From positions 547,597-611,596 of the forward strand of contig CANNZV010000266.1 in assembly GCA_947561585.1 (NCBI GenBank): 64,000 bases of DNA, read 5' to 3'. This stretch comes from Caprella mutica. Lineage: Eukaryota; Arthropoda; Malacostraca; Amphipoda; Caprellidae. Positions 1-64,000 of this stretch are shown here, piece by piece. The position numbers and the translations under genes are program-made. The notes below the pieces were generated by a model that did no database searches, had not been told where the DNA came from, and saw only the letters and a program-made list of their open reading frames with translations. The stretch's first letter is position 1, and each line of letters starts with the position of its first letter.

Positions 1-768
1 TGAAAGTCTATTCTATTTCTAGTTGGTTCTAGTTTCTATTTCTAAAGTGCGTTTCTTTTACTAATCCTTTAAAGCCTGTTAACTGAATTTCTCCAGTTCC
101 CTCCATTCCTCTCAGACATTCACGCCTAACCTTTAATCAGCTAACTGCATTAACTAGTTTCTATCCATGTTTGCCTTAGCATCTAATTATTCATAAGTTC
201 TTCAGGGGGTCAAATAGGATGGTTAAAGCAAACTGTGAAGCCCTGCAGTCTCGTGTACTTTTAATTAGATGCTTTGTTCATGGGTACATTGCTGCTATTG
301 TCCGTCTAACCGATATCGTATTTACGAACAGAGGAGTGAAGAGAATGGGAACTAATTATAGAATTAGTTCCTATTGATGCATCTATTTGTATTGTTTATT
401 TTTGTAGCTGTTACATATCCCGAATAGCAGCTAACATTGGGAATATTTTGTTTGAAGTAAATAAATAAATAAGTATAAGAATGGTACGAAGTGAAGTGGG
501 TGCTAGTTTGGTATGCGATCTGTGAAGCTTATGTAATCTGATATTACATTAGTATATATATTTTAATATGATAATTTTTCTGTGTAAGTATACCTGTGAT
601 ACATAACAAACAAATTTTATTGCATCAAACCAAAAACAATTGATGCATTGAAATTGAAAAGGCACTGTCCCAATTTTCCTAATGACCTGTTTCTGACGTT
701 TTCGAGTCCACTAATGCGCACCAGTGACGTTTCTGAGCAATATTGGTCATCAACTTGATCATATACTT
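1..768. other. No gene recognised
   Basis: AT-rich sequence without a convincing coding region. The stretch near 340-478 ends in a run of TAAA-type tandem units, which resembles the 3' tail of an insect LINE, but no reverse transcriptase is attached. Confidence 0.4.
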
Positions 769-1030
769 ATACAGTATGGGCCTTTTCAAATACTTGTAAA
801 TCGTTTGCTAAAGGATGAAAAAACTATATCTTAGTCTCTTTTTCTCTGCCTCTTAATTTACTATTAAAGCTAGAAATTTTCTAAAAACAAAATTTAATTC
901 GTTCACTTTTTTTGCATCTATCCTGATAATCTGTTGAAAGTTACGACAAAGATTAAACTTCCTGCAGAGAATTTAAAAAATGGAAATAAAAATGGCTTGC
1001 GCGAGGACGAAAACACAAAAAAGTGCATAA
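769..1030 (+). repeat. Inverted partner of mariner 5' sequence
   Basis: Bases 769-865 are the reverse complement, with substitutions, of 2516-2626. Bases 866-1030 are the reverse complement of about 1560-1698, sharing the CCTGCAG and GCGAGGACGAAA-like segments. The two halves are contiguous here, but in the partner they are separated by the foldback at 1762-2490. I read it as an inverted deletion copy of a mariner 5' region. Confidence 0.6.
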
Positions 1031-1079
1031 TTGGTATAATCTATTTCCATATGGTAGTAGAAAAAACTAAATCTTACTA

Positions 1080-1759
1080 TTTTTCATCCAATTAAGGTGT
1101 TGGTTATTGACTCTTTCATTCATGGAAATACTTCTTCATCACCAATCTCGATGTCTTCTACAAAATGTGCATTTCTTTGCAGAAATGATTTAGCAAAATT
1201 CAGACTGTGCGGTAAATCAGTTTTAAGAGTTCGAGCCTTATGAGAATCTTAAAAGGAAGATATTTAAAATCGTGTTTAACAATTCGATGAAATGTGTGTT
1301 TAGTGATGTCTAGTTCATTCCTTCTGATTGATATTTTTGGATTTTCAATAAGCTGTTCATGAACAATATTAATGTGTTCATTCTTTTCACCTGCGAGCTA
1401 ATCGCTTTTTGTTCAAATTTAGAGTGGTTTCCTCAGTTTTGAACTAATTAACATTGGTCAATATAGTTTCATAGTTGGTGGAAATCTTTCCAGAAAGCTT
1501 TATTCAAAATGAGGTTGAACCTGTGTAAAGCTTCCAGTGTTTAAATGACTTGTCACGACAAAAAGAAATTTTCCGCATATTTCGTGCTCGCGAAAGCCCT
1601 TTTTATTTCCCTTTTTTTAATTCGCTGCAGGATGTTTGATTTTCGTCGTAACTTTTAACCGATTTTTTTTAGAAAATTGTGTTTTAGAAAATTTCTAGCT
1701 TTGATAGTTTGTAAAACAAACCAATTTGAAAATGGTTTCTTTTTTTTTGCGCCACCCTG
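1080..1759 (-). pseudogene. Mariner-like element remnant, 5' end and N-terminal transposase
   Basis: On the minus strand the sequence begins with CAGGGTGGCGC next to a TA at 1760-1761, the usual start of a Tc1/mariner terminal repeat. Broken reading further in gives a helix-turn-helix-like stretch (NPKISIRR, then FHRIVKHDFKYLPFK), as in DNA-binding regions of DD41D-type mariner transposases. No catalytic core was found and frames are interrupted. The same family's 5' end recurs at 18262-18596. Family placement is by motif memory and moderately sure; the element is a dead fragment. Confidence 0.5.
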
Positions 1760-1761
1760 TA

Positions 1762-2490
1762 GTTTAAGAACATATAAGCAAAAAGTGAGGGTGATTATTT
1801 TTGTCATTGCGCGAAGGTTATTCTTAGAGCTAACTCTGTTATTTTACTTACTAAAAGGCAGTGAATAAAAGGAAAAAAATCATAATGGTGTACTTTATAA
1901 TATAGGGTGCTAATATTTCTTCCTTGGAAACTATTTGAAAATAGAACAATTTCAGTGACATTTTGATCTTATTGAAGTTTTCACTATGAATATTCGTTCC
2001 TAGCTTGTTCATTGCATTGTTAAGACCCGCTTCATACTTGCATTTTTAACAACGCGAAAAAAGCTCTTCTTAAAATGTGTTTACACTTGCGTTTATTCAT
2101 CGCTGAAGTAAAAATTTAATATGATTTTTCCATCAGCCATAAAAATGAAACACATTTTAATAAGAACTTTTTTCTGTGGTATTAAAAATGCAAGTGTGAA
2201 AGGAGCCTTAATCAGGCAATGAACAGGCGAAGAACGAATATTCATAGTGAAAACTTGAATGAGAGCAAAATGTCACTGAAGTTGTTCAATTTCCAAATAC
2301 TTTCCAAGGAAGAAGTGTATAAGCAGTTCAAGAACCCTTTTATTATATTTTCTACCATTATATTTTTTTTCCTTTTATTCACTGCCTTATAGTAAGTAAA
2401 ATCACAGAGTTAGCTCTAAGAATGACCTTTGAGCAATGACAAAAATAATCACCCTCACTCTTTGCTTACCTGTTCTTAAACTATGTCCAT
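1762..2490. mobile_element. Long foldback (palindromic) element
   Basis: The left arm runs inward from about 1762 and the right arm from about 2490. The arms are reverse complements (GAGGGTGATTATTTTTGTCA against its complement, then TTCACTATGAATATTCGTTC and so on), meeting near 2100-2120. Each arm is about 350 bp with scattered mismatches. It has no coding capacity. It abuts the mariner end at 1759 and separates it from 2516-2626, so it probably inserted there. Confidence 0.7.
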
Positions 2491-2515
2491 CAGTTCAAAA
2501 ATGTTTCTACCTGTT

Positions 2516-2626
2516 AATAGTACAATAAGAGGCGGAGAAAAGGAGACCAAGATACAGTTTTCTGTCTATTGGCTAACGATTTAAAAGTATTTGAAAAAGC
2601 GGAAACATTTTTGTGGCCCATACTTT
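2516..2626 (-). repeat. Inverted partner of 769-865
   Basis: Reverse complement of 769-865 (shared CAAATACTT, AAATCGTT, GCCTCTTA segments). With 1560-1698 it forms the other arm of a large interrupted palindrome. Confidence 0.6.
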
Positions 2627-3224
2627 ATAAGAGAAAGATAATTCTTCAATCACATTTGTCTTCTACATCTGAACCTAATCCATTTCACTCTGTGTTCCTA
2701 AATACAGGTTACCTCGTCATTCAAAGTGTGAGTAGATTTATTATTCCATTCACTGATGTCTCTATGATATTCGAAATAAAGCTCAGCAAACAGTGTGTCC
2801 ACCAAAAATGTGTCCACTGACATGACTCTACATATTAATCATTCTACGATATCATTCATAATATATTGGGACCATAGATACGTAAATTAATTGATGAAGT
2901 AAATGTAATACATATATTCAAAAGTACTGGATACAATTTTAGTGAACACACTGTATAGAAGTGATTCCTGTAATTAAAACAGACACTGCCTACTTAGAAA
3001 CGTAATTAACTCTTAGTCAGTTTCTATTATGTCTTGCATTTCTGAGTACAACACATGGTCCTAATTATTGTTGTGACAGATTTGAACATTTTGTAATTGT
3101 AGTCAATATATTATTCTCAACAAAATCATTGATAAATGTTATCAGTATTATATATTAATTTTGTTAAAGTTATACATAATTACTTATAGTTGATTAATGT
3201 ATTGTCTTTTTCAAATTTTACCAA
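2627..3224. other. No gene recognised
   Basis: AT-rich, with no open frame, terminal repeat or array that I can support. Confidence 0.5.
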
Positions 3225-3545
3225 GTTCATCATTTTTCTTAATGCTACTTATAGTTTTCGAGAATAACGAGAGAGTTATGCTCTTCAACTACGAGGTCTT
3301 AGATTTTGTGGTAGGTATGCTCTTCATTTTCCTCTTCCATTGATGAGTGCAGCCACCAGTGCTTGTGTTCCTTCTCTTCACACTCCTTGACAAGTGACTG
3401 CATTCACGGAGTTGCTTTTCCTCATCCATGAGCATTGTCACCGACGGTGATAGGTTTTTTTGATCTTAGAGCCACTTTTCTCACTGACCAATTCTTCCAG
3501 TTCCTTGTATTTCATTTCTTTTCGACGTCAGCGGTATAGCTGAAA
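3225..3545 (-). repeat. Dispersed repeat family R, copy 1
   Basis: Reverse complement of a block related to 24010-24365: shared CTGGAAGAA, AGTGGCTCT, GGTGGCTGCACTCA and TAGTTGAAGAGC segments in the same order. In that sense it can be read as a short acidic coiled-coil-like peptide (YKELEELVSEKSGS) broken by stops, so an exon-derived or retroposed origin is possible. Family identity is unknown. Confidence 0.6.
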
Positions 3546-4216
3546 TAGATATTTAAACACCAACCGAAATTTGAATAAATGTTGTTGATTTAATTTACCT
3601 ATAGTTTATTGTGGATAACCACAATGAATATATAAATATATAGTATTTTAATAATCATATTCTGAAAACTTTATATTTAATTTTCATTCAGTATTTAACT
3701 CAAATATGATAATTATAACTTTACCATACAAAGAGTATTCCACATTAATTGATATTCATATTAAATTCCATTTAATTAACTTGTGATTTTTTCAATTGGA
3801 TCTGTTTCTATATATTGAATATTTTCCCTGTGAATATCAGAGAGAGTTTTTGCTTCGTGGAATTTAATTAAAAATGAATCCAATGTAATTTCTATGGTAG
3901 AAATATTTTACTGGTAATTGTAAAGTTTAATAAAAATTGAACTGTGGTTTATTAATTGTAAAAGCTATGTTGTTAAATTATTAATTAAATAAACTGTGCT
4001 TGCATAATTAGTTTGATTGTAAATAGGTAAGGCATATGAATTAAATTAAGAGTAAATGCATGATTGTTTTTTTTAATATTATTTATTCAGTTCCTATGTA
4101 TCAATTTTTAATATCCGATAGGATTAGTTAAGTTCTACATAAGTTATAAATGAGACTTTCCTAAAGTTTATAACAAATATATCACATATTTTCATATCTA
4201 TTTGATATGAGAATAA
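3546..4216. other. No gene recognised
   Basis: Very AT-rich, with no supported feature. Confidence 0.5.
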
Positions 4217-5137
4217 TTCATCAAATACAATTCATCAAATACAGTTCATCAAATACAGTTCATCAAATACAGTTCATCAAATACAATTCATCAAATACAA
4301 TTCATCAAATACAATTCATCAAATACAATTCATCAAATACAGTTCATCAAATACAGTTCATCAAATACAATTCATCAAATACAGTTCATCAAATGCAGTT
4401 CATCAAATACAGTTCATCAAATACGGTTCATCAAATACAGTTCATCAAATACAGTTCATCAAATACAATTCATCAAATACAGTTCATCAAATACAATTCA
4501 TCAAATACAATTCATCAAATACAGTTCATCAAATACAGTTCATTAAATACAGTTCATTAAATACAGTTCATCAAATACAGTTCATCAAATACAGTTCATC
4601 AAATACAATTCATCAAATACAGTTCACCAAATACAATTCATCAAATACAGTTCATCAAATACAGTTCATCAAATACAGTTCATCAAATACAGTTCATCAA
4701 ATACAATTCATCAAATACAATTCATCAAATACAGTTCATCAAATACAATTCATCAAATACAGTTCATCAAATACAGTTCATCAAATACAGTTCATCAAAT
4801 ACAGTTCATCAAATACAATTCATCAAATACAATTCATCAAATACAGTTCATCAAATACAGTTCATCAAATACAATTCATCAAATACAGTTCATCAAATAC
4901 AATTCATCAAATACAGTTCATCAAATACAATTCATCAAATACAATTCATCAAATACAGTTCATCAAATACAATTCATCAAATACAATTCATCAAATACAG
5001 TTCATCAAATACAAATCATCAAATACAATTCATCAAATACAGCTCATCAAATACAGTTCATTAAATACAATTCATCAAATACAGTTCATCAAATACAGTT
5101 CATCAAATACAATTCATCAAATACAATTCATCAAATA
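4217..5137 (+). repeat. 14-bp minisatellite, about 66 copies
   Basis: Unit TTCATCAAATACAG, with G/A variation at the last base and rare other changes. The length (921 bp) is almost exactly a multiple of 14, so indels are nearly absent. CTATTTGAT occurs just left of the array and ATCAAATAG closes it on the right, so the borders are weakly inverted. Open frames across it are a by-product of the repeat. Confidence 0.97.
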
Positions 5138-5285
5138 GGGAATTGTTTCTCCGTCACATTGAAATATTATTTCGAACATATTGACTTTGGACTGTGACTT
5201 CAAAAGGAGAGACCAATTCAGATTTTTTTGGCAAATATCCAAACTTTTGAGGTTTATTTGTTCTCATTCGAAAAGAACAGAAGAG

Positions 5286-5406
5286 GCATAGAAATTGAGT
5301 GGAAAATGAGTAGAAATTGAGTAGAAAATGAGTAGAAATTGAGATTAAAAATGAGTAGAAATTGACTATAAATTGATTAGAAATAGATTAGAGATTGAGT
5401 AGAATA
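5286..5406 (+). repeat. Degenerate 11-bp minisatellite
   Basis: About eleven units of GAGTAGAAATT with substitutions and a few indels, 150 bp beyond the 14-bp array. Confidence 0.8.
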
Positions 5407-5876
5407 ATATTAATTGATAATGTAAATTTCATATTTTTAAAATGAATGATAAAGTATCAATCAGTAAATAAAATCCTGTTCGAATAATTGATTATTTATT
5501 AATAAGTATAAATGCAAAACAACAACAATATTTAATTGCTATTAATTTCACATTATTAACTAATGATAATTAAATAGAAGAATAACTGCATTTTCTTATG
5601 TTTTATGAATGGCAAAGGATTCTGAATTCTCTAGCTAAGGAGAAAATGTCAACTGATTTATTTACCATTGAATATATATTCATTTCTATTTTTTTTATCG
5701 GATATGTATTATTAGCTGAAATTGAAAATACTGTTCAGAAATATATTTTGTATTTAATTTAGATTCAATATAAACACTGATAAATATACAAGAAATACAT
5801 ACTGGTAGTGAGAGAACGTAAACAGGCGAACAATAGTCTTCTCTATATTTTTAGAAATATTTTTATTTACTCAGTG
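5407..5876. other. No gene recognised
   Basis: AT-rich spacer with no supported feature. Confidence 0.5.
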
Positions 5877-6045
5877 TAAGTTCCGAGTAATGGACTGGTT
5901 CCACATTTTTTAACAAAGTAGAAAGGATTGAATGAATATAACAATTTTTTTTTTAATTTTAATTGGTATCCATGATACCTGGAGGTATCATGGATACCAA
6001 TTAAAATAATGAGAATAACCAGTCGATTAAGTTAATTTATAGAGT
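5877..6045. mobile_element. Palindromic MITE family P, copy A (3' arm truncated)
   Basis: Starts with GTTCCGAGTAATGGACTGG, then the palindromic core GGTATCCATGATACC / GGTATCATGGATACC at about 5965-6002. The right arm decays soon after the core. It belongs to the same family as copies near 10.4, 19.6, 37.4, 43.3 and 54.0 kb. Confidence 0.85.
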
Positions 6046-6225
6046 ATCTCATCAAAGACGACAGATAGGTAGCTTTGTTTATTGGGGAACATTGCCCCCG
6101 TTATTGGCAACATCCTAAATATATTGTCACAAAGTTGCCAATAAGTACCCTTATAAATAGATAAAGATAAATCACTATTTTGAAATTATTTGCTATCCAT
6201 TTTACCTCGTATTTTTAGATTCTCC

Positions 6226-6420
6226 CCTACACCATTTTAGCCTCAAATAAAAAAAAAGTCAATTTCAAATTAAAATAAGTCAACTTCAAATCAAAGGAAG
6301 TGAATTTCGATTTAAAATTGTTAAAGTTTAAATTAAATAAAGTGTACTTCAAATTAAAATAGATAAATTTCATATAAAAATAACTCAAGTACAAATTAAA
6401 AATTTCATTTTTGTTTTTAT
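6226..6420 (+). repeat. Degenerate minisatellite of about 20 bp, copy 1
   Basis: Preceded by ACACCATTTTAGC. Units consist of AAATTAAAA followed by GT(A/C)AA-type spacers. The same entry sequence and unit occur at 16236-16455, so this is a dispersed, array-bearing repeat. Confidence 0.7.
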
Positions 6421-6517
6421 AAAATATCGTAAATTATGAAAGATGAACTCAAGTGAAGATCAATTCAACAATCTCATAAATCCTTGGAATAATCTGAATA
6501 TTCTACAGTATTCATTA

Positions 6518-7822
6518 TAGGGTGGGCTTAAGTTTGGAAGCAATTTTTCAAACATTAATATAATTCTTAAAAATAAGTTCCTAAGTAGGTGATATGGTTT
6601 GAACTATAGTAGAGACACTACATTATGACGTGGCAGTGTTATTTTCTTACATAAATTTAGTCAATTCAAAAATGTCAGACAAAAGAGAAGCCATTATTGC
6701 TCTACACCGTGCCGAGAAGTCAGATTCCGTCATTTCAAAGACTCTCTCAATAGCGAGATCGACTGTTTGGAAGTGTGTGAAACGTTTTAATGAGAGAGGA
6801 GACTTGACTGATCGTCCAAGAAGTGGTAGACCACGCTCACAACGCACCAAACAACTGATTAAATGTGCCCGAGAGAAGATCAGAAGATCAGGAGGAACCC
6901 GAAAAGGTCAATACTATTATTAGCCAAAACAGCTAATGTGAGTCCCAGAACAATGAGAAGAGTTGTCAAAGAAGACCTAAAGATGTCCTCTTTCACCCTC
7001 CAAAAGAGACAGACTCTGTCAGAAGCTGTAAAGAAAAAGAGATTGGAGAGAAGCAAAGCACTTCTGAGAGAATTGAAGTCTGGCACGGCTGGTGAAATTG
7101 TTTGGTCTGACGAAAAAATTTTCACAGTGGAAATGGCTCACAACCGGAGGAATGACAGAATAGTTGGTAAAAAAGCAAAGGACATCCCATACAACCAAAA
7201 AACTGTCCACAGAACCATGAAACCTGCTTTAGTAATGGTCTGGGCCGCCGTTTCAGAAACTTGGAGATCTCCTTTAATTTTTGTGGAACAAGGCGCTAAA
7301 ATCAATGCTAAATGTTATATTGAGAATATTTTGACGCCAATGTTGGAGTCAGCTAAGGATCACTTCGGTAATGACACTCTATGGACATTTCAGCAAGACG
7401 GCGCGACTTCACATACTGCAAATGTCACTCAAAACTGGTGCCATGACCATCTTCCACGGTTTTGGTCCAAAGAAATGTGGCCTCCCTGCTCCCCAGATGT
7501 TAATCCTATGGACTTTTCGGTATGGTCCATTCTTGAATCAAAGGCCTGTGGTAAATTCCATCGCAGTGTGGATGATTTAAAGCGTTCGCTCCAGAGATCT
7601 TGGAAGGAAATTTCACAAGAACAGTTGCGTGCCGCAGTATGAGGAGTTCGGAGGAGATTTGAGGCTGTTATTAAAAACAATGGGGGACATTTTGAATAAA
7701 TTTATGATTTTTGAATTCTTAAAACCCTTATGTAATAATACATAACTGTAAATTATTAAATATATTTTTCGTTGGATTATAATGTGCACTTTCATTTGCT
7801 TCCAAACTTGCGCCCCACCCTG
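6518..7822 (+). mobile_element. Mariner-like element Mar1, copy 1
   Basis: A 1305-bp element with terminal inverted repeats (AGTTTGGAAGCAA at the left, TTGCTTCCAAACTTG at the right). It is flanked by TA at 6516-6517 and 7823-7824, the target duplication of this superfamily. It encodes one transposase, broken by an 8-bp duplication and one stop. Copy 2 lies at 25738-27035 and looks nearly identical over its whole length, so both inserted fairly recently. Confidence 0.95.
6672..7699 (+). pseudogene. Mariner transposase pseudogene (DD37D type), Mar1 copy 1
   Basis: The start at ATG 6672 begins MSDKREAIIALHRAEKSD. An N-terminal helix-turn-helix precedes GRPRSQRT. The catalytic core has Asp in VWSDEKIF, in FQQDGATSHT and in NPMDFSVW. 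By my count 37 residues separate the second and third Asp, which would be DD37D (maT-like). All three Asp are present. Lesions are an 8-bp duplication near 6888-6899 that shifts frame, and a TGA at 7640-7642 where copy 2 has GGA; the original frame then runs to TAA at 7697-7699. It cannot make full-length enzyme as it stands. A Tc1-like assignment is less likely because the last acidic residue is Asp. Confidence 0.9.
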
Positions 7823-7824
7823 TA

Positions 7825-9894
7825 CATGAACTTTTGACTGAAGACATTTATATTTGGATTTCTTATGAATTGGACGAATATATATACATCATGAAATATA
7901 ACTTATTTTTTTCATTATTCAATGTATGTTTAAAACCTCTTATTTGTGAATTAACTTTTTCAAACAGTGAATCACTCGTTTCAGAAATCACTGCAATAAT
8001 TTCCTAACTTCATCGTACTGTAGAGTGTAGAGTGATGTAATTATTGCTAAGAGCGAAGAGAATTGTCCCCCATGGCTTCTCTAACTAACTTCGTTACTCC
8101 TGAGAGTCCCAATGTACTATACATACAAATGTCGTAACGTTATCAAACTGTGTTATCTTCAATTTCAACCCCCGTATCAGTCATTGCTATTCGTGATACT
8201 CCACACAATAGGCAAATATTTGTTCCAAATCGCAGTGCTATCAATCGTCCATAGAAATTGCGTTGCATTGTTAAACGGCCCAGTAATTCAATTGACAACT
8301 GCAATCACTCAATAACTTTCATTATCGCTACAATTTGACCGATTGGATGGATTGTAAAGATTGAAATAACCTTCATTGCTTTGCTTGTTCGATGAAATTG
8401 AAAGGCGCAGATTTTTCATTTTGTGTAATTGTAACTTCTAGATTCATTATCAAATATATGTACAAACCAATCATTATTTCTAATTCAGTTTCAATCAATT
8501 TAATTTAACAAGAATGAAAATATAACATCGAAGGTAGATTACTTACAATATCAAACACTCAGGAAATATAATTGTAGTAGCCTAGATATATTTATGAATA
8601 TTGACCTTAATTCAATTTCTGTTTCATTTCCTGTTTCTTCATCTCAAGAATTACTCGCAACATTTTCCTTTCAAGCTAACTTGAAAATATTACTGACAGA
8701 ACAGTTCTAATTGAAATGTTGCCTCTCCAGCTCACTAACAAATCTCGGAGTTTTTACTTCGTTCAATCATATAACGAGTTTTGTTTCATTGATTAAGAAC
8801 GGTTATAGCAGACATCTGCAAAAGTTTTAATGAGAGAACTAAAACGACTAGACAATCAGCATCAGGAATTAAATAATCCTCGGATAAGCAGGTCACATGA
8901 CCAAATTCTTTACTAACATCAGAAACATGCAAACAGAGAGAAAAACTCTTGAATTAACTTGAAACCTAGGCACGCAACTTATATGTAATTAGATTGAAAA
9001 TGATTTGAAATAATTCTTATTCAGCACAAGCCATTCTGTAAAAAAATACACTTTTAGAGTGAATTGAAAATCACTCTACTGAATTCATTGATTATATCAC
9101 CGGTGAAAGTATTGTGACACCTGTTACAAATTTGAATCCTGTTACTGATGTATAAGCAATTTATATGTATTTGCAAATAAAGGGTAGAGAGAATTTAATT
9201 GCTTCATTTAGGGGGATTCATTTTCATTTTCTGAAGAACTTTTTTCTTTGTAGCTTATAATAATTAATTGTTTCCATTTTATTCAGAAATGAAATATACT
9301 TTCCGTAAATCGTCGAAAAACTACTATATCAAACTACCATTAATATTGCAAGATCTAGAAGAAATACATGTGTGAACGAAGTACATACACTGAGAATCAG
9401 TCAATAATATCATTGTTTGTCCAATATAGTATAGTCGAATTGCAGTCAAGGAACTTCAACTTCATTCTGATGGTTGAAGCCAGTTTGAATCCTATCTAGT
9501 AAATTCAAAGCTCAATGGAAGATTCAAACTTTGCCTATAGAATCTAGAACTCACTTAGCAAGTTACAGTCTACCTTCAGTCTATCTATAGTGTTTTGAAT
9601 CTAAAATTAGGGAATGATATTACAAAATGAGAACAGTTAGGCTAAAGAATCAATTAACAGATACAAATTAAATACTGTTCTCTTCACAAAAAATATTTTT
9701 AATTCAGGTATTTCGATGTGCTATTTCGATAACCCATTAAAATTTTAAACTTGTATTCATTTCGCATTTGAATAGTTGTTTAGTAATGATTACTTTAGCA
9801 TAGTAACAGAAACTTTAACAGGAGATTTTCGAAAATAAAAATCAATACCTAATTTCATCATTGTAAATACAAAATATTTATATTTATCATCTGC
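7825..9894. other. No gene recognised
   Basis: About 2 kb without a supported gene. A slightly GC-richer patch at 8040-8330 contains a 67-codon open frame on the plus strand, which I do not recognise and which has no flanking signal I trust. Confidence 0.45.
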
Positions 9895-10050
9895 TTCAGC
9901 CACGTAATGACGACTTTAGAAAGAAAATTGAGGAAATAATCCGAAATAGAAATTTCCATGAACAAGGTCACCAACAACTGTACGATGACAATGCTCATAG
10001 ATGCATAAACTACTTTGTGAATGAAGTAGCTTAATTAATGAGGAACTCTA
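9895..10050 (+). repeat. Dispersed repeat family R, partial copy
   Basis: Contains GATGACAATGCTCAT and nearby segments in the same order as the reverse complement of 3225-3545. Shorter and more diverged than the copy at 24010. Confidence 0.4.
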
Positions 10051-10376
10051 GTAGACGTGCATTATTGAACAATATATCGATGCTACTTTAATACAAGTAT
10101 TTTAATTATCATCTTCCTTACCTTCAAGCGACATTCTTTCATTTGAAGGAATGTGACAATGGACGTTTTTTTATTGAAGATGCATTCTGAATACAAATAG
10201 ATATGTAGTGTTCATTTCTTCTGTTATACAATCTTTCAAATAAGCTGTTTGTACCCATATAGTTTTTTGTGGATAGAGATTAGATTTATTATTTAATAGG
10301 TAACTTTTTTCAAAAAGAACTAGTTGTATAGTTACCTTGAAACTTCAAGAGAACATTTAATGGTTTTGTATAGTAT

Positions 10377-10580
10377 GTTACGAGTTATCGTACAGTTCTA
10401 CATTTTCGATCAAGAAGTATATAATTTAATATTTTAATTTGTTATTTTAAGTGGTGTCTGTGATACCTACATGAATTATGAATACCAATTAAAATAATAA
10501 TTATTTGAAATGATAAAATATATATTCTTTCTTTTATTATTTGAGAATATGGAACTGTTCAATAACCCGTAATTTACCCT
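10377..10580. mobile_element. Palindromic MITE family P, copy B
   Basis: The left end reads ACGAGTTATCGTACAGTTC and the right end TGGAACTGTTCAATAACC, followed by TTACCCT. The core palindrome is decayed (GGTGTCTGTGATACC). Non-coding. Confidence 0.85.
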
Positions 10581-11080
10581 ATAAGAGAATTTAATGACAG
10601 TTTGCATGATTCCTTACAATTTTCTGTAGCATAGTAACATGAGTGACATTTCAAGTTAATACCTCAGGTGCTACTGTAGTTGATAATTATAGCGTATATA
10701 ATGTGATTACAAACCAATGATTGAGGCACGTAAAGCCATTCACTGAAATTACAAACAGGGGAACAATATGGAGGTGTAATAATTAAATTGCTAACTATTA
10801 TCAACATCACATAGAGAGACCGTTATGGTGGGCAGGGGAGAGTGTGGTATAATATTCTATGGCCATAACGTCTAATTCTACCGCTATCTTCAATTCCTGA
10901 GTATGAATAATACATCTCTTCAATTCTCCTCTTTAGCTCCAAAAAAATGAGCCAAATCACCTCTGAATTCCTTTCTGTTCAGCTCATCTTTACCCAAACT
11001 TCTAAAGAGAATATAAATGTTCTCCTAAAATACTCGTAGAAGTTCATCTCTCCCTGGAAAAATCATGAATTACTGTGAGG
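10581..11080. other. No gene recognised
   Basis: Spacer with no supported feature. Confidence 0.5.
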
Positions 11081-11591
11081 AACACGCTAGGTAACACGTT
11101 AGGTAACACGTTAGCTAACACGGTAAGTAACACGCTAGGTAACACGTTAGGTAACACGCTAGGTAACACGTTAGGTAACACGGTAAGAAACACGTTAGGT
11201 AACACGCTAGGTAACACGGTAGATAACACGCTAGGTAACACGTTAGGTAACACGTTAGGTAACACGTTAGGTAACACTTTAGATAACACTTTAGATAACA
11301 CGTTAAGTAACACGCTAGGTAACACGTTAAGTAACACGCTAGGTAACACGTTGGGTAACACGTTAGGTAACACGTTAGGTAACACGCTAGGTAACACGGT
11401 AACACGATAACACGTTAAGTAACACGTTAGGTAACACGTTATGTAACACATTATGTAACACGTTAAGTAACACGTTATGTAACATGTTAGGTAACACGTT
11501 AAGTAACACGTTAAGTAACACGTTTAGTAACACGTTATGTAACACGTTAGGTAACACGTTAAGTAACACGTTAATTCACACGCTAAGTAAC
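11081..11591 (+). repeat. 12-bp minisatellite, about 42 copies
   Basis: Unit GTAACACGTTAG, with C/T variation in CGCTAG/CGTTAG and several AAG, TATG and GGTAAG variants. One phase slip occurs at about 11398-11412. Because 12 is a multiple of 3, both strands show long meaningless open frames. Confidence 0.97.
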
Positions 11592-11827
11592 AGACTAAAA
11601 GAGCATCAAATTCAAATACATTGGAACGAATATCTACATATATATTATATATTCATACCATTATTTGGAAGTGTAACATTATTATATAGAATCCAGACTA
11701 GAACTACCTAGCAGTCAATGTAATATAAGAAGACATTGTCTCCTTATATCAAATATAACAAAATTCATGAGCTACTAATATTTGAAGAGTAGAAAGTGGT
11801 CAAATTTACTGGTTGGTGGTTCTAGTG

Positions 11828-12569
11828 CAGGGGTGGGCACATGTTGTGTTGTGTTTTTCAGTGCCGAAATATGGAATCTCAGTGCCGTTACCATTTTTTT
11901 TTCGTTTTTTAAGTTGCATGGGATACAGAGTAATTAAAATGAGGTGGGAGATTTTATTAAGGTACGCACGTCGCACAATTAATCTTACATATTTTGCACA
12001 TAAATATTGGTAGTTTATTTATTATTTGAATTAGAAGGAATTAATAAAGGATATATAATTATACTTTTCTTTTTTCATGTGAAAATAATTCACTATAGAA
12101 ACAAAACTAAGTTGTTTTGCATAAGTAATAAAAATTTAATAACTCATTAAGTTATTCATAAAATCACAGGATAAATGACAATGGCTACCTAACTTATTAA
12201 AAAGGGGAATTAGAAATGATTGTACAAATACCTACAAGTGTGAGTGGTAAGAACAGATCCAACTGACCAACTGATCTAGATAAAAAGAGTCAGAGGTAAA
12301 ATTTTTAAACACCGGCACTACTCTAGCAATAAACTAAAAGTACATTATTAACGGTTAAAATTGACTATCAAAGTATCAAGGTCATTACAAATTTATTATT
12401 CTCCAATTAGTTGACCATCCTCTTTTATATTATCCTTGTAATTTATAAAGCAGTCAGGGCTAAAAATTAAAAAAAAATTTGGAAGAAAATAAATCACCTT
12501 TTTCTTGGTGGGCACGAGTGCCGCTCTGAGTGCTAAAATAGCACTGAGTGCTGCATTTGCCCACCCCTG
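11828..12569. mobile_element. Non-autonomous hAT-like element
   Basis: The left end CAGGGGTGGGCAC and right end TTTGCCCACCCCTG are inverted repeats of the common hAT type. CAGTGCC/CGAGTGCC motifs recur just inside both ends. The 742-bp interior has no transposase. The flanks do not give a clean 8-bp duplication, so the insertion is old or the end is displaced. Confidence 0.65.
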
Positions 12570-13389
12570 TTAATAAATCTATAGTGTTAATGGTTTTTAA
12601 TGAAAAGATTTATTTTTAATCAGAAAAAAATGTTTCCGTTAATGTGTGTCATAACTAGAATTTAAATAATTAGATATAATGACAGTTTGTCTCAATGAAC
12701 TAAGAGTTCATTTATATTTTTAATATTCTGTCCCAAAACATTCTGTCCCAAGGTAGTGACTAACCTTATTACATTAAGTGTGACTTATTTTATTGAGTAA
12801 AATATTTATTACTTTTGTAAATTCAGACTAAAGTTTACAAACTACATACATTTAATTTACAATTATAATTAACTAATGTAAGTTACATACGGTTCATTTT
12901 GTTTCAATTTTGTAATTTAATTACTGTACGATTTACTAATGTCACATCAGTAATGAAATCCATCTCAAAGTTTTTATCCTTTAGACTAATAATACATCAG
13001 TAGCTCATTATTTTTCAGTAATTAACTTAAATCACTTCCACTGTATCATTTATTTTCTTATGAACTCGTCCCAACTTATTTACAAGAAGAACATCAATTT
13101 TATTTATTAAGTAAACAGGATCTATCAACTTCATCCATCTTTCTTTAGTTATGATATGCATTATTTTAGATGGAATACAGCGAGATGAGGACTTAAATAC
13201 TCACAGGAAACACACAAGAACTATAGTCTCAGAGAAACATTTCGTTATGTGCTATCATATAAAAACAGTTCGTATCTAATGTCATTATAGAACGTATTTT
13301 TCATATACATTACCTCATATTATATGATAATCAAAATACACATATTAAATAATGCATAGAGAGTTAATCATTTTATATTCAAATGAAAC
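12570..13389. other. No gene recognised
   Basis: AT-rich, with no supported feature. Confidence 0.5.
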
Positions 13390-13450
13390 GAATTACCGGT
13401 CGTTTCACACCTTTGGTCATATAGAAATAGATGATTTAATATTAATTTTT
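13390..13450. mobile_element. Palindromic MITE family P, degenerate end fragment
   Basis: CCGGTCGTTTCACACCTTTG followed by GTCATATAG resembles the left arm of the family (GGACGGTTCCACATTTTCGA then TCATAT). No right arm remains. Confidence 0.4.
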
Positions 13451-13732
13451 TTATTGCTATCTGTGAAGAAGCCAATTTTATCTTCAAAGTATTCAGTTCT
13501 AGTTTTATCTTGTTGAACATGTCAGTTTTGCGACATGATGATATAACTCTTGTGACTTTTTCCGTTAGGAACTGCAGGTACTCGGACCTTCATTTGCAAA
13601 GAAGGAACTTGAAGAAATGAAGGCAGGAGAATGTTAAGATCAGCAAATGACGGTTTGTTTCGTCAGAGTTTGTTATGCGTCAAGTTACGGAGTGAAAGTT
13701 TATATTACCAGACGTGATCTGAAGAATGATGA

Positions 13733-14359
13733 CAGTGATGAAATGTGACGCTAGTGATGAACTGTGACGCTAGTGATGAACTGTGACGCTAGTGATGAAC
13801 TGTGACGCTAGTGATGAACTGTGACGCTAGTGATGAACTGTGACGCTAGTGATGAACTGTGACGCTAGTGATGAACTGTGACGCTAGTGATGAACTGTGA
13901 CGCTAGTGATGAACTGTGACGCTAGTGATGAACTGTGATGCTAGTGATGAACTGTGACGCTAGTGATGAACTGTGACGCTAGTGATGAACTGTGACGCTA
14001 GTGATGAACTGTGACGCTAGTGATGAACTGTGACGCTAGTGATGAACTGTGACGCTAGTGATGAACTGTGACGCTAGTGATGAACTGTGACGCTAGTGAT
14101 GAGCTGTGACGCTAGTGATGAACTGTGACGCTAGTGATGAACTGTGACGCTAGTGATGAACTGTGACGCTAGTGATGAACTGTGACGCTAGTGATGAGCT
14201 GTGACGCTAGTGACGAACTGTGACGCTAGTGTTGAACTGTGATGCTAGTGATGAACTGTGACGCTAGGGATGAACTGTGACGCTAGTGATCAACTGTGAC
14301 GCTAGTGACGAACTGTGACGCTAGTGATGAACTTTGACGCTAGTGTTGAACTGTGACGT
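13733..14359 (+). repeat. 19-bp minisatellite, about 33 copies
   Basis: Unit AACTGTGACGCTAGTGATG. The left two-thirds is almost uniform; variants (GATGCTAG, GTGTTG, GTGACG, GATCAAC) concentrate in the last 200 bp, a gradient expected if the left part was homogenised more recently. Confidence 0.97.
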
Positions 14360-14586
14360 CATGAATTTACACTAAAAATAACAATTTTGTATTTCAATTT
14401 CTAAGTACAATATTTTTATTCCACATCTCAAAATACTCTTCATAATGTACCAATAATGAGCCACCCAAATGGTGCCATATATATTTATTATAAGGACCAA
14501 ATAAGCATCATGACTGTAAGGACATCTTAAAGCTACAAACACAAAATTCACTGCAGTCTCTCATTATTTCTAATAATGTAAATATA

Positions 14587-14954
14587 CACTGCCAATTCAC
14601 TGTCAATTCACTGCCCATTCACTGCCTTTTCACTACCCATTCACTGACTATTCACTACCTCCTCACTGCCTATTCACTGCCTATTCACTGCCAATTCACT
14701 GCCTTTTCACTGCCTATTCACTGCCAATTCACTGCCCTTTCACTGATTATTCACTGACTATTCACTGCCCTTTCACTGCCTATTCACTGCCTATTCACTT
14801 CCTATTCATTGCCTTTTCACTGCTTCTTCACTGCCGTTTCATTGCCTATTCACTACCAATTCACTGCCCATTCACTTTCTATTCACTGCGATTTCACTTC
14901 CTATTCACTGCCAATTCACTGCCAATTCACTGCATATTCACTGCCTTATCACTC
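14587..14954 (+). repeat. 11-bp minisatellite, about 33 copies
   Basis: Unit TATTCACTGCC with variable first bases (CAATTCACTGCC, CTTTTCACTGCC). More heterogeneous than the array 230 bp upstream, and unrelated to it. Confidence 0.93.
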
Positions 14955-15324
14955 CGTACATTTCAACATGTTACGAAAATGTTTCTTGTGCGCTTCAATA
15001 AATCCAAAGATTGTTTGCAAACATTTTGTTATTCAGACAAGATATTGATATATGGAATGAAATATAAAGTTTTTATGGAGCCAATAAAAGTAATTGTAAA
15101 TGTTGATCCACTTTATTTGTGTACAAAGTATATAGAAATAATAAAGTTTTATTCTTTGTTTCTATAATAACTATCAGTAATCTATACCAACTGACTATTC
15201 ACCACTGTAGCCAATTTAAATTCAATAATTTTCGTATTCAAATGATTTACAATTTAATCAGAACCATGAATTACATATGTTGAAATGAAATATATTTCAA
15301 TTTGAAATTCAAAATAAGTTGATA

Positions 15325-16200
15325 AAACATTATGAAGACTTTATAATAGAGATTGAATATTAATACATGATTTGAATCAACTAAGATTTCATGAATGTTT
15401 TCATTAGATATATTTGTAAATAGTTATATTCTAATTTTTTCTCATATATCAACAAGAACATTTATGCCAAGCATAAAAGTGAAGAGTATTCTATAATTTT
15501 CTTAGTATACATATGTGCGACATTGTGCGTGTGTCTACCTCCACAGTACTCCCGCAAGACACTACTACACATACGTACACGTAGTTGCCAGAGGCTATCA
15601 TTTATATCTGTTTCTCGAATGCTGTACTCATTATTTATGATGAATTTATTATAATCATCAGAAGCATATAAGAATATCTTGCTAATTTCAAACATAATAA
15701 CAGAACTTGTGCTTCATAATCATCAATTCGTAAGATTCTATAGTGCTGATAATCAATTAGAAGAGGAAATAAAGGAATGATTAGTATTTCGATGTTTCTC
15801 ATTTATCACAATTAACAGAATTATTTATGGTTATTATTTGCAATCAATTGTGCTCGGAATAACAATGCCTTGGCAACAGCGCATGTACACACTACCTCTA
15901 GATGTGGTACTGCACAAACGCCTCATGTTTCCCACAATCGCCTTATGTTTCCCACAATCTCACCCTAATTGCTAGAGTAACGTACACAGTTCATACAGAA
16001 TGCATTCAATGTAATAATTTTGTTCCTATCAATCGTGGGTACATAAGATTTTGCACAGTACATTTATGTGATAAAAGCTATGAACTGACACAAAATCATA
16101 CAATTCAAGCAACTGGTTACCTAAATATAAATTGTGTAGCGAATCCTACGCACTCGGTCTTTTAGAGACTTAAATTTTACCATTCTGATTAGGGTTAACA
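15325..16200 (-). repeat. Dispersed repeat D, copy 1
   Basis: Reverse complement of 32755-33432 over its whole length apart from a block of about 130 bp at roughly 15640-15760 found only here. Shared landmarks include GCGGGAGTACTGTGG, TTTATGCCAGGCATAAA-type sequence and GGATTCGCTACACA. No catalytic domain is readable. Confidence 0.75.
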
Positions 16201-16235
16201 TAGTGAAAAGAAATTAGGAAAGGCAGACTAAAACT

Positions 16236-16455
16236 AACTACACCATTTTAGCTTCAAATTAAAAAAATCAAGTTTAAATTAAAATTAGTCAAATACAAAT
16301 TAAAGGAAGTGAATTTCGAATTAAAATTAGTAAACTTTAAATTAAAATTAATAAACTTTAAATTAAAATTAGTAAGCTTTAAATTGAAATTAGTCAAGTT
16401 CAAATTTAAAAAAGTCAACTTTAAATTAAAAGAGTTCAATTTCAAATTAAAATAT
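16236..16455 (+). repeat. Degenerate 21-bp minisatellite, copy 2
   Basis: Units of TTTAAATTAAAATTAGTAAAC type, with ACACCATTTTAGC just before. Homologous to 6226-6420. The minus strand is open for 63 codons of a 7-residue repeat, which is not a gene. Confidence 0.8.
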
Positions 16456-17427
16456 CGTATTTTTTCACTGTTGAACTCCCAATTCTGAAATAAATTCGGT
16501 AATTTTCTTCAGTTGTTTGAAAAGCTACCCTGCATTTGAGAGTTTATCTTGTCATTTAGGAATGAGGCAACTTTATTAGATACATTTAAAATTATAACTA
16601 CAGATAGAATTATTCTTTCGGTGGCTATTGTTATCTGGCTACAGAAGATTAAATTGTCTCTTTAAATTCTCATTGTAGAAGAAAAAGAGTCACCAGATAT
16701 CATAGATGAATGACTCCATTGGAACAAGAGATATCACATTGCCTTGTCTCTTTATTTGGAACTGTTTTATTACGCCGTGTGAATGTCAGGATTGTATTCA
16801 AAGAGAAAATGATTAAAAAAACAATGCGAGGTGTTCTGAAGCTTAAGGAGAAAATTTAATTATTCCCAACTGACAATTTATATAGTTTTATGAATCTGTT
16901 TCATAATTTAACGCCACATTTGAGAAAACGATATCATAATAATTCATATTAAAATAAATCAATAAAAGTCAATAAATTGGTTGGTAATGATATTTTTTGA
17001 TAATGTTAATTGAAATCTTTTTCAAAAGCTATATGAAATAACTAATTTGCTTACCGAGTGATCAGACGATTCAATAAAATATGTTATTTGTTAAGAAATT
17101 AATGAAATAATTGCTTTAAGTTTGGAATAAATAAAATGAAATAAATTAATACTGTTTTAAATATATTTTGCTATAGTCCCAGTAGAAACAATCGTGTAAA
17201 ATGCTTCTAATTTACAACTCCATTTTGATTTTGTCTCATTCTTCAAGTGAAGACAATCTGAGGGAGAGAATATGTTGTCATGCCTCATCCAAAATCCTAA
17301 TTACTTCACCCTAAAAAGACTCTCTCTATTTTTCAGAAAATTAAGACCACTCAGGAAAAATAACCGACCCATTATTTGATTTTTAGGGAATTTATCTCCA
17401 AGGTAAAAGGCTTTGTGGTGAAGAGAA
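16456..17427. other. No gene recognised
   Basis: AT-rich spacer without supported features. Confidence 0.5.
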
Positions 17428-17999
17428 TATGCATGGTAATAGAGCTGACGTGAACGTCTATGCATGGCAATAGAGCTAACGTGAACATCTATGCATGGTA
17501 ATAGAGCTGACGTGAACGTCTATGCATGGTAATAGAACTAGCGTGAACATCTATGCATGGTGATAGAGCTGACGTGAACATCTATGCATGGTAATAGAGC
17601 TGACGTGAACGTCTATGTATGGTAATAGAGCTGACGTGAACATCAATGCATGGTAATAGAGCTGACGTGAACGTCTATGTATGGTAATAGAGCTGACGTG
17701 AACGTCTATGTATGGTAATAGAGCTGATGTGAACGTCTATGTATGGTAATAGAGCTGACGTGAACGTCTATGCATGGTAATAGAGCTTACGTGAACATCT
17801 ATGCATGGAAATAGAGCTGACGTGAACGTCTATGTATGGTAATAGAGCTGACGTGAACGTCTATGTATGGTAATAGAGCTGACGTGAACATCAATGCATG
17901 GTAATAGAGCTGACGTGAACGTCTATGTATGGTAATAGAGCTGACGTGAACGTCTATGTATGGTAATAGAGCTGACGTGAACGTCTATGTATGGTAATA
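17428..17999 (+). repeat. 31-bp minisatellite, about 18 copies
   Basis: Each unit joins TATGCATGGTAATAGAGC to TGACGTGAACGTC. The second part contains TGACGT and an inverted pair GACGT-GA-ACGTC. TGACG is the half-site bound by CREB/ATF-type bZIP proteins; binding here is only inferred. Variants alternate (GCATGG/GTATGG, CGTC/CATC) in a pattern suggesting two- and three-unit blocks. Confidence 0.96.
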
Positions 18000-18039
18000 T
18001 ACAAATGACATTAATTGTTTCTTGAAGAGGTACGCTTGT

Positions 18040-18258
18040 AAAAAAATTCCGATTTCAAATGAAGCCATAAAATTATTGTCCAAATTTGGAACACTAATAG
18101 TTATTTCTTCACTAAAAATCATATGAGTTTTTGCAAGTCTATTCATTATTGATCAAAGGTAAGCTGCAAAAATAGGTCTAAATTGGAATTTACTTTTTAA
18201 ATCAAGTTTGTGAACTTTGGGTAGGCCATACAAAATTCCAGATTCAGAGACACTGACA
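18040..18258 (-). pseudogene. Penelope-like element reverse transcriptase fragment
   Basis: On the minus strand, starting near 18250, the reading ILYGLPKVHK is followed about 13 residues later by FRPIFAAY, and then by NRLAKTHM. The GLPK(I/V)HK ... RPI order is characteristic of the reverse transcriptases of Penelope-like retroelements. One stop interrupts the frame after FAAYL, and only about 70 residues remain. No YxDD box, GIY-YIG nuclease or long terminal repeat is present. It abuts a mariner 5' end, so it is a truncated scrap. Identification rests on motif memory. Confidence 0.6.
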
Positions 18259-18261
18259 TAT

Positions 18262-18596
18262 AATTATTCGAATGGTTATTTTTTTGGGATTTTCAATAAT
18301 CTGTTCATGAACAAGATTAAAGTTTTATGTGTTCGTTCAATTATCCTGCTACCTGATCGCTTTTTATTATCCATATAAAATGAAATATGCTTATTGTGAA
18401 TTATTTTTGTGTGTGTTTCGTCCTCGCGTAATCCCTTTCATTTCCGTTTTTTTAACTCGCTGCAGGATTTTTAATTTCAATCGCAAATTTAACAGATTTT
18501 AAACATAGCTGAAAAAAGCAAACAAATTAATTAAACTGTATTTTGTGTGTGTGTAAATTAAACTAATCTGAAATTGTTTTTTTAACCACCCTGTAT
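18262..18596 (-). mobile_element. Mariner-like 5' end fragment
   Basis: Homologous to about 1340-1759 in the same orientation: shared TCAATAATCTGTTCATGAAC-like and CTGCAGGAT segments, and the end CCACCCTGTA, which on the minus strand is TACAGGGTGG. It breaks at its inner side against the Penelope-like scrap. Confidence 0.55.
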
Positions 18597-19583
18597 AGTG
18601 TATATTGCATAGATGTTCTTCACAGTAAGAATTCATTCCTAGAGTTATGGAATATTACATGTATCTTCCTATAGAGATCAATTATTCAGGTATTCCATCC
18701 GATTAAAAGAATACTATAATTCTATACTATTTCCTTTACATTGTTTCATAATGTTTGAGTTGTTAATTTTTTATTAATTATAAACACACTTCATTCGAAG
18801 AAAAATGGAGAGTCTGCTATTTATTCTAGAAATAAGAACTGCAAAATCTAAGTTAATAAATCTTACTGTAATAACCATTTCATGAAAATTTATACCAAAA
18901 AAAAAGAAATGATGGACTATTGAAGATTAGGATGGATCTTCTATGGCCCCTCTGTAACTAGAAAAAGAAATTTGAGATTATTATCTTCGCAAAAATTAAG
19001 AAGGTTATGTTTTGATCGGCATTTATTTATTTTTAATCTTGTTATAATAGATAAATGTAAATGTTTTTTTTATTTATCTGTTGTCATGTAATCATACATT
19101 GGTGAAAATCTTTTTATTCGCAAAACTCAAAAAGTACTCAACCAAATTGCCTGAAATTTGGTGAGGCGATTGGTCAATGTTCAGGAATAATTTTATTATA
19201 TTTTGGGAGCAAACAGTTTCAAAGATCAAGGTCACTTTGTATAACTCAATAGCATTCAATATTGTTTCTCAATCAAATCTTGAACATTTCTCTGAAAGTG
19301 TTCAGTTACCAAACTAATCATTGATGTTTCATTTCTAATGTTTAATGTTTCATTAAGAAATTTTCAACTTTAAAGCACATCGCACATCATACATTAAATA
19401 AAACTGCTTTATCAATCATTTACCATCTGACAGAATCACCCCGTGTATATTTTGATTGAACCAAGCGAAAGAAACAAGAGCAGAATTAACAAGATTTCCC
19501 TTTTATACCAACAGCTGATACTGCACGTGATAGTCTGGTGTATTTCTGATGAAACGAAAAACTAAGTCTCTCATTCTACAATG
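18597..19583. other. No gene recognised
   Basis: AT-rich, with no supported feature. Confidence 0.5.
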
Positions 19584-19801
19584 AGGGAAAGTTCCGATTT
19601 ATCGGACGGTTTCATGTTTCGATCATATAGGAAAAAATCATATAATAATTATTATTTAAGTTTTATTTTAATTAGTATCCATGACACTTACAGGTGTCAT
19701 GGATACTAATTAAAATAACGAGTTAAATTAAAGTAATAATATACTTTTTTATCACATGTGATCGAAAATTTTACACCGTTCAATAACTCGAAACTCACTC
19801 T
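19584..19801. mobile_element. Palindromic MITE family P, copy C
   Basis: Both arms present: AGTTCCGATTTATCGGACGG at the left, CCGTTCAATAACTCGAAAC at the right, and the core GTATCCATGACACTTACAGG / GTGTCATGGATAC between. It stops 15 bp before the DD41D mariner. Confidence 0.9.
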
Positions 19802-20896
19802 ATATTTTCAACCTTACACGGTGTGTGTCTACATTTTTGATATTTTTTAGTGGCTTTTTTTCATAGTTTTACTGACAAAAAGAATAGAAAAATAATACAC
19901 CAAAGTGGTCAGGAAGAGTGGATTTTTAATGATTAATACCAAGAAATATATATTATAGAGGGTGCTGAAGTGGCCTCCATTTTTCTGCACACAGAGATTC
20001 GTCCTCTTCAAAACATTAAGTGCTACACTCTGAAGAACATTCTTGCGATATTCTTCTGAAAATCTGTTCACAACATTGATAGGTTCGTTCACTGTAGTTG
20101 GTTTTGCAGGTTACACTTCTTTTTGAGCTAAGGACAAATAATAAAAATCCAAGGGATTCAAATCTGGAGAATGCGCTGGCCACGCAATCTGTGTCCCACG
20201 GCTGATGACTCTGCCTTCAAACTTGTTCAACAGGAATTATTTGGTGGCAGTAGTGCAATGGGCAGGAGCACCGTCCTGCATCCACCATAAGCCTTGTCTT
20301 GTAGGTGGGCCAAATATTTTCTTGCAGCAACTTATGGTAGCAGTCTCCATTTACTTCTATTTTTATCCATGAAGGCATCAACGATTGGCACTTTACCGTT
20401 AACGATAGCAACAAAAAGCATAACCTTCTCATCATTTCTATTGTTAGATTCGACAATCTCAAGTACCATCATTCTCCCTGTGAGGGCCTTGATTCAAGCA
20501 AATAATTTAGTTATCGGTCCAGAAAACTTTCATCACAAATGTTTCGTGATCTGGCTGATCCAAGAGCCACCGGCAGAATTTGAGTAGCTCTTACTTATGG
20601 GCTTCCGTTATTGGATTTTCAGCCATATCAAGATAGAACCGCATGTGAAGGTCTTCCTTATGGATTCTACAATAAGTAATTGAAGAAATGTCCAAAAGAG
20701 GCGCTGATTTCCTGGATGAGCTTCTTGATTTTACATCCAAAAATGTTCTGACTTCTTCGACTTTTTCCAGCGCTCTCTTTATTTGACCTAGTGATTTCTT
20801 TTTTCGAAATATTGTTCTAGTCGTGTCGCAATCTCGAATTATTCTTGTAAAATATAACAATTTGAACTGTTCTCTTGCTCTTCTAGATATCTTGTA

Positions 20897-22136
20897 CAGG
20901 GTGATGGAAATGAATTGTGATGGATGAAATAAAACAAAACTTATCACACAATATCTCAAACCCATTTAACAGTTCTACCAATTATTTTTCAATATGACCA
21001 CCATTGGCGGCGATTACTCTCTCGAGTCTACCTCTGAAGCTCTTTACTGCGGCACGGAACGTTTCTTGGGGAATTTTGGCCCATTGTCACTCGAGAAACT
21101 TCTTCAGAGTTTCCGTACTATCATGAGCTGTAGCGCACGCTTCCTTCTCCAAGATGGACCACACCCAAAAGTCCAGAGGGTTCAGGTCCTGTGATGAAGG
21201 AGGCCACTATTCCTTCCTGATGCTCAGACCAATCCTGAGTTTTGTTCGCTGTGTGTGAGGACGCACCGTCCTGTTGAAAGGTAAAAGGCCTGTCCTTGAA
21301 TTGCTTCTTCATCTCGACTTGTCCTGGAGTCAAAATATCCTCGATATACGAGGATAAGTTTACCGCCTACTTTGACAAAAATGAGAGGAGATCTCCAACT
21401 CTCAGAGATGGCAGTCCAAACCATCACAGAGGCAGGCTTTTGGCGACTGAAAACAGTCTTTACAGATAGAGGGATACTGTCAGCACTTTTTGCCAAAATT
21501 CTGTAGTTCTGGGAGTTGAATTTTGCCTCCACAGTGAACATTTTCTCATCCGAAAAGGCGATCTCACCAGCCTGCGTGCCATCTTTCATTGCATTCAAAA
21601 GAATCTTTGACCTGTCCAGCTTCTTCTGTTTCTGCAAGTCCGTAAGCTGTTGCATGTTTGTCATTTTGAAGGGGTACAACTTGAGATCTTCTTTGACGAT
21701 GGTTTCACACTTTTCTCGTTGATATCCATACTCTTAGCCATCTTTCTCATGCTTCGCTTGGGGTTCCTCCTTACCCGCTCCCTAATGGCTTTGATTTTTG
21801 TTGGAGTGCGTGCAGTGCGAGGTCGTCCACACCTTGGTCGATCACCTGTTATCTCCAGTTCTTGGTTGCGTTTAACAGCTTCCCTAGCATTCGATTTTGG
21901 TGCTTTTAACAGCTTAATAATCTCTGGGTTTGTCTTCCCCGCGTAGTGTAGCTGAATAATAGCCTCACGTTGATTCAATTTCACAAAAGACAATGTAAAT
22001 TTATCAAAATTTAGACCTGCAACATAAAGTATATTATTATAGGAAGAGAATGAAATATAAATGGATGAATTTAGTAAATAAATAACATCTTTAATTTAAA
22101 AAATAAAATTTGATCGGGGACTTTCTCCGCGCCCTG
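20897..22136 (-). mobile_element. Mariner-like element Mar2, nested in the DD41D element
   Basis: A 1240-bp element flanked by TA at 20895-20896 and 22137-22138. Ends: CAGGGCGCGGAGAAAGTC on its 5' side and, inward from the other side, CAGGGTGATGGAAATG, an imperfect inverted repeat. Its protein is related to Mar1 (same core motifs) but clearly diverged. Confidence 0.85.
20982..21993 (-). pseudogene. Mariner transposase pseudogene (Mar1-related), nested copy
   Basis: Starts MSFVKLNQREAIIQLHYAGK at 21993; GRPRTART marks the end of the DNA-binding part. Catalytic motifs are IAFSDEKMFTVE, FTFQQDGASSHTA and, in a shifted frame, WPPSSQDLNPLDFWVW; reading ends at TAA 20982-20984. At least three frameshifts and a few stops break it, and the spacing before the third Asp is shorter than in Mar1, suggesting a small deletion. 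Long known mariner homologues share the AVMVW/SVMVW block seen here as ASVMVWTAISE. Confidence 0.85.
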
Positions 22137-22384
22137 TAGATCATTGCTGGCGAAGATGTTGTCCCGAATGCTCTTATTATAAACTTTTTCTGTTGATCGG
22201 AGAATTTCACCATTTCTTTTAGCTTTCTGTTATTTCTTCTAAATCAAGTCTTCTCAATATTTTGGTTCCACGTCGAAAATCAAATTTTAAGTAACTAATT
22301 GGTATATCTTGTTTAACGCATTACGATATTTAATTGTTTATATATGGCTATTGAAAAATATCAATAATGTTGAAACACACTGTA

Positions 22385-23039
22385 TGACATAACTAATTAT
22401 AAAAATTAAAATTTGAGTGCTGTAACTTTTATAATAATTATTTCAACTGAATTCATTGACAACTATTACACACTGTTTGCATGATAAAATTTAACAACTT
22501 TCAAAATCTTATATAGAAACCATAAAACTATGGCAACAAAAGTTAAAGCAAGATGCGATGCAATTTCTACCCATGCAACTCTTAGACATAATCTCGAATT
22601 ACATTTCTAACAGAACTCTCTCATTAAGCTAGTAATTAGGCAGTTAGGAAAGAAGGACCATTGCAAAGATCATCAAGAGAGACATCAATGGGACCTAACA
22701 GGGGAATATTTGGTGTAAATAAACAAGCTATTTGTTGTTCTGCCCAAACTGCTAAAGGCTAAAGCTAGAGGAATTAAATCAGAAAAACAAAAGGAATATA
22801 TTCAATGGGGAGCTGAGAAATTATATGATAATTCTCTCAATACATTAATAAATTTCTTTGCAGATTCATATTTATTCCTGCTGAAATAATTTTACTTTCA
22901 ACCTCTGTTTAACCATTATACGATGTCAAAAATATAATAAAAGTGACAAACTGACCTGATACACAATATTTTCCATCGAAGCGATTTCACTTGAGGAAGA
23001 GGGTAACTGCGATATTTTTTCACAGAGCCTTCATAATAG
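22385..23039. other. No gene recognised
   Basis: AT-rich spacer with no supported feature. Confidence 0.5.
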
Positions 23040-23230
23040 TAAATTGATTTAGAAGGGGATCGGGATCGACGTCCATATCGTTCACGTCAAAAGTAAAATA
23101 TAAACCGAAGAATTTAGAAGTAGCAGTCAGAAAGGAAAATGGCTCCATGAACGAAAAAGTCACCTAGAATCAAGATATGGATTAACAGTTTCAGCGTAAA
23201 ATCTACCTCCATTATACAATATACAGTCCA
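23040..23230 (+). repeat. Dispersed repeat family R, diverged copy
   Basis: GAAGGAAAATGGCTCCATGAA followed by AAAGTCACC parallels GAAAGGAGAGTGGCTC...AAAGTCACC at 24090-24130. Flanking parts align only loosely. Confidence 0.4.
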
Positions 23231-24009
23231 AAAGATTTACTTTACGACTGTTAAGCCATCTCATTCATGTGGTGAAAGTCTGTTTGCTAATAAAGATTTA
23301 GAGAAGACTTAATATCCTTTATTGCTTTCATCAATAAAATATGACAAAGATACCATGCTATAGAATTGATAAATGAAGAAAATGCAGTAATCAAAATATT
23401 AAAGGGATCACATTAGTTTATTGAGGAATATAAACTAAACTTTAAAGATATTCATTGACGCATTGAAACTTCACATTCGAATTCATCAGAATATTTAAAA
23501 ATATAAACATCAATGTAGTGGATAGGACGTCTTTCATCATTTACAGGTCAATAGAAGTGTATTAAATAAATTGTGATAGATATTCAACAAAGGAAATGCT
23601 ATTTGGACATGATAAATCAATTTGATATTTCAACAAAAAACATGAAAGAATCAAGAAATGTAATATAAGTATTTTATTCAAGATTTATTGCTGTTTGACA
23701 AAGATTCAGAAGTCAAGTTCATGCAAATACTGTTTGCAGATCTGACATAAATATTGTACACCAAAGGAGATCAAACAAAATATGTTAGATATTACTTGGA
23801 GGTTTTATTCACTGTGCTCACATTGCATCTCACAATTTCAGATTAGTGATTGATGATTAGTTTAGTTTTTAAACATTATTTTTCCATGCAAAAAATTCTT
23901 AGTTTCTTAAATGATTTGTTTCTTAAATACATGGAATAAAATAAAAAAAATCCAAATTAGGGCGAAATTATAATAATTATTATTACGCAATTTAATTGAA
24001 TTTTTAGAA
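23231..24009. other. No gene recognised
   Basis: AT-rich spacer with no supported feature. Confidence 0.5.
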
Positions 24010-24365
24010 GGGATTTAACGTCGGCTTCGGAAACAAAAGCTATATTGCTGACGTTAAAAAGAAATTAAGTACCAGGGACTGGAAGAAGAAGTTAGAAAGG
24101 AGAGTGGCTCTTTGAACAAAGTCACCAATCGTACCAATCAGTGACAATTAATACTCATGGATGAAGAAAATCTACTCCGTAAATGCAGTCACATATACCA
24201 AGGAATTTGACAAAAAGGAACTCAAGCACCGGTGGCTGCACTCACGGATGGTAGAGATAAATGAAGAGGTGATAGTAATTGAATTGATAAAACTGCGAGC
24301 CTACCTAACACAAAAATCTAAAATCTCCTAGTTGAAGAGCGTAATCCTAGCCTCTAGGGTTACGC
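24010..24365 (+). repeat. Dispersed repeat family R, copy 2
   Basis: The best match to copy 1 at 3225-3545, in opposite orientation, from GACGTTAAAAAGAAATTAAG to TAGTTGAAGAGCGTAA. Stops interrupt all frames. Confidence 0.6.
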
Positions 24366-25735
24366 TAGAAAATACGAACTTCATATTGTAATATCATAAT
24401 TTTAATGGTACATGTATATATGTACACTTTTAGGTACCTAATGTTGTTTTTAGGATAACAGTATTTAGGAAACTGCTTATCCATACTTTTTTATATGTCT
24501 ATCAGCTTTGTTTTGTTTAAATTTGTCAGCAATGGGTCCTACTTTTTGTTTGCTTGAAATTCGCAGGAAAGAAGAAAAATTACAAGAATAATCTAACACC
24601 CTCACCTCGAAAAACCGACCCAAAAATAGATATTTCTGTCAGAAATTGTACACCAATTTTATACCCATTAATTAACGCAATGCTCCTTATAGTCTGACAA
24701 TTAATATCCCAGCATACAAAGTAGAGAAAACAACAAAAGCGTTTTGCAATTTTGAATATTTAAAATCATTGCTTTACCAGCGTACCACTTTGGCACTTCG
24801 TTATTTTCAGCCTCTGTCATCGGATGGGTCGTTTTTTAGCGGTAGGGTCTTGAATTATATAATAACTTTAGCTCTAATGAATAGAGAAATAAAAAAATAA
24901 AAATGGATTGGACCCTTAATTGAGAATGAGTAGAGGGGGAGTGGCAGCTTGGACATCCTTGACCAAGTGCTATCCTCTGAAACTGCAATAAGCGTTATAA
25001 ATGGTAAACATGGTAAAAATATAAAATACACTATATAATACAAATTACAACAGTTTGAGGCCCAAAGGACGCCATCCCCCTTTCCTTCCATCCACCACAG
25101 ACAGCTTCAGAATAGAGCCCCTGCCATGGAGGCCAATTTATTACAAAAAATTCAGATATGAACGAAAATGAGAAATCGTCCGATAACTCTGAACTTATCC
25201 TATTCATCGTAACACAATAGAGAAATAAAATCCTGTTCTCTCCAATTTTCTATAATGAATTTGTTCAAAGTTTTGCTCCATTGAATTATACTCCTCGCTT
25301 GTGAACACCAAGTGTGGCTGCAATTAATTCATTCTGAGGACCATTGAAGTTCTCTTTTCGATATTTTTCAGTTCGATTCATCATTCTCTAGAGAACAGAT
25401 GGGAATGATTTATTCCTGAGAGCTGCTTGTGGTAGGGACATAAAAGAAATGATTGTTTAATCTTCTATTTGGCCTTGCCATAGCTTTCTCTTATTGCGTG
25501 AAGTTTATAAATTTATAAACAAATCTTATTCCTTCAGATCGAGTTCGCATTAGCATTAGGTGGACATCAAAAACGAACTTCCTCGGTGGACCATGCGTGT
25601 TATCTTAACCCGCACTATTAAAAAAAATGTGATTAGGTCTTTAATTATTATACGATGTATGAAGGATTTATCTGTCGCATATGACTGTTTCATTAATAGA
25701 TAACGGTATATTCAGAGGTTTTAACTTGATTTTAA
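24366..25735. other. No gene recognised
   Basis: About 1.4 kb of spacer. No array, terminal repeat or coding region that I can support. Confidence 0.45.
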
Positions 25736-25737
25736 TA

Positions 25738-27035
25738 CAGGGTGGGGCATAAGTTTGGAAGCAATTTTTCAAACATTAATATAATTCTTAAAAATAAGTT
25801 CCTAAGTAGGTGATAGGGTTTGAACTATAGTAGAGACACTACATTATGACGTGGCAGTGTTATTTTTTTTACAAAAATCTAGTCAATTCAAAAATTTCAG
25901 ACAAAAGAGAAGCCATTATTGCTCTACACCGTGACGGGAGGTCAGATTCCGTCATTTCAAAGACTCTCTCAATAGCGAGATAGACTGTTTGGAAGTGTGT
26001 GAAGCGTTTTAATGAGAGAGGAGACTTGATTGATCGTCCAAGAAGTGGTAGAACACGCTCAGAACGCACCAAACAACTGATAAAATGTGCCCGAGAGAAG
26101 ATCAGGAGGAACCCGAAAAGGTCAATACGATTGTTAGCCAAAGCAGCTAATGTGAGTCCCAGAACATTGAGAAGAGTTGCCAAAGAAGACCTAAAGATGT
26201 CCTCTTTCGCCCTCCAAAAGAGACAGACTCCGTCAGAAGCTGTAAAGAAAAAGAGATTGGAGAGAAGCAAAGCACTTCTGAGAGAATTGAAGTCTGGCAC
26301 GGCTGGTGAAATTGTTTGGTCTGACGAAAAAATGTTCACAGTGGAAATGGCTCACAACCGGAGGAATGACAGAATAATTGGTAAAGTGCAAAAGACATCC
26401 CATACAACCAAAAAACTGTCCACAGAACCATGAAACCTGCTTCAGTAATGGTCTGGGCCGCCGTTTCAGAAACTTGGAGATCTCCTTTAATTTTTGAGGA
26501 ACAAGGCGCCAAAATCAATGCTAAATGTTATATTGAGAATATTTTGACGCCAATGTTGGAGTCAGCTAAGGATCACTTCGGTAATGACACTCTATGGACA
26601 TTTCAGCAAGACGGCGCAACTTCACATACTGCAAATGTCATTCAAAACTGGTGCCATGACCATCTTCCACGGTTTTGGTCCAAAGAAATGTGGCCTCCCT
26701 GCTCCCCAGATGTTAATCCTATGGACTTTTCGGTATGGTCCATTCTTGAATCAAAGGCCTGTGGTAAATTCCATCGCAGTGTGGATGATTTAAAGCGTTT
26801 GCTCCAGAGATCTTGGAAGGAAATTTCACAAGAACAGTTGCGTGCCGCAGTAGGAGGAGTTCGGAGGAGATTTGAGGCTGTTATTAAAAACAAGGGGGAA
26901 CATTTTGAATAAATTTATGATTTTTGAATTCTTAAAACCCTTATGTAATAATACATAATTGTAAATTATTAAATATATTTTTCGTTGGATTATAATATGC
27001 ACTTTCATTTGCTTCCAAACTTACGCCCCACTCTG
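25738..27035 (+). mobile_element. Mariner-like element Mar1, copy 2
   Basis: A 1298-bp element with ends CAGGGTGGGGCATAAG and CTTACGCCCCACTCTG, flanked by TA at 25736-25737 and 27036-27037. It matches copy 1 at 6518 closely throughout, including the untranslated ends, but has different inactivating changes. Confidence 0.95.
25894..26912 (+). pseudogene. Mariner transposase pseudogene, Mar1 copy 2
   Basis: The start codon of copy 1 is ATT here (25894-25896). A TAG at 25981-25983 replaces a serine codon in the DNA-binding region. A 1-bp deletion near 26386 shifts frame before the third quarter. The core motifs VWSDEKMF, FQQDGATSHT and NPMDFSVW are intact, and the true C-terminus, GEHFE followed by TAA at 26910-26912, is readable here, unlike copy 1. 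The lesions do not overlap those of copy 1, so both descend separately from an active source. Confidence 0.9.
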
Positions 27036-27037
27036 TA

Positions 27038-28043
27038 GTTAGTAATAGTTAAAACATTGTTTATAATTAGTTAATATTTCATTATGGCAAATATTGTATG
27101 TACATCAAAGTTTAAAATGCAAGTAGAAAGCCGAATGTCATCGCTATATAATAAATATTATAGACGAATATCATCCGAATATCATCGTTTTTGCATGTAG
27201 TATGTAGCGATATAAAAACATCAAATCATCCATACTGACTAACATTTATCTCAAATAATTATGATACGTGAAGTACATCTCCCACAGGCAGGAGGACATT
27301 TTCATCTCCTAGACTCCTGCATCGTTTTTCTAGTTAGTCCTACTACTTTCAAGTGTAGATCACTGAATTGTTCACAAGTCTTTCAGATGTCGAAGGCACC
27401 ATGTCAAAATCTGTTTTTCCTGTTCAGATCTGTTTCACCATGAAATTTCTTATAAATTATAGTACATGTAACCTCTCAGTATAGCACAATTGTATATTTG
27501 GATTACATTCATGCCTTTACAATTGAATCTCACAAACTGAGTAGCTACATCGTAATAAAATTTGCATGGGCCAACGACGTGATGACTCCATTATTGACTA
27601 CCTTCATACCGTTTGATGAGCAATATCTACTCAAAATATAATTGGTTACAGTATTTGTTCTACAGAGTCTGAAATATTTTAGGATTAGTAATTTAGATAA
27701 GCGAATTATGATGAAGCAGAGAGAACATTATTTTTCTATATGTTCTTGTTATTCTTAAGTAACATTGTTGTATACGGAGGTACTTGGGTGATTTTATATG
27801 AGGGGGAATTTCTTATGTAATACAAATAATTGTTCCGATGATTGTCATTTCTTCAGTAAATTCTCACCTAGTCTTACAGACGGGGAAAAAGTTGAATGTA
27901 GTAACATTCTTCCCCGTACCAGAGCAAAGGAACAAAAGTTCAAAAATGACAAATTGATAATTATTTCTCTTTGTGCCAATAACTATCTCTTCCAAATGAG
28001 GAAATCCATTTCCCAAATATTTAGACGTAGCAATCACAAGTAA
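27038..28043. other. No gene recognised
   Basis: About 1 kb of spacer without supported features. Confidence 0.45.
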
Positions 28044-28066
28044 CCTAAATTGGGTTCTAGGTAAAT

Positions 28067-28198
28067 TGCTCGAAAACAATTGCTCGAAAGAACAATTGCT
28101 CGAAAGACAATTGCTCGAAAAACAATTGCTCGAACGAACAATTGCTCGAATGAACAATTGCTCGAATTATCAAATTGCTCGAATGAACAAAATTGCTC
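28067..28198 (-). repeat. Left arm array of FB-A
   Basis: About ten units of 12-16 bp, each holding ATTGCTCGAA and mostly CAATTG. Mirror image of the array at 29257-29452. Confidence 0.9.
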
Positions 28199-28685
28199 GA
28201 ATTATAGAATAACACAGTTTTCGATTTTATAAAAGTCAGTTATTCATGAAGTGGAGCTGCACCGAACAATGTTTGTTTCTTTTTAGTAATTGATCTTTAA
28301 TCATTCTATAAATGATTTTAATTATTACTCATTCTGCATATAATCTATTTTTAGACCATTTGTGTCATCTCGTATGTTACATGTGAGTTGGAATCATGTG
28401 GTGAATCACTATAACTATTCATGTTTTTTTATCATAAAACCTGAAAATTTATTTATTACTAGCCTATTTGTATGTGACACCTCAATCGGTGAAATAACTC
28501 AAAGTTATGGCAGAGTTTTAATAAATCTACAATTTTGTTGGGCTTTTATAATAAAAAAACATGAATAGTAGTGATTCACCACATGATTCCAATTGACATG
28601 TTACATACGAGATGACACAAACGGTCTAAAATAATAGATTATGCAGAATTAGTAATAATTAAAATCATTTATAGAATGCTTACAG

Positions 28686-29160
28686 CACAGAGAAAAAATT
28701 ATACTCATATCTAATGGGTCATCAATTTATGCTTTGAATCAATTTATTACGTGATTTGGTTGGACTTTATTCATGTTTTCACGCGCGTTAAAACAACTAT
28801 GACGTGGTGTGTCATCAAACATTAGTTAATTCAATTCAATTTATAGATTGAATCAACTTACTATCAGAGTTAAAAGTTACTTTTTTGAAAATTTTACTAT
28901 GACAGAGTGTATTGAAGTAACTCACAACGACTGTTAATAAAATGTATCTGGTGTATAAATTAACTTGCTATGCGAGTTGGCGCTACTTTTTTTAAGTTTA
29001 GGAGTGAGTGAAAACGACTGATTTGTTTTAACCCACGTCAATTTAACTATTTTTAAGTTGTACCTGCATCTCACCATGTAGGTAAGCGCAAAAATAACCC
29101 ATTCATATGAGTCAAAACAAATCAAATTTGATTTGATTCAGCTAATCCTTTTTCTGTGTG
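28686..29160 (+). mobile_element. Block S, copy 1 (inside FB-A right arm)
   Basis: A 475-bp non-coding block starting CACAGAGAAAAA and ending TTTTTCTGTGTG, so short inverted ends. It is the reverse complement of 57980-58465. It interrupts an otherwise continuous foldback arm, which argues for insertion as an independent small element. No clear target duplication. Confidence 0.75.
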
Positions 29161-29256
29161 TGATCACTTACTAAAAAGAAACCAGGACTGTTAGGTGCAG
29201 CTCCACTTCATGAATAACTGACTTTTATAATATCTAAAACTGTGCAATTTTATAAT

Positions 29257-29452
29257 TCGAGCAATTTTGTTCATTCGAGCAATTTGATAATTCGAGCAAT
29301 TGTTCATTCGAGCAATTGTTCGTTCGAGCAATTGTTTTTCGAGCAATTGTTTTTCGAGCAATTGTTCTTTCGAGCAATTGTTCATTCGAGCAATTGTTTT
29401 TCGAGCAATTGTTTTCGAGCAATTGTCTTTCGAGCAATTGTTTTCGAGCAAT
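29257..29452 (+). repeat. Right arm array of FB-A
   Basis: About fourteen units of TTCGAGCAATTGTT type, reverse complement of the left arm array and a few units longer, showing that arm arrays change length independently. Confidence 0.9.
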
Positions 29453-29473
29453 TTACCGGCTACCCCTAAATTG

Positions 29474-30453
29474 TTACCGAATTACCTGGTTCACCTAATA
29501 TGTATTGAGTGAACTGATATAGCGAATATGTTGAAAAGAGATGCTCATCAATAGTTACGAAACTCTTGCCTTTTGATTCGTCCATAGGTGTCGATATATA
29601 AATATGTATTAATTTCTTCGTCTATGAGCGCTCATGGCAACATGTTTACTGGTTTGGCCGTTAAAACAGTACTGAAATGAGTGTGTCAGTGCTCAACTAT
29701 TATCATACATGTATTGTGCGACACTGTTTAGACTTGTCAATTCATTATCTCAATTTGGCAGTACCCAAGTTTACTTCAAAATGATATTTTATGAGAGCGG
29801 GTTAAAGTAACCCGCTGGGCTTTGGAGGTAAATGTCAAAATAATTTAGGAACAAAATTTTAATTTCTCATGAATATTTATCTCGAATATTCATGAAAAGT
29901 CAGTAAATTCCATACATATCGGTGCACTAACTTATAAATGTTAACGAGTCGCAAATAATTTGTAGGTTAAAATGTCCCGCCGGTCTTTTTCCTAAATGAT
30001 CGGAAATGTGGAACGGGTCGAAAAGTCAAAACTTACCCTATTTTCTTGTGCAATAGCTTCACTAAATCCTAATTGCAGGTGCAATGCAAGTGACTGAGTA
30101 GTTCTCTTCAGTTCTTTAGAAGGTGCAGGTAAGGAATCATTTGGAAATGATCCAATTAGTTGATTGGAAGGCACTCACAACTGATTGAGAGCTGCTCATG
30201 ATCTTTATTTAAAAGATTGCAGGAAAAAAAAAACAGAGGGAGAACTGCAGGCATGAGCTGCACGCATGAACTACAGGCATGTATTGCATATTCATTAAAA
30301 TTGTTTTGCCGTTATGTAAAAGCAAAGAATATGTGAATATAATGTTACCGAGTGCGATTATATTTCAAAAATTTAAAATCAATTCAATCACTAGAAATAT
30401 ATCATAATATTTGAAAAAGATAATTTATCCCAAAATGTATTCCTTAAAAGGGC
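29474..30453. other. No gene recognised
   Basis: About 1 kb with no supported gene. Confidence 0.45.
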
Positions 30454-30677
30454 TTCTATTTTTAACATTGTTATTAGTCCAGGGCTAGGACAATATGCTC
30501 TAAAACTATAGGTCCCAAAAATATTATAGACGAAGAGAATTAAAGAGTATTGAATGGATCTACACCAGCGGTATATAGTATTCGACACCATTTCTTTTAG
30601 TTCCGTCTATGATATTCTCGGGATCTATAGTTTTTAGAGCATATCGTCCCAATTTTCTATTTTTAACATTGATATTA
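30454..30677. mobile_element. Small inverted-repeat element with 23-bp flanking direct repeats
   Basis: Inverted arms of about 48 bp lie at 30488-30535 and 30602-30650 (GGACAATATGCTCTAAAA against its complement). Outside them, 30454-30476 and 30655-30677 are direct repeats differing at one base (TTCTATTTTTAACATTG then TTATTA or ATATTA). Confidence 0.75.
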
Positions 30678-32754
30678 CGATTCCTCCGGGCATATTTATA
30701 ATCAATCGGAATCGTTTTCTAATCTTTTCCATTAATAGAACTAATAATTCATCAACAGCATATCGTCCAGAAGATTAATGAATATATCCCTATTTATGTA
30801 ATTCTCATAGATATCACAGTGAATTATTCTTATTTCTTTTAAATTTGTAATTACAAGTAATAATCCTAATAATAATCAGCCGATAGATTATTTACTAATT
30901 ACTGTCCGAATAATTATACCTCTGCCATTCACTAAAAATTATTAATATTGCATATCTGGGATTAACATTTTTTATTCATTTCTATCTTCATTACTCACAT
31001 GTTCAAATTTTGAAATAACAATCAATATTAAATAAATCACTCAAATAATTAAGTATAAGACTGAAGCTATAAAAGGAATGCAAAGCGAATTAGATATCTT
31101 AAATTTCTAAGGTACCCAAAATTACCCAATTAAATGTGAACCTTTAGAATTATACTGATGTTTCTATTTAGAGTGAGTAGTATAAGAATCTTCCCAAAAG
31201 CACAATGAACTAATTCTATTATGAATATTCATAAGAATAAGGCACCATCTTATCTCATTGTAAGACTCATCACCTCCTCATTATTCCGTACAGAAAATCC
31301 AGTGGAGTGTAAAAGATCTTTTATGGCGTAATTTGAATATTATGTTTGGCGCGAAGGATAAAACTCATAAATTGTTTTTTGCTTCATACGGAAAAGATAA
31401 AATCAAAAGGTGAACGAACTTACTGCGAGGTATATTGACATACAGCGTGTGTAATAGGTAGTCGTTCCTAAATATTGATTCGATTTGAGTTTAGTTAGTT
31501 AACAAGCACTACACTTTAAAACTATATTTGTTATATACGTTTCTATGTTACAATCAACTTGGTAAGGAACAACTGGTATGCAAAAATAAAACAATGTATT
31601 TCTTAGATGGCGTTCACTATTGAAAAAACACTATTTTATTTTATGCTATACAGAGTCTGGAAACATTGTGGCTACTCAGAGAATATCTGCAAATTATTTA
31701 GAGAAAGAGGAACTGCACCTTCTAATAACTCAATCTAAAAATAGCCAAATTAAAAAAAAAATGTAACGGTTAAAAAATACAGCACATCAACCGATTGTTT
31801 TGAATCCAGAACCCATTATCGATTATTTCAAAGAAATCCTAAGACTTCTCTTCGACGTGATGATAATATCTTCAAAATTAGTCATGGATCAGAAAGAAAT
31901 AACTTTTAATGCAATCGACTATGTAGAAATAACTGCATTTCCTGTTTATATGTTAGGCATGATTTTACATTCATATGCTTAATTCTCCTTCAACAACTAA
32001 ATTCTCTGATTCCATATCCATTGTGAAGTAAACACTTACGATTGTCGTTACTGGTGCACTACTAACTCTCATTGGACAGCAGAAAAGCCACTTCATTCTC
32101 CTGAAACAACCGTCAGGCCGGATATATTGAACAAATTTTCTTCAGTCAGTTTTCTAAAACTGATGGTAATTCATGGCAGACTAAATAAAATTTGTTCACT
32201 ATTCAGGGTAGTTAAATTAAATAAATATGTAGCTCTGTTGTTACAGATGATTATTCAAAGTAAACGATAATTTCAATATTATGGTTTTTTATTCATATAA
32301 TTCCATGTAGGGTAATTCTTTAATATCTTTAAGTGTAAACAATGAAAATTCAAATTCCAACTTGAACATACTTTATAAATTAATATTTTGGTTGCAGTTT
32401 CCCTATATTGACGAAGCAATTTCCATCGTGAAATATTGCTCTATAGGTAAAAAAATGTTTATTATTGGCAATTTTGGAAGGTTAATTGCATTCTTGGTCG
32501 GTAGGGGGCGCTGTCCAATAAAGACGAAGAAGATAATTAAAACTTTCCAGATTCTCAGAGAAGAGATTTTAATGGACTCTTAGCCAGATGATTCAATAAA
32601 TAATAATATATTTTATCCAACTATTCTTATCGAAAAATTATTTATTCTTATATTTATTGAGCATTTCGCTTCACATATATATTATAGAAAGTTTTTAATT
32701 CTGTTACTTATCATAGAGAGAAAATTATTGTGGGACCATAGAATTTACAAGAAG
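30678..32754. other. No gene recognised
   Basis: About 2 kb of AT-rich sequence. TTCATGGCAGACTAAATAAAA at 32168-32190 recurs loosely at 46785 and 61039-61125; otherwise nothing supported. Confidence 0.4.
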
Positions 32755-33432
32755 GGATCATTTTAACCCAAATCAGACTGACAAAACTTAGGCATCTGAA
32801 AGGATTCGCTACACATTCGATATTTAGGAAACCAGAGGCTTGAATCTTATGATTTTTTTTTTGTCAGTTCGTAACTTTTATCAACGTACTGTGCAAATTT
32901 TTATGTACTTACTATTGATAAGAACAAAGTTATTACATTGAATGCATTTTTTATGAACTGTGTACGTTTTACTTGCAGTGGGGGTGAAATTGAGGGTGCC
33001 ATATCTAGAGGTGTGTGTACATGCGCTGTTTGCCAAATCATTATTATTCCGAGGACAATTAATTGAAAATAATAACTACAAATTGGTAAATATAATTAAT
33101 TCTGTTAATTGTGATAAATTAAAAACATTGAAATACCAATCATTCTTTTATTTCCTCTTCCAATTGATTGCTTGGTGCGTAGCGACATCAGGCAACGATG
33201 TGTTAGTATGTGCGTTAGTGTCTTGCGGGAGTACTGTGGGGGTAGTCACACGCACATATTTTCTGTGAATTATAGAATTTTATTCACATTTATGCCAGGC
33301 ATAAAGTTTTTGTTGGCTTATGTGAAAGAATTAGAGTATAACTATTTGCAAATATATCTAATGAAAAACGTCATGAAATCTTAGTTGATTCAAATCATGT
33401 ACAAATATTCAATCGCTATTATAAAGTCTTGT
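32755..33432 (+). repeat. Dispersed repeat D, copy 2
   Basis: Inverted counterpart of 15325-16200, shorter because a block of about 130 bp near its middle is missing. Short open frames across it share REYCGG and HTH residues between copies but no known domain. Confidence 0.75.
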
Positions 33433-34428
33433 CGAGCCCAAACTCTTCAGTCAGTCTTATAACGGTTAAGTGAATGAAAAACTATTCAAATTAATATTAA
33501 TTGTATAAATATTTGCAGGTTGTACCAATGTACAATAATTATTGTTGTGTTCTATAACTTTTAAACTAACTATAATAATTTCATTATTGATTTGAATTCG
33601 ATTGGTTTTAAAACAATCTGAAGATCAAATTTCCCAATCCCATATTTTCGCGATAGAGGCTACTTTCTTGTTCAGGACTCTTTTTTCACTATACAGGATT
33701 TCATTATAGATGAGTTATATTGTATCACCTAACCTAACAAGTATAATGAATTAACTCCATCTCTTGAAAACTACACAAGTTAGTATCAACTTCATCGAAG
33801 TGTTTAGTTATTAATCTATGACATCTATTAATAAAATCGTACAATAATTCCACTGACAGACAGCACACCCTAAACAAAATTTATGGTTGGGGTTTCCTCT
33901 CTTAATTTCCGATCGCCTAACCAATAACTTTATCTCAGATCAGCTCTTCATTCCCAACAAGTCATAGATGATGACAATGTACCTGTTCCCATGATAGAAA
34001 AAAAGGTCTTTCTTGGTAATGAGAAGCAAACACCTCAGGTAACGAGCAGCTGAAAGAAAATATCATGCATTGGGAGGAAGATGAATTACTGCGGTAATTG
34101 GTATTCATTACACTATTGTGAGAAAGTTAAGGGATTTAATGGTATTATGCTCACATCAGGTAATAACATCATAAATAAATAATATCATATATTTAGATTA
34201 AGATGATGTATTCAAAATAAATTATCACTTTATAATCAAGACCTTTGTGATTAATTATATATATGAATATATACATTTCGTGATCTACTTTCTGTAATTA
34301 GATTGAAACAAATGATGAATATTTTTTTTTGTCATTTTTTAAATGTATTTTATCATTATATTTAGAAAAAAATCTCTTAGCAGAAAAATGAATTATTCAA
34401 ACAGGATTTTAATCAATGCAGGTATAAT
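33433..34428. other. No gene recognised
   Basis: AT-rich, with no supported feature. Confidence 0.5.
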
Positions 34429-35384
34429 ATAATAAGTAGAGACCGGATTTCCAGTCGTTAAAAACTAGTCAAAATAGCACTATTAAGATGGTCATTATAG
34501 CAAGATAAAATAGCAGTAATAGTCGTATAAAAAAGCTATCAAGTTCTAACAACGAGTAAAATAGTTCTTTAAGCTAGCAAAATAGTCGTAAAAACAAGCA
34601 AAATAGCAGTATAAACAAGCAAGTTATAGCTATAAGTAAGTTGTTTTCTATGAAGAAAGAAGAAAATGTTTAATGGTACACTAACTTAAAAATATCGCTG
34701 TTTTCTTGTTTCAATCTGCATAAATTAAATTACAGACATTTTCTTCTATTTTTCATTTCTGTATGTATTTTTGACCGTTGAATAGGATGATAAAAATTAC
34801 CTTCTTTTTCTAGTTTTCCATAATGATTATAGTGAGTTAATACATAATAGCAGTATGACTCATAATTTTCGCTTAATGATATTACCCATTTCTGGTAAAC
34901 AAAATGCAATAATTGGTGGTGAAGAACCGAAGAAATACATTGATTTATTTCTCCATTATGCGACAGTTGTACTTACGCATAGAGTTTTGATTTTTAAATA
35001 TGAGTGAACACAAGTTGATTATTAATATTATTTAACTATTAAGATTGACATTTTCTATTAGGTTGCTTTCATGAAATAATCAAAACACCAGTGATTAAAT
35101 ATTTTTTTAATTCCAACGTGAACATATTCTAAGACAGTGACTAGTTTAAATATAAAGTTACTTTAATTTTATTTAAGTAAACAGTTTTATGAGAAGTAAT
35201 TTTATATCTTTCTCTAGGTAACTAAGACTATTTCTGACAGAAACGATAACAATATAACATAAATTTAATAATTAAGTGAACGGTTCTACGAGAAATTACA
35301 TCCTACTCCATCTAATCAAGAAAAAAGTCTGAACGAAACAATAACAATGAAACAGAAGTTAGGCAATAACAACGGAACTTAACA

Positions 35385-36458
35385 TTAAAAATTATTGCAC
35401 GAAATGACTAGGAATTTCTTTATGTATGCAGTTGTTAAGTTGAGACGTTTATCAGAGAGAACATTCTTTAGTTTAGAAAAACTTCTCTCCACTTCAACTG
35501 ATGTCACTGGTGCATACTTGTACAGATGAGAATTGCGGGCGATGTTCTCTTCAATCTCCACTTCCTTATCCCCTACTATTACGTCCCTGATTTTCTTCAC
35601 AGCTTTTAGTCCTGGATTGTTCAATACAATATGCGCGCACTTATTCCTTACAGCAAGCCCTACACTTCCATATGCGACGCTCATACTTTGCAAGGCACCT
35701 TCGAACACACCTACTGCATCTACGACTTTCAAGTTCCGCTCTTCTAGTTTCTTGATTGAGTCCGGCAGTGTTGAAAAGTTGGCAGATATGTAGATGAGAT
35801 TGTTCCTGAGCGATTTATCATCTAATAGTTGTTGCGACACTTTAATTGTTGAGGCATCTTCGGGATAAAGTAAACCAACTACGGTTTTAATGATGTCGAA
35901 ATGCTTAGCGTAGTACAGAGCTGCGTCGAGCCAAGTCCCCCACCTAGTGAGTACTGGTTGTGGTGAGAGTGCTAAGTTGGGAGCAGTGTGTTTGAACAAA
36001 TCCACTCTTGACGGAGCCTTAAGAAAAAATTTCTTCACATTCGCAATTAATTTGTCAACATTAGGGAAGTTGAGTCTGATCTCTTCTGCAATTCGGTGCA
36101 ATCCATGAGACAAGCAGGTTAAATGAATCATATTAGGATATTGTGTTTGAAGCGATCTGGCAGCACATTTCATGTATGAAGCTGCATCAGTTACAAGTAA
36201 CAAAACGTTATCAAATAGTATTCCATCGGGCCACAGAAAAGCTAGTGAGGTTGTAAGGAATTGAGCAATTGAAGTGCTATTTGTTTTGTCTAGTTGTTGA
36301 GTATTTAACAAATAAATCTTCGATGCTTCCCCAGCTTCCAGTGTTCCTATAATTATGTTGGCAATGTGTCGACCAGTGACGTCCGTTGATTCGTCGATGC
36401 TCACCCAAATTTTATTGTTGCCTGCATGAGTTCTAATCTTGTTCATCGCGGTGAACAT
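35385..36458 (-). pseudogene. hAT transposase, catalytic and dimerisation part
   Basis: A 357-residue open frame on the minus strand. SIDESTD at about residues 20-26 holds the first catalytic Asp of the RNase H-like fold; LVTDAAS near residue 90 holds the second. CLSHGLHRI near residue 113 matches the C-x2-H motif of the hAT family. The C-terminus EVERSFSKLKNVLSDKR is the conserved dimerisation block containing the last acidic residues. It resembles the CGGBP1-like hAT proteins of insects. Its upstream neighbour carries the zinc finger in a frame shifted by one base; the shift lies around 36450-36460. Apart from that lesion no stop is seen, so the element was probably active recently. Confidence 0.9.
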
Positions 36459-36855
36459 CTACATAATTCTTTCTGAGAGTCAACTCGTCTGGCACGACAT
36501 TTCCCGTGTATTTTTCAAGGAAACTTTTAAAGGATTTGTTTTCCAATTTCAAGAGAGGAATATTAGCATTAACTAGAGCCTCACATAAATCTAAATTAAA
36601 TTGCTTCCTATCTGCATTAGCTGGTTCCACATTGCCCTGATAGTCGTTTACTAAAGGCAATCCGTCACCTTGCAAGTTACTCCTATGCTTAGGTGTTTTC
36701 AGATGAGCAACGATGTTAGATTTTCTACTGTAGCTCATTTCCTTGTCACATGCAATACACTTCAATTTTTCACAATCACCTGATAATACATCACTCCCAA
36801 ATTCGTTTACTAATTTGGCAACAACCTCACGTTTAGTAGACTTCACTTTAGGCAT
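36433..36855 (-). pseudogene. hAT transposase N-terminal part with BED-type zinc finger
   Basis: 140 residues from ATG 36855 ([20 protein letters not shown]). [10 protein letters not shown] then [11 protein letters not shown] give a C-x2-C ... H-x5-H arrangement, a BED/C2H2 finger used for binding transposon ends. [12 protein letters not shown] near the C-terminus is the conserved linker before the catalytic domain. The frame ends at 36433 after the 1-base shift, overlapping the start of the downstream frame by 26 bases. It belongs to the same gene as 35385-36458. Confidence 0.9.
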
Positions 36856-37364
36856 GTTTGTAGGCTCTATATCTAGCTGGTAGCACTAAATGACTTGCTT
36901 CATTCAAATTGTCTCCAATAGTGTTTCCATACAGTGTTGCCAAATGTCATTATAGTTATATGCAGCTTTTATAGTCATTATCGTTAAATGCCACTGTTTA
37001 ATAGTCATTATAGTTAACTGCTATTGTTTTCTAGTCATTATAGTTAAATCCTATTTTGCATGGTTAAATGCTATTTTGCATGGTTAAATGCTATTTTGCA
37101 TGGTTAAATGCTATTTTGCTGGGTTAAATGCTATTTTGCTGTTAATGCTATTTGTTTCTAATCGTTATAGCATTTAAAGAATAAATGCTGGAAATCCGTT
37201 CTCTAATAATAAGTCACTAATTAATAAAAACTAAATCTGAAGACACGGACCATGTGTGGATTGTTATGTTACACCAATATTAATAGTATTGAAAAACTGA
37301 TATTTTCAACGGGAAAGTACACTAGTCTTTATAAATCACCAAATTTGTGTTCAGTATATAGAAT

Positions 37365-37583
37365 AAATTCCGAGTTATTGGACGGTTCCACATTTTCAAT
37401 CAAATTAAAAACTTTGTAATGTTCATAATTTAACTTTATCTTAAATTGGATACATGATAAAAAAAATTCCATTTAGGTATCGTGGATACGAATTGAAGTA
37501 ACTAGTTAAACGACAATAATATTAATTTACTTTTTCTTATATGATCGAAAATATGGAACTGTCTAATAATTTGAAACTTACCC
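37365..37583. mobile_element. Palindromic MITE family P, copy D
   Basis: Left arm TTCCGAGTTATTGGACGGTT, right arm GATCGAAAATATGGAACTG, core GGATACATGATA ... GGTATCGTGGATAC partly decayed. About 219 bp. Confidence 0.9.
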
Positions 37584-38682
37584 AAACAACAGTGAGAACC
37601 AAACAAAATATGATTATTCTTAAGGAATAGTAAATACATGTATAATTATATCTTCAATTTAATTCACAAATTGTGATGTTATTGTTGCTCGGTTAAATAA
37701 TAACAAATATTTACATGCACGAATGAAATAAAAAAAATATTACTAAAGATTGAATAAGAAAGATTCAAGAAATGATTATTTATAAATATCATTTCACCTT
37801 GTCCAAATTAATAAAACAATAAAAGGAAGTAGAGTTGAATTAACATCTAAATTTTAAATAGCTGAATTTGCTGAGCACGAATCACAACTCATTGGAGAAA
37901 ATTGTACATTTTTGTGATAGGAAATTTCCTAGTTTCACGATTCGAGAGGATTTTTTAAGTTCAATCTGTGCAGGGATAACTGCAAAAAATGTATTCGTTC
38001 ATATCCCATTATATTTATTGCCAGTTTATATTGTCTTGAATAAAGGTTTTATTAAAATTTCTGCTGCATGTATATACACGAAAATTGATAAGGGAAAAAT
38101 GTGAAACGCGATATTTTACGCATTCTTATCAATATTTTCTGATAATCACAATATTTGGATTATTTGAACACACAATAATTACTAGAAATAATTTTCGAAT
38201 TATTGAATTAATTCCATTCAGAGAGTTTGTTCCGAACTTGTAATTTTGAAGCCAAACTTTGGAGAAGAATATTCCTGATTAAGAGCTTCATTGGAAAGAA
38301 AATTAGGAAAAGTTAAGGTTAGTATTTTAGTGCAATGGGTTGAATGTACTTACGTCATTCACGACTATTTCTTGTCCAAGTTATGATAACCATTTTGAAT
38401 CTTCTTACTTGAATTCGGTCGATAGGGTAATATTAAAAAAAGTTATATATTTTAAAATGGTGAAAAAAACAGCGATGTATCTACATATAATTCAAGTATA
38501 TACGTGTAATAATTTTTCAATTAAAATAAAATAAACATCTAAAACAGCAGAACCGGAGATTCAAAATTCAAGATAGGTACTTAGATTAATGAATATTATC
38601 TGATAAATCGTAATGCAACAAATGATGGTAAATAAAAATGCAAAAGTTATTAAACTATAATAATTGAAAAAGGCGATGTTCA
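37584..38682. other. No gene recognised
   Basis: AT-rich spacer with no supported feature. Confidence 0.5.
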
Positions 38683-39078
38683 ATGTCCTATAGATGTAGA
38701 AGTTCAATGTCCTTTAGATGTAGAATCTCAATGTCCTTTAGATGTAGAAGTTCAATGTCCTTTAGATGTAGAAGTTCAATGTCCTTTAGATGTAGAAGTT
38801 CAATGTCCTATAGATGTAAAAGTTCAATGTCCTTTAGATGTAGAAGTTCAATGTCCTTTAGATGTAAAAGTTCAATGTTCTTTAGATGTAGAAGTTAAAT
38901 GTCCTTTAGATGTAGAAGTTCATTGTCCTTTAGATGTAGAAGTTCAATGTCCTTTAGATGTAGAAGTTCAATGTCCTTTAGATGTAGAAGTTCAATGTCC
39001 TTTAGATGTAGAAGTTCAGTGTCCTTTAGATGTAGAAGTTCAATGTCCTTTAGATGTAGAAGTTCAATGCTCTTTAGA
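38683..39078 (+). repeat. 24-bp minisatellite, about 16.5 copies
   Basis: Unit ATGTCCTTTAGATGTAGAAG plus TTCA. Few substitutions, no indels. The unit length keeps the frame open for two adjacent 8-residue-repeat reading frames, not taken as a gene. Confidence 0.96.
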
Positions 39079-41096
39079 GTTTCTCAGAGAGATCATTAAT
39101 TGCTTATCTTAGGTAATTAGAGTTTCTTTTAATTAAGACTACAAGACTTTACTTTTCCTGCTCAAGAATACAATCAAAGCTCATAATTCCGATAATTACG
39201 ATTTATTCCCTTTATTTAATCGGTAATCGTTTTTCTAACGGAAAAGATGAATACAATTTCATTTATTTACCTTCAATAATCATTATCATCGTGCGAACGT
39301 ACGGAAAAGTCGTTTCGACATAAATTGCTTATTTAAATTTTTCATAGAAATTTTTATCATTTTTAGATAAATTTACTTACCTACAAAAGATTAGGAACGA
39401 TATCTTGATAGTGGATATTATAGGATTTTTTTAATACTAACAATTTTTAAACATTAAATGAATAATAATTTGAAGTATATTTACACGCAGTTATTTTATC
39501 TAAGTATTTAGCATGATATTCTAATTTTATCAATCTGTAAAGGATGAACTTTCTCAAAATATCTTCCTCCATAAAGCTTCAATTTGTTTCAGAAGATAAA
39601 AACTCCTCAAACTACAAAAGTAACAAGAACTGCTACAATATTTGGCCTCTTGAGTCTCGAAAAATAGAAATCAAATTCACATTTTTGGGGCAAATATTGA
39701 AACTCGTAGAGATGAAAAAAGAAATTTGATTGTGAGTGGAGAGAGAGAGAGAGTGAGAGAGAGGAAAATGGAGGGAAGTGGAGTGAAGAGGAATGAAGAA
39801 GAACATTGATGAAGTGAGGTTAGGAGGAGGGATTAGGAAGAAGAAAGTAGAGGAAGTGAAAATTGATTATTTTTTCGAGAATAAGAGGATTTTTTTTATA
39901 AATAGTCCATGAAAAGCACATGAGATCTTTTACTATCTGATTATTATTAATTCTATTCCATTGCTGAATACCAAAATATGGTTATTTATTGTATCGCTTA
40001 TTTACTCTTTAAATAACAACCTAGTTTTCAGTTTTAGAGAGTCTTCTCTTTAGCTTAAATATAAGCCCTTCTTCAGATACGTGCCTCAGTCTTTGAAAAA
40101 CACAAAGATAGATGTTATTCGGAATATAGCAATATGTATCGTCAATAATATAAATCGAGAAAAATAAGACCATCTTTAAATGTTTCCAAGACAATATGGA
40201 TTAATTTCTGGGATATTGAGGGAATATCCCAGGCATGAAGAATTTATCCCTGGGACAATATCTTATTATCCCAGGAATGAATCCTATTCTTGCCTGAGTT
40301 GTTGAATTGCGTCTCTTTTTTTGCACTTCTTAGTAATTTGATCTTCACTTTTCTTATTACTAAGATTATTAGAGTTGTAGAAAATAATACGAAATATAAA
40401 TAGAAACTATACTCTGCAACATCCATGCATAAAATATTTTAATAATTATTAAAAAATGTTGGTGAATCGATATTGAAGATGATAAAAAGATTTCAGTTTT
40501 ATAGAAATTTCATACTCCAATGTTTTATCTTCTATTGTTTGGGAGAAGTATCTCCTCATTAAAAATAAAGCATTCAGCGAAGGTTTAAATTACTATTCAA
40601 TATGCAACACAGTAAGGTGACACCATCAGCGATAATTTGGACTGCATGAATCCGTAAGGGGGCCGTACGCACGCGGCTTTTTTTTTTCACCAGACTTTTT
40701 GCTAAGCTATACTCTTTCTTTTCCACGTGACAAAAAATTCCCGCACTGAGAGTCCGAGACTTTTCAGAAACCTATATGTTCTACTATTTTAAACTGTGCA
40801 ATTTTGGAAATCTTTGTTTACTGTCAATTCATTAAATATTGTAGAATAACTGGGCATGTATTTATTTATTAACTAATGATAGAACCTTTCATTTCATTTC
40901 TTTCGAGTTTCATGAAATTACTTGATGAAATGGAAAAAATATTTTTTTTCCGCTAGCCCCTCCAATTTCAGTTGTTTTAGAAGCTATATCACTTTCACGA
41001 GGAATGACTATTAGGATGCAGTTCAATTTGCATGGGGTGTATATAATTGATTCTTCTTTCAAGATGGCGGGAGAGGTAATTTTTACACGAAGAACC
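39079..41096. other. No gene recognised apart from a purine tract
   Basis: Contains the purine tract listed separately. Around 40200-40280 are short inverted motifs (GGGATATT/AATATCCC, TCCCAGG). 40640-40780 is GC-richer but not obviously coding. Confidence 0.4.
39730..39860 (+). repeat. Polypurine tract
   Basis: About 130 bp almost free of C, mostly G and A, opening with a GA dinucleotide run. Such tracts can form triplex DNA and bind GAGA-type factors; neither is shown here. Confidence 0.7.
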
Positions 41097-41578
41097 TCTT
41101 ATTGTGTAATAGAAACTCTTATTGTGTAATAAAAACTCTTATTGTGTAATAGAAACTCTTATTGTGTAATAAAAACTCTTATTGTGTAATAGAAACTCTT
41201 ATTGTGTAATAGAAACTCTTATTGTGTAATTGAAACTCTTATTGTGTAATAGAAACTCTTATTGTGTAATAGAAACTCTTATTGTGTAATAGAAACTCTT
41301 ATTGTGTAATAGAAACTCTTATTGTGTAATAGAAACTCTTATTGTGTAATAGAAACTCTTATTGTGTAATAGAAACTCTTATTGTGTAATAGAAACTCTT
41401 ATTGTGTAATAGAAACTCTTATTGTGTAATTGAAACTCTTATTGTGTAATAGAAACTCTTATTGTGTAATATAAACTCTTATTGTGTAATAGAAACTCTT
41501 ATTGTGTAATATAAACTCTTATTGTGTAATATAAACTCTTATTGTGAAATAGAACCTCTTATTGTGTAATAAAAACTT
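41097..41578 (+). repeat. 20-bp minisatellite, about 24 copies
   Basis: Unit CTTATTGTGTAATAGAAACT, with single-base variants (AAAAACT, TGAAACT, TATAAACT). The first and last units share the rare GAACCTCTT variant. Confidence 0.97.
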
Positions 41579-41825
41579 GTGTAATGGAAAATTGCAGTAA
41601 CACAAATAATTCATTATATCTTTCATTGAATTGAGATCTCGTCTGCAGTTTTTTTTCCATTTCTTTAAGCGAATGAAAAGCTATTGAAGCATTAAAGAAA
41701 ATTATTATTTTAGCAGTATTTTGAAATAGTAAATGTAGGATGTTCCATGTTACACCAAAAGAAATGCAAGGTGGAGAATAGAAAAGATGGTTACATGATT
41801 TTCCATCTTAATCTTCATTAAGGTT

Positions 41826-41900
41826 CAGTTTCTAGTTATCGGATGGTCCCACATTTTCGGTCATATGAGAAAAAAGTAGATTAAGAACTATTAACTAACT
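41826..41900. mobile_element. Palindromic MITE family P, left-arm fragment
   Basis: GTTTCTAGTTATCGGATGG then TCCCACATTTTCGGTCATAT matches the left arm of complete copies. No core or right arm follows. Confidence 0.65.
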
Positions 41901-42062
41901 CATTACTCTTATTTGCAATATATGAAACTATTCAATCTCTAATTAAGGAACCAAATAATAGTGTGAGTGAAGTAACTACTTGATGAGTTATACCCATTAT
42001 CACTTTATTATAACTCGAGATGAAGAGAATGAAGGTATGTACTCAGTATCCGATATGACACT

Positions 42063-42739
42063 TTAGCCGATAGCAAGTTAACGGATAGCAAGTTAACGGA
42101 TAGCAAGTTAACGGATAGCAAGTTAACTGATAGCAAGTTAACGGATAGCAAGTTAACCTATAGCAAGTTAACGGATAGCAAGTTAACTGATAGCAAGTTA
42201 ACGGATAGCAAGTTAACGGATAGCAAGTTAACTGATAGCAAGTTAACGGATAGCAAGTTAACGGATAGCAAGTTAACGGATAGCAAGTTAACTGATAGCA
42301 AGTTAACGGATAGCAAGTTAACGGATAGCAAGTTAACGGATAGCAAGTTAACGGATAGCAAGTTAACGGATAGCAAGTTAACGGATAGCAAGTTAACTGA
42401 TAGCAAGTTAACTGATAGCAAGTTAACGGATAGCAAGTTAACTGATAGCAAGTTAACTGATAGCAAGTTAACTGATAGCAAGTTAACTGATAGCAAGTTA
42501 ACTGATAGCAAGTTAACTGATAGCAAGTTAACTGATAGCAAGTTAACTGATAGCAAGTTAACTGATAGCAAGTTAACGGATAGCAAGTTAACGGATAGCA
42601 AGTTAACGGATAGCAAGTTAACGGATAGCAAGTTAACGGATAGCAAGTTAACGGATAGCAAGTTAACGGATAGCAAGTTAACGGATAGCAAGTTAACGGA
42701 TAGCAAGTTAACGGATAGCAAGTTAACGGATAGCAAGTG
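42063..42739 (+). repeat. 15-bp minisatellite, 45 copies
   Basis: Unit AGTTAACGGATAGCA with a common G-to-T variant (ACTG). No indels. The ACTG variant forms a run of nine units in the middle and ACGG a run of about eleven at the right end, so recent unit-block amplification is visible. ATGACACTT precedes and AAGTGTCA follows the array. Both strands are fully open, a by-product of unit length. Confidence 0.97.
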
Positions 42740-43327
42740 TCACTCAAGCTGAATGACACGGTACACTGACAAGATCTGATATTTAGCTAATATCTAAAAA
42801 CATACGATATGTAATCATTGTCTTTCAATGAAATATTCATCATATAAAAAAGGGAACATTGTTAAAAATTAGTATATGGATTTCTTCACAGTCATAAATA
42901 TTATAGATCGCTGATGTAATAGATATTTTATATGAAAGGCTGAAGAAATTAAAGCTGATATGAAAATATTTTACTGAATAATACATGCGAAATAATTAAT
43001 ATGTTCAAATATGACGAAATAAACGATAAAAATGATTAGAGTCTCTCGTCTTAATTAACCTCTATATTGTTTACAATTAATTAATTTTGTGTGTTGTTTG
43101 TAGCTTGAGAATGTCACAAATGCAAGATTAGTAAATAAGTATTTAATTATTAACTGGAAAATGTAACAAAATAATTACGAAAATTTGCAGAAAATTTTTT
43201 AGCAAAAATTAAGTTGATTAAATCTAAATCAGGAGAGCATGAAAAATAATAAAATGCATTAAATAAGAACTCCATCAATTGTTCTTAAAAAGCTCGTATT
43301 ATTTGAGCGTTACGAAATGATTAAGTA
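42740..43327. other. No gene recognised
   Basis: AT-rich spacer. Confidence 0.5.
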
Positions 43328-43543
43328 GAGTATAGTTCTGAGTTATTGGATGGTTCCACATTTTCGATCATGTAACAAAAAGTAAATAATAATCATGATT
43401 CAACTCTTTATCTTTATTGATATCAATGACATTTGCAGGTATCATTGATTCCAATTAAAATTATATTCAATTATTAATGATTATTTACTTCTTTCATATA
43501 TGATCGAAAATATGGAGCTGTCCAATAACTCGGAACTCACCCT
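43328..43543. mobile_element. Palindromic MITE family P, copy E (best preserved)
   Basis: Left arm TTCTGAGTTATTGGATGG then TTCCACATTTTCGATCATG; right arm CATATATGATCGAAAATATG then GAGCTGTCCAATAACTCGG. Core ATCAATGACA / TATCATTGAT. The end ACTCACCCT is close to that of copy B. Confidence 0.9.
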
Positions 43544-45536
43544 CCATAAAGAAATTGATTGAAGGCTCTAAAATGAGATAAAGTTATGGTTACTTTTAAA
43601 ATAAATTACTTTGGAAACTTCCCGATATCTTATAACTTCCCCATTAGGTCTCCAGAGAAAAATTCATAGTTTGTCATAGAAGATCTTACATAATCTGCTA
43701 TGACCCACCATTATTTTCTCCCTGGGTAGGGTTAGATACTCTGAAAAACTCTCCATCGAATGATGAATTTCCTAAAGAGAAAGAACAATAAATCTGAGAG
43801 AGAACAACTCACAGAAGTACTCCAATCGCCTGCCACACTTTGATTTATGGGAAGTATCAACTCGTGGCGTCAGGGAGATGCATTTTGCGACATAACGACA
43901 AATAGGTAGACGTGTTTATCATATAGAAAGTTATATAGTTATATATGGAGGGGAGAATTTGCTTGAAAATATATAATAGAATAATATAATACTGTAAGTA
44001 TTATAGAATAATACTGTAAGTTTGCCCGAAATAATTCTTTAGATAAATTAGCTGCTCAGTCATTCTATATTTTGGAGGTTAACTATTCATTCTTCTGTAA
44101 ATTATAGAAATTTTTACTTGTATCTAGATATTAAATCAATATATAATGGTATTTTCCTAAAATATCACATTTCAATAGTTCATGTTGATATTTATAAATA
44201 TAGCATACAAAGAATTAATAATATTTCACTTTCATCAAAACTTCAGAAAAAGTAATTGTAACGAATTCAACAAAACTTTAAATTATTAGAATAAAACTGC
44301 CGATTATTAGTTTCCGATCTGTTAATCCAATAAAATTTAAATTACATTCCAGGATTAAAAATATATTATACATTTCTAATAACATTAATAATTTGAGCCC
44401 CTATACAATAGAGTTCGATTGAGAAAATATCACTTGGAAGTCAGTAATGCATTCCACATTCAAATAAATATAATAAAGCCAAACATTGTACGGAACCAAT
44501 AAACGAAAAGAGTTTTCTAATTAATTGTTTTAGTTAAATCTAAAATTTTATCATATCAGTATGTTTCAAATTATTTTATTTCTTTTTCTCCTGTAGATAG
44601 AATAAATTTTGAACTGAAATATGAATCAAGGAAAAAAGAAAAATGTCCTAAAATCAGCTCTGTGTGCTTTCGATTGAATGAAGCTAAACAGTTAATTAAA
44701 TTCTCATTTGAAAAGAATCAGAAAAATGCTATAATAATATTAACCTATAATAAATATATGCTCATATTGCGCAACACATCCAATAAAATTATAAATAACA
44801 ATACAGATACTTTGTTTGAAAAACTGACTATGCGCTTTAGTATTTGCTTCCTGATCATTACTTGATAAAATATGTTTGGTGTATCAATTTCGTGTAATTA
44901 AATCATTTTGTAACTTTTTACTTTTGAGTTAACCTTTAATTCATTAACTACCCATCCAATCAACCCCACACCTCCTTAGCTTAGGGTTGGTTGTTCCTCA
45001 ACCCTCCAGTCTGCCATCAGAGTCCAATCTCTCTCTCTCTCCACTACAAAGGAGATTGTTTCACGGTTTCCGATGGCACTGCAGGGCGTCATTTCGAACC
45101 AAATGTATTTGAGAGATTTTTGTTGCTCCGTAACGACATTTTGAGAGCAATTCAATGTGGCTATAAAGGAGATTTCTGAGTGATTAAATGTATTTCATAA
45201 AAGATTAATAAAAAACTTTTATTCAATGCATATACATATCGTAATTTATATCTGCATAGAAAACTAATATTTAATGTATAATCAGTCATTGTAAAACAAT
45301 CGAAATATTGTAATCAATTATAATTATGAGGAAAAACCTACTATCGGTTATAAAATCATCCTTCAATTGAAATATAGATTCGATCGAAATATATTATCAA
45401 TTTCTAACGCCTTTAATATTCGTTAGAGTTATTCCAAATTACGAAGTTCACTTAAAATGAGATAAGTATTTATTGAAATCTCTAGATTTTCTTCTAAACC
45501 CTGTGAAAAGTTTTAAATGAGTGCAATGGCACCGCA
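43544..45536. other. No gene recognised
   Basis: About 2 kb. 43620-43900 and 44970-45180 are less AT-rich; the latter has a 62-codon open frame from 44991 that I do not recognise and a short CT microsatellite at 45028. Confidence 0.4.
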
Positions 45537-45970
45537 TCCCTTTCTCCCGAATCTACCATTCATGTCCCTTCTCCCAAACCTACCATTCATGTCCCTTCTC
45601 CCAAACCTACCATTCATGTCCCTTCTCCCAAACCTACCATTCATGTCCCTTCTCCCAAACCTACCATTCATGTCCCATCTCCCAAACCTACCATTCATGT
45701 CCCTTCTCCTAAACCTACCATTCATGTCCCTTCTTCCAAACCTACCATTCATGTCCCTTCTCCCAAACCTACCATTCATGTCCCTTCTCCTAAACCTACC
45801 ATTCATGTCCCTTCTCCCAAACCTACCATTCATGTCCCTTCTCCTAAACCTACCATTCATGTCCCTTCTCCCAAACCTACCATTCATGTCCCTTCTCCCA
45901 AACCTACCATTCATGTCCCTTCTCCCAAAACTAACATTCATGTCCCTTCTCCTAAACCTACCATTCATGT
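45537..45970 (+). repeat. 27-bp minisatellite, about 16 copies
   Basis: Unit CCCTTCTCCCAAACC plus TACCATTCATGT; the plus strand is pyrimidine-rich. C/T variants (CTCCTAAACC) alternate. Open on both strands only because 27 is a multiple of 3. Confidence 0.96.
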
Positions 45971-47080
45971 ATCAATAATAGAATAACAATTGAGTGAAAA
46001 GAAGAGTGTTATTGCTACTGGATATTGGACTCGATAAAAGAAACCTTCTAGCCTCTGGAACTGCAGGTAATTCCTATTTTCTAACATCGTTCCTTTGGTA
46101 AAACCTTTGGAATTGTCTGTTGGCAACACAGCAAGAAATATTAAAAGCGTCTCACTCAATACTTTTCTATTCACCAATATATTAATGGGCTGCAATAGTG
46201 CACAATAAATTTGTCATATTATTCACTATAACTAGTATGTGATCTACTATAAGCAGTTCTAACGTTACCGAAGTATTGTTATAAAAAGACATTCCTACTT
46301 ATTTTACAAAAACAATTTCAGTATAAGCAAATTAATTCACAATTTAAAAAATAAGCGCATCCAATTCAAAATTGGATGAAATATTATTATGAACCTATTC
46401 TTGAAAGTACCATGTCTTTTGCATAAATAATTCCACGTATATTATTATCAACTGATTACATTATTCTGTAGCAAAAAGATGTTATGGACAGGAATTACGA
46501 CTGGCAGTGACTCCAGTGAGAGTTCTTTCTTATCAATTCGTTCTTTTCAATCAACTCATCAGAAATAAGATTCCTGTTCAGATTAAAATAATTGGAATCG
46601 AAGCGAATTTAACCAATCTCTTCGAAAAGATGGAACACTCCTAGTGGGAATACAGAAGAACTCCCCTATAAAGAAATCTGGCATAGTGATTGTTGAGTCA
46701 TGAGTAAGGAAGCAACCTCTATAGTGAGCAAACTTAGTTTCCTAAAATAGGCATTAGTTTTTTAAAAACTTATGGCCATTCATGGCAGACTAATAAAAAT
46801 ATTTTATTAAATATATATCTATTAAACTCTGTGAAAAAAATTGAAACTATCAATTATATTATTACAATTAAATACACAATTAAATAAAATTAAACAATTA
46901 AATATATGGTGCAAAAAATTAATAGATACTTGTAATTTCTTTCAAATTTTTGAATTGATAACTTATAAGAAAAGGTCTATAATTGTTTAAAATGTGCAAA
47001 TATTTTTTTTTGGGACAACCTGTTATTATTTAGAATGTATAATGTATAACTACATATGTATAATATATAATGTATAAGTA
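45971..47080. other. No gene recognised
   Basis: Spacer without supported features. Confidence 0.45.
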
Positions 47081-47082
47081 TA

Positions 47083-48352
47083 CAGGGTCGTGCAGCTAAA
47101 TTGGGACTAACTTTAACAGCACATATCTTCCGTAATTTCTAACCTATGACTAAATTCTTTTTTACAGACAATCTTTAAGCCCTTTGCTATAATATTTCAG
47201 ATTAAGTTCTAGCATATTTCGCTAAAATATGGCGGAATTAGCGCGAAGAACGACCAAATGTGAAATGAGACGCGCCGGGAACTCTGTTTCAGACATTATT
47301 AAGAGCACTGGCTATGCGAAATCGACTGTTTATCGAGTTGTTGCTGCTTTTGATGCCGAGGGTAAGTTTCAGAGAAGTCGACACAGTCCCCGCAGTGATC
47401 GAAAGAGAACCAAAACATTCCTTGCTGGGCTGAAAAGGACGTTGAAGTCAGACCCAAGCCAGCTGATGTCAAAACTGGCACAAAAGCGCAGCGTGAGTCG
47501 TAGCACCATCAGCAGGGCAGTCAAGGAAGACCTTGGTATGAAGTCATACGTAAGGAGAGTCCGTAACCTCCTAACTACCCGCTCCAGAGCCCTCAGAGCT
47601 GAAAGATGCGTAAAGCTTCTGGACCATCTGAAACACAAAGGAGGACATGTACGCGTTTTTGTTGACGAGAAAAAGTTCGTTGTTGCAAATCGTCAGAACA
47701 TGGAGCCTCCGATCGTTCAGAAGCTCCTCCTGTGATGCAGAGCAAAAATCCCGCTTCTGTGATGGTTTTTGCAGCCGTAGCAAGTGATGTCTAGGTGATG
47801 CCTCCTCATTTCATCGAAGCAGGTCTTAAAATCAACACAGCGTAGTACTTGAAAATTCTGAAAGATGTTTTGATACCGTGGATATGTAGGAAATACGACC
47901 CCTTCAAAGTGATGCTCGTTCAAGAATCTGCACCCGCGCATGGAGTGAAGAAAGTTCAGGATTTCCTGAAGGAGAATCTTCATTTGATGGTCCCGAAGAA
48001 TATTTGTCCCAGCAGCTTCCCAGATCTGAATGTTTGTGACTATTGGCTGTTTGGCGTCATTGATGGAGAGTCTAACGTAACTTCACATCCAAGTGTCAAC
48101 TCTCTGAAGGCCGTCATTCGTCGGGCATTTCGTAATCTTGACCCCGAGGATGTAAAAAGGAGTTGTTCACAGTTTCGCTCGAGAATCTCCCAAATTATTG
48201 ATGCAAAGGGTAGTCACTTAGAATGATTTTGTTCTGTAGACAATAACGAACAAATAAATACAAGTAAAAATTACATTTAATCATTATTTGCCTTTCAAAA
48301 TAGCGAATTTAAAAAAAAGTCATGTTAGTCCCAATTTAGCTGCACGACCCTG
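47083..48352 (+). mobile_element. Mariner-like element Mar3
   Basis: A 1270-bp element with matching inverted ends (CAGGGTCGTGCAGCTAAATT and its complement, continuing to GGGACTAAC). TA lies at 47081-47082 and 48353-48354. The 29 terminal bases on each side look identical, so the ends are fully preserved even though the gene is broken. Confidence 0.95.
47229..48226 (+). pseudogene. Mariner transposase pseudogene with altered catalytic residue
   Basis: Starts MAELARRTTKCEMRRAGNSV, with a helix-turn-helix including GYAKSTVYRVV. The first catalytic Asp is in VFVDEKKF. A 1-base frameshift lies just before 47735, and TAG codons at 47792-47794 and 47843-47845 follow in the restored frame. The second catalytic position reads VQESAPAHG, so Glu replaces the expected Asp. 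The third Asp is in PDLNVCDYWLFG; 37 residues lie between the second and third positions. The C-terminus IDAKGSHLE ends at 48226. Unlike Mar1 in sequence, although the spacing is the same. Confidence 0.9.
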
Positions 48353-48514
48353 TATATACCTCATATAACTATATGCAAGTATGGAATTTTTCATATGTAG
48401 TTGCCTTTTTATACATTGACTCGGTAACAATTCAAACGGTTTGCCATCAAATAAGTAATGACTGAGTATGAAAAAAATTTAACTTGACCTGACAACCATT
48501 TTAGTTAGGTCACA

Positions 48515-48781
48515 TTAACTGTCTTTCCTTCTATATAACTCAGTAGAAATAATCAAGTTACTTCTAATGAAATAAATACACAATGCAATAACGTGTTCAC
48601 TGGATTTTCTGCCTCTGATAAATATTATCAATCTGTTCTGTTTGGTATCGGACATTTGTTTCGTAACAGAACGTCGGGTGATATCCTCCACGTATTTATA
48701 GCTCTCGGTGCTCGATATTGTCACTGCAACGACTACCAACATCACTACTAACTCTCTAAATATATGAAGTATGTACACCAT
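48515..48781 (-). CDS. Candidate secreted peptide precursor (hypothetical)
   Basis: An 88-codon open frame on the minus strand starting at ATG 48781. Residues 1-27 look like a signal peptide: a short N-region, then LVVMLVVVAVTI, then STES. Next come a dibasic RR site near residue 38 and RGRK near residue 60, where Gly before the basic pair is the usual signal for C-terminal amidation. Between them lie about 20 residues ending in IIFIRG. Codons here are less AT-rich than the surroundings up to about 48600, which suggests coding. A further in-frame ATG lies 19 codons upstream, but I prefer the later start because it places the hydrophobic stretch properly. I recognise no family. It may be the first exon of a longer gene, or chance. 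Confidence 0.3.
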   Translation of the reverse strand: MVYILHIFRELVVMLVVVAVTISSTESYKYVEDITRRSVTKQMSDTKQNRLIIFIRGRKSSEHVIALCIYFIRSNLIISTELYRRKDS

Positions 48782-49179
48782 TTTCAGGACGAGAACTAGA
48801 GGGCAATAACAGAAATTTATAGATGCAGAGATTCCCAAAATTTTATTATATTTACACTGCTCATTGTTCTTGTTATTAACGTATGAAGCACATCAGATAT
48901 TGTTTAGGTTTAAGGGTAAACCAAAGTATTTAGTTATGTTTTTAGGGTGAACTTTGTCCCAAAATTACGAGTATGTTCCCCATTAAACATTGTTCCTTCA
49001 GAAGAAATACGATTTATATCGTATTGATACTGTGAGTGAACAATTTCTTTTAATAGTTCATTAATATAAGCAGATTTATTTGGATGTATCTTGATACTCT
49101 TGCTATCATTTTCTACATACATGCATTGGCCAAAGGAAAATTATAGTTAGGTTATGAAAATGTGGGAAAAAGTTTGGAG

Positions 49180-52100
49180 GACAATTGCCAATCACACCAG
49201 AACAATTAACAATCACACCAGAACAATTGACAATCACACCAGAACAATTTACAATTACACCAGTACAATTCACAATCACACCAGTACAATTGACAATCAC
49301 ACCAGAACAATATACAATCACACCAGAACAATTGACAATCACATCAGAACAATTTACAATCACACAAGAACAATTTACAATCACACCAGTACAATTCACA
49401 ATCACACCAGAACAATATACAATCACACCAGAACAATTGACAATCACACCAGTACAATTGCCAATCACACCAGTACAATTGCCAATCACACCAGTACAAT
49501 TGCCAATCACACCAGAACAATTAACAATCACATCAGAACAATTAACAATCACACCAGAACAATTAACAATCACACCAGAACAATTAACAATCACACCAGA
49601 ACAATTAACAATCAAACCAGTACAATTGCCAATCACACCAGAACAATTAACAATCACACCGGAACAATTGCCAATCACACCGGAACAATTGCCAATCACA
49701 CCAGAACAATTGCCAATCACACCAGAACAATTGACAATCACACCAGAACAATTAACAATCACACCAGAACAATTTACAATCACACCAGAACAATTAACAA
49801 TCACACCAGAACAATTTACAATCACACCAGAACAATTAACAATCACACCAGAACAATTAACAATCACACCAGAACAATTGACAATCACACCAGAACAATT
49901 GACAATCACACCAGTACAATTAACAATCACACCAGAACAATTGACAATCACACCAGAACAATATACAATCACACCAGAACAATTAACAATCACACCAGAA
50001 CAATTAACAATCACACCAGAACAATTAACAATCACACCAGAACAATTAACAATCACACCAGAACAATTGCCAATCACACCAGAACAATTAAAAATCACAC
50101 CAGAACAATTGACAATCAAACCAGAACAATTTACAATCACACCAGAACAATTAACAATCACACCAGAACAATTTACAATCACACCAGAACAATTAACAAT
50201 CACACCAGAACAATTAAAAATCACACCAGAACAATTGACAATCAAACCAGAACAATTTACAATCACACCAGAACAATTAACAATCACACCAGAACAATTG
50301 ACAATCACACCAGAACAATTAACAATCACACCAGAACAATTGACAATCACACCAGAACAATTGACAATCACACCAGTACAATTAACAATCACACCAGAAC
50401 AATTGACAATCACACCAGAACAATATACAATCACACCAGAACAATTAACAATCACACCAGAACAATTAACAATCACACCAGAACAATTAACAATCACACC
50501 AGAACAATTAACAATCACACCAGAACAATTAACAATCACACCAGAACAATTAACAATCACACCAGAACAATTAACAATCACACCAGAACAATTGCCAATC
50601 ACACCAGAACAATTAAAAAACACACCAGAACAATTGACAATCAAACCAGTACAATTGCCAATCACACCAGAACAATTAACAATCACACCGGAACAATTGC
50701 CAATCACACCGGAACAATTGCCAATCACACCAGAACAATTGCCAATCACACCAGAACAATTGACAATCACACCAGAACAATTAACAATCACACCAGAACA
50801 ATTTACAATCACACCAGAACAATTAACAATCACACCAGAACAATTTACAATCACACCAGAACAATTAACAATCACACCAGAACAATTAACAATCACACCA
50901 GAACAATTAACAATCACTCCAGAACAATTGCCAATCACACCAGAACTATTAAAAATCACACCAGAACAATTGCCAATCACACCAGAACAATTAACAATCA
51001 CACCAGAACAATTGCCAATCACACCAGAACAATTAAAAATCACACCAGAACAATTGAAAACCAAACCAGTACAATTGACAATCACACCAGTACAATTGCC
51101 AATCACACCAGAACAATTAACAATCACACCAGAACAATTAACAATCACACCAGAACAATTAACAATCACACCAGAACAATTTGCAATCACACCAGAACAA
51201 TTGCCAATCACACCAGAACAATTGACAATCACACCAGAACAATTGACAATCACACCAGTACAATTAACAATCACACCAGAACAATTTACAATCACACCAG
51301 AACATTATACAATCACACCAGAACAATTGCCAATCACACCAGAACAATTGACAATCACACCAGAACAATTGACAATCACACCAGAACAATTAACAATCAC
51401 ACCAGAACAATTGACAATCACACCAGAACAATTAAAAATCACACCAGAACAATTGACAATCACACCAGAACAATTTACAATCACACCAGAACAATTTACA
51501 ATCACACCAGAACAATAGCCAATCACACCAGAACAATTGACAATCACACCAGAACAATTTACAATCACACCAGAACAATAGCCAATCACACCAGAACAAT
51601 TGCCAATCACACCAGTACAATTTACAATCACACCAGAACAATTAACAATCACACCAGAACAATTGACAATCACACCAGTACAATTTACAATCACACCAGA
51701 ACAATTAACAATCACACCAGAACAATTGACAATCACACCAGAACAATTAACAATCACACCAGAACAATTTACAATCACACCAGAACAATTAACAATCACA
51801 CCAGAACAATTAAAAATCACACCAGAACAATTGACAATCAAACCAGAACAATTTACAATCACACCAGAACAATTAACAATCACACCAGAACAATTGACAA
51901 TCACACCAGAACAATTAACAATCACACCAGAACAATTGACAATCACACCAGAACAATTGACAATCGCACCAGTACAATTAACAATCACACCAGAACAATT
52001 GACAATCACACCAGAACAATATACAATCACACCAGAACAATTAACAATCACACCAGAACAATTAACAATCACACCAGAACAATTAACAATCACACCAGAA

Positions 52101-53583
52101 CAATTAACAATCACACCAGAACAATTAACAATCACACCAGAACAATTAACAATCACACCAGAACAATTGCCAATCACACCAGAACAATTAAAAAACACAC
52201 CAGAACAATTGACAATCAAATCAGTACAATTGCCAATCACACCAGAACAATTAACAATCACACCGGAACAATTGCCAATCACACCGGAACAATTGCCAAT
52301 CACACCAGAACAATTGCCAATCACACCAGAACAATTGACAATCACACCAGAACAATTAACAATCACACCAGAACAATTTACAATCACACCAGAACAATTA
52401 ACAATCACACCAGAACAATTTACAATCACACCAGAACAATTAACAATCACACCAGAACAATTAACAATCACACCAGAACAATTAACAATCACTCCAGAAC
52501 AATTGCCAATCACACCAGAACAATTAAAAATCACACCAGAACAATTGCCAATCACACCAGAACAATTAACAATCACACCAGAACAATTGCCAATCACACC
52601 AGAACAATTAAAAATCACACCAGAACAATTGAAAACCAAACCAGTACAATTGACAATCACACCAGTACAATTGCCAATCACACCAGAACAATTAACAATC
52701 ACACCAGAACAATTAACAATCACACCAAAACAATTTGCAATCACACCAGAACAATTGCCAATCACACCAGAACAATTGACAATCACACCAGAACAATTGA
52801 CAATCACACCAGTACAATTAACAATCACACCAGAACAATTTACAATCACACCAGAACAATATACAATCACACCAGAACAATTGCCAATCACACCAGAACA
52901 ATTGACAATCACACCAGAACAATTGACAATCACACCAGAACAATTAACAATCACACCAGAACAATTGACAATCACACCAGAACAATTAAAAATCACACCA
53001 GAACAATTGACAATCACACCAGAACAATTTACAATCACACCAGAACAATTTACAATCACACCAGAACAATAGCCAATCACACCAGAACAATTGACAATCA
53101 CACCAGAACAATTTACAATCACACCAGAACAATAGCCAATCACACCAGAACAATTGCCAATCACACCAGTACAATTTACAATCACACCAGAACAATTAAC
53201 AATCACACCAGAACAATTGACAATCACACCAGTACAATTTACAATCACACCAGAACAATTAACAATCACACCAGAACAAATGACAATCACACCAGTACAA
53301 TTAACAATCACACCAGAACAATTGACAATCACACCAGAACAATATACAATCACACCAGAACAATTGCCAATCACACCAGAACAATTGACAATCACACCAG
53401 TACAATTGCAATCACACCAGAACAATATACAATCACACCAGAACAATTGACAATCACACCAGAACAATTTACAATCACACCAGAACAATTGCCAATCACA
53501 CCAGAACAATTTACAATCACACCAGTATAATTCACAATCACACCAGAACAATATACAATCACACCAGTACAATTGACAATCAC
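49180..53583 (+). repeat. 21-bp minisatellite, 4.4 kb, about 210 copies
   Basis: Unit CAATCACACCAGAACAATTGA with variants at the last bases (TTAA, TTTA, TTGC, ATATA) and AGAAC/AGTAC. Blocks recur at larger scale. The AAAAAACACACC variant sits at 50611 and 52186 (1575 bp, 75 units), and the AACAATAGCC variant at 51511 and 53065 (1554 bp, 74 units), so about 1.55 kb was duplicated in tandem with one unit later lost. The ATCAAACCAGTAC block at 49611 recurs at 50640 (1029 bp, 49 units). No indels within units are evident, which keeps one plus frame open for 1458 codons and minus frames for over 700. Confidence 0.98.
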
Positions 53584-53771
53584 GATATAAGATATGAGAA
53601 AAGTTTCTACAGAAAGTATATATAGTGAAGTATGCAACTTGGCAACTTGCAAAGGGAAACAAAAACCTTTTTTTTTAATTTATTGACGCAAGATTGTTTT
53701 TCAAGTTCAAATTTTCCTGTAATTCCATAGGTATACTCAACAAAATCACACTTCTCATGGCAATAACTAAC

Positions 53772-53903
53772 CTCTTTTTGAGAGACAAACATCGTATCTC
53801 AGATTAGTTGCCATAACAACGTGACATTCTCCAATGTAAATAATCACTAGGCAGACCATAATATGCTTTGGGGAATTGAGATTTTCACTTCGAGTTGCAC
53901 ATC
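53772..53903 (-). CDS. Candidate internal coding exon (hypothetical)
   Basis: On the minus strand a long pyrimidine-rich tract (TCTCTTTTTCTTTTC) ends in TTTGCAG just before 53903. The 132-bp block ends at 53772 with AAAAGAG next to GTTAGT, a good donor. The block is open in one frame, CATRSENLNSPKHIMVC to CLSKR, starts and ends in the same phase, and has a more balanced base composition than its flanks. Four Cys are spaced through 44 residues. An alternative is an unspliced frame from ATG 53988 in which the pyrimidine tract encodes a hydrophobic signal-like segment. I do not recognise the protein and found no partner exon. Confidence 0.35.
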
Positions 53904-53994
53904 CTGCAAAGAAAAGAAAAAGAGATAAAAAAATAGGGAATAGTAAAAGAAAATTATTGTCAAAATCTGCATTCCTGTCAAAACACATCAGAAA

Positions 53995-54150
53995 ATTTTG
54001 TAGTTATCGGGCAGTTTCACAATTTTGATCATATAAGAAAAATATAAATAACAAAAATTATTGAACTGTTATTTTAAGTAGTATAACAGGTAAATATCAA
54101 TTATTATATATTTTTTTTATATGATTGAAAAAGTGGAACTGCACTTATTC
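53995..54150. mobile_element. Palindromic MITE family P, copy F (core shortened)
   Basis: Left arm TAGTTATCGGGCAGTTTCAC then TTTTGATCATATAAG; right arm ATATGATTGAAAAAGTGG then AACTGCAC. The central palindrome is largely lost. Confidence 0.75.
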
Positions 54151-54944
54151 TATGCAGTATAATAATATATTATTGTGTATATAGAGATATAATAATTTTA
54201 TTCAAGTTAATTTACAGTAAATTTTTCAATGAGACTAAATTGAAATTTCTTTGGATAATTTCACGATTGTGTAACGAGTAATTAGTACTCCACATAATTT
54301 AGATTAGAGTAATCGTATAGTATGCCAGTTATATAGTAAATTGTATTACATTTCCATTAATCTATTTTTGCTATATAAAGGGACCGTTTAAAAGTTCAAC
54401 AAACTCTTAAGAATCTGCATAAAGAAGCCATGAACGTAGCGCAGTTTATTACTTCAGTGTAGGAGATAATATTCAGAGAACTGGTCATTAGTTTCCCTTT
54501 TTATTACTTGTAGACAATTGTAAGTTGAGTGTAATTCTCCTCGCGCCTCATTTCCACAGTTTTGTGGGGATTATCCACAGAACATAAAACAAGTCACATC
54601 CGTTATAGTATTCATACCAAGAGATGGGGAATTAGAAATGAAGAAAATGTTACTTGGATAACATTGAAATGAAACAGTAAAAAGTTCTGATAATAAAAAT
54701 AGATCAAGAATTGCGTATATGCATAAATATGTATAATACCTATTAATGAATATAACCATTAATATACACTTGGCAATTCATCACAATAGTTACATCTACG
54801 ATATTATTGGTTGATTTGTATTCCTGTATTTTAAGTATTAAATGTTAGAAAATAAATATTTAATTTACATGAAAAATCATTTCAAAAATGAAAAAATGGA
54901 GAAATATGTTTGCACTAATTCAAGATATGATATGTTAAAAATAA
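54151..54944. other. No gene recognised
   Basis: AT-rich spacer. Confidence 0.45.
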
Positions 54945-55041
54945 AATAGTAATTAAAATGACGAGTTACAATATATTGAATTATATATTATTTTCTTACA
55001 GTATCGAAAATATGGAAGAGACCAATAACTCGGAACTAAAT
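54945..55041. mobile_element. Palindromic MITE family P, right-half fragment
   Basis: AATTAAAATGACGAGTTA and then TATCGAAAATATGGAAGAG, ending CCAATAACTCGGAAC, match the right half of copies C and E. It abuts the Tc1-like element at 55045. Confidence 0.7.
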
Positions 55042-55044
55042 CTA

Positions 55045-56617
55045 AACTGCGTTTATCGCTTTATTGCAGATCACTATTTTGTGAATAATTTCAATAATAT
55101 TGATCGCACAGTAGTGAAACTTTGGTCACTGGAAGATTGCTTCTATGTTAGTATCTTGCTGAAATATTTTTTCAATCCATGAGAAAATTGGAAAGTTATG
55201 AACGTTTATGTATTTTGAAGTCATTTTAACTGTTCATCGCTTTATTGCAGCTCTGTGAAAAAGCCAAAAAATGGGCGATTAACTTCTACCGAGAGGGTAA
55301 AATTGTAGCAGGTCCTGCAGAAGGGAGGACTCTTCTATATTTAGCTTTATAACTTGGAAGGGATAAGAGAACAATAGTTTATTTTGTGGAAAATTCCGAC
55401 ACAAACCCAAGGAGAGATGAGGGTAAGAGAAAAAGAATTTCCCCTCGAAATATGTGAAAAATACGCAGGCAGGTCATAAGGCAGGTCATAAGGCAGCTAA
55501 ATGATACTAGTGCCTCCATTTTTGACAAGGCTGTCATTGGTCTTACGTCAAAACAGTCCTGATGTAATGTCTCAAATGAAACGGTCGGAAATGCTCAATG
55601 GGGCTTAAGACCAGAGAACAGGGCAATCAAGTCATGTGAGTCTCTCACTTGATGCCCAGAGATGTGGGGAAAGAAGTTGTAACCCTTCAAGCATGAGTTT
55701 GTTCGAAGTAATACAAGAAAATCATCTTTTGCCAACGAGATAATTGCAAACTATTAGGACAAGGGAACAAGTACTCAACAAAAGAGGCAATGTAGGATTG
55801 GATTGTTAGGTTTACACCCTCTGGTACTCGGAGAGGGTCAATTAACGTTTCAACAATGATGCCCGCTTAAAACATAAAGCCACAGCCTCCTTGTTGACGA
55901 CGAAACCAGTGTGGATAAACAGCTCCAGTAGGATTCAAACTTTAACCCATCCATCCAGACAATCAAGTGTGGCTCTTTCCTCATCTGTTCAAAGAACAAG
56001 TAGGAAGTTTGTTTTCATGTAATTCTGTGTACATCGAATGCCTTTTTCCTTATGGGTCTTGTCCATAGGAGGCCTGGAAATGGGCTTAACGTTCCTCTTC
56101 GTCTCATTTAAGACACTGTTTGGACGAATAACCAATGACAGCCTTGTCGAAAATTGAGGCACTAGTGTTATTTGGCTGCCTTATAACCTGTCTGGGTAGT
56201 TTTTGCATATTTTTCGAGGGGAAAAGCTTTTCCTCGTACCCTCATCTCTCCTTGGGTTGGTGTCGGGATTTTCCACAAAATAAACTATTGTTCTCTTATC
56301 CCTTCCAAGTTATAAAGCTAAATATAGAAGAGTTCTCCCTTCTGCAGGACCTGCTACAATTTTATCCTCTCGGTAGAAGTTAATCGCCCATTTTTTGGCT
56401 TTTTCACAGAGCTGCAATAAAGCGATGGACAGTTAAAATGACTTCAAAATACATAAACGTTCATAACTTTCCAATTTTCTCATGGATTGAAAAAATATTT
56501 CAGCAAGATACTAACATAGAAGCAATCTTCCAGTGACCAAAGTTTCACTACTGTGCAATCAATATTATTGAAATTATTCACAAAATAGTGATCTGCAATA
56601 AAGCGATAAACGCAGTT
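55045..56617 (-). mobile_element. Tc1-like element with IR/DR ends and head-to-head duplication
   Basis: TA at 55043-55044 and 56618-56619 flanks ends AACTGCGTTTATCGCTTTAT and its complement. Each end carries a second direct copy of the motif, TCATCGCTTTATTGCAG, about 190 bp further in (55231 and, inverted, about 56415-56435). This IR/DR layout is known from Sleeping Beauty, Minos and relatives. Inverted similarity continues well past these ends, for about 515 bp in total per side (55045-55560 and 56130-56617), so it includes the N-terminal half of the transposase on both sides. The central part holds the C-terminal half once. Confidence 0.8.
55575..56400 (-). pseudogene. Tc1-like transposase pseudogene
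   Basis: On the minus strand the N-terminal part, in the right arm, gives YREGKIVAGPAEGR and, in its better-preserved left-arm mirror (plus strand, 55290-55500), GRDKRTIVYFVENSD and RKRISPRN, a helix-turn-helix followed by a basic linker. The central part reads GGCGFMF then GIIVET and PEGVNLTI, as in Tc1-type enzymes (GGGSVMVW block). The final catalytic block reads GLKPIEHF in place of SPDLNPIENLW, keeping Glu. Stops and frameshifts are frequent. The second Asp could not be placed. Old and inactive. Confidence 0.6.
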
Positions 56618-56989
56618 TATTGGAACGGAAATGAGGGAAGATCGAGTGGTTCTTATTCATGGAATGAGAAGCAGATCTATTCTCTGAAAATTATTCATTG
56701 ACTTCAAAATAACTTATTATTAATACTTTCAGATTGCGAGAAGAATCTGTTTCGGAAAAATTATTGAAATAAATAAATTGATTTCATGTAAAATTAAATA
56801 TGTATTTTTCTTAAATATGTTCATTTATTTTTTTGTACTTAAAGTGTCTCTCATAAGTAATATATAATATGAATGGAGTAGGTTATACTAATAAAGTTAT
56901 ACCTCTAGGTCCCCACACATACCCCTTATGGGTATGCAAGCGGGCTTCACAAAGTACTGTTGTTTTCTCTGTCTGTGGGATAGTCGAGA
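56618..56989. other. No gene recognised
   Basis: AT-rich spacer between the Tc1-like element and the conserved-gene fragment. Confidence 0.45.
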
Positions 56990-57570
56990 TGCATCCCAGC
57001 ATTACAAGAAGAAAGACTGGGGTTCTAGAAGCAATTTTGTTCTTGGCTAACACAGCGTCCAAGAGAACCCTCCGGTGGACATGACTAAGGTGCTTCTTCC
57101 TCCTCTTCACATCAAGCTTGGTTTAATGAAGGATTTCGTGAAGGCGTTGGAACATGGTGCTGCCTTCCAATTCTTGTCAATTTCTATACTGTGTTCCCAG
57201 ATCTTAGTGCTGATAAGCTCAAAGAGGGATCCTTTGTCGAACCTCAGATGCGAGGAGTGCTGAAGGATATTGATTATGAGGAATTTCTTAACTTAAAAGA
57301 ATTGAGAGCTTGTGAAGCATTGAAGTAAGTATGTAGGGGCTTCCTTGGTACTACACGCGTACCAGATTACCATGCCTTTAAAGTTAAACTGTTAAAGTCT
57401 TACGAGGACATATAGGGTGATGAATGTCACTCAAGATTCATTTTCTCCATTTTCACCTCAACTTCTTCCCGCCAAACCTTGTGGCAGTGACTGATGAGCA
57501 TGGAGAAAGATTCCACCAAGATATTATGAAGATTCAGAGCAACTCTCAATGCAAATGGAACCCCAGCATG
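56990..57570 (+). pseudogene. Conserved metazoan gene fragment, 5' part (split by FB-B)
   Basis: Readable in shifting frames: HYKKKDWGSRSNFVLG, then VLLPPLHIKLGLMKDFVKAL, then FPDLSADKLKEGSFVEPQ (partly frameshifted), MSLKIHFLHFHLNFFP and DEHGERFHQDIMKI, stopping at WNPSM. The PPLHIKLGLMK ... DEHGERFHQDI order matches a family I know as multicopy 'uncharacterized' proteins in arthropods, cnidarians and other animals; function is not established. At least two frameshifts and stops make it a pseudogene. Less AT-rich than its surroundings, as expected for former coding DNA. The fragment continues at 59183 after the foldback. Confidence 0.7.
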
Positions 57571-59182
57571 GGTTCTAGGTAAATTCCCCCGCGGAAAATT
57601 CCACCACGGAAAGTTCCACCAAGAAAATTCCACCACGGAAAATTCCACCGCATAATACTGGATTTCATTTACAGAAGGTATAACATTTAATAAAAAAACT
57701 GATTTAAATAAAAATTTGTTTTTTTGTGGTAACTGAACAACATTTCATTAGTTAGAAATTTAAGAAATTATAAGAATATGTTATGTTAAGTGAAGGACTA
57801 AGATATAAGCTAAGACGAACTTAGGAAATAATAGATAGTTCAAACAATCTTTTAAATATGAATCTGCCCCAGTGATCAACAATTTAGATTCCATTTAATT
57901 CTACTTTAAACATATATACATTTGTTGAAACTGAAATTAAGGCTAATGTTTTGTTTGTAATACAAATTATATAATTATCACACAGAGAAAGGATTAGTTA
58001 AATCAAATTTGATTTGTTTTGACTCATATGAAAGGGTTATTTTTGCGCCTACCAACGTGGTGAGTTGCAGGTACTACTTAAAAGTAGTTAAATTGACGTG
58101 GGTTAAAGCAAAACAGTCGTTTTGACTCACTCCTAAACTTAAAAAAAAGTAGCGCCAACTTGCAAAGTAAGTTAACTTATACACCAGATAAATTGGATTA
58201 ACAGTTTTTGTGAGTTCCTATAATACACTCTGTCATAGTAGTTTTAACATACTTTAAAATTCTCAAAAATGTAACTTTTAACTCTCATAGTAAGTTGATT
58301 CAATCTATAAAATGAATTGAATTAACTAATGTTTGATGACACACCATGTCATAGTTGTTTTAATACACATGAAAACATGAATAAAGTCTAACCAACTCAC
58401 GTAATAAATTGAATCAAAGCATCTATTGGTGACCAATGTGATATGAGTATACTTTTTTCTCTGTGTATCACCCAACTTTTTAATTGTACCAATATAAATT
58501 TCAATTTTAATCAGCGACGATAAAAGGTGGAATTAAAAAATAAATTTGACACGTACCGAAATAAAATATTTAATTATTATCGATACATTTTAATAAAATA
58601 ACAGAAAAATTTTATAGCTGAAACTTTCTGAAACTGTTTAATAATGTCTATTGAAATTATTACAGAAGAAAGTTTAAATATGATGCGTTTCAACTAAATT
58701 TTGAAAATAAAGATAAAAAGGTAAATTGGGGTACAGTAACCAATTTCGATCCGAAACCACAGACACACGAATAAAAATCATAAATTTAAAACTCACAAAG
58801 ATATATAAATCATAACATAATATAAATCTTTAGCTATGCAACATCTTAATATAAATTCGGTTCAGCAGGTCACTAAATAAGAATTATAGACACTAGAAAC
58901 ATGATTGTCATATTCTGCTTAATATTAACCTTTTCAATAATGAATATATACCTAACAATATTCAATTTTGTATCAAATAATATAATCTGAACTTTAGTGT
59001 TTCTGTTGATAGATTCAAGAAGGTAAATTTAGCAGTGTTATAATCTCTTCATTTATACTGTTTTTTGTATAGTTTTTCAAAATGGTGGAATCTTCCACGG
59101 TGGTATTTTTATACATCTGGCATATATGACGCCGGTGGAATCTTCCTGGTGGAACTTTCCACGGTGGATTTTACCGGCCACG
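57571..59182. mobile_element. Foldback element FB-B with different minisatellite arms
   Basis: The left end GGTTCTAGGTAAATTCC is identical to the FB-A left end for 15 bases. On the opposite strand the right end is CGTGGCCGGTAAAATCC. Arms carry an AAATTCCACCACGG-type array (57585-57650, and inverted about 59080-59170), unrelated to the FB-A unit. The putative 9-bp target duplication is CCCAGCATG (57562-57570) and CCCGGTATG (59183-59191), two transitions apart. Insertion split a conserved gene fragment. It contains block S at 57980-58465. No transposase was found. Confidence 0.8.
57980..58465 (-). mobile_element. Block S, copy 2 (inside FB-B)
   Basis: Reverse complement of 28686-29160 over its full length with scattered substitutions. 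Ends CACACAGAGAAAGG and CTTTTTTCTCTGTGTA are inverted. Flanks TATCA-like on both sides may be a short duplication, but the copy in FB-A does not confirm a size. Confidence 0.75.
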
Positions 59183-59290
59183 CCCGGTATGATTGGGGCT
59201 TCTGCTGGATGCTCTTGCATGAAATCCCGGAGGCCAAAATTCACCAGATTCTCTCAAGAAAACACACTTTCGACTGCCTGTGGTACTATT
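59183..59290 (+). pseudogene. Conserved metazoan gene fragment, 3' part
   Basis: Reads FCWMLLHEIPEAKIHQILSR then KHTF, matching the segment that follows NPSMLADYCW in the same family (CW.L.R.IPEAK pattern). It begins at the right target duplication of FB-B, so 57570 and 59192 were once adjacent. One small frame difference lies at the junction. Confidence 0.6.
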
Positions 59291-61038
59291 AAATGTGTAA
59301 TTGTGTCACCTATATAAGTATATTGATTCAATCAGTGTTCTTTATCTCTCCTGATTTATCTGTTATAGGCTGCTCAAACTCTTAAAATGTGCAAAAATAT
59401 TCTTTTAAAGTTCACATGCATATAATGACTTGAGAGCTATTTTTCAATTTCAAGAGAAAGTTATTTTAAATTCCGTTGTCAATAAAATTATCTATTTATA
59501 TATAATTTGAATTCAAAATACCAATTCTCGTGAACTTATTTCTGTTCACCGATTCATTCATTATCAATAAGAAAATATCTTATTCCATATTTTGAAAATA
59601 GACAACCGCATTTTCCACACTCGTGCCACAGAAAAAACGGCACACATTTCTATCTTCAAGGAAGAGTATCTGCTTCCATCACTTTGATTGATGCTACCAA
59701 GTTTTCTTCTTTGTTTATTTACAAGTAAAATCTGAATGAAATATCTGAATATTTTTCTCAGCTGCATAATTTCTATTGTCTGACCCACTCACCCCCCCCC
59801 CCCTGTGGGAGGTTTCTTATCATCGCGGTAAGTCTCTGATTTTATTGATGCTTTACTCTTTCTGAACTCTCATGCGACTTTGAATTTGAATTCTCAGCAG
59901 AAAAGAGATGGCCGAGTCACTGTAAAGTGAGAGGAGGAGAGCGTTTTCTCTTCAATTTATTAGAATTTTATCACCAAAGAGGACGTCATAATGTGTGATC
60001 AGATGAAGATATTTTACCTTTCGAATACCAATTTTATAGAAAGAGGAAAGCAAACAAGAAAATATCACTATACGATACACTTCTATATGAGCTTTTCTTA
60101 TCCTGAATATGCAAAATACAAATCTTCAGGATGATGTTAGTGAAATTTGAATATTTAACTTTTGACAAGTTATGCAATGTATAACTTGGTGTAAATAAAA
60201 TCGTATATTATTGAATTAATCTATGACCAATGATAATCTACTCAAAAAAATCTGGGACTGTATTTCCCTGAATCACTGGGAGGAGTGAATATGGCCGTAA
60301 TCATTTCGTAGCTCTAATAAATCGTAATTATATATGTTCTCATCATTTATCACAATTTTATTTAAATATAAATTATTTTAAATATTATAACAGTGAAATT
60401 CTTAATGAAGTAATTCTTTGAAGGTCCTCTCCAGGCTCCCGGAAAAAAATGAGTTTATTACATATTATTGTAGAAATAAGGTTTATGATCATTATTCTGC
60501 AAACCGCATGCAATTCGGTTCATGTTATTATTTTCTTTTAAAGTTTTTAATACTCTGTGTGCAACAATAGACCGAATCACTTACCTGACGCTGAAGATAA
60601 CACTCTTTGTTTTGATTTCAAATATGAATTTATAAATAAACAATGCGTATTCGACCTTTTTTTAAGTATTAATTGTTTTATGAACTATATAAATAATTTT
60701 CTATAATAAGTTTATCTAATTTTATACCTTCACACGAATATTAAATGAATTTTTATTATACCTATTATCTACTTGACAATCAAAACAAATGGTGTACATT
60801 CTTCTTCTTCAGACTAAAAATTAGAAAGTCGGAAGTAAAATAGGTATTGTAGAGTTTTGATTATAGAAATTTTCAAAAAGCATATAAAATTAAAAACTTG
60901 CTATCAAATTTCATGGGGTTTACAGCAAAATAATGAGAAATATTAGTCATATTGACTATAACAAAAAAAAATTGTTTGGAGTGGACCTTAAAGTTTACCT
61001 CTAAGATTCTTTCTCAAGTATTTTACTATTTAGCTTCA
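59291..61038. other. No gene recognised
   Basis: About 1.7 kb with no supported gene. A run of 12 C lies at 59792-59803. Confidence 0.45.
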
Positions 61039-61125
61039 TGCAGACTCATGGCTTACTTAATTACAAAGTATATTTATATTTTTATTATAATTATATACTA
61101 GAATTAAGTAAGCCATGGCAGACTG
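61039..61125. mobile_element. Very small palindromic element
   Basis: CAGACTCATGGCTTACTTAA at the left and its near complement TTAAGTAAGCCATGGCAGACTG at the right form arms of about 30 bp around an AT-rich loop. Related CATGGCAGACTAA motifs occur at 32170 and 46785. Confidence 0.55.
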
Positions 61126-64000
61126 TGGTGATAAAATGATCACCCATATCACATTATTTACTACACCAAGATTTACAGAGTACTTTGAATTCTACCGATC
61201 TGATAATTAATTGTTATAAATAAATACATTACAAATTACAACAGAAAATAAAATATCTTACAATTGCATAACGTATCTAAATCGTATTGATTTTTTATGA
61301 CAAATTTCGTTACGGCAGTAAACTGGCAGTTAGCCAGTATGCCTACATTTAAAATGGAAATAAATCATCCATTTTTATTTTATTGATAAACTTTTTCTAA
61401 TATTTTTTATTTTTACATTTTACCCGTGGATCATAATATGCTCAATATGGTAAAATATATATATAATATACAAATTCATTTGACTAACCAAAATGATCAT
61501 TTTCAACTTCTTATTATTTGATTAAATGTAGAGTAATAAACGATACCTATAAAAACAAATAACATTTGAAAGACCATTTCATTCGTACGTAATATTTTGG
61601 TAGAGTTCTCCTTGCACGAAATGAAGACCATTTGAGTGGTTTTAAATTACTGTCATCTTCAGAGAGACACTCCACAGTGTTCTGTGGCTGCAATTTCTTT
61701 ATATTCTATACAATTTTATATATTTGTAATAATGGTCATTGAATTAAACTGATGAAATTGAAAGTTTTGTTCAGAAGTTATTTAGAAAAATGAAAACCTT
61801 ATTTTAAGCATATTTTTAAAATTATTTTGACTACAATTCTTTAAAGTTAAACTCTTCTAACTATAGTTATTTCTTACCTTACTTCAACTTTATATTATAA
61901 TGAAACCAACCCTGCCACGACTCCCAACAACAAAACTTGACAGAGATCTACCTACAGCGTCAATCAACCGAAACGTAAGCTTTCAGGAGAGACTGAAACA
62001 TATCTACCATCAGGGCACCTCGCTCTAGAAGGATGTGTCACTTAGACCAGCGACACATCCTACTATTACAAAAGTCAGTGCGGTACTGCTTTCTTATTGG
62101 AGCCTAATTTGCAGGAGTGGTTTTATTTCTCCCATATCATCTCTCACATTCCATCTGGGTTTTGGTAGGGAGATGCGTTCCTAGCCGCCTTGCCAGCTGT
62201 CACCACTACACGCTACAGATAAATGAGCTTTGGATGTAATACCTACACAGTGTATTCTAAGTACATGTAGGCGAGCTTTAGGCAAACCTATTCCTTTGAC
62301 ACATTCGTTATTTTTATTCCCTAAATTAAAGTAGAGACTGCTAAACTTCAGATAAAAACACACCTGTACAATTATAAATTATAAATCAAAGTTGTATAAG
62401 GATTTAAATCGTGATCACATGCCACTAATCTCATTAAAAACTACATTTACAATTAATGTACTCAATTTTTATATATATATATATATGATATAGAAAAAAA
62501 AACTTAAAAGTATCATTTCATACTATTTTCTATTGGTGATTATCAACTATAATCCATATTACATTCCATATTACGGTTACATATTAGGTGCAATACGTAT
62601 GTGTAATGTGTACGTCATACATAGCCCATCCTGATGAGCTATATCTTCTGATATATTGCGACAGTATCTCTAATAATAACTTGAGCAATAGTTTCCATAT
62701 TCTTAGCACATTCCTGCAGCAATAAGTAGTCGATACTCCTGAATAGAGCTGTCACTGGTATAGGACGACTATTGAAGATATGGGGTATCGAGATGAATAC
62801 CATTGCACGTAGAGAAGCAGTGTGATATTGGATGCAGCAACTCTAGAAACATTAAACTTATCTCTCTCACGTGAAGTATTGTTACTGATATCTTAAAGCA
62901 ATTACCTTTATTAATATACATCAATCATTGTTCAAGCGTCAGTCTTCCAGTAATAATCAAAACAAAAGCACCATCTATTATGTTGCATTTGAACCTATAG
63001 TTATAGCATGGATTCAAATAATAACCAATAAACATCTTGAGTACTGTTTTTGAGTTTTCAATATTTTCTATTTTCAATTATAGAGGCAAACCGTGCATTC
63101 CACCAACCTGATAATTAAATAAAGAATGAGGCATTAACTTCAAAAGTTTTCTTTATCAACACCTGACGTGAAAAATACTCTTTAATTATGAACAAACGAT
63201 ATAGATTTAATTGCTCTAATAAAAAGATGATGAAGAAAGCTATTAAATCAAATTTAGCTACTAAAACGGATAGAAAAATCTTTATAACATCAATAGTGAA
63301 AATAGCTAAGATATTCTGATTGGTTGGTAGACGATCCTTTTATTGATGACTAACTAATATCAGGTTATACTTATTTGGAGCAACTCCTTTTCTGAGTAGA
63401 TTCATTTCGTCTTCAGAATCAACTTAGGAAATCATTTGATGAGATGCTTTTGGTGTTACCCCGGGCTGAAGAATAATAGAGGCGTTTATTTGTGTCTCAG
63501 ATTAGAAAATACAACCCGAGGAAATGATGAAAAGATGAGGGATTTATTACAATTCCATATAGTTTATTGGGACTTACATGGATACAACTTTGATATGAAA
63601 AAATCAGGTACAAAATATTTCCCCTCTCCATCACAGTTTAAACAGTAGCTGTACCATTTAAATTAATAGATAAAATTAATTCATTGATGTTGAAAACTCT
63701 TAGAAAATGAAATCAATCTATTTTTAAACCATAAAAAACATATACAAATTTATTAATCTTATTTCAATTTGCGATAATTTGAGAGAACTAATGAGTTTCA
63801 TGATTGTCTCAACTGCAACAATTTGCCTGATAAGCCAACCCAATCATCTCACGGATATAATTTCCTCCCTAGGCCCATATCCAGCACTGATTTGTCCACT
63901 AATAGCCCAATTGTCCCAAAGTTGTCCCATTTGGTCATGACGTATAATAGGCCTAGTGAGAGAATATTATTCGCTGCCATGAGCGATAAACTCCAGCCAT
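61126..64000. other. No gene recognised
   Basis: Mostly AT-rich. 61890-62270 is GC-richer and contains a hairpin, GGATGTGTC (62031) to GACACATCC (62052). An AT dinucleotide run lies at 62467-62485. The last 200 bp are also GC-richer, but no frame is convincing. Confidence 0.4.

Follow-up and report, generated by a model that had tools for sequence, protein, structure and literature searches.

Muta1, an active MULE, carries a 10-bp terminal motif and nine subterminal repeats that form part of its terminal inverted repeat (TIR) (PMC5225508). Muta1 and Muta5 of Aedes aegypti have been grouped with Phantom (PMC6446971). In these two, target duplications of 8-9 bp flank a terminal motif of 8-10 bp followed by nine copies of a 12-bp repeat (with 3-4 bp spacers) or of a 15-bp repeat. 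Further, they have many non-autonomous derivatives with other interiors, and Muta1 is a type 2 Foldback element (PMC5225508). The Mutator/Foldback element Tm1 of root-knot nematodes makes 9-bp duplications, bears 7-bp motifs that differ between its two ends (A1, CGGTTAA; A2, CCTACCC) and 1-9 copies of a motif C of approximately 14 bp (CGATTCAGTATCGC), and its transposase is of the Phantom type with FLYWCH (PMC3169594). Foldback-like arms also occur in Galileo, a Drosophila element of the P superfamily, in which the tandem arm repeats hold binding sites of the DNA-binding domain of the transposase (PMC3573991, PMC3688188), and the arms were proposed to give specificity (PMC3688188). Tetris of Drosophila virilis likewise has a foldback shape and 8-10 bp duplications, and the final parts of its TIRs are common to another element, DAIBAM (PMC4079207). 

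Here we describe two foldback elements, FB-A and FB-B, of the amphipod Caprella mutica, both within a window of 64,000 nucleotides (C266:547597-611596; the window is the whole stretch of DNA that was analysed). Most likely they belong within the Mutator-type group, where the cut ends stay similar and the adjoining repeat diverges between lineages. A P-type foldback of the Galileo kind was considered and rejected, as the duplications here are 9 bp and related elements carry MULE and FLYWCH domains; Galileo has a THAP-domain P-type transposase, 7-bp duplications and units of approximately 210 bp (PMC3573991, PMC3688188). Tetris differs in its repeats of approximately 220 bp, and no transposase was found for it (PMC4079207). 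The likeness to Muta is one of architecture; the end of Muta1 was described as an imperfect palindrome, and one terminal motif common to different families is not stated for Muta in the available portion of PMC5225508. FB-A and FB-B work like Tm1 but are not assigned to it. Asymmetric terminal motifs are present in both systems (L-type and R-type ends here), but the letters of A1, A2 and motif C were not matched in a by-eye comparison, and Tm1 has one motif C with variants per species (PMC3169594), whereas several units occur on one end pair here. The combination of a terminal motif, repeats of approximately 15 bp, 9-bp duplications and a FLYWCH-MULE transposase is already known from the available accounts of Muta and Tm1, and of Phantom (PMC6446971). 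What is of interest is that a single genome has several units beside the same asymmetric pair of ends. In the portions of the literature searched, we found no description of a single end pair that occurs with many arm units in the same genome, which is not a claim that none has been printed.

An earlier note on this DNA had placed FB-B at exactly 57571-59182 (+ strand), and its end motifs and 9-bp flanking duplication gave these same bounds. The duplication is worn: the left copy (CCCAGCATG, 57562-57570) matches the right copy (CCCGGTATG, 59183-59191) at 7/9 positions, and both mismatches are transitions. FB-B starts with the L-type end GGTTCTAGGTAAATT (57571-57585), which is common to FB-A, and its left arm (57581-57649) holds 4.7 copies of a 15-bp unit (AAATTCCACCACGGA). 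The right arm (59083-59176, - strand) consists of inverted, interrupted TTCCACC-type units (inverted pairs I1-I3) and leads into the R-type end CGTGGCCGGTAAAAT (59168-59182, - strand). FB-A (28053-29464, + strand) is flanked by a 9/9 duplication, CCTAAATTG, at 28044-28052 and 29465-29473. Its arms are of the AATTGCTCGAA type, with units of approximately 16 bp in the left arm (28064-28201); the right arm lies at 29255-29453 (- strand). We classify both elements as non-autonomous.

The left-end stretch common to FB-A and FB-B is 17 nt long (TGGGTTCTAGGTAAATT). Its first two letters belong to the flank, because the target duplications place the boundary after them, so that 15 element bases remain, as the earlier note had stated. 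By eye, the last six of these (TAAATT) lie already within the first arm unit. The right ends read inward (CGTGGCCGGTAAAAT in FB-B, GGTAGCCGGTAAATT in FB-A) are related, not identical. The arm arrays do differ, and when the plus strands of FB-A and FB-B were compared by blastn at 1e-8, no match between the two was found. FB-B resembles two other elements of the contig: E2 (C266:397624-398896) aligns collinearly at 66-84%, and E3 (C266:447340-449135, inverted) has the arms and short interior pieces in common with it.

Both elements contain a MITE of approximately 490 bp. In FB-B it lies at 57979-58468 (+ strand; CACAGAGAAA...TTTCTCTGTG), and in FB-A at approximately 28686-29162 in the opposite orientation (- strand). 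The TIR of this MITE is CACAGAGAAA, and TA adjoins both ends in most of the seven other copies read. When the genome was searched with the whole of FB-B, 40 of the 4770 first-look candidates were scored. Apart from the window's own place and the FB-B arms, all 40 matches listed fall on the MITE part, at 92-94% identity except for one short piece at 84%. In E2 the MITE is absent from the place that corresponds to its insertion in FB-B. A common interior was thus rejected as proof that FB-A and FB-B form one family, since the aligned part is this separate high-copy MITE.

To place the shared end in the genome (903 Mb, 7200 contigs), exact and relaxed patterns were counted. In the window, GGGTTCTAGGTAA occurs twice with zero mismatches, both times at the FB-A and FB-B ends; allowing up to three mismatches gives nine matches, no more than shuffles yield. 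Genome-wide, GGGTTCTAGGTAAA was found at 362 sites (175 forward, 187 reverse) and the reversed pattern at 2. The common end of FB-A and FB-B is therefore not due to chance. We read 250 bases, and so one arm, at the first 40 of 100 sites listed among the 362. The FB-A unit adjoined the end at 30/40 and the FB-B unit at 8/40, with no array at the remaining two; since GGGTTCTAGGTAAA includes TAAA, these counts favour units that begin that way. An arm mixing FB-A and FB-B units was seen at 0/40 sites, each represented by one arm of about 230 bases. The commonest unit spacings in the copies read were 14-18 (FB-A type) and 14-16 (FB-B type). Two nearly identical loci, L043 and L060, carry GGGTTCTAGGTAAATT without a tandem array and probably represent a different repeat with this end.

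FB-A has transposed. A full copy (positions 239-1832 of locus L076), 93% identical to FB-A over 1398 bp, is flanked by a 9/9 duplication (GATGAAAAG), and locus L069 is continuous across the homologous site, with a single copy of the target, that is, an empty site. These data bear out the earlier suggestion of a mobile family as regards FB-A. Further, the L076 copy contains the MITE of approximately 490 bp in the same place, and the composite of FB-A and MITE was therefore itself copied to a new place.

A sample of 264 kb of C266 (the window and L009-L028) was searched for ends without arm letters and is thus less biased. GTGRCCGG occurs there at six sites, compared with two for the reversed pattern and a Markov mean of 1.3 (largest of 20 runs, 3). 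All six adjoin arms of approximately 15-bp units, which are of the TTCCACC type at three sites and TTCGCCGAAAACAC, AATTGACACCCCGAC and ATTCATCCACTGAA at one each; four of the six arms exceed the 95% background of the tandem score, and the remaining two, which are the right arms of FB-B and E2, were assessed visually. For GGTNCTAGG there are likewise six sites (reversed, 1; Markov mean, 1.85, largest 4). Arms of three unit types lie beside five of them, and the site at 509030 has none; two of the six (505833 and FB-B) pass the tandem score, and FB-A, E2 and E3 were judged by eye. The window itself contributes one of the GTGRCCGG sites and two of the GGTNCTAGG sites. One terminus with several unit types, as the earlier note had proposed, was thus seen in the window, in the 264 kb and genome-wide; the other copies do not all carry one unit, and the 15 bases are neither a chance match nor simply part of a wider repeat.

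The 264 kb contain at least nine foldbacks with arms of approximately 15-bp units, namely FB-A, FB-B, E2, E3, U1, U2, U4, U5 and U6; U3 (C266:481885, CGGTCTAGG, TTCCACTG units) and solo arrays at 358752, 361128 and 431456 were left out of this set. U2 (C266:421741-422804, in L016) and U4 (486474-487572, in L022) have 9/9 duplications, and their ends do not fit the CTAGG/CCGG pair described below. In U1, U5, U6 and the L076 copy of FB-A, just one of the two ends agrees with the end formulas. A 9-bp duplication was sought at the flanks of E2, E3 and U6 and was absent, and at U5 a match of 7/9 requires a slide of 1. When left and right flanks of the nine elements were cross-paired with fixed ends, 0/72 pairs reached 7/9, and 1/72 did so when a slide of 2 was allowed on each side; the boundaries were picked by eye, which may inflate this test. 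The direct repeats of U1 and U4 are longer by eye (10 and 12 bp), and the exact ends of these two, and also of U2, were therefore chosen with the duplication in view. Duplication lengths of 7 or 8 bp were considered and rejected, as 9 bp suits FB-A, U1, U2, U4, the L076 copy and the transposase-bearing L072.

Other repeats are frequent in this region. The window holds many further minisatellites, among them a 4.4-kb array at 49181-53583 (21-bp unit, approximately 210 copies) that is open in several frames. An array at 17428-17999 has the same 31-bp unit as foldback-like inverted arrays in L022 (804-2704; C266:478400-480300), which have the shared flank AGGCTTTGTGGTGAAGAGAA. Frames of a hAT/DUF659-type transposase lie at 35385-36885 (- strand; closest database protein 83% identical), and Tc1/mariner-like transposase frames were recognised by eye at 6863-7642, 21224-22095 (- strand), 25984-26912 and 47226-47735. 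The named relatives of two of the transposon proteins are mostly from arthropods.

The genome has 59 matches to the MULE transposase domain (PF10551), and ten of these loci were fetched (L069-L078). Four (L070, L071, L072 and L078) are bounded by arms of approximately 15-bp units and by 9-bp duplications and contain MULE frames, of which some are interrupted. The duplications match at 8/9 in L070, 7/9 in L071, 9/9 in L072 and 8/9 in L078 (the last by scanning 60 positions). Inside L070 lies another inverted arm, which ends at 2172; if the element is taken to stop there, no duplication results (2/9 versus 8/9). The ends are CGTGACCGG/GGTGCTAGG in L070, GGTGCCCGG/GGCGCTAGG in L071, GGTGCACGG/GGCTCTAGG in L072 and GGTGCCCGA/GGCGCTAGG in L078; each element pairs an end that reads ...CTAGG with one that reads ...CCGG (ACGG in L072, CCGA in L078). 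Three units occur among the four, CGGACAATTGCCACCC, CGGAAAACTCGCACC and CGGACAACTCGTAGC, none of which is the FB-A or FB-B unit. L071 and L078 belong to one transposase lineage (236/250 residues identical) and have the same arm unit, and the MULE domains of L070, L071 and L072 are 44-52% identical.

A Pfam scan of the L069-L072 frames detected a FLYWCH finger before the MULE domain, above the cut-off, in L069, L071 and L072, and the MULE domain alone in the L070 frame. The best database matches of the transposase carry PF10551 and mostly PF04500, and the named ones are from a beetle, a crustacean, an aphid and a spider. In L069, the exact FB-A left end and unit lie approximately 1.4 kb before a 495-aa frame with both domains, and FB-A 1-196 matches this locus at 87%. 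A search of L069 for an A-type right end was negative. A 232-bp inverted repeat (95%) of different sequence flanks the frame, which may therefore belong to a different element beside an FB-A fragment. Among the ten loci fetched of the 59 matches, none has a transposase between A-type or B-type arms at both ends, and none has B-type arms beside a MULE frame. Complete ends of the CTAGG/CCGG kind are absent from six of the ten (L069 and L073-L077). L073 and L074 were rejected as candidates, having MULE matches beside minisatellites but no foldback ends or arms, as were L075, L076 and L077, where arrays are present without resolved ends of this kind.

FB-A and FB-B are best read as non-autonomous foldbacks moved by FLYWCH-MULE (Phantom/Muta-like) transposases, with a constant end and arm rows that diverge by lineage; we assign this reading a probability of about 0.8. 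We infer the type of transposase from the recurrence of the ends, arms and duplications in MULE-bearing elements, together with the FB-A copy and its empty site. As in Phantom/Muta-like elements, which have a short terminal motif and subterminal repeats of 9-15 bp, a 9-nt end adjoins units of approximately 14-17 bp, and MULE transposases lie inside elements with CTAGG/CCGG ends. Further, the target duplications (9/9 in FB-A, 7/9 in FB-B and 7-9/9 in the MULE-bearing relatives) fall within the 8-10 bp range of this group.

The earlier note had held that the terminus is kept while a mobile family repeatedly builds or captures new minisatellites beside it. Its first half stands, in that one end occurs with several units; the recurrent capture is not supported. 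Read in phase from the end, the units open with CG or CGG and continue into an A-rich stretch; in the R-type end, CGG resembles the start of the first unit. In this phase, nine units were more alike than in all 2000 random rotations, and 1/2000 rotations was as good when the CG head was left out; the units were picked and phased by eye, which may inflate the test. That a mobile end has again and again acquired unrelated minisatellites, for example by slippage of sequence beside a fresh end, would agree with the wealth of other minisatellites in the window and with the FB-A and FB-B units taken alone, which are not clearly more alike than shuffles (346/2000 as good). Such capture is nevertheless improbable, given the phased skeleton common to nine units (0/2000 rotations), a period that stays near 14-17, the lack of mixed arms at the 40 sites, and the single unit in the only transposase lineage for which two copies with complete ends were seen (L071 and L078). 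The units seem to be divergent forms of a single phased unit rather than minisatellites that were captured; because of the phased likeness, the missing mixed arms and the common unit of L071 and L078, divergence of one ancestral unit of approximately 15 bp, lineage by lineage, fits better, and an old capture is possible.

Gene conversion or chimeric exchange between families could instead have paired an old end with a foreign arm, as in Galileo. E2, E3 and U6 lack duplications, like the chimeric Galileo copies in the available text of PMC3573991, and an A-type arm is present on just one side of L069. However, the arms match at both ends in FB-A, L070, L071, L072 and L078, all with 7-9/9 duplications, and interior and arms agree between FB-B and E2 (E3 has only short interior pieces in common), so that we regard exchange as unlikely. 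Independent origin of the ends and 15-bp arms under one transposase chemistry, which would make the letters uninformative on descent, draws on U2 and U4, where the architecture and 9-bp duplications accompany different ends. It is hard to reconcile with 15 identical bases in FB-A and FB-B and with an asymmetric CTAGG/CCGG-like pair that recurs where MULE domains are 44-52% identical (L070, L071 and L072), and we consider it very unlikely. Finally, unrelated inverted minisatellites that start alike by chance or through faulty assembly are scarcely credible in view of the 362 versus 2 sites, and for FB-A the empty site of its copy refutes them; no observation in favour of this reading emerged.

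In the FLYWCH-MULE reading, the conserved 9-nt end (L-type, approximately GG[TC]NCTAGG; R-type, approximately [CG]GT[GA]N[CA]CGG) would be the end at which cleavage and strand transfer take place. These formulas were written after most ends had been seen; of the two loci fetched afterwards, L078 has such a pair and L077 does not. The arms would be rows of approximately 15-bp transposase-binding sites, the first unit beginning inside the end itself. By analogy with described elements, arm units are probably such rows, and the FLYWCH finger may read the unit and the catalytic part the end. The end would remain nearly constant across lineages, and the row of sites would be homogenised within an element and diverge between transposase lineages; one end pair could occur beside many units because the end changes little while the row diverges. 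It is conceivable, at somewhat less than even odds, that end and arm are separately evolving modules, the core reading the asymmetric end pair and the FLYWCH finger a unit that co-diverges with it. FLYWCH identity (32-41%) is slightly lower than MULE-domain identity (45-48%) in the same three pairs, which fits such co-divergence and lends it weak support.

The puzzling pair of repeats is thus accounted for as members of a large transposon group. The proposal offers a testable answer to why foldbacks carry tandem arms, namely that these are binding-site rows evolving apart from the cleavage end. If this is true, one genome would hold a natural set of matched pairs of FLYWCH finger and DNA unit beside an end that hardly changes. 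Such a set would make readable the DNA code of the finger and the rule for which transposase moves which non-autonomous elements.
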